From: Nanobdellati archaeon
GTDB taxonomy: Archaea; B1Sed10-29; JAGVWA01
Reading direction: 5' to 3'
NCBI GenBank assembly: GCA_018304505.1
Contig: JAGVWA010000009.1
Span: 1-26,989 of the forward strand
Length of the DNA stretch: 26,989 nt
Shown: positions 1 through 26,989 of the stretch, piece by piece
How the letters are laid out: every line of letters begins with the position of its first letter
How positions within the stretch are numbered: position 1 is the first letter of the stretch
The notes under the pieces: model-generated
Database searches by the model: none
What the model saw: the letters and a program-made list of their open reading frames with translations, nothing else
What the model was told of the DNA's origin: nothing
Position numbers and translations under genes: made by a program

Positions 1-27
1 TCCTGTTCCTGTTCCGCCGTCCCACAT
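1..27 (-). CDS. Start of a Met-Trp small protein, cut by left window edge
   Basis: Only the first nine codons are in the window and they read MWDGGTGTG on the minus strand. The start is supported by a good ribosome binding site (GGAGATGA, about 7 bases upstream) and by a TATA-like stretch at 62-70, 35-43 bases upstream. The Met-Trp beginning matches eight other small genes in this window, which is the main reason for calling it. Its length and fold cannot be seen. Confidence 0.45.
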
Positions 28-61
28 TAGTTGTCATCTCCGGTATAATTATACATCGTAT

Positions 62-70
62 CTATAAATA
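62..70 (-). promoter_or_regulatory. TATA box for the edge Met-Trp gene
   Basis: Read on the minus strand this is TATTTATAG, at a suitable distance upstream of the ATG at 27. It lies just beyond the stop of the winged-helix gene, so the Met-Trp gene probably has its own promoter. Confidence 0.4.
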
Positions 71-85
71 GCTTTTGGTAGACTG

Positions 86-454
86 CTAGAAGTTGACCCT
101 GATCGTGTCATCGTCAAAATCAAACTTTTTTTCGTCGGTGATTTTTCGCCACGCGTCGCTGATTCGGCGCAGGGCGCTTGAGAACTCGGTATTGAGATGG
201 TATCTCATTTGTCGCCTGTCCACTATGCCCAGTGACCTCAGCCTGACGAAGACCTTCTGCATCGTGGCCCGAGAAATTGATTTTTCGTTGCAAATTTTGT
301 TAAGGTGGTGGCCTTCGAGGCCGTTCTCGCTTTGTGAAATCGCTTTAATGAGGTGGGCCGCAGCGAACCTGTACTTGTCCTGCTGAGGGTACAGTATCCG
401 TGTTAATTCCTCCAGGGTCATGCCCGTGCTTGGTTTTTGATGATGAAAATCCAC
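86..454 (-). CDS. Winged-helix DNA-binding protein, 122 aa
   Basis: This is a small, probably cytoplasmic DNA-binding protein. Residues about 45-90 show the helix-turn-helix/wing pattern: a charged helix, then ISRATMQKVFVRLRSLGIVDRR, typical of a recognition helix followed by a wing strand. No ligand domain is visible. The chosen start is GTG at 454, preceded by TGGAG about 8 bases upstream; an ATG at 421 (MTLEELTRIL) would also keep the whole winged helix. It lies between the edge Met-Trp gene and the tRNA, and its upstream region holds the half-palindromic sequence GCACTAAATAGTAAA, so autoregulation is possible. I recognise the fold class but not a named family. Confidence 0.7.
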   Translation of the reverse strand: MDFHHQKPSTGMTLEELTRILYPQQDKYRFAAAHLIKAISQSENGLEGHHLNKICNEKSISRATMQKVFVRLRSLGIVDRRQMRYHLNTEFSSALRRISDAWRKITDEKKFDFDDDTIRVNF

Positions 455-493
455 GTTAATCGCTCCACACCGCGCGTTTTCCGTTGTTGGTTT

Positions 494-510
494 GCACTAA
501 ATAGTAAATC
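494..510. promoter_or_regulatory. Imperfect palindrome, operator-like
   Basis: GCACTAAATAGTAAATC resembles the better palindromes at 1043-1062 and near 2570 (core ACTAATTAGT). It sits about 40-55 bases upstream of the winged-helix gene that starts at 454, in the right place for an autoregulatory operator. Function is inferred from position and similarity only. Confidence 0.3.
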
Positions 511-546
511 AGGGTTTTTAAAACTAGCGGTTCACGTCGGGGGAAT

Positions 547-566
547 AAACCAGCGTGGGTTTAAAC
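547..566. repeat. 20-base direct repeat, copy 1
   Basis: The sequence AAACCAGCGTGGGTTTAAAC occurs exactly here and again at 768-787, flanking the tRNA gene. It contains the palindrome GTTTAAAC and the inverted pair AAACC/GGTTT, so it could be a promoter element (TTTAAA serves as a TATA box elsewhere in the window), a protein binding site or a scar of recombination. Confidence 0.7.
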
Positions 567-595
567 TGAAATTTACTAAACCGAGTTAAGGAAAG

Positions 596-603
596 CTTAT
601 ATT
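596..603 (+). promoter_or_regulatory. TATA box of tRNA-Leu
   Basis: CTTATATT preceded by the purine-rich GGAAAG (a BRE-like element) lies 30-37 bases upstream of the tRNA 5' end, the normal archaeal spacing. Confidence 0.6.
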
Positions 604-632
604 TGTTGAGAAACAAAAGGTAGTTTATAGGT

Positions 633-715
633 GCCAGGGTGCCATAGTCAGGTATTGGGCTCGCCTTAGGAGCGAGTGCCCACGGGCAACGCGGGTTCAA
701 ATCCCGCCCCTGGCG
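633..715 (+). tRNA. tRNA-Leu (anticodon UAG)
   Basis: The acceptor stem is GCCAGGG/CCCTGGC (633-639 with 708-714). The D arm pairs CCA with TGG (642-644/656-658) and has the GG pair in the loop. The anticodon stem is CTCGC/GCGAG with loop CTTAGGA, giving anticodon UAG at 667-669, which reads CUA/CUN leucine codons. The long variable arm (677-688, TGCCC/GGGCA) is as expected for class II tRNA, and the T arm is GCGGG-TTCAAAT-CCCGC (691-707). No CCA is encoded. Position 73 is G rather than the A usual for leucine tRNAs, and flanking bases AGGT/GCCT could extend the acceptor helix (one G-U pair). Leu is the best call from the anticodon; a long variable arm with G73 is otherwise a serine feature. 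Confidence 0.9.
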
Positions 716-767
716 CCTATTTCTCCACCACCCTAATTATGCAATTAGGAGTATAAAAACTTAATTG

Positions 768-787
768 AAACCAGCGTGGGTTTAAAC
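768..787. repeat. 20-base direct repeat, copy 2
   Basis: Exact second copy of AAACCAGCGTGGGTTTAAAC, 53 bases past the tRNA 3' end. A related inverted form (GCGGGTTTAAACC read on the minus strand) occurs near 26190-26202, upstream of the PIN-domain gene. Confidence 0.7.
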
Positions 788-826
788 CAGTTGAAATAGG
801 GCGCGGTAGCAAAATCGTTATAAGGG

Positions 827-946
827 ATGCTTGTTATAATTATCGCGGGCGTTCCAGAAGGAATAGCGAAAGGCAGCACCATAATTGCTAGTTTTAAGGT
901 GAGGAACGATGAAGCTGCCAGTACTATAGTCCGGCAAGCGGGTTGA
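827..946 (+). pseudogene. Possible pyruvate kinase C-terminal remnant
   Basis: A 39-codon frame from ATG at 827 contains LVIIIAGVPEGIAKGST. This resembles the last strands of pyruvate kinases (consensus LVVxTAGVPxGxxGST followed by xxIKVxxV). A TAA stop lies two codons upstream in the same frame and the rest of the enzyme (more than 400 residues) is absent because the tRNA gene lies just upstream. If the match is real, this is a fragment left by deletion or insertion near the tRNA. It could instead be a chance reading frame; the call rests on one short motif. Confidence 0.35.
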
Positions 947-1042
947 AGAAAGAAGAATTTGTAAAGGGAATATAAGTCGACCCACAAGTTTATACTGTTT
1001 AGTGTAAACGGGAATTCAGGGGGTGCGCCCGACAACTGCTTT

Positions 1043-1062
1043 CTTACACTAATTAGTGCAAG
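1043..1062. promoter_or_regulatory. 20-base near-perfect palindrome, likely operator
   Basis: CTTACACTAATTAGTGCAAG is a palindrome with one mismatched pair, and its central 12 bases CACTAATTAGTG are perfect. On its right a TATATATA box begins at 1063, so a protein bound here would touch a plus-strand promoter. A variant with the same ACTAATTAGT core lies upstream of the Met-Trp gene at 2535, and its left half TCTTACACTA recurs inverted three times at 4504-4560. The window encodes two winged-helix proteins that could bind it. Confidence 0.45.
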
Positions 1063-1110
1063 TATATATATGTACCTCTGGGGGGCACGCTTTCTCGACA
1101 ACGGCGTGCC
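1063..1110 (+). promoter_or_regulatory. TATA box followed by a 7-bp hairpin, possible short RNA start
   Basis: TATATATA at 1063-1070 is followed about 15 bases later by the inverted repeat GGCACGC (1084-1090)/GCGTGCC (1104-1110) with a 13-base loop. No open frame with a plausible start follows, so this may drive an untranslated RNA. Downstream limits cannot be set. Confidence 0.25.
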
Positions 1111-1222
1111 TGCAGAAACCGGGTTGTGCTTGGCCCCAGGAAGGGCCTGGCGGAATTTACTGATTAGTAGAAAACGGGGGCAACCACAGCCAGCTGGCAC
1201 CCAGTAGCATGAATTTATAAAC

Positions 1223-1300
1223 TTAAGTAATTTGGGGTTTTACTTAACCTAGGTTAAGTAATTTGGCGTTTTACTTAAGTTGGGTTAAGTGATTGCGGGG
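1223..1300. repeat. Three tandem 31-base repeats
   Basis: TTAAGTAATTTGG begins at 1223 and 1254, and a diverged copy TTAAGTGATTGCG begins at 1285, so the period is exactly 31 bases, close to three helical turns. Each of the first two units carries its own inverted repeat, TTAAGTAA paired with TTTACTTAA around a short G-rich centre. Repeating palindromes on one face of the helix suggest cooperative protein binding. Confidence 0.7.
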
Positions 1301-1341
1301 TTGTGGGCCCCGGCCACCGTTGGTCGGTTATGAAGAATCGT

Positions 1342-1446
1342 CATTATAATGATAAAATGGCATTATAATGGGGGAATGACACTACAATGATAAAATGACA
1401 TTACAATGAAAGAATGACATTATAATGAAGAAACGACATTATAAAC
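1342..1446. repeat. Six 19-base iterons
   Basis: The 10-base palindrome CATTATAATG or a one- to three-base variant starts at 1342, 1361, 1380, 1399, 1418 and 1437 (last copy cut short as CATTATAAA), a strict 19-base period. The linker is AT-rich, of the type ATAAAATGA. There are no unique spacers, so it is not a CRISPR array. Direct iterons of this kind are known from replication origins and from partition or autoregulation sites; which applies here cannot be decided from sequence. Confidence 0.75.
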
Positions 1447-1524
1447 CACACCCGGGCACCCCTCCGAGTACATTAGTGTGTGCTGAGCAAAGAGGACGAG
1501 GGGCACAGGGATTTGTAAATTTTG

Positions 1525-1545
1525 CTGTATACAAAACTTATACAG
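1525..1545. promoter_or_regulatory. Inverted repeat CTGTATA/TATACAG
   Basis: A perfect 7-bp inverted repeat with the 7-base loop CAAAACT lies about 65 bases past the stop of the minus-strand Met-Trp operon. It may be an operator or a transcript-end structure. Confidence 0.3.
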
Positions 1546-1608
1546 TTGTATAAAAAGTTTACTCGATTTGTGCTGTGCTAACAGGGCAGGTCAGCGTTTT
1601 ATTATCCA

Positions 1609-1938
1609 TTATGAGTTTTGCCTTTCAAGCTCTTCAAAGTCCCGCAGGGCTTCGAACGCGCTGCCCTTGGTGGTGTCTGATTCTGCGCTTGTCATGGCTG
1701 TTTTCAGTATACTCCTGATTTCAGCGACGCCTTCCGCCCTGTGAACCAGTGAGAATTGTTGGATCGTTGAGTCATTTCCACTATCGATCCGCAGCGAGAC
1801 GCAGGGCTTGGCGTTGCTGGCGGCGATTTGGAAGCTTCCCGTGTCTAGCCTGACGGTTTGTTCCGGGTCCATTTGCTGGGCCAGCGTCGCGTAGAATCCT
1901 GGCGCAGTGCTTTTTGTGGCTTCAAGTTTCACCCACAT
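1609..1938 (-). CDS. Met-Trp small protein, 109 aa (third gene of operon)
   Basis: The protein begins MWVKLEATKSTAPGF and has no recognised domain, membrane segment or signal peptide. It is soluble-looking, with a predicted helix near residues 15-25, several short strands (TVRLDTGSFQIAAS, CVSLRID) and a charged C-terminal helix ending DFEELERQNS. The ATG at 1938 is preferred over an in-frame start 15 bases upstream because it has GGAGG 7 bases before it and gives the Met-Trp beginning shared by its neighbours. It begins two bases after the stop of the previous gene, so the three Met-Trp genes at 1609-2535 are almost certainly co-transcribed. Function unknown. Confidence 0.75.
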   Translation of the reverse strand: MWVKLEATKSTAPGFYATLAQQMDPEQTVRLDTGSFQIAASNAKPCVSLRIDSGNDSTIQQFSLVHRAEGVAEIRSILKTAMTSAESDTTKGSAFEALRDFEELERQNS

Positions 1939-1940
1939 TT

Positions 1941-2210
1941 TTATTCCTCCCAATCAGTGTCCGAGCCGTCAGGTTCTGGTAAATCAAATGCGCGCATCGC
2001 GACGCTTGCAGGATGAAGCTCAATCATAGGATCGCCGCTATTTGGGACGTGCATTATCTGGCCGCTTCCAAGCAGGTCGAAGCTGCCTCGTTCGGTGTGT
2101 GCCGTGGCGAGGATGCCGCCGCCCCGTGCCGCGATTTCATCTAGGCGCTTTTGAAGCGCGTCTGGCAGTTCATCGTGCCTTTCGTCGTGCCACATTTTAT
2201 CATTCCACAT
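1941..2210 (-). CDS. Met-Trp small protein, 89 aa (second gene of operon)
   Basis: The sequence starts MWNDKMWHDER, so it has two possible ATG starts (2210 and 2195) and both encode Met-Trp. Residues ELPDALQKRLDEIAARG form a likely amphipathic helix. Similar helices follow the N terminus in the Met-Trp proteins at 2215-2535 and 6933-7259. The second half has short strands and a very acidic tail (DGSDTDWEE). The ribosome binding site GGTGA overlaps the stop codon of the upstream gene, which indicates translational coupling. No known family; probably cytoplasmic. Confidence 0.75.
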   Translation of the reverse strand: MWNDKMWHDERHDELPDALQKRLDEIAARGGGILATAHTERGSFDLLGSGQIMHVPNSGDPMIELHPASVAMRAFDLPEPDGSDTDWEE

Positions 2211-2214
2211 TATA

Positions 2215-2535
2215 TCACCAGCGAGTTGGCGTCATTTCGTGGATCGCGTCAAGGGCCCGTTGGGCCTGTTCATGTGGGCTGGCGCCGAGTTCATGAGTTA
2301 ATTCCTGCAGTGCCCGTGTCATGTCGCTATCAGTCAATTTGAGTGTCGTGGTTGTGTCATCAGTGAATGTCTTAATGTAAAGCGCCTCGGGGCCAAGGTA
2401 GTACGCCGTTCCCAGATCGCCTTCAGTGGCACCCCACCTGCCAAGGGCCCGTACCCCCCGGCTGTTGATTTCAGACTGAAACTGCCTTGACAATTCTTGG
2501 TCGCTGCGCGAATGCGCGGTTTGTGTTGTCCACAT
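2215..2535 (-). CDS. Met-Trp small protein, 106 aa (first gene of operon)
   Basis: The sequence starts MWTTQTAHSRSDQEL and has a predicted helix (ELSRQFQSEINSRG), then strands (TAYYLGPEALYIKTF, TTTTLKLTD), then a helix (MTRALQELTHELG); it ends in TRW. GGGGA 9-13 bases upstream supports the ATG at 2535. The upstream region carries the palindromic core ACTAATTAGT at 2572-2581 within a TATA-like sequence, so this operon is probably regulated by the protein that binds the 1043-1062 palindrome. The helix-strand-strand-helix arrangement is loosely shared with other Met-Trp proteins, but identity is low beyond the first two residues. Function unknown. Confidence 0.75.
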   Translation of the reverse strand: MWTTQTAHSRSDQELSRQFQSEINSRGVRALGRWGATEGDLGTAYYLGPEALYIKTFTDDTTTTLKLTDSDMTRALQELTHELGASPHEQAQRALDAIHEMTPTRW

Positions 2536-2565
2536 ATGAGTTCCCCATGAAAAGTGCAGAATAAC

Positions 2566-2587
2566 TTATGCACTAATTAGTATAAGA
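2566..2587. promoter_or_regulatory. Operator-like palindrome upstream of the Met-Trp operon
   Basis: The perfect core ACTAATTAGT at 2572-2581 lies between CTTAT and ATAAG arms. It is 37-46 bases upstream of the ATG at 2535 and overlaps the only TATA-like sequence there, so binding would be expected to block the promoter. Confidence 0.4.
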
Positions 2588-2620
2588 ACGTTTTGGCACT
2601 GCGCTGCAGGCCCTGGGCAA

Positions 2621-3232
2621 TTATTCAAATAGCCGCGACCTTGTCACCGCGCCTGTGAGGAGCATGCCAACGATTCCTACACTGAACAGCAGTATGAAGA
2701 GATACCAGGAGAAGGAGGCCACGTCCTGCAGGCCTGTTGCCGTGCTTACTTGGTTTATTGCCGTGACGTCAGTGACGTGTTCGATGCGTGCTGCTTCTGC
2801 GAACTCGCCGACCGTTAATGCGGCCCCAGCAGGGGCTTTGTAGTCGCCGGTTTCCTTGCCTGCTATGAGGAAGTTGTCGCGCGCCCCGAGCGCAACCCCT
2901 GGGGCTTCAGCGTAAGTGTATTTTGGAATTGTAAAGAAAACGAGGCTGGCGAGGAACACGATGAACACAACGGCCATGGCGGGTTTTATTATTTCCGGCG
3001 AGGCGTGATGACCAACAGTAATTGGCTGGTATTTCCTGTGGTGCCTGAACTGGCCTTTCTTGCTGAGTTTTTCGTACTCTTTGTCAGACAGCTGCAGAAT
3101 CAATGGGCCCGTGTATCCGCAGGTGGTGCAGTAGTAATCCTGAGGTAGGCCGAGGCCGAGCAAGGCGCCGGATTCCTTTCTGAGCGACGCATAATCGAGT
3201 TCCCGAGACCCGCATTTTGGGCAGACCTTCAT
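2621..3232 (-). CDS. Zinc-ribbon membrane protein, 203 aa
   Basis: The N terminus has a zinc ribbon, CPKCGS (Cys 4 and 7) and CTTCGYTG about 30 residues later, followed by a basic/His-rich segment (GQFRHHRKYQPITVGHH). Two hydrophobic segments follow: about residues 86-108 (MAVVFIVFLASLVFFTIPKY) and about 175-196 near the C terminus, with an extracytoplasmic loop of about 65 residues between. The ribbon therefore probably faces the cytoplasm. The start overlaps the upstream stop as ATGA and has GGTGATT before it, so it is co-expressed with the 118-residue gene upstream. I do not recognise a named family; an envelope-associated role is inference. Confidence 0.75.
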   Translation of the reverse strand: MKVCPKCGSRELDYASLRKESGALLGLGLPQDYYCTTCGYTGPLILQLSDKEYEKLSKKGQFRHHRKYQPITVGHHASPEIIKPAMAVVFIVFLASLVFFTIPKYTYAEAPGVALGARDNFLIAGKETGDYKAPAGAALTVGEFAEAARIEHVTDVTAINQVSTATGLQDVASFSWYLFILLFSVGIVGMLLTGAVTRSRLFE

Positions 3233-3585
3233 GAAATCACCCGAACCTGCGCCTGTGCCGCTATCGTGTCTGCAACGCGGTCGTACCTGTCTGGGTGCAT
3301 CATCACCTTTACGTCAACTGGATATGCCCCCGGCTCAATGTTGTAGCGTGCGTACAGCGGAAACGGCACAATTTTCTCCTGGCTGGGCTTTATGTAATCG
3401 ATGCGCACGCGCTTTTCCCGTGTCAGCCCCGTCTTGTCGAAACCGAGCATCAGCGGCGTTTTTGTAATTACACTTACCAACTGCGTTTCATTAGAGCGAT
3501 TTTTGATGATCACATTTAGAATTATCGGCGTCTTCTGGCCCATCATGAATCGAATGGGGTTGAGCCTTGTCGTCACGGAAAGCAT
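3229..3585 (-). CDS. Beta-rich protein with Ig-like strand pattern, 118 aa
   Basis: Alternating strands such as TPIILNVIIKNRSNETQL, VRIDYIKPSQEKIVPFPLYA and IEPGAYPVDVKVMMHP follow the pattern of a CARDB-like or Ig-like beta sandwich (NxSxE..., then PGxYxVxVxV). There is no signal peptide, so it may be cytoplasmic or act with the membrane protein encoded immediately downstream through a 4-base ATGA overlap. Length fits one sandwich domain. The fold assignment is inference from strand pattern only. Confidence 0.65.
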   Translation of the reverse strand: MLSVTTRLNPIRFMMGQKTPIILNVIIKNRSNETQLVSVITKTPLMLGFDKTGLTREKRVRIDYIKPSQEKIVPFPLYARYNIEPGAYPVDVKVMMHPDRYDRVADTIAAQAQVRVIS

Positions 3586-3621
3586 ACAAAGCTATTAAAG
3601 CCGCGGCGGTTTAATAACCTT

Positions 3622-4137
3622 ATGGCGGGCGCGTTGAGGGTTTTTCCAAAAGGCATGCCAGAATCAGAGCACGTAATGAGGACTTTTGTCATCCGTGACA
3701 TGGAGCTCCCCCGGGACGTTCTGCTGACGAAACAGTCGCTGCTCCGTTGGATCGCCTTGTCGTTGGGAATTATCAGCGAAAACGAAACCCGGAACACGAT
3801 CCTCCCGATTCTCGACGCATTACTTCACTTTCAAGTGAAAGAGCAAAAACCAGCATCGGCAAGGCAAGTCAAGGAATACCTCGATTCGCACGGGTGGGGT
3901 ATGCGCGACAAAATCGGCCTTGAGTCAAGGGTCACAGAGAAGGCCATCAGCTACCACCTCTCCAAGTTAGTTGACCGCGGAATCCTGCAGCAAGACAAGC
4001 GCAAGTATTCCTTTGCAAGGGACCCGGAAAACCCTGACATAGCCGGGTTCATTGACTTCTACGTCAAAACAAACACAGGCAAGTCCATTTCCAGGGCAAA
4101 GCGCGCCTTTGAAGAACTCAGGAACCTGTACCATTAG
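3622..4137 (+). CDS. Winged-helix transcriptional regulator, 171 aa
   Basis: The central part, about residues 55-130, reads as a winged-helix domain: NTILPILDALLHFQ, SARQVKEYLDSHGWGM, then VTEKAISYHLSKLVDRGILQ as recognition helix and QDKRKYSF as wing. The N-terminal 50 residues and C-terminal helices (KSISRAKRAFEELRNLYH) may be for dimerisation. An ATG at 3622 with TATTAAAG about 25 bases upstream suggests a leaderless message; ATG at 3655 is an alternative. It is divergent from the 3585 gene and precedes the AT-rich block and 21-base repeats at 4141-4560, which may be its binding sites. Confidence 0.75.
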   Translation: MAGALRVFPKGMPESEHVMRTFVIRDMELPRDVLLTKQSLLRWIALSLGIISENETRNTILPILDALLHFQVKEQKPASARQVKEYLDSHGWGMRDKIGLESRVTEKAISYHLSKLVDRGILQQDKRKYSFARDPENPDIAGFIDFYVKTNTGKSISRAKRAFEELRNLYH

Positions 4138-4140
4138 AAA

Positions 4141-4280
4141 TTTAGACATAATGGTTTTAATTATTATATCATATCATATTAATTAAATTTTATAAAAGAT
4201 AATTTATTAAATTAATTATAACTAATTAATCTTATCCTTTTTAATTTATAAAATCTAATTTATAAAATGTACTTTCTTAG
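4141..4280. other. Extremely AT-rich block, possible DNA-unwinding element
   Basis: Within 4161-4270 only nine of 110 bases are G or C, while flanking DNA is close to balanced or GC-rich. It is built of TTAATT and TTTATAAAAT motifs (TAATTTATAAAAT-like twice at 4242-4269). Such blocks serve as unwinding elements at origins or as strong promoter regions. It adjoins direct repeats and a winged-helix gene. Confidence 0.5.
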
Positions 4281-4503
4281 ACGTTCTTTGGCAGATTCTT
4301 AAACAATATTTGCAAAACCGTGCGTGCGTAAAACGGCCCGGAAAGGCCGAATTTGGGCTTTTCAGGGGTGGCTCGTGCGGTCGGCAGGCCCCCATCGGAG
4401 CTAGCCCCGGTTCAGAGGGTTTGGCTAGCCCAATGGCCTTGGCTGCGCCAGAGTGCGGTGGCGGGGCGCTTGGGCGTGGAGTTGCCCGGCACGTTGCGGG
4501 CGC

Positions 4504-4560
4504 GTAGTGTAAGATTCAAGGGGTGTAGTGTAAGATTCCGCAGGCGTAGTGTAAGACACA
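4504..4560. repeat. Three 21-base direct repeats with operator half-site
   Basis: GTAGTGTAAGA starts at 4504, 4525 and 4546, an exact 21-base period (two helical turns). The inverse TCTTACACTA is identical to the left half of the palindrome at 1042-1051, so the same regulator may bind both. The repeats lie downstream of the Met-Trp gene at 4708 and downstream of the regulator at 3622. Confidence 0.6.
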
Positions 4561-4707
4561 TTGGGCGTGAGCCTGTGTGTTCCCAACATGGCTGAAAGGG
4601 CGCAGAAAGTGAGACTTAGGTCCAAAAGTTCGTGGTACCTTAAAGCCAAAATGTGAGACCTTGGTGGAATTTGGGGCGCTGATTCCAACAGCAATATTGC
4701 AAAGGGG

Positions 4708-4953
4708 CTATTCGGGCTCGTCGGGGGCGCTTTCAAAGATTTCCGGGTCATTGAAGTCCCTAGTGTCCGGCACATCAAGCCGCTCATAGGAGATGCCCCG
4801 AAGGGCCGAGCCACGTTCAGTTAACTCCATGAGCACCTTATTGCCGTTTTCTGCTAGAACAAGCTTGAATTTGCCCTCTGGTGTCCTGAACCGGACTTCT
4901 TGGCCATGCACCAGCTTGCAGTCTTTCCGGTCAATGGCAATTGCACTCCACAT
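4708..4953 (-). CDS. Met-Trp small protein, 81 aa
   Basis: The sequence starts MWSAIAIDRKDCKL. The body is rich in beta strands (GQEVRFRTPEGKFKLVLAEN, NKVLMELT), consistent with a small barrel or sheet, and the last 20 residues are acidic and probably disordered (ending ESAPDEPE). There is no signal peptide or membrane segment. GGTTTATTACC about 25-35 bases upstream is a plausible TATA region, and the gene stands alone. It shares the Met-Trp start and size class with eight other genes here; function unknown. Confidence 0.75.
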   Translation of the reverse strand: MWSAIAIDRKDCKLVHGQEVRFRTPEGKFKLVLAENGNKVLMELTERGSALRGISYERLDVPDTRDFNDPEIFESAPDEPE

Positions 4954-5000
4954 AATTAGTTTCCACGCTTGAAGGTAATAAACCTGCTATCGTGGATTGT

Positions 5001-5561
5001 CTACTTGAGCTTGCTGCTAATGATTAAATCGTGCAAATTGTTCAAGGTTTTCCTGGCCATGTCCTGCTTGGGCTTCAACCCAGGCACAATGCTGCCGGGG
5101 TAAACGAGCTGCGAGTACTCGGCATACAGGTCCTCGAGGTCGTTGTACAGCTGCTCGGCGTCCTTTATTTCGGCTCTGCCGAGCATGTCCATGGCCACCC
5201 GTTTCAACTCACCGATGGCGTCACCCATGCCTGTCAGGTATGCTTCGCTCGGCACATTGAGGTTAGGCAGTTTTCTTGATTCATAGAACGAGATCAAGAT
5301 TGCGAGTTCTGCATATTCCTGGTAAGCTGCGCCAAGCATCTGCGCCACTAATTCAGGGTGCTCCTTGTGGCTGGCCTCGAGCTTCCTGATTTTGCCATCG
5401 ATGGTCTGGAGCTGGGCCTTTGCCTCTGCTGTTTTGCCCTTCTGGAATTCCCTGATGGCCTTGGCGCACGCTGGTATGATTTCGCGTGAGTCCTTTATCA
5501 GCTTGTCCCGGACGTCTTGTATTACGTCGAGCTCTTGTTTAATCTGTGCCAGTTTCGTCAT
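5001..5561 (-). CDS. Translin-family protein, 186 aa
   Basis: The protein is all helical, and its length (186 aa) and pattern fit archaeal translin homologues. It has an N-terminal helix (IKQELDVIQDVRDKLIKDSREIIPACAKAIREFQ), a central E-rich segment (YQEYAELAILISFYES), the LNVPSEAYLTGMGDAIGELKRVAMDML stretch typical of the translin core, and a C-terminal LYAEYSQLVYPGSIVPGLKPKQDMARKTL region. Translins bind single-stranded nucleic acids, and translin/TRAX complexes (C3PO) cleave RNA passenger strands and tRNA leaders; archaeal forms assemble as octamers. The gene overlaps the upstream Met-Trp gene by 23 bases, so they are co-expressed. That link is the only functional hint available for the Met-Trp proteins. 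Confidence 0.85.
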   Translation of the reverse strand: MTKLAQIKQELDVIQDVRDKLIKDSREIIPACAKAIREFQKGKTAEAKAQLQTIDGKIRKLEASHKEHPELVAQMLGAAYQEYAELAILISFYESRKLPNLNVPSEAYLTGMGDAIGELKRVAMDMLGRAEIKDAEQLYNDLEDLYAEYSQLVYPGSIVPGLKPKQDMARKTLNNLHDLIISSKLK

Positions 5562-5781
5562 CGAGAACTTTAGCTCCGGGGTTGTTTATTATACCTTCTG
5601 TACCCCTGATTGCAAACAGGGGCTCGCCGTGTACCCCTGGCTCTAAGGCTAGCGTTTTCGGGTCATACGCCACCAGGTGTTGTACACCCCGCGAATCCCT
5701 GACGCCAACTACCGAGAAATCCGGCCTCTGAGCCCTGATTGTGTTAGTAAGGGCGCTGCCAAAAATGTTGTTTTCCCACAT
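5539..5781 (-). CDS. Met-Trp small protein, 80 aa
   Basis: The sequence starts MWENNIFGSALTNTI. It is mostly short strands (DFSVVGVRDSRGVQHLVAYDP, EPLFAIRGTEG) with a glycine-rich middle and an acidic C terminus (DDETGTD). ATG at 5781 is chosen because GAGGTGA lies 9-16 bases upstream and because it gives Met-Trp; an in-frame GTG at 5793 would overlap the upstream stop. It lies between another Met-Trp gene and the translin gene, whose start it overlaps by 23 bases. No known family. Confidence 0.75.
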   Translation of the reverse strand: MWENNIFGSALTNTIRAQRPDFSVVGVRDSRGVQHLVAYDPKTLALEPGVHGEPLFAIRGTEGIINNPGAKVLDDETGTD

Positions 5782-5789
5782 GTTATTTT

Positions 5790-6080
5790 TCACCTCTTAT
5801 TCGGAATTTTTTCCTCGCCCTGATACAAAAGCGTGTACCGCAGGGCTTCGCCGCGCGCGTCTACCTGGATTTGTTTTACTTCATGGAGCCATGCGTCCCG
5901 GGGCTCGGGCGCGGTGTGGTTCCGGTCGTCGAATTCTAAAGGCACCCAAAACGCGCCTTCATTGACGTTGCGCAGCTCGATTTTGCCATCTTGTTGTTTT
6001 GCAATGACGCGTGACTGGCCGATCATTTCAAATGTCTCGCTGTATAATGGGTGCCCCTCTGTCACCGTTGTTTTCCACAT
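5790..6080 (-). CDS. Met-Trp small protein, 96 aa (first gene of translin operon)
   Basis: The sequence starts MWKTTVTEGHPLYSE. Strands such as SRVIAKQQDGKIELRNV, AFWVPLEFDD and HEVKQIQVDARGEALRYTLLYQ suggest a compact beta protein; a basic tail (EEKIPNKR) ends it. AGAGG 5-9 bases upstream supports ATG at 6080, and CCTTTAAATA at 6111-6120 is a TATA box. The next gene starts within a few bases, so this one leads the operon Met-Trp, Met-Trp, translin. Function unknown. Confidence 0.75.
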   Translation of the reverse strand: MWKTTVTEGHPLYSETFEMIGQSRVIAKQQDGKIELRNVNEGAFWVPLEFDDRNHTAPEPRDAWLHEVKQIQVDARGEALRYTLLYQGEEKIPNKR

Positions 6081-6110
6081 AAGCCTCTAGAGAGTATCTG
6101 TGCAAAAACA

Positions 6111-6120
6111 TATTTAAAGG
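6111..6120 (-). promoter_or_regulatory. TATA box of the Met-Trp/translin operon
   Basis: CCTTTAAATA on the minus strand, 31-40 bases upstream of the ATG at 6080. It is one of several TTTAAA-type TATA boxes in the window. Confidence 0.5.
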
Positions 6121-6157
6121 TTTCTGCATGCGGCGCGGCTCCCCAGAACCCAGGGGG

Positions 6158-6580
6158 TTAAAAAAGCCTTAAGGCATCGTTGGGCCTAATGATTTTTATA
6201 CCTCTAAATGTGTCAATGCTAGTCAAATGCTTGTCATAGCTTATAATGTAGTCTGAAGATGATGCAATGGCACATTCTAAAATTTTGTTATCATCTGGGT
6301 CGTCTTTAACAACTTCAAGTTTCTCATTTGGTTCTATAAGTTTAATAAATGTAAAGAGGATCTCGGTTATCTGCTCAACAGCGTCTGCATTGTAATCAAA
6401 ATCCCTCTTTAGCACATTCTGGAATTCTTGCAGGGCGGCAACAGAAGAAAAAATTTCAACGTCCCTTTCAATGAAGTTATACAGCATCTTCTGAGCAACG
6501 CTGCCGTCCCACAGGATAGCTGAGATAAGTACATTGGTGTCAAGGACGACCCGCAAACTACCGCCGCCTTTGTTTTTCAA
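6158..6580 (-). CDS. PIN-domain ribonuclease toxin, VapC-like
   Basis: The opening strand LRVVLDTNVLISAIL has the first PIN acidic residue (Asp 14). A glutamate follows in the ALQEFQNVL helix, and DDPDDNKILECAIAS carries the next acidic cluster, followed by SDYIISYDKHL with the last aspartate. This is the metal-binding set of PIN nucleases; 140 residues is the usual length for this subgroup. The expected role is cleavage of RNA when free of its antitoxin. It overlaps the upstream AbrB-type gene by 23 bases, the usual antitoxin-toxin order. Confidence 0.88.
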   Translation of the reverse strand: MKNKGGGSLRVVLDTNVLISAILWDGSVAQKMLYNFIERDVEIFSSVAALQEFQNVLKRDFDYNADAVEQITEILFTFIKLIEPNEKLEVVKDDPDDNKILECAIASSSDYIISYDKHLTSIDTFRGIKIIRPNDALRLF

Positions 6581-6827
6581 TAATACCTTGGATGTCTTCC
6601 TCTCTTATTCCCCGTGCTTCCAATCGTTTTTTCCCTTGCTTTGCAATGCTTTTAAGTTTACTGATTAATTCTTCTTTTGAGGGCAGGTCTATGCGCTTGA
6701 GTATAACCATGTCCGCGCTGCTTATTACAGCAAACACCGTGCCTTCTGTTGCATGAATCATTGCTCGTGTGCTCTGGGGAATAACGATTTGGCCTTTCGA
6801 GGACATCCTTACTGTTTCGACACTCAC
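6558..6827 (-). CDS. AbrB/SpoVT-type antitoxin
   Basis: The N-terminal MSVETVRMSSKGQIVIPQS is the classic swapped-hairpin AbrB domain, followed by the degenerate second half (GTVFAVISSADMVILKRI) and a charged helical tail that would bind the PIN toxin. Such proteins neutralise the toxin and repress their own operon. ATG at 6827 is preceded by GGGAGAG. The pair ends in a 23-base overlap with the PIN gene. Confidence 0.88.
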   Translation of the reverse strand: MSVETVRMSSKGQIVIPQSTRAMIHATEGTVFAVISSADMVILKRIDLPSKEELISKLKSIAKQGKKRLEARGIREEDIQGIIEKQRRR

Positions 6828-6932
6828 ATCTCTCCCTCGGTATTCTTACTTTCTTACTTTAAGAATGTTCTATTATATAAAGTTTCCTTCTAGAAGCGGC
6901 GCGGTCAAGTTATCTCAGCTGGGCCCGCGCGG

Positions 6933-7259
6933 TTAGAAGAGCAGCAGCTGCCTTTCTGTGCGATCCCGGCGTGCGAGTTCTGGGTGCCACACTGCTTCTT
7001 GTTTAATCCTGTAGTTTTCCGCGTCACGCTGGGCTTGTGCAGCTGCAACCCGCGCGTCATTCCCGGTCATCTCAAAGGCCTCTCTGACGGCGCCACCCGG
7101 CCCATCGATCGTAAGAATTGTGAACCCGTCTAATTGACCGTCTTTGATAAATGCCCTTGATCGGGGGTGCAGTTGCAGGGCAGGTGTCGAGTTTATTCTG
7201 TCTTGCAGCGTCTGCGGCAGGGTGCCTTTCTCTGCGGTGTGATAACTAATTTTCCACAT
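6933..7259 (-). CDS. Met-Trp small protein, 108 aa
   Basis: The sequence starts MWKISYHTAEKGTLPQTL. The TLPQTLQDRINSTPAL helix resembles ELPDALQKRLDE and ELSRQFQSEINSRG in the Met-Trp proteins at 1941 and 2215, the best sign of relatedness beyond the first two residues. Strands DGFTILTIDG and a long C-terminal helix (NDARVAAAQAQRDAENYRI) follow. GTTAAATACC, overlapping the end of the upstream membrane-protein gene, may be its promoter. No known family. Confidence 0.75.
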   Translation of the reverse strand: MWKISYHTAEKGTLPQTLQDRINSTPALQLHPRSRAFIKDGQLDGFTILTIDGPGGAVREAFEMTGNDARVAAAQAQRDAENYRIKQEAVWHPELARRDRTERQLLLF

Positions 7260-7284
7260 GGGCTATTTAGGGTAGAAATGGTAT

Positions 7285-7692
7285 TTAACGCTTTTTCTTC
7301 CCACGACGTGCTTTCACAGGTGCTTTGAGTGCAGCTGTTTTTTTCGCGGGTGTTTTGCGCATCGGCTTCTTTACCTCGGTCTTGAGTTCCTCGATTTCCC
7401 GCATTAGGCGCTTCTTTTCTAAGCGTTCCTCGTACCCGTGTTCCTCTTGCTCTTCCAGGGCAACATAAGCGTTGGCGATGCCGAAAACTATGCCGAAGAA
7501 ACTCACTATGCCGAGAATGAGGTCTTGTATCACGATTGCGAAGAAGAACAGCACCGCGCTAGGCAAAAAAAACGCCACACTGGCTGGAAAGCCGATGTGC
7601 TTTTTCCTGCTGGTGGCGATTTCTATTGACTCAACCAGAAGTGCTGCCCCGAGGAGGAGCGCCGCTGCGTACGCGATGTCATAAAGTGCCAT
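7285..7692 (-). CDS. Small membrane protein with Lys-rich tail, 135 aa
   Basis: Starting at MALYDIAYAAALLLG, hydrophobic segments cover about residues 5-20, 35-55 and 57-72 (LFFFAIVIQDLILGIVSFFGIVFG). A charged coil (LEEQEEHGYEERLEKKRLMREIEELKTEV) and a Lys/Arg/Ala tail ending RRGKKKR follow. The tail looks like a cytoplasmic nucleic-acid or membrane-surface contact. The ATG at 7692 is preferred to an upstream TTG because TTTAAA at 7713-7718 is about 25 bases away (leaderless). Function unknown. Confidence 0.7.
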   Translation of the reverse strand: MALYDIAYAAALLLGAALLVESIEIATSRKKHIGFPASVAFFLPSAVLFFFAIVIQDLILGIVSFFGIVFGIANAYVALEEQEEHGYEERLEKKRLMREIEELKTEVKKPMRKTPAKKTAALKAPVKARRGKKKR

Positions 7693-7762
7693 GCTTAACA
7701 AACGGGGCGTTGTTTAAAAAAGCTTTCTGTCATAAACAGCGAAAACCCGCCCAACCAAGTTA

Positions 7763-7770
7763 TTTATAAA
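7763..7770 (+). promoter_or_regulatory. TATA box of possible small RNA
   Basis: TTTATAAA preceded by AAGTTA and followed 25 bases later by a segment with no plausible coding frame. It lies in the divergent space between two minus-strand genes and points right. Confidence 0.45.
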
Positions 7771-7787
7771 GGTTGCTTTTTTTTGTG

Positions 7788-7905
7788 CAACTTCCGGGCG
7801 ACAAAGAACAGGGGGAGAAAGAAAAAAAGAAAGAGGAAGCAGAAACGGGCCCGCGCAGATGCCTCACCTGCGCAGATCCCCGATTCTCTTAGTGGGGTTT
7901 TTTTT
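7788..7905 (+). ncRNA. Possible small untranslated RNA
   Basis: Between a good TATA box (7763) and a terminator-like end there are about 118 bases. They comprise a purine-rich tract (GGGGGAGAAAGAAAAAAAG), a hairpin GCGCAG/CTGCGC (7853-7858/7868-7873) and a second hairpin CCCC (7878-7881)/GGGG (7894-7897) followed by eight T (7898-7905). The arrangement promoter, stems and T-tract is what a small RNA would show. On the other strand the purine tract is a T-rich stretch that could end the surface-protein operon, an alternative use of the same bases. Confidence 0.4.
7878..7905 (+). terminator. Hairpin followed by T8
   Basis: A GC stem of four to five pairs closes a 12-base loop and runs straight into TTTTTTTT. 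Archaeal RNA polymerase stops at T-tracts, with or without a hairpin. Confidence 0.4.
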
Positions 7906-7927
7906 GCTGTTGTTTTGTTTGGGGGTT

Positions 7928-8281
7928 TCAGAAGCCAGTGTCGCTCGCGTCGTCTTCCTCAGACCCGAATGGCGAAGTGCCTGAAGTGTCTGTTCCGCCT
8001 AGGCCGCCGAGGGCGCTTGCCCCGCTTGTTTGTCCGCTAGTTAAACCTGAGGTTTCGCCGAAGATCTCTCCTGCTTCCCCGGCTTTGCCACCAAAGACGC
8101 TGCCCGACGTCTCCTCGAGCCCAGGGAAGATTTCAAAGTCTTGCTCTGCCTGCTGTACAGCCTTTCCCCCGCTTGTCGTGGGTTGGGTACCAGCGGACCC
8201 GCCAAACTGCGGTATGGTGCACCCTGCCATGATTACCAGGGCAAGGATTGCGGTTAATGCTTTTCCATATTTGTGTTCCAT
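7928..8281 (-). CDS. Secreted lipoprotein, 117 aa
   Basis: The N terminus MEHKYGKALTAILALVIMAGC is a lipoprotein signal peptide with lipobox IMAGC and the modified residue Cys 21. The mature part is low-complexity, rich in Gly, Ser, Thr and acidic residues (GETSGLTSGQTSGASALGG), so it is probably an extended linker or stalk on the cell surface. GGAGGT 10-15 bases upstream supports the start. It begins 17 bases after the large repeat protein and is probably in the same operon and cell-envelope system. Confidence 0.8.
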   Translation of the reverse strand: MEHKYGKALTAILALVIMAGCTIPQFGGSAGTQPTTSGGKAVQQAEQDFEIFPGLEETSGSVFGGKAGEAGEIFGETSGLTSGQTSGASALGGLGGTDTSGTSPFGSEEDDASDTGF

Positions 8282-8298
8282 TTTTCATCTACCTCCAC

Positions 8299-10830
8299 TT
8301 AGGCTGCGAGCAGTTGCGCCCCTATCGTTTTCAGGTCTGCACCCAGGATGAACGCTGCTTCCAGCGTGTCCATGGCATCCCTGTATTGGCCTGAACCTGC
8401 GCGCTGTCTTGCGGTATTCACCAGTGTTTTAATTGATGTAAGTAACGCGTCAGCCTGTGTCGTGTCCTTTCCTGCGTTTCTCAATTCAGTCAACTTGGCT
8501 TCAACCTGAGGAATGAGCTGGTCTGCCTCCCCCAAGACCCTGGTTACGCGTTCTTGCAGCGCTTCTGGGTTTATTGAGAACAGCTGGTCCTTGTAGTCCT
8601 CAAAAACGCGCTCGAGTTTTTCGCCAAGCACAAAGGCGGTCCTCAGGATCTGCAGTGCCTCGTCGTCGCGCCCCTGGTTGTGTGAGTCAGTTGCTTCTTG
8701 CACCAGGGCCCTTACCTGTGTCAGTAACGACTCTGCACGGCTTGTGTCGATGCCCCTGGTTTTGAATTCATTCAGGCCCTGTTCAACATCTGGGAGCTTT
8801 ACAGAAGCCAGCGCGAGTGCCTCGTCGACGTCTTGCGTTGTCCCGCCGTCTGCGCCCCCGCTGCCTTGTCTTCTGATGAAGTCCTTTATTCTTTCACCCA
8901 AGGGCATTACTTCTTTTAGGATTCCGAGTGCGGCTTTGTAATTGCCTTGTTCTGTCTGGTCACGGGCTTTTTGAATCGCGTCCCGGATTCTTTGGATCTG
9001 GCTTCGCGCTGATTGTGTATTCACGCCCTGGCCTTCGAGCTGCGTCAGTTTTCGCTCAGCCCCGGGCAGGTTTCCTTCTACGTCCTTAATGATTCTACGC
9101 ACCTCACTAGCAGCATCTTCGTCAGTGTATCCCCTGTCGCGCCCCCTGCTCAGGAGCTTGTCGAGGCGGTCTCCTTTTTCGAATGCCTCTGCAAGGATGC
9201 GCTTGGCTGCTGCCTCGTCCCCTGTGCCGTATGCGGTTTTTACACGCTCCATGATCGCCTTTATTTCACTGAGCAGTTGCCTTGCCTCGGTAACGTCAAC
9301 ACCGCGTTCCGCAAGTCGGTCGATGTCCTCTTCAGTGTCTGCAATGAATATCGGGGCTTCGCGCAGTATCTCAGCTACGCTCATGTCTTCAGGTCTCGGT
9401 CCTTCGAAATCATCATCAAAACCAGCTTGCCTGTGCAGTTCACGGAAGACCTTTTCTGCCTTTTGCCCGAAGCGCTCGAAGTTCCTCAGGATCTTGAAGG
9501 CCTCGTTGTCCTTGCCTTCATCTTGCAGCGCCTTGATTTTGGCGAGTAGGTCTTCTGCTTCTCGAATCAGGGTCCTGCCTTCTGTCACGTCAACGCCGCG
9601 CGATTCTAAGTCATCGAGTTCGAAGCGTGCCTCGCCAATGTGGAATTCAATTTCGGAAATGATGTCTTCTATGTCTTGTGGTTCTGGCCCCATTCCGGGC
9701 CCACCACCTGGTCCACCAGGTCCTCTGCGGTCTTGGCTTCTCCAGAGTTTTTCCATTGCCCTTTGGAATTCCCTTCCCAACCGTTCGAGTTCCCGCAAAA
9801 CACGCTGCGCTTCACGGCCGTCATCAGCTGCCCCGATCTTGTTTTTTCCGTCTGCTATTGCTTGTTTTAGTTTGCTTAACAGGTCGCGCGCCTCTGTGGT
9901 GTCTGCGCCCTGGAACTCCAGGTCATCAAGTTGGAATCCGGCGTCTTCGAGGAAGAACGACATGTCTTCAACGCGCCTGTCGAATTCTTCCCGCGCCTGT
10001 TGTGCGCCCCGCATTTCGTGGCACGCCCTGAAGGCATCGCCGATGTTCCTGCCGCTGCTTCTCCTGGCGTTTTCCAGAAGGTCTTGGGCTTTTTGTGGTG
10101 CGGTTGATGCTATTGATTTTGCCTCTGCAGCCTGCTTTTTCATTTCATCAATAAGTTGCCGTGCCTGTTCACATTCTATGCCCTCTGCCTGCAGGTCTTC
10201 GAGTTCCCATTGCCTTTGTTCAATGTCGTAGAATTCAAAGTCCTCGATGTTCCTCAGCACGTCTTGTGAAAATTGCTGGTCGTTGAAGCCGTTGTCCGGC
10301 CCTTGGCGTGGCTCCGGCATGCGCTGGTCTTGGAAATCGCAGTGCTCCCCTGCATTGTATGTTGACCCGTCAGCGTTTGTACAAATTTCGCGTTTGCACT
10401 GGTTGCCTGCTTGATCAGTAAATGGCTCGCTGTAGCAGCCGCCACCCCCACTGCCGCCAACCGGCGTTTGCGACACGCTGTCGCATTTTTCCTCGTTGAA
10501 GCCGTCAGTGCACTTCGTGATCGTACATCTCCTGTTTGAGTCATAGAAAGATTCGCATATCTTCCCGGAAGTTCCATCTCCAGGTTCTGGTGGGGTCGTC
10601 TCCCCCTGGCAAAATTTGTTTACTTCCTGGCCGTCACAGTATTCTATGTCGCAGCCGGATTCCGTGTCATGCCGCGTTTCGCATACAGGCGCCGGTGGCG
10701 TGGTTGTGTCGCCAGTGTCGTTTCCACCTGTTGCATTTTGGTCTTGCGCTAACATCGGTGTTGAAAACACCAGCGTAAAAAGCATAGCAAGAGTCAATAG
10801 TTTTTTAATCATTTTAAGCCTATTAGTCAT
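8299..10830 (-). CDS. Large secreted repeat protein, 843 aa
   Basis: The start ATG at 10830 is chosen for GAGGTGAT 8-15 bases upstream and because it opens the signal peptide MTNRLKMIKKLLTLAMLFTL, cleaved near MLAQ|D; a longer frame upstream lacks both. Three similar four-Cys modules follow: Cys 50/60/65/74, 92/102/107/116 and 132/145/150/164, each C-x(9-12)-C-x4-C-x(8-13)-C. From about residue 190 to the end there are about seven helical repeats of 85-100 residues with the pattern LxxLxxxGxDxxxAxxLLxxIK, then GxxxxAxxxLxxAxxLG. A Pro/Gly linker (GPGGPGGGPGMGPEP) interrupts them. No C-terminal anchor is visible. A surface-layer-associated or adhesive role is inference. Confidence 0.8.
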   Translation of the reverse strand: MTNRLKMIKKLLTLAMLFTLVFSTPMLAQDQNATGGNDTGDTTTPPAPVCETRHDTESGCDIEYCDGQEVNKFCQGETTPPEPGDGTSGKICESFYDSNRRCTITKCTDGFNEEKCDSVSQTPVGGSGGGGCYSEPFTDQAGNQCKREICTNADGSTYNAGEHCDFQDQRMPEPRQGPDNGFNDQQFSQDVLRNIEDFEFYDIEQRQWELEDLQAEGIECEQARQLIDEMKKQAAEAKSIASTAPQKAQDLLENARRSSGRNIGDAFRACHEMRGAQQAREEFDRRVEDMSFFLEDAGFQLDDLEFQGADTTEARDLLSKLKQAIADGKNKIGAADDGREAQRVLRELERLGREFQRAMEKLWRSQDRRGPGGPGGGPGMGPEPQDIEDIISEIEFHIGEARFELDDLESRGVDVTEGRTLIREAEDLLAKIKALQDEGKDNEAFKILRNFERFGQKAEKVFRELHRQAGFDDDFEGPRPEDMSVAEILREAPIFIADTEEDIDRLAERGVDVTEARQLLSEIKAIMERVKTAYGTGDEAAAKRILAEAFEKGDRLDKLLSRGRDRGYTDEDAASEVRRIIKDVEGNLPGAERKLTQLEGQGVNTQSARSQIQRIRDAIQKARDQTEQGNYKAALGILKEVMPLGERIKDFIRRQGSGGADGGTTQDVDEALALASVKLPDVEQGLNEFKTRGIDTSRAESLLTQVRALVQEATDSHNQGRDDEALQILRTAFVLGEKLERVFEDYKDQLFSINPEALQERVTRVLGEADQLIPQVEAKLTELRNAGKDTTQADALLTSIKTLVNTARQRAGSGQYRDAMDTLEAAFILGADLKTIGAQLLAA

Positions 10831-10868
10831 TAGTAATATCACCTCTGCTTTTCCTTTTGGCGCTTGGA

Positions 10869-10876
10869 ATATAAAA
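10869..10876 (-). promoter_or_regulatory. TATA box of the surface-protein operon
   Basis: TTTTATAT on the minus strand, 39-46 bases upstream of the ATG at 10830, leaving a short leader that carries the ribosome binding site. Confidence 0.5.
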
Positions 10877-10923
10877 GGGCAACCCAGGCCGCGGGGGTTT
10901 TTTAGGAATTTTTTGGAAAAATG

Positions 10924-10929
10924 TTTAAA
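10924..10929 (+). promoter_or_regulatory. TTTAAA box of dtdA
   Basis: TTTAAA within GTTTAAAC, 25-30 bases upstream of the ATG at 10954, so dtdA is probably leaderless. An in-frame ATG at 10921 would lie upstream of this box and is therefore unlikely. Confidence 0.45.
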
Positions 10930-10953
10930 CCCCCTGCTGTATATAATAGTGTC

Positions 10954-11730
10954 ATGAAAGCGATAGTGTGCAGCACCCGGGAACAGGCCAGCATGAACCT
11001 GTTCGAGAGATTCCTTGAAAAGGGGTTTGATGCTACTGATTTGAGTTTCAATGGGTATGGTATCTATGAATACAACGACGTTATGCTGGTTCGCACTGAC
11101 GAGCCCATAACGCACGCAGACTCGATAAATGGCCTTGATGCTTCCGAAATTGTGTTTGCGAGCCCCCATACTGCGGCCTCAGGCATTCACGCCTTCGCAG
11201 TGCACTTCATCGGAAATTTTGGAAGTGCCGACCTGGGCGGCTTGCCCCAGAAGCTCAGTCAAGCAAACGCGAACACCGCCCGGAACATTTTTAAAGAAAT
11301 CCAGAAACGCATGCCGGAGGGCTTTATTGCGACCATCGAATGCACGCATCACGGTCCGGACATTGACACCCCGGTGTGTTTTGCAGAACTCGGCAGCAGC
11401 GCGGCACAGTGGGGCAATACAGGTGCGGCGAGCTATCTGGCCGACTGCATCATCGCAGGCATAATGAGCAATGAAGAAAAACCGACAGCGATCGCCATTG
11501 GGGGGAATCATTATGCCGCGAAATTCACTGCGCTTATGGGTGAATATGCCCTTGGTCACATCTGTCCAAAATACAACCAGCAAAACCTGAACAAGGAAAT
11601 GATTCAGCAGATGATTGATAAAACCGTACCCGGGCCTGAAAAAATATTTATCGACAAGAACGGCGTGACCGGAAAAACGGAGTTGTTAAAAATGCTCAGC
11701 GCGTTTGACTTACAGATAGTGCAGATTTGA
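10954..11730 (+). CDS. dtdA: D-aminoacyl-tRNA deacylase, archaeal type
   Basis: This enzyme hydrolyses D-amino acids from mischarged tRNA in the cytoplasm. It shows the DtdA landmarks: VFASPH near the N terminus, then ATIECTHHGPD and AIGGNHYAAKFT (the usual GGGHY has Asn in place of the third Gly). It is about 258 residues, close to the family length. The start at MKAIVCSTRE matches family N termini; a further in-frame ATG 33 bases upstream is ignored because of the promoter position. It is divergent from the surface-protein operon and followed by the MFS gene after 26 bases. Confidence 0.9.
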   Translation: MKAIVCSTREQASMNLFERFLEKGFDATDLSFNGYGIYEYNDVMLVRTDEPITHADSINGLDASEIVFASPHTAASGIHAFAVHFIGNFGSADLGGLPQKLSQANANTARNIFKEIQKRMPEGFIATIECTHHGPDIDTPVCFAELGSSAAQWGNTGAASYLADCIIAGIMSNEEKPTAIAIGGNHYAAKFTALMGEYALGHICPKYNQQNLNKEMIQQMIDKTVPGPEKIFIDKNGVTGKTELLKMLSAFDLQIVQI

Positions 11731-11756
11731 ATTTTTGATGCATCTGGGCGACGTTT

Positions 11757-12914
11757 ATGTTTAGCGTTTTGAAACACTTGTACGGGGCTTTTGACATACG
11801 GTCTGAAGTGAACGAGATTTTCATTCACAGGATAATTGACGCGTTCGCGTTCGGCCTTGTCGGGGTTTTTGTCCCGATTTATTTGTTCAACATCGGGTAT
11901 TCGTTGAACGATGTTTTCTTGTATCTTGCGCTAACGTTTTTGTTCTACTCGATCTTCGCAGGCCCGGCACTAAAGCTGGCTGAGAAAATCGGCATCAAGC
12001 ACACTGTGACGCTATCGCAGGTGATGCTGGTAGCGCTTTTCTTGCTCCTGCGGCAAGTGCAATCTCCCGTGATACCCGTGTTTTTTCTTGCCGCGTTCAC
12101 CGGTTTGATAAAGATGCTGTATTGGATGCCGCTAAACACCGACTTTGCGGTTGCAACACACCCTGGGCACACTGGCAAGGAGACGGCCATGTTGCACATG
12201 TTTCCGCAGATCGCAGCCATTGCGGCCCCGTTAATCGGGGGGGTGCTGATTACGTACCTCGGTTTCGAGATGCTCTTTCTCGTGGGGGCAGTGCTTATCC
12301 TTGCGAGCGTTTGGCCGCTGTTTATTACAAAGGAGCGCTTTGAAGCCATCAGGATGAAGAAAACAGACGTGTTTTCCAAGCGCAATTTTCCGCTCTTCAA
12401 CATCTTTTTGGCTAATGGTTTTTTCTTCGCAGCATACCTGTTGTGGCCATTTTACGTTTACATTACAGTTCCGGATTACGTTTTCACGGGCATCATCACT
12501 GCGCTTGTTGGCCTGAGCACGGCGCTTGTTATATATTTTGTGGGGCGATTCGAGGATCGGATTGGCGTGAGGCCCATCTTGAGAATTGGCGGCGCGGCAA
12601 ACTTTGTCTTGTGGATATCGGTTTTGTTTGTTGACTCGCGGCTCGGCTTGGGCGTTCTGTCGTTTTTCTTCGGCATCGTCTCTGGTTTTATTTTAGTCCC
12701 AACACTGGATTTTGCAGTGAAAATTGCAAAGAACCGCAAGAGCGCGGCAGAGGTCATGCTGTTGCGGGAGTTGCCGCTTGGTTTTGGCCGCTTTGCCCTG
12801 CTGTTCCTGCCCGTGTTTCTCCCAGATGGCATTAAGTTCCAGGCCGTCTTCGTTCTGGCGGCTGTCGCTTCGTTGTATTTTTTCCTGACTGACGACATTG
12901 AAAAAATTTGGTAA
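11757..12914 (+). CDS. MFS-type membrane transporter, 385 aa
   Basis: About twelve hydrophobic helices arranged as two sets of six, with the cytoplasmic loop KERFEAIRMKKTDVFSKRN near the middle (about residues 190-210) and a second basic motif GRFEDRIGVRPILR between helices 8 and 9, equivalent to the MFS signature loop. Length is right for a small MFS protein. The substrate cannot be read from sequence. It follows dtdA closely, so the two are probably co-transcribed without an obvious functional link. Confidence 0.8.
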   Translation: MFSVLKHLYGAFDIRSEVNEIFIHRIIDAFAFGLVGVFVPIYLFNIGYSLNDVFLYLALTFLFYSIFAGPALKLAEKIGIKHTVTLSQVMLVALFLLLRQVQSPVIPVFFLAAFTGLIKMLYWMPLNTDFAVATHPGHTGKETAMLHMFPQIAAIAAPLIGGVLITYLGFEMLFLVGAVLILASVWPLFITKERFEAIRMKKTDVFSKRNFPLFNIFLANGFFFAAYLLWPFYVYITVPDYVFTGIITALVGLSTALVIYFVGRFEDRIGVRPILRIGGAANFVLWISVLFVDSRLGLGVLSFFFGIVSGFILVPTLDFAVKIAKNRKSAAEVMLLRELPLGFGRFALLFLPVFLPDGIKFQAVFVLAAVASLYFFLTDDIEKIW

Positions 12915-12918
12915 AGGC

Positions 12919-13095
12919 CTAGAGGTCACCGCCCCTGACGGTTTTCCTTCCGTTTGCCTGGCACCGCTTGCAGGCCTTTTTTATTGCGTCTTCTAAAACG
13001 TCATTTGCGGCCTCTGCGAGGTCTCCGGAAGAGTTAAAGCCGTGCTGTTTCACCATTTCCTTTAGCGCACTCTGGTTCACCAATAGTTTTGACAT
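12919..13095 (-). CDS. Short histone-fold protein lacking the third helix, 58 aa
   Basis: The frame starts at ATG 13095 (GGTGA upstream; ATTTAAAT TATA box at 13118-13125) and ends with TAG at 12919. The protein has an alpha-1-like segment (SALKEMVKQHGF), loop 1 (NSSG), a long alpha-2 (DLAEAANDVLEDAIKKACKRCQANG) and the loop-2 signature RKTVRGGDL, equivalent to RKTIKAEDI of archaeal histones. The chain then stops, so alpha-3 is missing. Classical archaeal histones are 65-70 residues and bind DNA as dimers; forms truncated in alpha-3 are known as a separate group of prokaryotic histone-fold proteins. The CKRC pair in alpha-2 is unusual and could bind metal or form a disulfide. Confidence 0.75.
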   Translation of the reverse strand: MSKLLVNQSALKEMVKQHGFNSSGDLAEAANDVLEDAIKKACKRCQANGRKTVRGGDL

Positions 13096-13268
13096 TTTTT
13101 CACCACACCACGCTTGAATTTAAATGTTTTTGTTGTAGTTTTCCGAGACGCCCCAGGGCTATGCTTTATAACGCCTTGTTTTAAATAGTAATTAGATGCT
13201 AAGTAAATACTAATCAGTGCTAATGCAAGCTATGCTATTACTGTTTATGGAAACACGGGCGAGGCTTA

Positions 13269-13466
13269 ATGGTAACGAAACTCAAGATTGATGGTGTTAA
13301 GTGCATTTATTGCGGCGGCTGCACGTCAGTGTGCCCCGTAACCGCATTGACGCTGAAGGAGATATACATCGACATTGATCAGGACACATGCACGCAATGT
13401 AATGCGTGTGTTAAGTTCTGCCCGGTTGACGCGATTTCACTAGTGCAAATAGAGGGTCAAAAATGA
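13269..13466 (+). CDS. 2[4Fe-4S] ferredoxin, 65 aa
   Basis: Two cluster-binding motifs are complete: Cys 12/15/18/22 (CIYCGGCTSVCP) and Cys 41/44/47/51 (CTQCNACVKFCP). This is a soluble electron carrier. Its stop overlaps the start of the geranylgeranyl reductase as ATGA, so it is very probably the electron donor for that enzyme, which must reduce several double bonds of the isoprenoid chains. The region upstream has a TATA-like TTTATAA at 13165-13171 and sequences resembling the ACTAATTAGT operator (TACTAATCAGTGC at 13208-13220). Confidence 0.92.
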   Translation: MVTKLKIDGVKCIYCGGCTSVCPVTALTLKEIYIDIDQDTCTQCNACVKFCPVDAISLVQIEGQK

Positions 13467-14719
13467 GCGGGGAAACAAGGGATGTTCTAGGGCATTACAT
13501 GGAGCAGCAGCTCAGAAAACACGAGCCTTGGGATGTGATTGTTGTAGGTGCGGGCCCCGGCGGATCGATAGCTGCGCGCGACTGCGCACGCCAAGGCTTA
13601 AAAACGCTGGTGATTGACAAGCGGCAGGAATTGGGCACGCCTGTAAGGTGCGGCGAAGGCCTCGGGCAAGTCTGGATCAAAATCGCAGGCCTGGAATACG
13701 ACCCGAGCTGGTGCCTACAGGAAATGAGGGGTGCCGCGATCACGCTGCACAACGGCGAAGAAATCGTGATAGAAACCGAGAACCGTGGTTATATTATCGA
13801 GAGAAAGGAATTCGAAAAGCGCCTAGCAGAGCACGCCATTGCAGAGGGCGCAACATATATTGTAAAGACCCTTGTAAATGGCGTCATCATGGACGAACAG
13901 GGCTGTGTTGCCGGAATTAAATGCAAGAACATGGAAGGCGAATTTGAAGTAAAGGCCAAGCTTGTAATAGCGGCCGATGGTGTTGATTCGCAGATCGCAC
14001 GCTTTGCAGGCATAAGAACTCATGTGCCGGTAACAGAGGTTGACACGGGCTTCCAGTACTACATGACAAACATGAAAATCAAGCACCCCAACCTCATTCA
14101 TCTGTTTATCGGTAACGATGTCGCGCCGCGCGGGTATGTCTGGATTTTCCCGAAAGCAGATGACAAGGCCAACGTTGGCATTGGCATTACGGGCTGGCAC
14201 GAGAAGACGCCGAAATGGTACTTGGATAAGTTCATCAATGAGCACCCGGAGTACTTTGAAAACGCGTCGATCGCAGAACTCAACGGGGGCTGCTGCCCGG
14301 TGACAAACCCAATAAAGAAACCCTATGCTGCGGGCCTGTTGGTTGTCGGTGACGCTGCGCACATGGTGAACGCCATCCACGGCGGGGGCATCGGGAATGC
14401 AATGGAAGCTGGCCGCATCGCGGCGACTGTTGCGAAGGAAGCGGTTGAGGCAAACGATTTTTCTGAAGGGTTCCTAAAGCTGTATAATGACAGGTTTCTT
14501 GAAATCAGGGGCAACCAGCTTAATCGGGTAGTGAAGGTCCGAAAGTTTTTCGAGAAGCTTTCAGACGCCGACATTGAATCCCTGCACAGCTTTTTTAAAG
14601 GAAAGGAAAATGACGTGCTGACCTTCAGCGAAGGCGACAAGCTGAAGACCTTCGCAAGTTTATTTGCCAGAAACCCCCGGCTGGCTGTTATTGCAGCAAA
14701 AACCCTTCTGACGGGATAA
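13463..14719 (+). CDS. Geranylgeranyl reductase family flavoprotein, 418 aa
   Basis: The N-terminal VIVVGAGPGGSIAARDCA (residues 26-43) is the FAD-binding Rossmann motif. TPVRCGEG fits the PxxCGEG motif of this family, RGYVWIFPKADDKANVGIG is the family's substrate-pocket signature, and GDAAHMVNAIHGGGIGNAMEAG is the second FAD motif. The enzyme saturates the geranylgeranyl chains of archaeal membrane lipids (digeranylgeranylglycerophospholipid reductase); length is normal. Co-translation with the ferredoxin supports that role. Related flavoproteins with other substrates exist, so the exact lipid is inferred. Confidence 0.9.
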   Translation: MSGETRDVLGHYMEQQLRKHEPWDVIVVGAGPGGSIAARDCARQGLKTLVIDKRQELGTPVRCGEGLGQVWIKIAGLEYDPSWCLQEMRGAAITLHNGEEIVIETENRGYIIERKEFEKRLAEHAIAEGATYIVKTLVNGVIMDEQGCVAGIKCKNMEGEFEVKAKLVIAADGVDSQIARFAGIRTHVPVTEVDTGFQYYMTNMKIKHPNLIHLFIGNDVAPRGYVWIFPKADDKANVGIGITGWHEKTPKWYLDKFINEHPEYFENASIAELNGGCCPVTNPIKKPYAAGLLVVGDAAHMVNAIHGGGIGNAMEAGRIAATVAKEAVEANDFSEGFLKLYNDRFLEIRGNQLNRVVKVRKFFEKLSDADIESLHSFFKGKENDVLTFSEGDKLKTFASLFARNPRLAVIAAKTLLTG

Positions 14720-14721
14720 GA

Positions 14722-15708
14722 GTGCGGGCGACGTTTCTCATCATCGGTATCGTAACATTACTGTACTTTGTTTTATCGCCAGACCTGCTGTTCATACCCC
14801 AAGAAGCCCTGCAGCAGCTCGGTTTTTCAATTTCCAACCCAAAGGGAATTTTCACCTACTCGTTCATACACGTGACGCCGCAGCACTTGCTGTCGAATAT
14901 GATCTTCCTAGCCCTTGTCGGTCTTATTGCTGAAAGAAAGTTCACCCGCACCGATTATTTGCTCGTGTACTCTGCGGCTGTCGCATTTTCGGCAATAGCC
15001 TATGTGTCGCTTGAGCCGAAGGTGCTGCTTGTCGGCGCTAGTGCTGGTATTGCAGCCATTCTGGCGGCCGCCGCCCTTATCGATATTAAGCGCACGGTTA
15101 TCTATGTTGTGGCGTTTGTGTTACTCGTTCCAACAGTGCTAATGCCGGTTTTGTCGTACTACACCCAGTCCGCGGAAGAACAGGTAAGTACAATGACAAC
15201 AGAACTTGAGGCAATAGTTTTGGAAAAGCAGCAGGAACTCGTGTTGGCCGAAGAAAAACTAAGGCTGATAGCGCAAAACATAAGTACCCTACAGGACCAA
15301 TTTATACAAGGCAGAATCTCGGCAGATGTATTTGAATCAAGGAAGGAGACCCTTGATTTGCAGATCACGCAGGAGCGCGAAAAAATCGGCAAGCTCGAAA
15401 AGCAAGCTGAAGAAATGGGGCTTGAGATCAAGGAATCGAAAGCGGTGCAAGAGAACTTGGCCACGGGAAGGGAACGCGAAAAACTGCAGCCGCCGCAGTT
15501 CATGCATTTATTTGGGGCAATCATCGCAGTCATTTATATTATCGTGTTTAGGAGAGATATATTATGGGAAGTGCCGTTACAAGTTTCGTTCTTAACAAAC
15601 TACTTGCAGAGATCAGCGGAGAAATCGAAGACCAGTACCTTGAAAAGGTCCAGCAGATCTCGGCAGAGACGTTCAAGTTCGCGTTCAGGGGAAAGAAAGA
15701 GCTACTAA
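14722..15708 (+). CDS. Rhomboid-family intramembrane protease with coiled-coil insert, 328 aa
   Basis: The GTG start at 14722 lies two bases past the reductase stop. The rhomboid signature is complete: HVTPQHLLSN (His 50, His 55, Asn 59) in helix 2, GASAG with the catalytic Ser 107 in helix 4, and MHLFGA with the catalytic His 262 in the last helix. Between helix 5 (about 124-147) and the last helix (258-276) lies a charged coiled coil of about 105 residues (EEQVSTMTTELEAIV onward), which standard six-helix rhomboids do not have. The last 48 residues, after IIVFRRDIL, are Ser/Arg-rich and are read from DNA that also encodes the start of the next gene. The substrate is unknown. Confidence 0.8.
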   Translation: MRATFLIIGIVTLLYFVLSPDLLFIPQEALQQLGFSISNPKGIFTYSFIHVTPQHLLSNMIFLALVGLIAERKFTRTDYLLVYSAAVAFSAIAYVSLEPKVLLVGASAGIAAILAAAALIDIKRTVIYVVAFVLLVPTVLMPVLSYYTQSAEEQVSTMTTELEAIVLEKQQELVLAEEKLRLIAQNISTLQDQFIQGRISADVFESRKETLDLQITQEREKIGKLEKQAEEMGLEIKESKAVQENLATGREREKLQPPQFMHLFGAIIAVIYIIVFRRDILWEVPLQVSFLTNYLQRSAEKSKTSTLKRSSRSRQRRSSSRSGERKSY

Positions 15709-16562
15709 TACAGCCCGGCGCGCGGCTCAACCTGACAAGGTACAGAATTGATGCCCCGCAAAAACCGTCGACGCTGGCGCTGATTCTGCGAAAGACCCTC
15801 GTAAACCAGAAGCTTGCCAAGATAGAGCAGTATGATTTTGACCGCGTCGTTACGATGCATTTCCAGAATCACAAGTTCATCATTGAGTTCTTTGGCAAGG
15901 GTAACATGGTTCTTACCGACAACGATTTAAAGATAATAGCGGTGTGGCGCGGCGAGATATGGAAAGACCGCGCCCTGAAACGAAACGAAACCTATCAGTA
16001 TCCTGGCCAGAGTGGCTTTTCTCCAATTGACGTGCCGTTCAGCGTTTTTGAAACCATTTTCGACAAACTTGACGCTGTGCGAAGCATGGCCCTGAATCTG
16101 AAACTCGGCGGCGCATATGCAGAGGAGATCTGCAATTTGGCAGGCGTTGACAAGAACACGCAAAAGCCGGCAAAGGAACAGGTCATAAAACTGTTTGAAG
16201 CAATGCGGGCACTGTTTGCAAAACCCCCTCAGCCGTGCATCCAGAATAACGAGGTGATGCCGTTTCCCCTTGGGGATATGGCTATTCAAAAGCAGTTTAA
16301 GACGCTGAACGAGGCGGTTGACGAATTCTATCTTGATGAATCAATAAGCAGCGCCGCTGTAAAGGACTCTAGGGTAGAGAAGCTCGCGCACAGGCTGGCG
16401 GAGCAGCAGGAAACCCTCGGCAGGTTCGCGCAGGAAATCGAGGAAAACAAGCAGAAGGGAGACTTGATTTACAGCAACTTCGCGAATGTGCAGGAAATCC
16501 TCGGGGACAAGAAAACAAAGCGCGAAAAAGACGGCTCAATCATTGTCGATTTGTCAGATTGA
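15564..16562 (+). CDS. NFACT-N domain protein (Rqc2/NEMF/FbpA family), C-terminally short
   Basis: The N-terminal half matches the NFACT-N domain of the ribosome quality-control factor Rqc2/RqcH: LNLTRYRID, the conserved Asp-Arg of DFDRVVTMHF (residues 93-94), IIEFFGKGNMVLTD and IIAVWRG. A helix-hairpin-helix-like segment (KLGGAYAEEICNLAGVD) and the first coiled-coil arm (VEKLAHRLAEQQETLGRF to GDLIYSNFANVQEIL) follow. The chain ends at 332 residues, whereas full proteins have about 550-700 and carry the second coil arm and the NFACT-R domain. AGGAGAG upstream makes ATG at 15564 certain, 145 bases inside the rhomboid frame. It overlaps the convergent transporter by 9 bases. Confidence 0.85.
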   Translation: MGSAVTSFVLNKLLAEISGEIEDQYLEKVQQISAETFKFAFRGKKELLIQPGARLNLTRYRIDAPQKPSTLALILRKTLVNQKLAKIEQYDFDRVVTMHFQNHKFIIEFFGKGNMVLTDNDLKIIAVWRGEIWKDRALKRNETYQYPGQSGFSPIDVPFSVFETIFDKLDAVRSMALNLKLGGAYAEEICNLAGVDKNTQKPAKEQVIKLFEAMRALFAKPPQPCIQNNEVMPFPLGDMAIQKQFKTLNEAVDEFYLDESISSAAVKDSRVEKLAHRLAEQQETLGRFAQEIEENKQKGDLIYSNFANVQEILGDKKTKREKDGSIIVDLSD

Positions 16563-17384
16563 TAGAAGCCACACAGTCGGTAAAGCGAGGGCGATGGCCA
16601 GCCACGTTTTCTTGTCGAGTTTTTCCTTCAAAACCAGCGCACTCAGGAACACAGTCGGAATCAGATTCATGTTGGCAATCGGCACGACTACTGATAATGG
16701 GCCAAGCGCAAATGCCCGAAAAATGCTGATAACGCCTAACGACAGTAGGACACTGACGATGGCAAAGTCTTTCAAGGCAGCTGATTTTACCTTCCTGATT
16801 TCCCGGGCTTTCATAGTCGCATTGTAAACAATCAGGAAGAGCAGGGTTGAGGTTGAGAGAATCGCAAAACCAAGCAGCGGATTCATCAAGTCTGCTGATG
16901 ATTTGATGAAGTAATTCATTATGCCAAACGAAGCCATGGCCCCAATGGCGTGCAGGAGCCATGCGCCCCCGCGAATTTTTTCTGGAGAATACACAAGAAA
17001 AATCACAATGATGCTCAATAGAATGCCAACAGAGGCCGTGCTGTTTAGTGTTTCACCAAGCAAAAGGATACCGAGCGGCACAGCGATTACTGCGTTGAGG
17101 TTGTATATTGTGGTTATAGTTGATACGGGTCCTGTTTTTAAGGCAGTGTAGACAAACATGATGGCGAGGAATGTGAAAAAGCCGCCTGCAAGGGGCCAGA
17201 TTGCGTGCTGCAGTGAAACAGAAACACCAAACAACAGCACGGCAACCCAGGAAATTATTGCCGAACCTGTGCTCTCTATGAGCGCAGCCACGCTTGGCTC
17301 AATGTTTTTCAGGGCCACCTTTCTGTAGAAGGCGCCTGCACCAATAAGCAGCGCGCCCAGGACAGCGAAGATAACGTAGCTCAT
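16554..17384 (-). CDS. EamA/DMT-family transporter, 276 aa
   Basis: Ten hydrophobic helices in two halves of five, each half being an EamA domain: the first ends around GILLLGETLNSTASVGILLSIIVIFLV and the second around SALVLKEKLDKKTWLAIALALPTVWLL. These E-containing loops (LLGETL, VLKEKL) are the usual EamA signature. Such proteins export small metabolites or drugs; the substrate is unknown. It begins 6 bases after the preceding gene and is last in a four-gene operon. Confidence 0.85.
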   Translation of the reverse strand: MSYVIFAVLGALLIGAGAFYRKVALKNIEPSVAALIESTGSAIISWVAVLLFGVSVSLQHAIWPLAGGFFTFLAIMFVYTALKTGPVSTITTIYNLNAVIAVPLGILLLGETLNSTASVGILLSIIVIFLVYSPEKIRGGAWLLHAIGAMASFGIMNYFIKSSADLMNPLLGFAILSTSTLLFLIVYNATMKAREIRKVKSAALKDFAIVSVLLSLGVISIFRAFALGPLSVVVPIANMNLIPTVFLSALVLKEKLDKKTWLAIALALPTVWLLSI

Positions 17385-17390
17385 GCGGCT

Positions 17391-17744
17391 CTAACCGCCT
17401 CGTTTGTGGCGTTTGCGTGTAGCGATTTTTCGCTTCGCAGTTTTCATGCTTCGGGGGGCTGTACGAATTGCTGTATGAGTTGTTGGCTGCAGTTGCCTGA
17501 ATCTTGATTGCGGAATTGGCATGGGCTTGCCGATGATTGAAACGTGCACAATGGTTGCAAGCAGCACTATTGCCCACGCGGGCATTGAAACGCTGATGAT
17601 GCCCATGGTGTAGATCATTACCAGCAATATCATTCCGAAAAGCGCGCCGGCAAAGGAGAGGAAAATTATTCCGGGTATAAGCACTACTAGAAACGCTATG
17701 AGGGACCGGAATACGATGCCGGCAGGGCTTCGTGGGTTTTTCAT
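17391..17744 (-). CDS. Small membrane protein with basic tail, 117 aa
   Basis: The start MKNPRSPAGIVFRSLIAFLVV at 17744 overlaps the upstream stop as ATGA; a longer frame exists but ignores that coupling. Three hydrophobic segments are visible: about residues 12-30, 31-48 and 52-70. A Thr/Arg/Lys-rich tail (QLQPTTHTAIRTAPRSMKTAKRKIATRKRHKRGG) of about 40 residues follows and probably faces the cytoplasm and binds anionic partners. Not recognised. Confidence 0.7.
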   Translation of the reverse strand: MKNPRSPAGIVFRSLIAFLVVLIPGIIFLSFAGALFGMILLVMIYTMGIISVSMPAWAIVLLATIVHVSIIGKPMPIPQSRFRQLQPTTHTAIRTAPRSMKTAKRKIATRKRHKRGG

Positions 17745-18055
17745 CGTGGAATTCCCCCAAAGAGCTTTTCGTATTCGTGTGCCCGCGAGAACCAGTCGTA
17801 GATGCCCTGTGTAAAACTGCTGCGGGCTGCGATTATGCCTGCCGAGAGGACAATTGCCCACGTGTCAATAGGCCCGATGCCGATCAAATTGTACGCTGTC
17901 AAGAGCGAGATGACGATTGACAGCAGATAGAAGTTGATTATGAAGTTTATCAGGTACAGTATGAGTTCTTTTACGTAACCGTGGGAATAAGGATACAGAA
18001 CCTCGGTTATGATAACGCGTGTGGCTGTAAAGAAATCGCCGGCCATGGTTTTCAC
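17741..18055 (-). CDS. Small membrane protein, 104 aa
   Basis: Two or three hydrophobic stretches (ELILYLINFIINFYLLSIVISLLTAYNLIGI and IDTWAIVLSAGIIAA) and an amphipathic C terminus (IYDWFSRAHEYEKLFGGIPR). Both ends are coupled to neighbours by ATGA overlaps (18052-18055 and 17741-17744), so it is made together with the PRC-barrel protein and the 117-residue membrane protein. Function unknown. Confidence 0.75.
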   Translation of the reverse strand: MKTMAGDFFTATRVIITEVLYPYSHGYVKELILYLINFIINFYLLSIVISLLTAYNLIGIGPIDTWAIVLSAGIIAARSSFTQGIYDWFSRAHEYEKLFGGIPR

Positions 18056-18315
18056 ACCAGCAAGGCTTCGTCTGCAACAATGACATCGCTAACTGCGATA
18101 ATCGACTTGAATGGAACAGATGCCATGCCCTGGACCTTGTGTAGGTTCTTAGCAACCTTCGAGTCCCTCTGCGTCTCGATCAGGAAGGCCTCTATTTTAC
18201 CTGATTTTTCATCAATTAGTATGTCGCTTAGCCTGCCGAGTTCCTCCCCCTTGTTGGTAATGATGCGCTTGCCGCCCATCTGCTTTGCGATTACGAACTT
18301 TTTCGATGTGGTCAT
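18052..18315 (-). CDS. PRC-barrel domain protein, 87 aa
   Basis: The segment KRIITNKGEELGRLSDILIDEKSGKIEAFLIE is the typical PRC-barrel start (xGxxxGxVxDxxxDxxxGxxxxLVV), and FKSIIAVSDVIVADE is the closing strand pair. PRC barrels bind partner proteins or RNA in ribosome maturation (RimM), photosystems and archaeal division (CdpB). The length, 87 residues, is one barrel. It leads an operon of membrane proteins through an ATGA overlap, which would fit a membrane-complex adaptor. Confidence 0.8.
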   Translation of the reverse strand: MTTSKKFVIAKQMGGKRIITNKGEELGRLSDILIDEKSGKIEAFLIETQRDSKVAKNLHKVQGMASVPFKSIIAVSDVIVADEALLV

Positions 18316-18458
18316 GTAAATCCCCCAATGATCTTGTTAATCACGGCGCCTTTAAATACGTTTTGGTTGCTTTGCCGAGCCGATCGCACGGGCCTGTTTT
18401 GTCCCACTGAGCCCGGGGCACGCAACCCAATGAGCATGTAAGCCAGCGAGCACGAGTT

Positions 18459-18466
18459 ATTTATAT
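18459..18466 (+). promoter_or_regulatory. TATA box of the dCTP deaminase/dUTPase gene
   Basis: ATTTATAT starts 32 bases upstream of the ATG at 18491, so the transcript should begin almost at the start codon. Confidence 0.5.
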
Positions 18467-18490
18467 GTGAAAGGGTACAAGTAGCTGTGC

Positions 18491-18937
18491 ATGCTCATTA
18501 ATAATTACAAGAAGAAGAACATTCAGGGCGCGGCCATAGAGCTACGCTTGGGCAGCCTGTACAAGCAGGACAAGGGCACAGTAGACATTCTTGAGGGCAA
18601 ATGGCCCGATGCGAAGGAAATCCTCATAGAAGAAAAGCCGTACACGCTCAAGCCGGGCGAGTTTATCCTTGGTAAGACGATTGAGAGTTTCGACGTGCCC
18701 GACGACCTGGCGGCGCTTGTCGTTCCTAGGTCCACGATCTTCAGGATGGGCATTGAGTCGTCTACTGGTTTTGTCGATCCGGGTTACCAGGGCGAACTTG
18801 TAGTCCCGATGAAGAATGTTGGCGAAAACCCCATTTTGTTAAAGCATGGCATGGCCGTCGTCAAGGTCATCTTCCTTGAGGTAAAAGGGGGCACCATACC
18901 GTTGTTTACAAGATACATGGGCGGAAAGGTTGTGTGA
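18491..18937 (+). CDS. dCTP deaminase/dUTPase superfamily protein, 148 aa
   Basis: The trimeric dUTPase-fold motifs are clear: PRSTIFRMGI (motif 2; the Arg that contacts phosphates) and GFVDPGYQGELVVPMKNVG (motif 3, with the dUTPase catalytic Asp and a Tyr facing the base). In dCTP deaminases the residue five after the GxL strand start is a catalytic Glu (LELxN); here the equivalent position is Pro (VVPMKN), so dUTP hydrolysis is more likely than dCTP deamination. Either way the product is dUMP (or dUTP for it), the substrate of ThyX encoded downstream. It is followed after 3 bases by a winged-helix gene. Confidence 0.85.
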   Translation: MLINNYKKKNIQGAAIELRLGSLYKQDKGTVDILEGKWPDAKEILIEEKPYTLKPGEFILGKTIESFDVPDDLAALVVPRSTIFRMGIESSTGFVDPGYQGELVVPMKNVGENPILLKHGMAVVKVIFLEVKGGTIPLFTRYMGGKVV

Positions 18938-18940
18938 GTT

Positions 18941-19270
18941 ATGATCCTTGGGCATGACGATTTACTCAGAAGAATGGCTGGCATCGAGAGCACTAAGCTT
19001 GAAAAGGTGTTTCGGCTGATGGCCAAGCACTCGCTTTCTGAGCTGAGGTTGCGCGCGCTAAAGCAGCTGGCAGAGCTTAAGGTGGCGACCATTGGCAGCG
19101 TTTTAACTGAATTGAAGGAAACGACCAGCGGCGGCACGTTTATCTCAATCAGGGACTTTTTCAACGCGCTCAAAAAAGAGGGCATCCTTTCGTCAAAGAA
19201 GGTCGGCAAAACCACCTATTGGGAAATAAGCGATGCGGCCAAGGAGCTCGAAAAGTACCTTTTGTCATAA
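18941..19270 (+). CDS. Winged-helix-like small protein, 109 aa
   Basis: The pattern LRLRALKQLAELKVATIGSVLTEL, SIRDFFNALKKEGILSSKKVGKTTYWEIS is that of a winged helix: two helices, a recognition helix and a wing strand. No ligand domain is visible. Placed 3 bases after the dUTPase-family gene and ahead of thyX, it may regulate the thymidylate genes, but this is inference from position. An internal ATG 12 codons in is an alternative start. Confidence 0.65.
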   Translation: MILGHDDLLRRMAGIESTKLEKVFRLMAKHSLSELRLRALKQLAELKVATIGSVLTELKETTSGGTFISIRDFFNALKKEGILSSKKVGKTTYWEISDAAKELEKYLLS

Positions 19271-19315
19271 TTTTCGAAACCCTCCGGGGCACAACGTGAA
19301 TTGCCGAAGCTACTG

Positions 19316-19323
19316 TTTATATA
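19316..19323 (+). promoter_or_regulatory. TATA box of candidate structured RNA
   Basis: TTTATATA with GAAGCTACTG upstream. The next gene, thyX, has its own TATA box at 19559, so this one must drive something else. Confidence 0.45.
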
Positions 19324-19344
19324 CTAGATCCTTACATAAATGTA

Positions 19345-19510
19345 ATTAAACCTTCTGTTGGGTGGGAACAGGATTACCCACATGGTCCTAATCTCACCCA
19401 ACTAAAATTCGGAAGAATTAGCTCGCCCAGCCAAAACGCAAGCAAAAAAAAAACCGAAAATGTAAGGCCACCTTCTCAAGGACGGCAGTCTTATTCTGCC
19501 GATCCTTGTC
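19345..19510 (+). ncRNA. Candidate structured RNA upstream of thyX
   Basis: About 25 bases after a TATA box there are three successive stems and no coding frame. The first is GTTGGGTG (19357-19364) with CACCCAAC (19395-19402), a perfect 8-bp stem holding an inner AGGAT/GTCCT helix. The second is AATTC-GGAA-GAATT (about 19405-19418). The third is CAAGGA/TCCTTG around GGCAG/CTGCC (19477-19508). It does not match SRP, RNase P, C/D or H/ACA RNA signatures that I could check by eye. It may be a free small RNA or, if transcription reads through, a leader of thyX. Confidence 0.45.
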
Positions 19511-19558
19511 CCGTTTCTCTCGGTACAAAAGCAACGCAAAAAAGCGGTATTAGCTAAG

Positions 19559-19566
19559 CATTTATA
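19559..19566 (+). promoter_or_regulatory. TATA box of thyX
   Basis: CATTTATA-type box 34-41 bases upstream of the thyX ATG, leaving a short leader (GGGGTTGGGAA) before the start. Confidence 0.5.
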
Positions 19567-19599
19567 CACCAACACCCACAAGTAAAGCGGGGTTGGGAA

Positions 19600-21225
19600 A
19601 TGGCATTAGAGAACTTCACAGAACAAGAAAGGCAAATTCTCAGCAAATATGTAACCAACCTCGACTCGGATGTTTATTGCGTAAAGAATCTGCCAGAGGA
19701 AGTTGTTGCGGTGCTGTTTGCATACGTGTCAAGGAGCAACAACACCTTCCGGCAAAACCTGTTAAAACTATTAGGCAGCGGCGAAATCAGTATTTCTAGT
19801 AGAGACAGCACATACAGTGACGACATTTATTCAGAAGACGCGACAGCCAAGGCCAAAAAGACAGCCAAGGAATTCCACGAAAAATGGGTAGTCGGTTACG
19901 GCCACGCAAGCGTTGCAGAACACGCGGACGTGAAGATCGCCATCGATTCATTATCAAACGTGGCCACGAAAATGGTGGAACACAACCGCCTCGGCAGGTA
20001 CACAGAGAAATCCAGCAGATACGTAAAATTCAGCAAGGACAATTACTACACCCCCCCAAAAATCGCGCGTGACGAATCCTTCTCCAAGAAATACAAGGAA
20101 GCCTGTGACCACCTGCTCGACACGTACGACGATTTATACGACAAGATCGTGGCGTATGTAATGGAACGCATGCCCCAAGAGAAGGGGGTTTCCGACGGCG
20201 CATACAAGTCCAGCGTAAAGGCAAAAACGTGCGACGTCGTCAGATACCTATTGCCGGCATCTACAATAACCAGCGTCGGGGTCAGCATGAACGCCCGCGC
20301 ACTCGCATACTCAATAAAGCAGCTCCTCTCAAGTCCCCTCGAGGAATTCCAAGAGCTGGGGCAAAAAATAAAGACGGAGGCAGAGCTAATCTGCCCCGCG
20401 CTGCTCAAGTATGCCGAATTCGATCCAATGATGCACGACGTGCCACTGGCGGCACGCAAATTGGCGGATTTCGTTTTTGTCGGGACCGAAATTGAAAAAC
20501 CAAGAAGGCCAGTAGAGCTAGTACACTATGACAAAGACGTGGTAGACAAAATCGCAGCATCAATTCTGTACAAGCATTCAAATCTGCCATATCATCAGGT
20601 ATACGAACGCGTACAAAAAATGTCAAGTCAAGAAAAAGAAAAAATCTTCGACACATATCACCTGAGCAAAGGCAAATTCAACATTCCGCTCGAGGAATTC
20701 GAGCATGGGAACTTCACTTTTGACATGATAATGGACTTCGGTGCATTCAGGGACGTGCAGAGGCACAGGACTTGTATTCAAAGTGATCAGCTAATCACCG
20801 CAGACCATGGATACGACACACCAGAGGACATAATAAAAGCAGGCTGCCAGAAGCAATACCAGGCAGCGATGGAAAAAGCAGCACAGGCCTACAACGCAAT
20901 CAGGAAAAAGTATCCCCACGAGGCGCAGTACGTAGTGCCCAATGGCTATCGAAAACGCGTCCTCATTACGTGGGATCTCAGGGGGCTTGAAAACTTCATT
21001 CGCCTGCGATCAAGCCCACACGGCCACGAATCCTACAGGCGAATCGCGCAGCAGACCTACGACGAGCTCGCCAGAATTTCACCACTGCTTGTCAAGTACC
21101 TGAGCGTGGACAAGAACGAGTACTATCTCGGTCGCCTTAAATCGGAAGTGGCGAAGCACGAAAAGATCGACGAATTAAAAAAGAAGTATGGCGAGCAAGC
21201 CGTAGTAACAGAAGGAAACCAGTAA
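19600..21225 (+). CDS. thyX: Flavin-dependent thymidylate synthase, double-domain form, 541 aa
   Basis: ThyX methylates dUMP to dTMP using methylene-tetrahydrofolate, FAD and NADPH. At 541 residues it is about twice a normal ThyX and contains two ThyX-like domains. The first (about 1-290) has EHNRLGRYTEKSSRY (residues 127-141), resembling the second part of the ThyX motif (RHRxxSxNExSxRY), and a closing NARALAYSIKQLL helix. The second (about 300-541) has RDVQRHRTC with RHR at 388-390 but lacks the following Ser and RY. So the signature seems shared between domains, as in a fused dimer. Long ThyX-like proteins of this sort occur in other lineages such as chlamydiae. Downstream glyA supplies its folate cofactor. 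Confidence 0.88.
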   Translation: MALENFTEQERQILSKYVTNLDSDVYCVKNLPEEVVAVLFAYVSRSNNTFRQNLLKLLGSGEISISSRDSTYSDDIYSEDATAKAKKTAKEFHEKWVVGYGHASVAEHADVKIAIDSLSNVATKMVEHNRLGRYTEKSSRYVKFSKDNYYTPPKIARDESFSKKYKEACDHLLDTYDDLYDKIVAYVMERMPQEKGVSDGAYKSSVKAKTCDVVRYLLPASTITSVGVSMNARALAYSIKQLLSSPLEEFQELGQKIKTEAELICPALLKYAEFDPMMHDVPLAARKLADFVFVGTEIEKPRRPVELVHYDKDVVDKIAASILYKHSNLPYHQVYERVQKMSSQEKEKIFDTYHLSKGKFNIPLEEFEHGNFTFDMIMDFGAFRDVQRHRTCIQSDQLITADHGYDTPEDIIKAGCQKQYQAAMEKAAQAYNAIRKKYPHEAQYVVPNGYRKRVLITWDLRGLENFIRLRSSPHGHESYRRIAQQTYDELARISPLLVKYLSVDKNEYYLGRLKSEVAKHEKIDELKKKYGEQAVVTEGNQ

Positions 21226-21249
21226 GCTCCGAGGACGGTGAACTAAAAT

Positions 21250-22497
21250 ATGTTGTACAGTGAAATCCAAAAGGTAGACCCTGAGGTGTACGAGTCGTTG
21301 AAAAACGAGCTGCAGCGCCAGCGAAACAGTTTGGAAATGATCGCGTCAGAAAACTTCACAAGCCCGGCAGTAATGGAAGCCCAAGGCTCAATAATGACAA
21401 ACAAGTACGCGGAAGGCCTCCCAGGCAAGCGATACTACGGAGGCTGTGAATTCCATGACCAGGTAGAGCAGCTGGCAATCGACCGCGCCAAGGCCCTGTT
21501 CAAGGCAGACCACGCAAACGTTCAGCCACACTCTGGCAGCAACGCGAATTTCGCGGCCTACTTTTCAGTCCTAGAAGCGGGCGACAAAATTCTCGGCCCG
21601 CTTCTTCCGCATGGGGGGCACTTAACGCACGGCTCGCCAGTGAACTTCTCTGGTAGGCTCTTCAAGTTCTCGCAATACACACTGAATCAGGACACGCAGC
21701 GTTTTGAACCAGACGACATACTCGAAATCGCAAGACGAGAAAAACCCAAACTCATCCTGACAGGCTATTCCGCATACCCCAGAAAAATAGAATTCGAAAA
21801 GTGGCGTGCAGTTGCAGATGAAGTCGGCGCGGTGCTGATGGCCGACATCGCGCACATCGCAGGCCTCATTGCAGCAGAACAGCATCCGCAGCCCTTTCCG
21901 CACTGTGACATCGTGACGACCACGACGCACAAAACCCTGCGGGGGCCGCGAGGCGGCATAGTAATGTGCACTGAGAAGTATGCGAAGCAAGTTGACAAAA
22001 CCGTGTTCCCTGGCTTCCAAGGCGGGCCATTGATGCACGCCATTGCCGGAAAAGCAATAGCGCTTAAGGAGGCGCAGTCAGCAGAGTTCAGAAAATACGC
22101 GGAGCAGGTCGTGAAAAATGCGCATGCCCTGGCAGATGAACTAATGAGCAACGGCTTCAACCTCGTAACCGGCGGCACCGATAGTCATCTAATGTTAGTG
22201 AACCTCGAGTCAAAATCAATTACAGGAAAGGAAGCCGAGGTCCTGTTAGAGCAAGTCGGGATAACGGCGAACAAGAACATGGTCCCTGACGACAAGCAGA
22301 GCCCGTTTGTCACCTCAGGAATTCGGTTGGGCACCCCGGCCATCACAAGCCGCGGTATGAAGGCAGACCAAATGAGGCAGATCGGCGAGTTCATTTCAAG
22401 GACAATGAACTATCGCAATGACGAAGAACAGAAGAGAAAAATCAAAAACGAGGTTCTGGAAATCTGCAAGGCGTTCCCGTTGTATCCTGATTTTTAG
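21250..22497 (+). CDS. glyA: Serine hydroxymethyltransferase, 415 aa
   Basis: This PLP enzyme converts serine plus tetrahydrofolate (or tetrahydropterin) to glycine and the methylene derivative. Conserved features run the full length: [52 protein letters not shown] and [14 protein letters not shown] with the PLP Lys at 228. Length is normal. GGTGAAC 8-14 bases upstream supports the ATG at 21250, and it starts 24 bases after thyX, so the two are an operon linking one-carbon supply to dTMP synthesis. Confidence 0.95.
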
Positions 22498-22606
22498 GGG
22501 TACAGCATAGCAGCAAAGCACAGGCAAGTGGCGTAAGATCCATAGTGCGATTCCTTTTTCCGTCTAGCTTTCCCGAGGGCCGCCTTGTTGATGGACATTG
22601 CAATCA

Positions 22607-23353
22607 TCACTGCATGTAATCTTTATAAATCCGCACTGCCTCGTTGCGGCTGTGTTCAATGCTGACGCCAGCGTCGAGATATTCAACGCGGCTGCCACGG
22701 GATTCAAAAATCTCACGCAGTTCTTTTCCCTCGTATATTGGTTTCAACTTAAGCTGGAAGTCAAGTTTCTCGAAAATCGCGTTGTCATCCTTCCCCCTGT
22801 TTTCTAGGCGTTTCATGACCTCGTCAACGTTCTTGATGGTAGGAATAATCAGTAAGTCAGGCGCGTATTCCAGGGCCAGCTTGTTCCCAGAAAAGTTCAT
22901 GATGTCTTCAAGTGAAAGTTCGGATCCTTCTTCCTTTGCCTGCAATTGCTGATATGCAAGTGAACTGATTACGCCGCGGCTCTGTAGCACGGTTTTTGCG
23001 TTTTCAAAACACGGAATGAGCAGGCGCTTGTACAGGCAAAGGCGGTCGAGGGAATAAGCCAGTGCAGTGTCGCGTGCAGTGTATTGCCTGTTGTTCTCTG
23101 CAATGATTTCGTTACGGATCATCAGGCCAAGGCATGCGTAAGTTGGCTCATGCTCATGTGACACGATCACGTCATGCTTTTTCAGCTGTTCGTATTCTGG
23201 GTGGTCTTTGTGTGTTTCCCAATAGTCATTTAGGTCGTAAACGTCTTTCCCCTGTTGTTTTTCGTAATCAACAAGCGCGCCGAGAGCAACGCCTTTCCCA
23301 ACGCCATCGAGGCCGTCAAGCATTACGAATTTTCCGGGAAGTCCTTTTGGCAT
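22607..23353 (-). CDS. tmk: Thymidylate kinase-like protein, 248 aa
   Basis: The P-loop is MLDGLDGVGKG near the N terminus; the family segment for substrate binding is TALAYSLDRLCLYKRLL; and SRGVISSLAYQ resembles the DRYxxSxxAYQ motif of dTMP kinases, with Ser-Arg replacing Asp-Arg. The C-terminal LLIIPTIKNVDEVMKRLENRGKDD is the lid and adenine-binding region. The protein is slightly longer than the usual 200-215 residues and has diverged motifs, so a relative acting on another (deoxy)nucleotide is possible. Convergent with thyX-glyA, it fits the same dTTP pathway. Confidence 0.82.
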   Translation of the reverse strand: MPKGLPGKFVMLDGLDGVGKGVALGALVDYEKQQGKDVYDLNDYWETHKDHPEYEQLKKHDVIVSHEHEPTYACLGLMIRNEIIAENNRQYTARDTALAYSLDRLCLYKRLLIPCFENAKTVLQSRGVISSLAYQQLQAKEEGSELSLEDIMNFSGNKLALEYAPDLLIIPTIKNVDEVMKRLENRGKDDNAIFEKLDFQLKLKPIYEGKELREIFESRGSRVEYLDAGVSIEHSRNEAVRIYKDYMQ

Positions 23354-23387
23354 TTCACGTCACCATTATTCATTAGGCGGCACAGAT

Positions 23388-23396
23388 ATATAACAC
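23388..23396 (+). promoter_or_regulatory. TATA box of the zinc-finger gene
   Basis: TATATAACA about 20-28 bases upstream of the ATG at 23416, consistent with a leaderless transcript; it lies between divergent genes. Confidence 0.45.
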
Positions 23397-23415
23397 TTTA
23401 ACTCTAAATCAGTGC

Positions 23416-23622
23416 ATGGGCGTGCTGGATTTCATGAAGGGGAAACCGAAGGATGAAACGGTCGAGGAAGAAGAGCCGGAATCTGAATCGGCAACCGGGC
23501 CCGTGTCGATGCACGAGTGCCGCTTGTGTGGGGGCAAGGGCGCGGACAAGAAGTTCGGGGGAATGCACTGGCACAAGAAGTGCTTGCGGAAAGCGCGGAA
23601 GATGGCGAAGGGCGCGATGTGA
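23416..23622 (+). CDS. Small zinc-finger protein, 68 aa
   Basis: An acidic N-terminal linker (DETVEEEEPESESATGP) is followed by a compact finger: CRLCGG (Cys 37 and 40), then HWHKKC, giving a C-x2-C ... H-x-H-x3-C set of zinc ligands, and a basic C-terminal helix (LRKARKMAKGAM). Such proteins usually bind nucleic acid or other proteins. Its last codons lie in a 22-base repeat whose second copy is at 25046, and the AbiE module begins right at its stop codon. Confidence 0.75.
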   Translation: MGVLDFMKGKPKDETVEEEEPESESATGPVSMHECRLCGGKGADKKFGGMHWHKKCLRKARKMAKGAM

Positions 23623-23623
23623 T
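23602..23623. repeat. 22-base direct repeat, left copy (att-like)
   Basis: The 22 bases begin ATGGCGAAGG and end CGATGTGAT. They encode MAKGAM and the stop of the zinc-finger gene and recur exactly at 25046-25067. The AbiE gene pair lies between the copies. An element integrating at the 3' end of a gene and regenerating that end would leave this pattern. Confidence 0.75.
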
Positions 23624-24399
23624 TATAATGGATTTTGGCTATTCAACTTAGTGGATACTGTCGAGAGCACGTATGCCGAAACGTCTTTAAAGGGTGGAAC
23701 CCGGGGAATTAGGCCGCCAAGTTCGGGCTCCCATATTTTCTCAATCTTTATCAATGAGGCATCAAACTTTTTCAAGTCAAGTTTTTCGTTATACATTGAG
23801 AGCTTTTTGTTGACCAGTTCTGGGTCAAGTTCAGTTCCTTTTTTCAAGAGGAAGTATGTGTCGTATAAGTCTCGGGCGAGCCCCCTTGTTGTTATTGCCC
23901 TGATTTTTTCTGCAAGCGTTTCCTCTTTTTTCATTACCGGGACGGTAAAAGGTCTTACATCGTCATACATTGGAATCACTTCCAGGATTTCCGGTTTTAG
24001 CACAATGTCTTTCCTCAGCGAAATGTCTATGTCGACAACCGTCTTGTTGATGGGTAATTTGTAAAGGGGCCCCTCGATTTTTACCTTTATTTTCTTGCCC
24101 AGTACTGATTTTACATCTTTGATTTCATGTGTTGCACCAATAAGGCCGAGCATTTCTGAGATGCTTGTTTTTAATTTGTTATGGTCATATTCTGCTGTCT
24201 GCGTAAAATCCAGGTCTTCAGAAAATCTATCGAGTCCGCGGAAAAAGAAGAGGGCTGTGCCCCCCTTGAACACCAGCTCGTCAACGATGTACGAGTAGAT
24301 GCCAGAGAGCACCAAGGTCTGAGCATAGTGTTTTTCCTGTTGGTGTGGCTTGAGCTTGTTTATTCTCGCCAGGCGCAAAATTTCGTCTGAGTTGATCAT
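23623..24399 (-). CDS. abiEii: AbiEii-type nucleotidyltransferase toxin, 258 aa
   Basis: The MNT-fold signature is clear: ELVFKGGTALFF (KGGTAL at 45-50) and RFSEDLDF (58-65) carrying the metal-binding acidic residues, then KIRAITTRGLARDLYDTYFL, the second family motif (RxKDLxDLxxL). AbiEii toxins transfer nucleotides to targets such as tRNA and give abortive phage defence or addiction. Length is near the family norm. It starts 3 bases after the AbiEi gene and ends exactly at the left direct repeat, overlapping it by one base. Confidence 0.9.
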   Translation of the reverse strand: MINSDEILRLARINKLKPHQQEKHYAQTLVLSGIYSYIVDELVFKGGTALFFFRGLDRFSEDLDFTQTAEYDHNKLKTSISEMLGLIGATHEIKDVKSVLGKKIKVKIEGPLYKLPINKTVVDIDISLRKDIVLKPEILEVIPMYDDVRPFTVPVMKKEETLAEKIRAITTRGLARDLYDTYFLLKKGTELDPELVNKKLSMYNEKLDLKKFDASLIKIEKIWEPELGGLIPRVPPFKDVSAYVLSTVSTKLNSQNPL

Positions 24400-24402
24400 T
24401 CA

Positions 24403-24936
24403 TTATCCCCTGTTTAGTTTTACCCGTGTTTTTTTAGCATATGAAATCAGTTTGGCGCGGTCTGCTTTTTTCAAGATGTTGCCAGGAACTGCTCCTTGTT
24501 TGTATATGATATCTATAATGGCCTTTTCAACGTCTGCAATTGATATTTCATGTCCAGCATACGGTTTTTTTTCAAATCCAAATACCATGTCAACTGGTAG
24601 TGTTATGAATTCAATTCCATCAACGTGTCTGCGAGTTCGTTTTGGTACCACTATTTGCACCACAGCCGGAATTTGGTTTATGATGCCATGGAGATAGAGG
24701 GCCGAGTTGAATGAGATATATGAGTTTGGAATGATATAAGAGCCGTAGTAGACGGGGTCTTCAGTGGTCGAATATAGTCCCTTAGCAAGCCGAAACAGTA
24801 GTTTTTTATCAGTCATTCTCTTAGCGTATGTCTTAGCATGACCACGTTTTACGTTAAGGGCGCGGGCTATTTCAGCCACATTGAACACAGGGGTTTTTCT
24901 TTTCCGAAGGATTTCGAGGCCAGCGTAGATATTCAT
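24403..24936 (-). CDS. abiEi: AbiEi-type antitoxin, 177 aa
   Basis: The N-terminal winged helix (FNVAEIARALNVKRGHAKTYAKRMTDKKLLFRLAKGLYS) is the AbiEi DNA-binding part. It is followed by the AbiEi C-terminal domain (SYISFNSALYLHGIINQIPAVVQIVV, then DVEKAIIDIIYKQG). AbiEi represses its own operon and counters AbiEii. ATG at 24936 has no strong ribosome binding site but a TATA-like TTTATATATG stretch lies about 20-30 bases upstream, suggesting a leaderless transcript. Confidence 0.88.
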   Translation of the reverse strand: MNIYAGLEILRKRKTPVFNVAEIARALNVKRGHAKTYAKRMTDKKLLFRLAKGLYSTTEDPVYYGSYIIPNSYISFNSALYLHGIINQIPAVVQIVVPKRTRRHVDGIEFITLPVDMVFGFEKKPYAGHEISIADVEKAIIDIIYKQGAVPGNILKKADRAKLISYAKKTRVKLNRG

Positions 24937-24952
24937 ACAATATTTGGGTATT

Positions 24953-24963
24953 CAGCATATATA
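24953..24963 (-). promoter_or_regulatory. TATA box of the AbiE pair
   Basis: On the minus strand TTTATATATGC lies 17-27 bases upstream of the AbiEi ATG, close enough for a leaderless start. Confidence 0.4.
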
Positions 24964-25045
24964 AAGGTATGGCTCCAGGGTAACAATTTAGTTACCGTGG
25001 CGCCAGTTTGTAAATGGGGCGTAAATTATGCTACTTGCGTGCAAT

Positions 25046-25067
25046 ATGGCGAAGGGCGCGATGTGAT
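25046..25067. repeat. 22-base direct repeat, right copy (att-like)
   Basis: Exact copy of the end of the zinc-finger gene at 23602-23623. It is followed by unrelated DNA and preceded by no zinc-finger coding sequence, so it is a duplicated tip only. Distance between copies is 1444 bases. Confidence 0.75.
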
Positions 25068-25398
25068 GAACCGATAAACTCGGGCTGGTTTGTGAATGCT
25101 TTATAAATAAGAACGTTCATAAACATATCAATCAGTGTGTCACTGTTATTTAGATGCACCCTAGCGATGTTAGGTCTCTTTATGGCAGAGGCACACCTTC
25201 AAGTAAACTATTTTTTGAATATTCCATCATAAACCTTAATTGCAGATTCCAGATTGAATTTTGTTGGCTTGATTAATCCCTGTCTTGCGCACCCTGAAAT
25301 TATATCTGCATACAGAACAGTCTTATTCTCATGTATTGAGCTAGTTCCCGTCTAGTGGTTTTGGGTTTATTTTAGGCGTTGTTTTGTTTTAGAAGTTG
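25068..25398. other. Non-coding region with TATA box and coding remnant
   Basis: A CTTTATAAATAAG box (25099-25111) with the palindrome GAACGTTC next to it, a short hairpin CCTA/TAGG near 25161-25175 and a minus-strand protein-like stretch (see remnant) are all that I can see. No intact gene. Confidence 0.4.
25208..25351 (-). pseudogene. Coding remnant, unknown protein
   Basis: Between stops the minus strand reads about 47 codons, including YADIISGCARQGLIKPTKFN and then LESAIKVYDGIFKK. The composition (regular helix periodicity, few rare residues) looks like real protein, yet there is no ATG, GTG or TTG start with a binding site and the frame is closed by stops on both sides. It may be the C-terminal end of a gene disrupted near the AbiE insertion. 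Family unknown. Confidence 0.3.
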
Positions 25399-25641
25399 TT
25401 ATCTAGTAAAGTGTTCCGGCCTGATTTCTTCTTCGAAGCCGTAGAGTATTATCGTGCCAGTTTCTACGTCCTTGACGATCCTGTCTGCGAACGGTCCAAT
25501 GCGGTCTTTGCTGTTTATCAGTGCGTGCTGCATTGTGCGCACAGACTCCCTGTCGCCGTTTCCAAATCGCACTTCATACTCTGGTTCTTGTGCTACCATG
25601 ACTTCGAATTCGTGTATTCCTGTTACGTTTTCATACCACAT
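25399..25641 (-). CDS. Met-Trp small protein, 80 aa
   Basis: The sequence starts MWYENVTGIHEFEVM. It is beta-rich (HEFEVMVAQEPEYEVRFGNGD, ETGTIILYGFEEEI) with one helix (VRTMQHALINSKDRI). The start is supported by GTGATGA upstream and a TATA box (TTTTTATATGG) 37-47 bases upstream. It belongs to the same size and start class as the cluster at 1-7259 but lies about 18 kb away, next to a defence island. Function unknown. Confidence 0.75.
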   Translation of the reverse strand: MWYENVTGIHEFEVMVAQEPEYEVRFGNGDRESVRTMQHALINSKDRIGPFADRIVKDVETGTIILYGFEEEIRPEHFTR

Positions 25642-25736
25642 AAATCATCACTATTGCTATAACTATTCTGCCCAGTGCCATATAAAAAGGTATCTTGCAA
25701 AATGGGTATTTGGCGTTTCCAAAGAAAAAATTAGTA

Positions 25737-26141
25737 TTAACCGGTTTTCTTTACGAGCTCCTCAACATGGGCTTTGATCTTATCCCTGACTTCCTTGTGG
25801 CGCTCCAGCGTGGTGCCTTTTGCGTCCGGCACGTGCCAGAATTCAACCCCATGTTTGTCAACATACTCAGGCAAGTCTGTTTCATCGCACATCACAACGA
25901 TCTTGTCCGCGTTTTTTGTCATGTCTTTGGTTAGCTGCGTGCGTCGGTGTTCCCACATGTCATATCCAGCTTCAAGCATGGCCGCGTTCACCTTGTCCGG
26001 CAGCCGCTCCCCATCAGCACCCTCGTTTTCGACGTGCGTGCCTGCACTCACCGAGCTGTTTTTCATCGAAAGCCGGTTGTAGAACGCCTGCGCGATCTGG
26101 CTCCTGCCCGCATTGGACCTGCACACGAAAAGCACGTTCAT
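25737..26141 (-). CDS. Low-molecular-weight phosphatase / arsenate reductase family, 134 aa
   Basis: The N-terminal MNVLFVCRSNAGRSQIAQAF carries the C-x5-R phosphate-binding loop (Cys 7, Arg 13) shared by low-molecular-weight tyrosine phosphatases and thioredoxin-type arsenate reductases. ADKIVVMCDETDLPEYV and EFWHVPDAKGTT follow; the Asp of PDAKG is the probable general acid. Length 134 is normal. The Cys in VVMCDE is where ArsC enzymes have a redox cysteine, so arsenate reductase is possible, but no arsenic genes are nearby. Confidence 0.85.
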   Translation of the reverse strand: MNVLFVCRSNAGRSQIAQAFYNRLSMKNSSVSAGTHVENEGADGERLPDKVNAAMLEAGYDMWEHRRTQLTKDMTKNADKIVVMCDETDLPEYVDKHGVEFWHVPDAKGTTLERHKEVRDKIKAHVEELVKKTG

Positions 26142-26247
26142 GAATTGCTTGTGAATGTTGTTGTATATAATCCTTTTTCACTGTGGATGGTTTAAACCCG
26201 CAGGAGTTGCAAAATTGTTAATAAGATGATTGGTCACATGATATTGG

Positions 26248-26825
26248 ATGGAATCAAAAAAAGTATCTGCGCTCGACAGGCTGGTGATTGTTTCCAATAC
26301 GTCGCCATTGATCTGCCTGGCCAACATGGATTCCTTGGATTTGATAAGCAAATACAAGGACGCAACGCTGTACGGCAATGAATTTAGATTTCTCATTCCG
26401 CAAGAAGTTCTTGATGAAGTAAAAAGCCAAAAAGGTAAGGTTAATGAATTCATAAGGAAAAATGATTGTTGCCGAAATTGATTGAGATTCCGGAAGCGGT
26501 AAAGGGGTATGCGAACACTATGGTTTATGAACACTTCACTCAGCATGCGCAACGGAAACCAGAGCACCATTACCCGGAATGTATTGTTATTTATCACGCC
26601 AAAGCACTCAATAGCTTTGCAGTTCTGATAGACGAAAACGCTGCGCGGAGCGTCGCTAAGGCAGAATGCCTAATGGCTTTAAACCACGTTGGTCTACTAA
26701 GAGAAGCCGTCAAGGCTAATTTAGTTTCAAGAGAAAATGCTATGAGGAGATTTAAGCTTGGGTTGAAAAATGGAAATAGATATAAAAACCAAAGGGCAAT
26801 AATTGAGGTATTGGGGGAGTTATAG
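26248..26825 (+). pseudogene. PIN-domain nuclease gene (DUF3368-like) with a frameshift
   Basis: The first frame (26248-26481) starts MESKKVSALDRLVIVSNTSPLICLANMDSLDLI, the usual opening of this PIN subgroup with Asn in place of the first Asp of SDTSPL. The second frame, one base back, continues from about 26466 to 26825 (LLPKLIEIPEAV, HHYPECIVIYHAKALNS, AVLIDENAARSVA, LNHVGLLREAVKANLV), which is the rest of the same domain. The break lies after a run of five A (26457-26464 region), consistent with loss of one base or with programmed slippage. If not rescued, the protein is inactive; the altered first acidic residue also points that way. A downstream gene starts at its stop codon. Confidence 0.75.
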
Positions 26826-26989
26826 TGGAACCGATAGAAATAGATCTCAGTAATGATGGCTTATTTGCGTTAGAAGAATTTAGAAAACGGGGAATTGGTA
26901 AGTTTAAGTCAAGTCCTTTTGTTGATGGTTTGCAGGACCTGACGGTGAAGGATTGGGTTAAGTTGCTGTTGTTTTCAGAAAAGCACAGC
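26825..26989 (+). CDS. Unknown gene, N-terminal 55 codons, cut by right edge
   Basis: The frame starts at GTG 26825, which shares its G with the stop TAG of the PIN frame, and stays open to the window end. It reads MEPIEIDLSNDGLFALEEF, then KRGIGKFKSSPFVDGLQDL and a helix TVKDWVKLLLFSEKHS. The tight coupling to a PIN gene would suit an antitoxin or partner subunit, but no domain is recognisable in the visible part. Confidence 0.55.
   Translation, partial: MEPIEIDLSNDGLFALEEFRKRGIGKFKSSPFVDGLQDLTVKDWVKLLLFSEKHS

What the first reader, a model, noticed from the sequence alone, without database searches (positions are those of the whole stretch)
1..7259. A family of small proteins that all begin Met-Trp
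Nine genes (one cut by the edge at 27; starts at 1938, 2210, 2535, 4953, 5781, 6080, 7259 and, outside this span, 25641) encode 80-109 residue proteins whose second residue is Trp. Trp is the rarest residue, so among some 40 genes fewer than one is expected. All are on the minus strand, have their own ribosome binding sites, lack signal peptides and differ almost completely otherwise; three share a helix of the type LPxxLQxRI after the N terminus. This suggests selection on the N-terminal Met-Trp itself, for example as a docking or sorting tag read by a common partner, in a fast-diverging, lineage-specific family. I know of no described family with this definition. The starts and identities are seen; the tag idea is inference.
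Basis: partly seen in the sequence, partly recalled or inferred. Interest (0 to 1): 0.85.

Follow-up and report, generated by a model that had tools for sequence, protein, structure and literature searches.

The report
Genome-wide Met-Trp small-protein class
About one gene in ten of this small archaeon makes a short, lysine-poor, acidic protein that begins Met-Trp, has no relatives found in any other genome searched, and otherwise differs almost completely from its fellows; it looks like a large unknown protein class marked by a two-residue N-terminal tag.

Summary
The window is one contig of a 0.92 Mb archaeal genome. I called genes on the whole genome: 91 of 1,048 begin Met-Trp; without three unrelated ones and with about 13 missed or mis-started ones, the class has about 100 members. 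Met-Trp starts make up 81 of 367 genes of 40-129 aa (22%), 2 of 478 genes of 200 aa or more (0.4%), and 1 of 295 short genes sampled from three relatives of the same order or class. The members share further traits not used to pick them. Lysine is 4.6%, against 9.4-11% in other soluble proteins. They are acidic, lie in same-strand arrays more often than chance, and have a short leader rather than leaderless starts. None of 88 matches sampled DNA of other genomes or a known family. After removing the first six residues they match one another weakly (18 hits at E<=0.01) and never match a non-Met-Trp gene. Paralogues at 28-46% identity always keep Trp2. Best explanation: a lineage-specific, fast-diverging class whose Met-Trp terminus is a recognition tag, perhaps for effector-like proteins. 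A buried structural Trp in one very divergent fold is the main rival. The tag's reader and the function are unknown.

The parts
1..27 (-). 5' end of a Met-Trp gene (MWDGGTGTG...), cut by the contig edge; complete as C13:20871-21086 (71 aa)
   Evidence: 99-nt overlap of window left end with contig C13 right end; gene
1609..1938 (-). Met-Trp protein, 109 aa
   Evidence: SD GGGAGG; no family match
1941..2210 (-). Met-Trp protein, 89 aa (MWNDKMWHDERHDELPDALQKRL); two successive in-frame Met-Trp
2215..2535 (-). Met-Trp protein, 106 aa; single-sequence model helix-4 strands-2 helices, residues 1-9 not ordered (pLDDT<50)
   Evidence: weak homology to C13_11542
4708..4953 (-). Met-Trp protein, 81 aa
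5539..5781 (-). Met-Trp protein, 80 aa, SD AGGTGA
5790..6080 (-). Met-Trp protein, 96 aa, first gene of a two-gene array with its own TATA-like box
6933..7259 (-). Met-Trp protein, 108 aa (LPQTLQDRI helix)
   Evidence: weak homology to 5790-6080
25399..25641 (-). Met-Trp protein, 80 aa; model of low confidence (pLDDT 59.8)

Best explanation
SHOWN: this archaeon carries about 100 genes, in at least 56 loci and often in same-strand arrays of two or three between ordinary genes, for short soluble proteins that begin Met-Trp, are depleted in lysine, are mostly acidic, and have no match in the relatives sampled or in family libraries. They diverge until only Met-Trp is universal, yet weak mutual homology shows that at least part of the class descends from common ancestors. 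INFERRED: the Met-Trp terminus is itself the selected feature. Methionine aminopeptidase does not remove Met before a bulky residue (established knowledge), so the mature protein should keep Met-Trp. A common partner (an export or loading factor, an N-terminal acetyltransferase, or a chaperone) would recognise it, while the body is free to diverge. MORE SPECULATIVE: rapid turnover, lysine depletion and lack of orthologues fit an effector-like set used in conflict or contact with other cells, with lysine loss avoiding ubiquitin-like conjugation and proteolysis.
For: Enrichment: 81/367 short genes against 2/478 long genes and 1/295 short genes of relatives; 40/183 where the start is unambiguous. 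Position information is 6.7 bits at residue 2 and falls to about the random level by residues 8-9. Trp2 is kept in 8 of 8 paralogue pairs of 28-46% identity, while other Trp are mostly not aligned. After trimming six residues, 18 Met-Trp to Met-Trp hits and 0 hits to other short genes at E<=0.01. Lysine 4.8% against 11.0% in soluble orphan short genes and median 4.2% against 10.3% (p = 6e-32), although silent-site GC is lower, not higher, than in other genes. Of 89 short Met-Trp genes the only one matching relatives or control loci is RNA polymerase subunit P, so 0/88 members match, against 98/269 other short genes. Both window models leave the first 8-9 residues below pLDDT 50. GTG starts also occur before TGG, so no DNA hexamer is fixed. 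Eight secretion or pilus ATPases above the Pfam cut-off and an E1-like protein are encoded, so export or lysine conjugation is possible.
Against: No reader of the tag was identified. No signal peptides; 87 of 88 have no membrane-like segment, so export would need an unknown route. Secreted-like proteins of this genome are also poor in lysine (4.9%), so low lysine may follow from location rather than from avoiding conjugation. Several members read MWx[IVT]..., which could be a strand with Trp2 in a core. No closely related genome was available to measure selection at codon 2. The ThiS-like match is below its cut-off.
Confidence: 0.42

Rival explanations
1. One ancient, extremely diverged protein family in which Trp2 is a buried anchor of a common fold; Met-Trp is a structural residue, not a tag.
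For: Weak homology among members independent of the first six residues; a shared TD(D/G)xxGxHxT hairpin-like motif followed by a helix in several members; W2 then I/V at residue 4 in about a quarter; a helix-4 strand-2 helix model for one window member.
Against: Conservation fades by residues 8-9 with no fixed hydrophobic pattern; some members read as all-helical (C8_23218 to C8_24175, C8_42775 to C8_43691) and others as beta-rich (inspection of sequences); residues 1-8 are not ordered in either window model, though single-sequence models are weak evidence.
Confidence: 0.33
2. Met-Trp governs protein turnover or modification (N-degron-like signal, or a substrate for Met-hydrophobic N-terminal acetylation) rather than sorting; the class would be regulatory proteins with controlled lifetime.
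For: Bulky residue 2 keeps Met (established knowledge); lysine depletion is a known way to change conjugation-dependent turnover.
Against: Trp only, with no Phe, Tyr, Leu or Ile substitutes in excess, is narrower than known acetyltransferase or N-degron specificities.
Confidence: 0.12
3. A nucleic-acid signal: ATGTGG or its context is selected at the DNA or RNA level (initiation, repressor site, recombination), and Trp is incidental.
For: Met-Trp lead genes have leadered rather than leaderless promoter spacing and somewhat more SD motifs.
Against: Flanking bases are not conserved and GTG also serves as first codon; a nucleic-acid signal would not explain lysine depletion or mutual protein similarity.
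Confidence: 0.05
4. Mobile or viral cargo (anti-defence or defence proteins) spread through the genome, with Met-Trp inherited from a founding element.
For: Small, acidic, orphan, clustered genes resemble accessory cargo and archaeal 'dark matter' genes (PMC4158269).
Against: Loci are scattered singly or in twos and threes between ordinary genes without integrases seen nearby; no significant PHROG or PADLOC pattern across 88 members; two member profiles found no relatives in viral contigs.
Confidence: 0.08

Closest known systems
Effector families defined by a short N-terminal motif (for example oomycete RxLR proteins)
   Same: Large lineage-specific set, short shared N-terminal motif, bodies diverged beyond recognition, no orthologues
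   Different: No signal peptide, motif is the very N-terminus and only two residues, archaeal cytosolic-type soluble proteins; translocation not shown
Archaeal 'dark matter islands' (Makarova et al. 2014, PMC4158269)
   Same: Small, narrowly distributed, fast-evolving genes making up a large share of an archaeal genome
   Different: Those are heterogeneous islands rich in membrane proteins, mobile elements and defence genes; here one coherent soluble class with an invariant Met-Trp, scattered in many small loci
WXG100 / type VII secretion substrates
   Same: About 100 residues, no signal peptide, a Trp-containing signature
   Different: Signature there is a central WxG turn in a helical hairpin; here Trp is residue 2, and no WXG100 profile matched

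Membership tests
Single homologous protein family | Significant sequence similarity among members | tested here: inconclusive
   11 BLAST groups and 71 singletons among 91 calls, a few groups joined by unrelated non-MW proteins; diffuse but class-specific similarity after trimming, 18 to 0 at E<=0.01
Effector families with N-terminal motif (RxLR-like) | Shared N-terminal motif on diverging bodies | tested here: met
Effector families with N-terminal motif (RxLR-like) | Signal peptide or known secretion signal | tested here: not met
   87 of 88 lack a membrane-like segment
Effector families with N-terminal motif (RxLR-like) | Delivery into another cell | not testable with these tools
   needs experiment
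Archaeal dark-matter island genes | Narrow distribution, small size | tested here: met
   0/88 in sampled relatives and control loci; length mostly 70-130 aa
Archaeal dark-matter island genes | Enrichment in membrane or secreted proteins | tested here: not met
WXG100 (type VII) proteins | Match to WXG100 profile | tested here: not met
   no such match among 88 members at E<=0.01
Known Pfam, NCBIfam, PHROG or PADLOC families | Profile match | tested here: not met
   only one convincing match, RNA polymerase subunit P at C1_32232, which is not part of the class

The most novel reading that the evidence does not exclude
A previously undescribed N-terminal sorting code in an archaeon: the dipeptide Met-Trp marks about 10% of all genes, attached to fast-evolving lysine-poor bodies, and is read by one machinery, giving this small-genome archaeon an effector-like arsenal comparable in logic to RxLR or PEXEL systems.
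Probability: 0.25. Interest if true: 0.95.

Novelty: categorically new. Interest (0 to 1): 0.85.

Why it matters
A tenth of a reduced genome spent on one unknown protein class points to something central to this organism's life. If Met-Trp is a tag, it would be an unusually short protein-sorting signal and would give a direct handle on how such archaea deal with other cells. Even if it is structural, it is a striking case of a gene family held together by two residues.

Tried and rejected
Naming the organism: the one named-genome scan used GlyA, which is probably a horizontally transferred copy here and hit mostly bacteria, so only 'archaeon of a small phylum with 19 genomes held' is supported; no genome of the same family is held. 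Chance or start-calling artefact: rejected by bracketed starts and by the same caller finding 3 Met-Trp starts in 443 short genes (40-199 aa) of 80 control loci. GC bias as cause of low lysine: rejected, since silent-site GC is lower than elsewhere. Pattern scan of 394 archaeal genomes: the own genome has 18 hits against 2 in the reversed control, the highest density by my reading of rounded sizes; three mildly enriched leads were sampled and showed no Met-Trp genes. A recurring neighbour gene as partner: none stood out. Contractile injection: no tail-sheath match. Fold search of the 2215-2535 model: no Foldseek hit below E 0.06 and best VIA Z 7.6, within the level common for unrelated models, so no fold assigned. 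PDB profile searches with two subfamilies: nothing convincing. Profile searches with two subfamilies in relatives found only the own genome convincingly.

Full report
Observation. The ninth, at the window edge, is completed on contig C13, whose right end overlaps the window's left end by 99 nt. The window is contig C11 of a 917,116-base, 21-contig genome that is 93% complete with 0.2% contamination. I fetched the whole genome in stretches, stitched it and called genes with a dicodon model of my own.

Enrichment. Of 1,048 genes, 91 begin Met-Trp. By size: 81 of 367 genes of 40-129 aa (22%), 8 of 203 of 130-199 aa, and 2 of 478 of 200 aa or more. Three of the 91 are unrelated: RNA polymerase subunit P at C1_32232, an AAA ATPase at C13_17136, and a 287-aa protein at C19_32915. 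About 13 more members were missed or given another start (my count from those lists), so the class holds about 100 genes. Limiting the count to short genes whose start is fixed by a near upstream in-frame stop gives 40 of 183. The same caller on parts of three relatives (G003, G004 of the same order; G009 of the same class) found 1 Met-Trp start in 295 short genes, and on 80 bacterial and archaeal control loci 2 in 195 genes of 40-129 aa. Fisher tests give 1e-21 and 2e-29.

They are real protein genes. Among eight paralogue pairs, mismatches per codon position are 0.50, 0.40 and 0.65, the order expected of constrained coding sequence. Members have positive coding scores, SD motifs in 63% and the same general codon habits as the rest of the genome, though with slightly lower silent-site GC. 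They sit on contigs with ordinary conserved genes, so they are not contaminant contigs.

A coherent class by traits not used to define it. (1) Lysine 4.6% against 9.4% in other soluble proteins, and 11.0% in soluble orphan short genes; medians 4.2% and 10.3%, p = 6e-32. Arginine is raised (7.7-7.9%), and median pI is 5.1 against 8.1 for other short genes. (2) No match for 88 members in the relatives and control loci sampled, against 98 of 269 other short genes with a match. (3) Arrays: 34 adjacent Met-Trp pairs against 7.7 expected; 56 loci, of which 18 of 20 multi-gene ones are on one strand. (4) Lead genes have the TATA-like box 36-47 nt upstream more often than the 28-31 nt spacing of leaderless genes that dominates elsewhere (p = 2e-4). 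The TATA scan is a crude consensus search.

Relatedness. BLAST joins only a few pairs and triples. With the first six residues removed, phmmer gives 18 Met-Trp to Met-Trp hits and none to non-Met-Trp genes at E<=0.01, and 32 to 8 at 0.1, where 0.19 to 1 would be expected at random. Some of the joined members share a hairpin-like TD(D/G)xxGxHxT motif. So part of the class is one very diverged family. No homologue without Met-Trp turned up. The position profile has 6.7 bits at residue 2, 0.3-0.6 bits at residues 3-7 (null 0.17), and mostly background after that. Part of the signal at 3-7 may be the ordinary bias of codons near a start.

Structure. Two window members were modelled as single sequences. 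One was poor (pLDDT 59.8). The other (2215-2535) gave helix, four strands, two helices at pLDDT 68, with residues 1-9 below 50. No fold match rises above the common background. This agrees with a free N-terminus but does not prove it.

Interpretation. The narrow conservation, its survival in every paralogue, and the lack of members that have lost it make selection on the N-terminal Met-Trp the simplest reading, and a recognition tag the best-supported mechanism. That a partner exists is inference. Lysine depletion, orphan status and fast divergence fit an effector-like role; the genome has eight secretion or pilus ATPases and an E1-like enzyme, which makes export and lysine conjugation possible but shows neither. 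The strongest rival is a buried Trp2 in a single diverged fold.

Literature. Searches for Met-Trp N-termini, DPANN effectors and lineage-specific N-terminal motif families found no description of such a class; the nearest general account is archaeal dark-matter islands (PMC4158269), whose genes differ as listed. The library holds open-licence papers only. The comparisons with RxLR, PEXEL and WXG100 proteins rest on general knowledge.

Limits. Gene calls are my own; starts are not experimental. No genome of the same family was available, and relatives were sampled in part (0.3-0.4 Mb each).

Noticed in passing
window 1223-1302 and 1342-1444: Intergenic tandem repeats: a 31-nt unit holding TTACTTAACC/TTAAGTAA palindromes (2.5 copies) and a 19-nt unit with CATTATAATG (5.4 copies), between Met-Trp gene 1609-1938 and the tRNA-Leu; they look like arrays of operator-like sites.
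   Followed up: no
window 4502-4556: 2.6 copies of a 21-nt repeat (GCGTAGTGTAAGATTCAACGG), downstream of Met-Trp gene 4708-4953.
   Followed up: no
window 5001-5561: Translin-family protein (Pfam PF01997, E 1.5e-10) directly between Met-Trp genes.
   Followed up: partly
window 6158-6827: PIN-domain toxin with a small upstream partner that looks like an AbrB/MazE-type antitoxin, lying between Met-Trp genes (the antitoxin had no Pfam match).
   Followed up: partly
window 633-717: tRNA-Leu gene on the + strand.
   Followed up: no
window 21250-22497: Serine hydroxymethyltransferase closer to copies of bacteria and methanogens than to many archaea: probably horizontally acquired.
   Followed up: partly
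L029, L051, L053 and others (contigs C5, C7, C9, C10, C19, C20): Eight T2SSE-type secretion or pilus ATPases above the Pfam cut-off in a 0.92 Mb genome.
   Followed up: no
window 8299-11169: 956-aa ORF with long helical, repeat-like stretches in its C-terminal part; only a sub-threshold Laminin_II match. The likely start is an internal ATG before MIKKLLTLAMLFTLVFSTPMLAQ, a signal peptide.
   Followed up: no

What the first reader, a model, noticed from the sequence alone, without database searches (positions are those of the whole stretch)
1342..1446. Six iterons with an exact 19-base period
A palindromic 10-mer (CATTATAATG) repeats six times at strictly 19 bases in a gene-free stretch. Regular iterons usually bind a replication initiator, partition protein or autoregulator. 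The nearest gene is the Met-Trp operon rather than a known Rep or Par gene, so the binding protein is not obvious.
Basis: seen in the sequence. Interest (0 to 1): 0.65.

Follow-up and report, generated by a model that had tools for sequence, protein, structure and literature searches.

The report
Lineage-specific iteron array near candidate origin
A small archaeon carries a short, regularly repeated DNA-binding site, found nowhere else in its genome, inside what looks like the conserved place where its class starts copying its chromosome; which protein binds it is unknown.

Summary
The array is real: 19-bp units at 1342-1446, 66 of 84 register matches against at most 44 in shuffles. Two corrections apply. 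Only three of the six copies are the exact palindrome CATTATAATG, and the sixth is truncated. The unit occurs nowhere else in the genome as an array, and every other CATTAYAATG hit but one lies in coding DNA.

The array sits in a 660-bp noncoding gap between converging genes. That gap is inside a roughly 2-kb lineage-specific insert, because two order-relatives have only ~180-190 bp there.

The insert lies inside a locus conserved across the class. That locus has two AT-rich elements, a unidirectional AAAGTGAGAG repeat array beside a winged-helix gene, and a strand-balanced GC-skew inflection in three genomes. I read it as a candidate chromosomal replication origin that is not next to orc1. 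The skew sign differs between lineages, so origin versus terminus is not proven.

Best reading: a species-specific multi-site binding platform added to an origin-like locus. The nearby winged-helix protein at 86-454 probably binds a different palindrome (ACTAATTAGT). The binding protein and the function remain unshown. The array is a new member of a known kind; the conserved locus is the more valuable result.

The parts
1342..1446 (.). 19-bp iteron array: six units of CATTAYAATG-NNNN-AATGR (exact palindrome in units 1, 2, 5; last unit truncated)
   Evidence: unique in genome
1330..1341 (.). degenerate half-unit preceding the array (ATGAAGAATCGT)
1223..1302 (.). second, unrelated array: 31-bp unit x2.5 with nested palindrome TTACTTAACCTAGGTTAAGTAA
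947..1608 (.). noncoding gap between convergent transcription units that holds both arrays
   Evidence: coding scores
455..2600 (.). lineage-specific insert between conserved neighbours (the gap is about 180-190 bp in G003 and G005)
633..717 (+). tRNA-Leu inside the insert
827..946 (+). 39-aa ORF with coding-like hexamer score behind a shared GGTTTAAAC/TTATAAGG promoter element
1609..2535 (-). three Met-Trp (MW) small-protein genes; their 3' end faces the array
86..454 (-). winged-helix protein 1 (wHTH1), conserved in G003 and G005
1044..1061 (.). TTACACTAATTAGTGCAA, probable wHTH1 operator; weaker copies at 990-1007 and 2568-2585
   Evidence: similar motifs upstream of the wHTH1 orthologs
3622..4137 (+). 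winged-helix protein 3 (wHTH3), conserved and syntenic in the class
4122..4282 (.). AT-rich element 2 (up to 92% AT per 100 bp), the most AT-rich place in the sampled genome; syntenic counterparts after wHTH3 in relatives
4502..4556 (+). GCGTAGTGTAAGAT x3 at 21 bp; the same motif lies upstream of one orc1 gene and of two AAA ATPase genes
5001..5561 (-). translin-family gene, conserved edge of the locus
1..99 (.). exact 99-bp overlap with the end of contig C13, which carries the AAAGTGAGAG/AT-rich element 1 and wHTH2

Best explanation
The array is a cluster of six phased binding sites for one locus-dedicated, probably dimeric, DNA-binding protein. It was acquired by this lineage inside a conserved origin-like locus. 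Bound side by side every 19 bp (about 1.8 helical turns), the protein would build one nucleoprotein complex that modulates events at that locus, most likely origin firing, handcuffing or segregation, much as iterons do on plasmids. Shown: the array, its uniqueness, its noncoding convergent setting, the lineage-specific insert, and the conserved locus around it. Inferred: that a protein binds it, that the protein is dimeric, and that the effect concerns replication rather than transcription.
For: Periodicity far beyond chance. A single array in the genome, with the other CATTAYAATG matches in coding DNA except one near the end of C3. Palindromic core and AATGR conserved while the intervening bases vary, GGGG against ATAA, as expected for sites and not for a fresh duplication. 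The array lies between convergent genes, so it is not an ordinary promoter operator. It sits between the two most AT-rich 100-mers of C13+C11, 3 kb from wHTH2, where an AAAGTGAGAG array plus AT-rich element is conserved across the class (Poisson P 7e-4 to 4e-12 in 8 of 10 genomes). Strand-balanced fourfold-site skew has its extremum within about 1-3 kb of wHTH2 in G000 (P 0.0015), G012 (P 0.0005) and G003 (P 0.004). Relatives carry other, species-specific repeat arrays in the same locus.
Against: The array is absent from 60 searched relatives and lies in an insert, so it is not part of the conserved core. The skew switch has opposite sign in G000 (and weakly G005) versus G012 and G003, and G011 and G005 are not significant. 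orc1 genes are not adjacent. No binding protein was identified. The conserved AAAGTGAGAG motif is not enriched in the window itself.
Confidence: 0.4

Rival explanations
1. Operator array for transcription: the units bind a regulator that controls an unannotated promoter in the noncoding gap, for instance a leftward TATA-like site (AAGTTTATAAATTC, around 1221-1208) or a noncoding RNA.
For: Both arrays lie directly upstream of that leftward TATA-like sequence (sequence). The gap holds several other palindromes, including wHTH1-type operators.
Against: The leftward ORF at 745-1200 scores as noncoding. No Rfam family was found. Folds of the 1085-1215 strip are unremarkable (z -0.3 and -0.8). Known genes converge on the gap, so no gene start adjoins it.
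Confidence: 0.3
2. A neutral minisatellite produced by slippage, with no function.
For: The array is absent from relatives, the units are short and the last is truncated; other tandem repeats exist in the genome.
Against: Divergence is concentrated in a few spacer columns while the palindrome and AATGR are kept, and the array lies beside a second palindromic array.
Confidence: 0.2
3. Remnant of an integrated plasmid or other element whose own iterons or centromere these are.
For: It lies in a lineage-specific insert with a tRNA-Leu and orphan small genes.
Against: No integrase, Rep or Par gene was recognised in the insert; no matching array in viral contigs. MW-type genes are spread through the genome rather than confined to the insert.
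Confidence: 0.1

Closest known systems
Iteron arrays of plasmid and secondary-chromosome origins
   Same: Short palindromic units at a strict period in a noncoding stretch, confined to one locus.
   Different: No adjacent Rep gene; on a chromosomal contig; binding protein unknown.
Archaeal chromosomal origins with ORB repeats and an AT-rich unwinding region (review PMC4010727)
   Same: The surrounding conserved locus has AT-rich elements flanked by direct repeats and a skew inflection.
   Different: The conserved repeat is AAAGTGAGAG, orc1/cdc6 is not adjacent, and the 19-bp array is not the conserved repeat.
WhiP-associated oriC3 of Sulfolobus (noted in PMC4010727)
   Same: A winged-helix gene, rather than cdc6, adjoins the origin-like repeats.
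   Different: No homology between wHTH2 or wHTH3 and WhiP was tested. The wHTH2 profile matches archaeal AF_1382 (PDB 2qvo), deposited as an uncharacterized protein.

Membership tests
Iteron array | Several direct copies of one unit at constant spacing, beyond chance | tested here: met
Iteron array | Confined to one locus of the replicon | tested here: met
Iteron array | Cognate Rep-type initiator encoded nearby | tested here: not met
   no Rep-like protein among the ten window ORFs (86-5793) scanned against Pfam; wHTH proteins only
Iteron array | Bound by the initiator and needed for replication | not testable with these tools
   needs binding and deletion assays
Archaeal Orc1/Cdc6-type origin (surrounding locus) | AT-rich element flanked by conserved repeats | tested here: met
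Archaeal Orc1/Cdc6-type origin (surrounding locus) | orc1/cdc6 gene adjacent | tested here: not met
   orc1 genes on C14 in G000, and about 33-75 kb away in G003 and G005
Archaeal Orc1/Cdc6-type origin (surrounding locus) | Strand-independent skew switch at the site, negative to positive | tested here: inconclusive
   switch present in G000, G012 and G003, but the sign is reversed in the last two
ParABS or SegAB centromere | Partition ATPase and binding-protein pair beside the sites | tested here: inconclusive
   none seen among the window ORFs scanned with Pfam; the whole genome was not searched for them

The most novel reading that the evidence does not exclude
The class uses a chromosomal origin unlike described archaeal ones: two AT-rich elements bracket a winged-helix gene module, with unidirectional AAAGTGAGAG boxes in place of classical ORBs and no adjacent orc1. 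Individual species bolt their own iteron arrays, such as this 19-bp one, onto it as species-specific origin control.
Probability: 0.25. Interest if true: 0.75.

Novelty: new member of a known kind. Interest (0 to 1): 0.5.

Why it matters
If the locus is the origin, it gives a concrete, testable chromosomal origin for a whole class of small-genome archaea where orc1 proximity would mislead. It also shows species-specific iterons evolving inside a conserved origin region. The array alone, without that context, would be an ordinary if unassigned binding-site cluster.

Tried and rejected
Simple repeat scattered over many loci: rejected, single array. Array as binding site of wHTH1: disfavoured, because its likely operator is a YACTAATTAGTR-type palindrome found upstream of its own gene in G003 and G005. 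Coding or known RNA in the gap: not supported. The strong minus-strand fold of the array (z -4.2) was set aside, since any tandem of palindromes pairs with itself. ORB-type sites upstream of orc1: none seen by eye for the orc1 genes inspected, apart from two GTAGTGTAAGA copies at one G000 copy. Promoter modelling by EM gave no position-specific motif. Scans of viral contigs and genome contigs for the array found nothing; genome contigs and viral scans with winged-helix proteins gave no relatives.

Full report
OBSERVATION. The window is the whole of contig C11 of a 917-kb, 21-contig genome that has two Orc1/Cdc6 genes, a family which among 14 control genomes rings only in archaea. The 19-bp period over 1342-1446 is real and is the strongest short periodicity in the window: 66 of 84 register matches, against a maximum of 44 in 300 shuffles of 947-1608 (TRF score 115). 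Only units 1, 2 and 5 carry the exact palindrome CATTATAATG. Units 3 and 4 differ by two and one bases, and unit 6 is truncated. The conserved unit is CATTAYAATG-NNNN-AATGR.

UNIQUENESS. Two exact units in register occur only here, and with three mismatches only scattered isolated hits appear in 60 relatives. Of the other CATTAYAATG matches in the genome, all but one lie inside long ORFs; the exception is near the end of C3. No match was found in viral contigs for two units, or in the species collection for three.

IMMEDIATE SETTING. The gap is noncoding from 947 to 1608. The 39-aa ORF at 827-946 has a coding-like score, while the overlapping 151-aa reverse ORF does not. Genes to the left (tRNA-Leu, the small ORF) read rightward and the Met-Trp operon reads leftward, so the array lies between 3' ends. 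A second array, 31 bp x 2.5, lies at 1223-1302.

LINEAGE-SPECIFIC INSERT. In two order-relatives, G003 and G005, orthologs of the wHTH at 86-454 and of the Zn-ribbon membrane protein at 2621-3232 are neighbours separated by about 180-190 bp. In the window they are about 2.1 kb apart. The tRNA, both arrays and three Met-Trp genes are therefore most simply an addition in this lineage.

THE LOCUS AROUND IT. The end of contig C13 overlaps the window's first 99 bases exactly, so the two contigs are adjacent. Across the class a block recurs in varying completeness: PRC-barrel gene, repeat-rich gap, wHTH2, p3229, wHTH3, AT-rich gap, translin gene. Upstream of wHTH2 there is an AT-rich stretch and an array of AAAGTGAGAG boxes mostly in one orientation, the first box about 168 bp from the aligned wHTH2 motif in most genomes. 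Enrichment is P 7e-4 to 4e-12 in 8 of 10 genomes, while G017 and the truncated G013 are not significant. In G012, G011 and G014 these boxes cluster only there within 52-92 kb; in G003 the boxes with the preceding A do not cluster, although GTGAGR does. The two AT-rich elements are the two most AT-rich 100-mers in the stretches examined of G000 (C13+C11), G003, G005 and G014.

SKEW. Fourfold-site GC skew, balanced for gene strand, changes from -0.148 to +0.090 across the locus in G000 and from +0.183 to -0.137 in G012. The extremum lies 1-3 kb from wHTH2 in G000, G012 and G003, with gene-block permutation P 0.0015, 0.0005 and 0.004. The sign differs between lineages, and G005 and G011 are not significant. 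I take this as a replication landmark; AT-rich elements with repeats favour an origin over a terminus, but this is inference.

INTERPRETATION. The array is most likely a multi-site binding platform for a locus-dedicated protein, added by this lineage inside an origin-like locus. Its role in replication or segregation is inferred from position. A transcriptional role is the main rival. The wHTH at 86-454 probably recognises ACTAATTAGT palindromes, which occur upstream of its own gene in relatives and at the Met-Trp operon's promoter, so it is a poor candidate; wHTH3 and wHTH2 remain untested.

Noticed in passing
window and sampled contigs; e.g. window 1609-2535, 4708-4953, 5539-6080, 6933-7259, 25399-25641: A large, divergent set of short proteins that all begin Met-Trp: 42 ORFs listed in about 241 kb of sampled DNA, including one 370-aa AAA ATPase and several likely spurious ORFs.
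   Followed up: partly
window 4502-4556; G000 C14:1383-1414, C9:88210-88260, C13:18841-19027: GTAGTGTAAGA direct repeats at 20-22-bp spacing (21-bp array in the window), also upstream of one orc1 gene and of two AAA ATPase genes.
   Followed up: partly
window 547-566 and 768-787; C5, C3, C14, C6 loci L018, L024, L026, L027: A shared promoter block, GGTTTAAAC(C) followed by TTGCAAAATCGTTATAAGG-like sequence, upstream of several unrelated genes, two of them apparently related PIN-like ORFs.
   Followed up: partly
L065 (C13) 16111-16600: A run of G/T-rich tandem repeats (16-28-bp periods) overlapping or beside a short ORF, near the skew extremum.
   Followed up: no
window 26248 onward and L031 (C9:86710-89101): A near-duplicate of the gene at the window's right end lies at the end of contig C9, beside an AAA_14 ATPase and three GTAGTGTAAGA repeats.
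   Followed up: no
window 1323-1455, minus strand: The minus strand of the array folds far better than shuffles (z -4.2), the plus strand much less (z -1.9).
   Followed up: partly
L147 (G004) 6821-6947 and L040 (C13) upstream of the AAA gene: TTAGTCA/TAGTCA repeats occur beside the same locus in two different families of the order.
   Followed up: no
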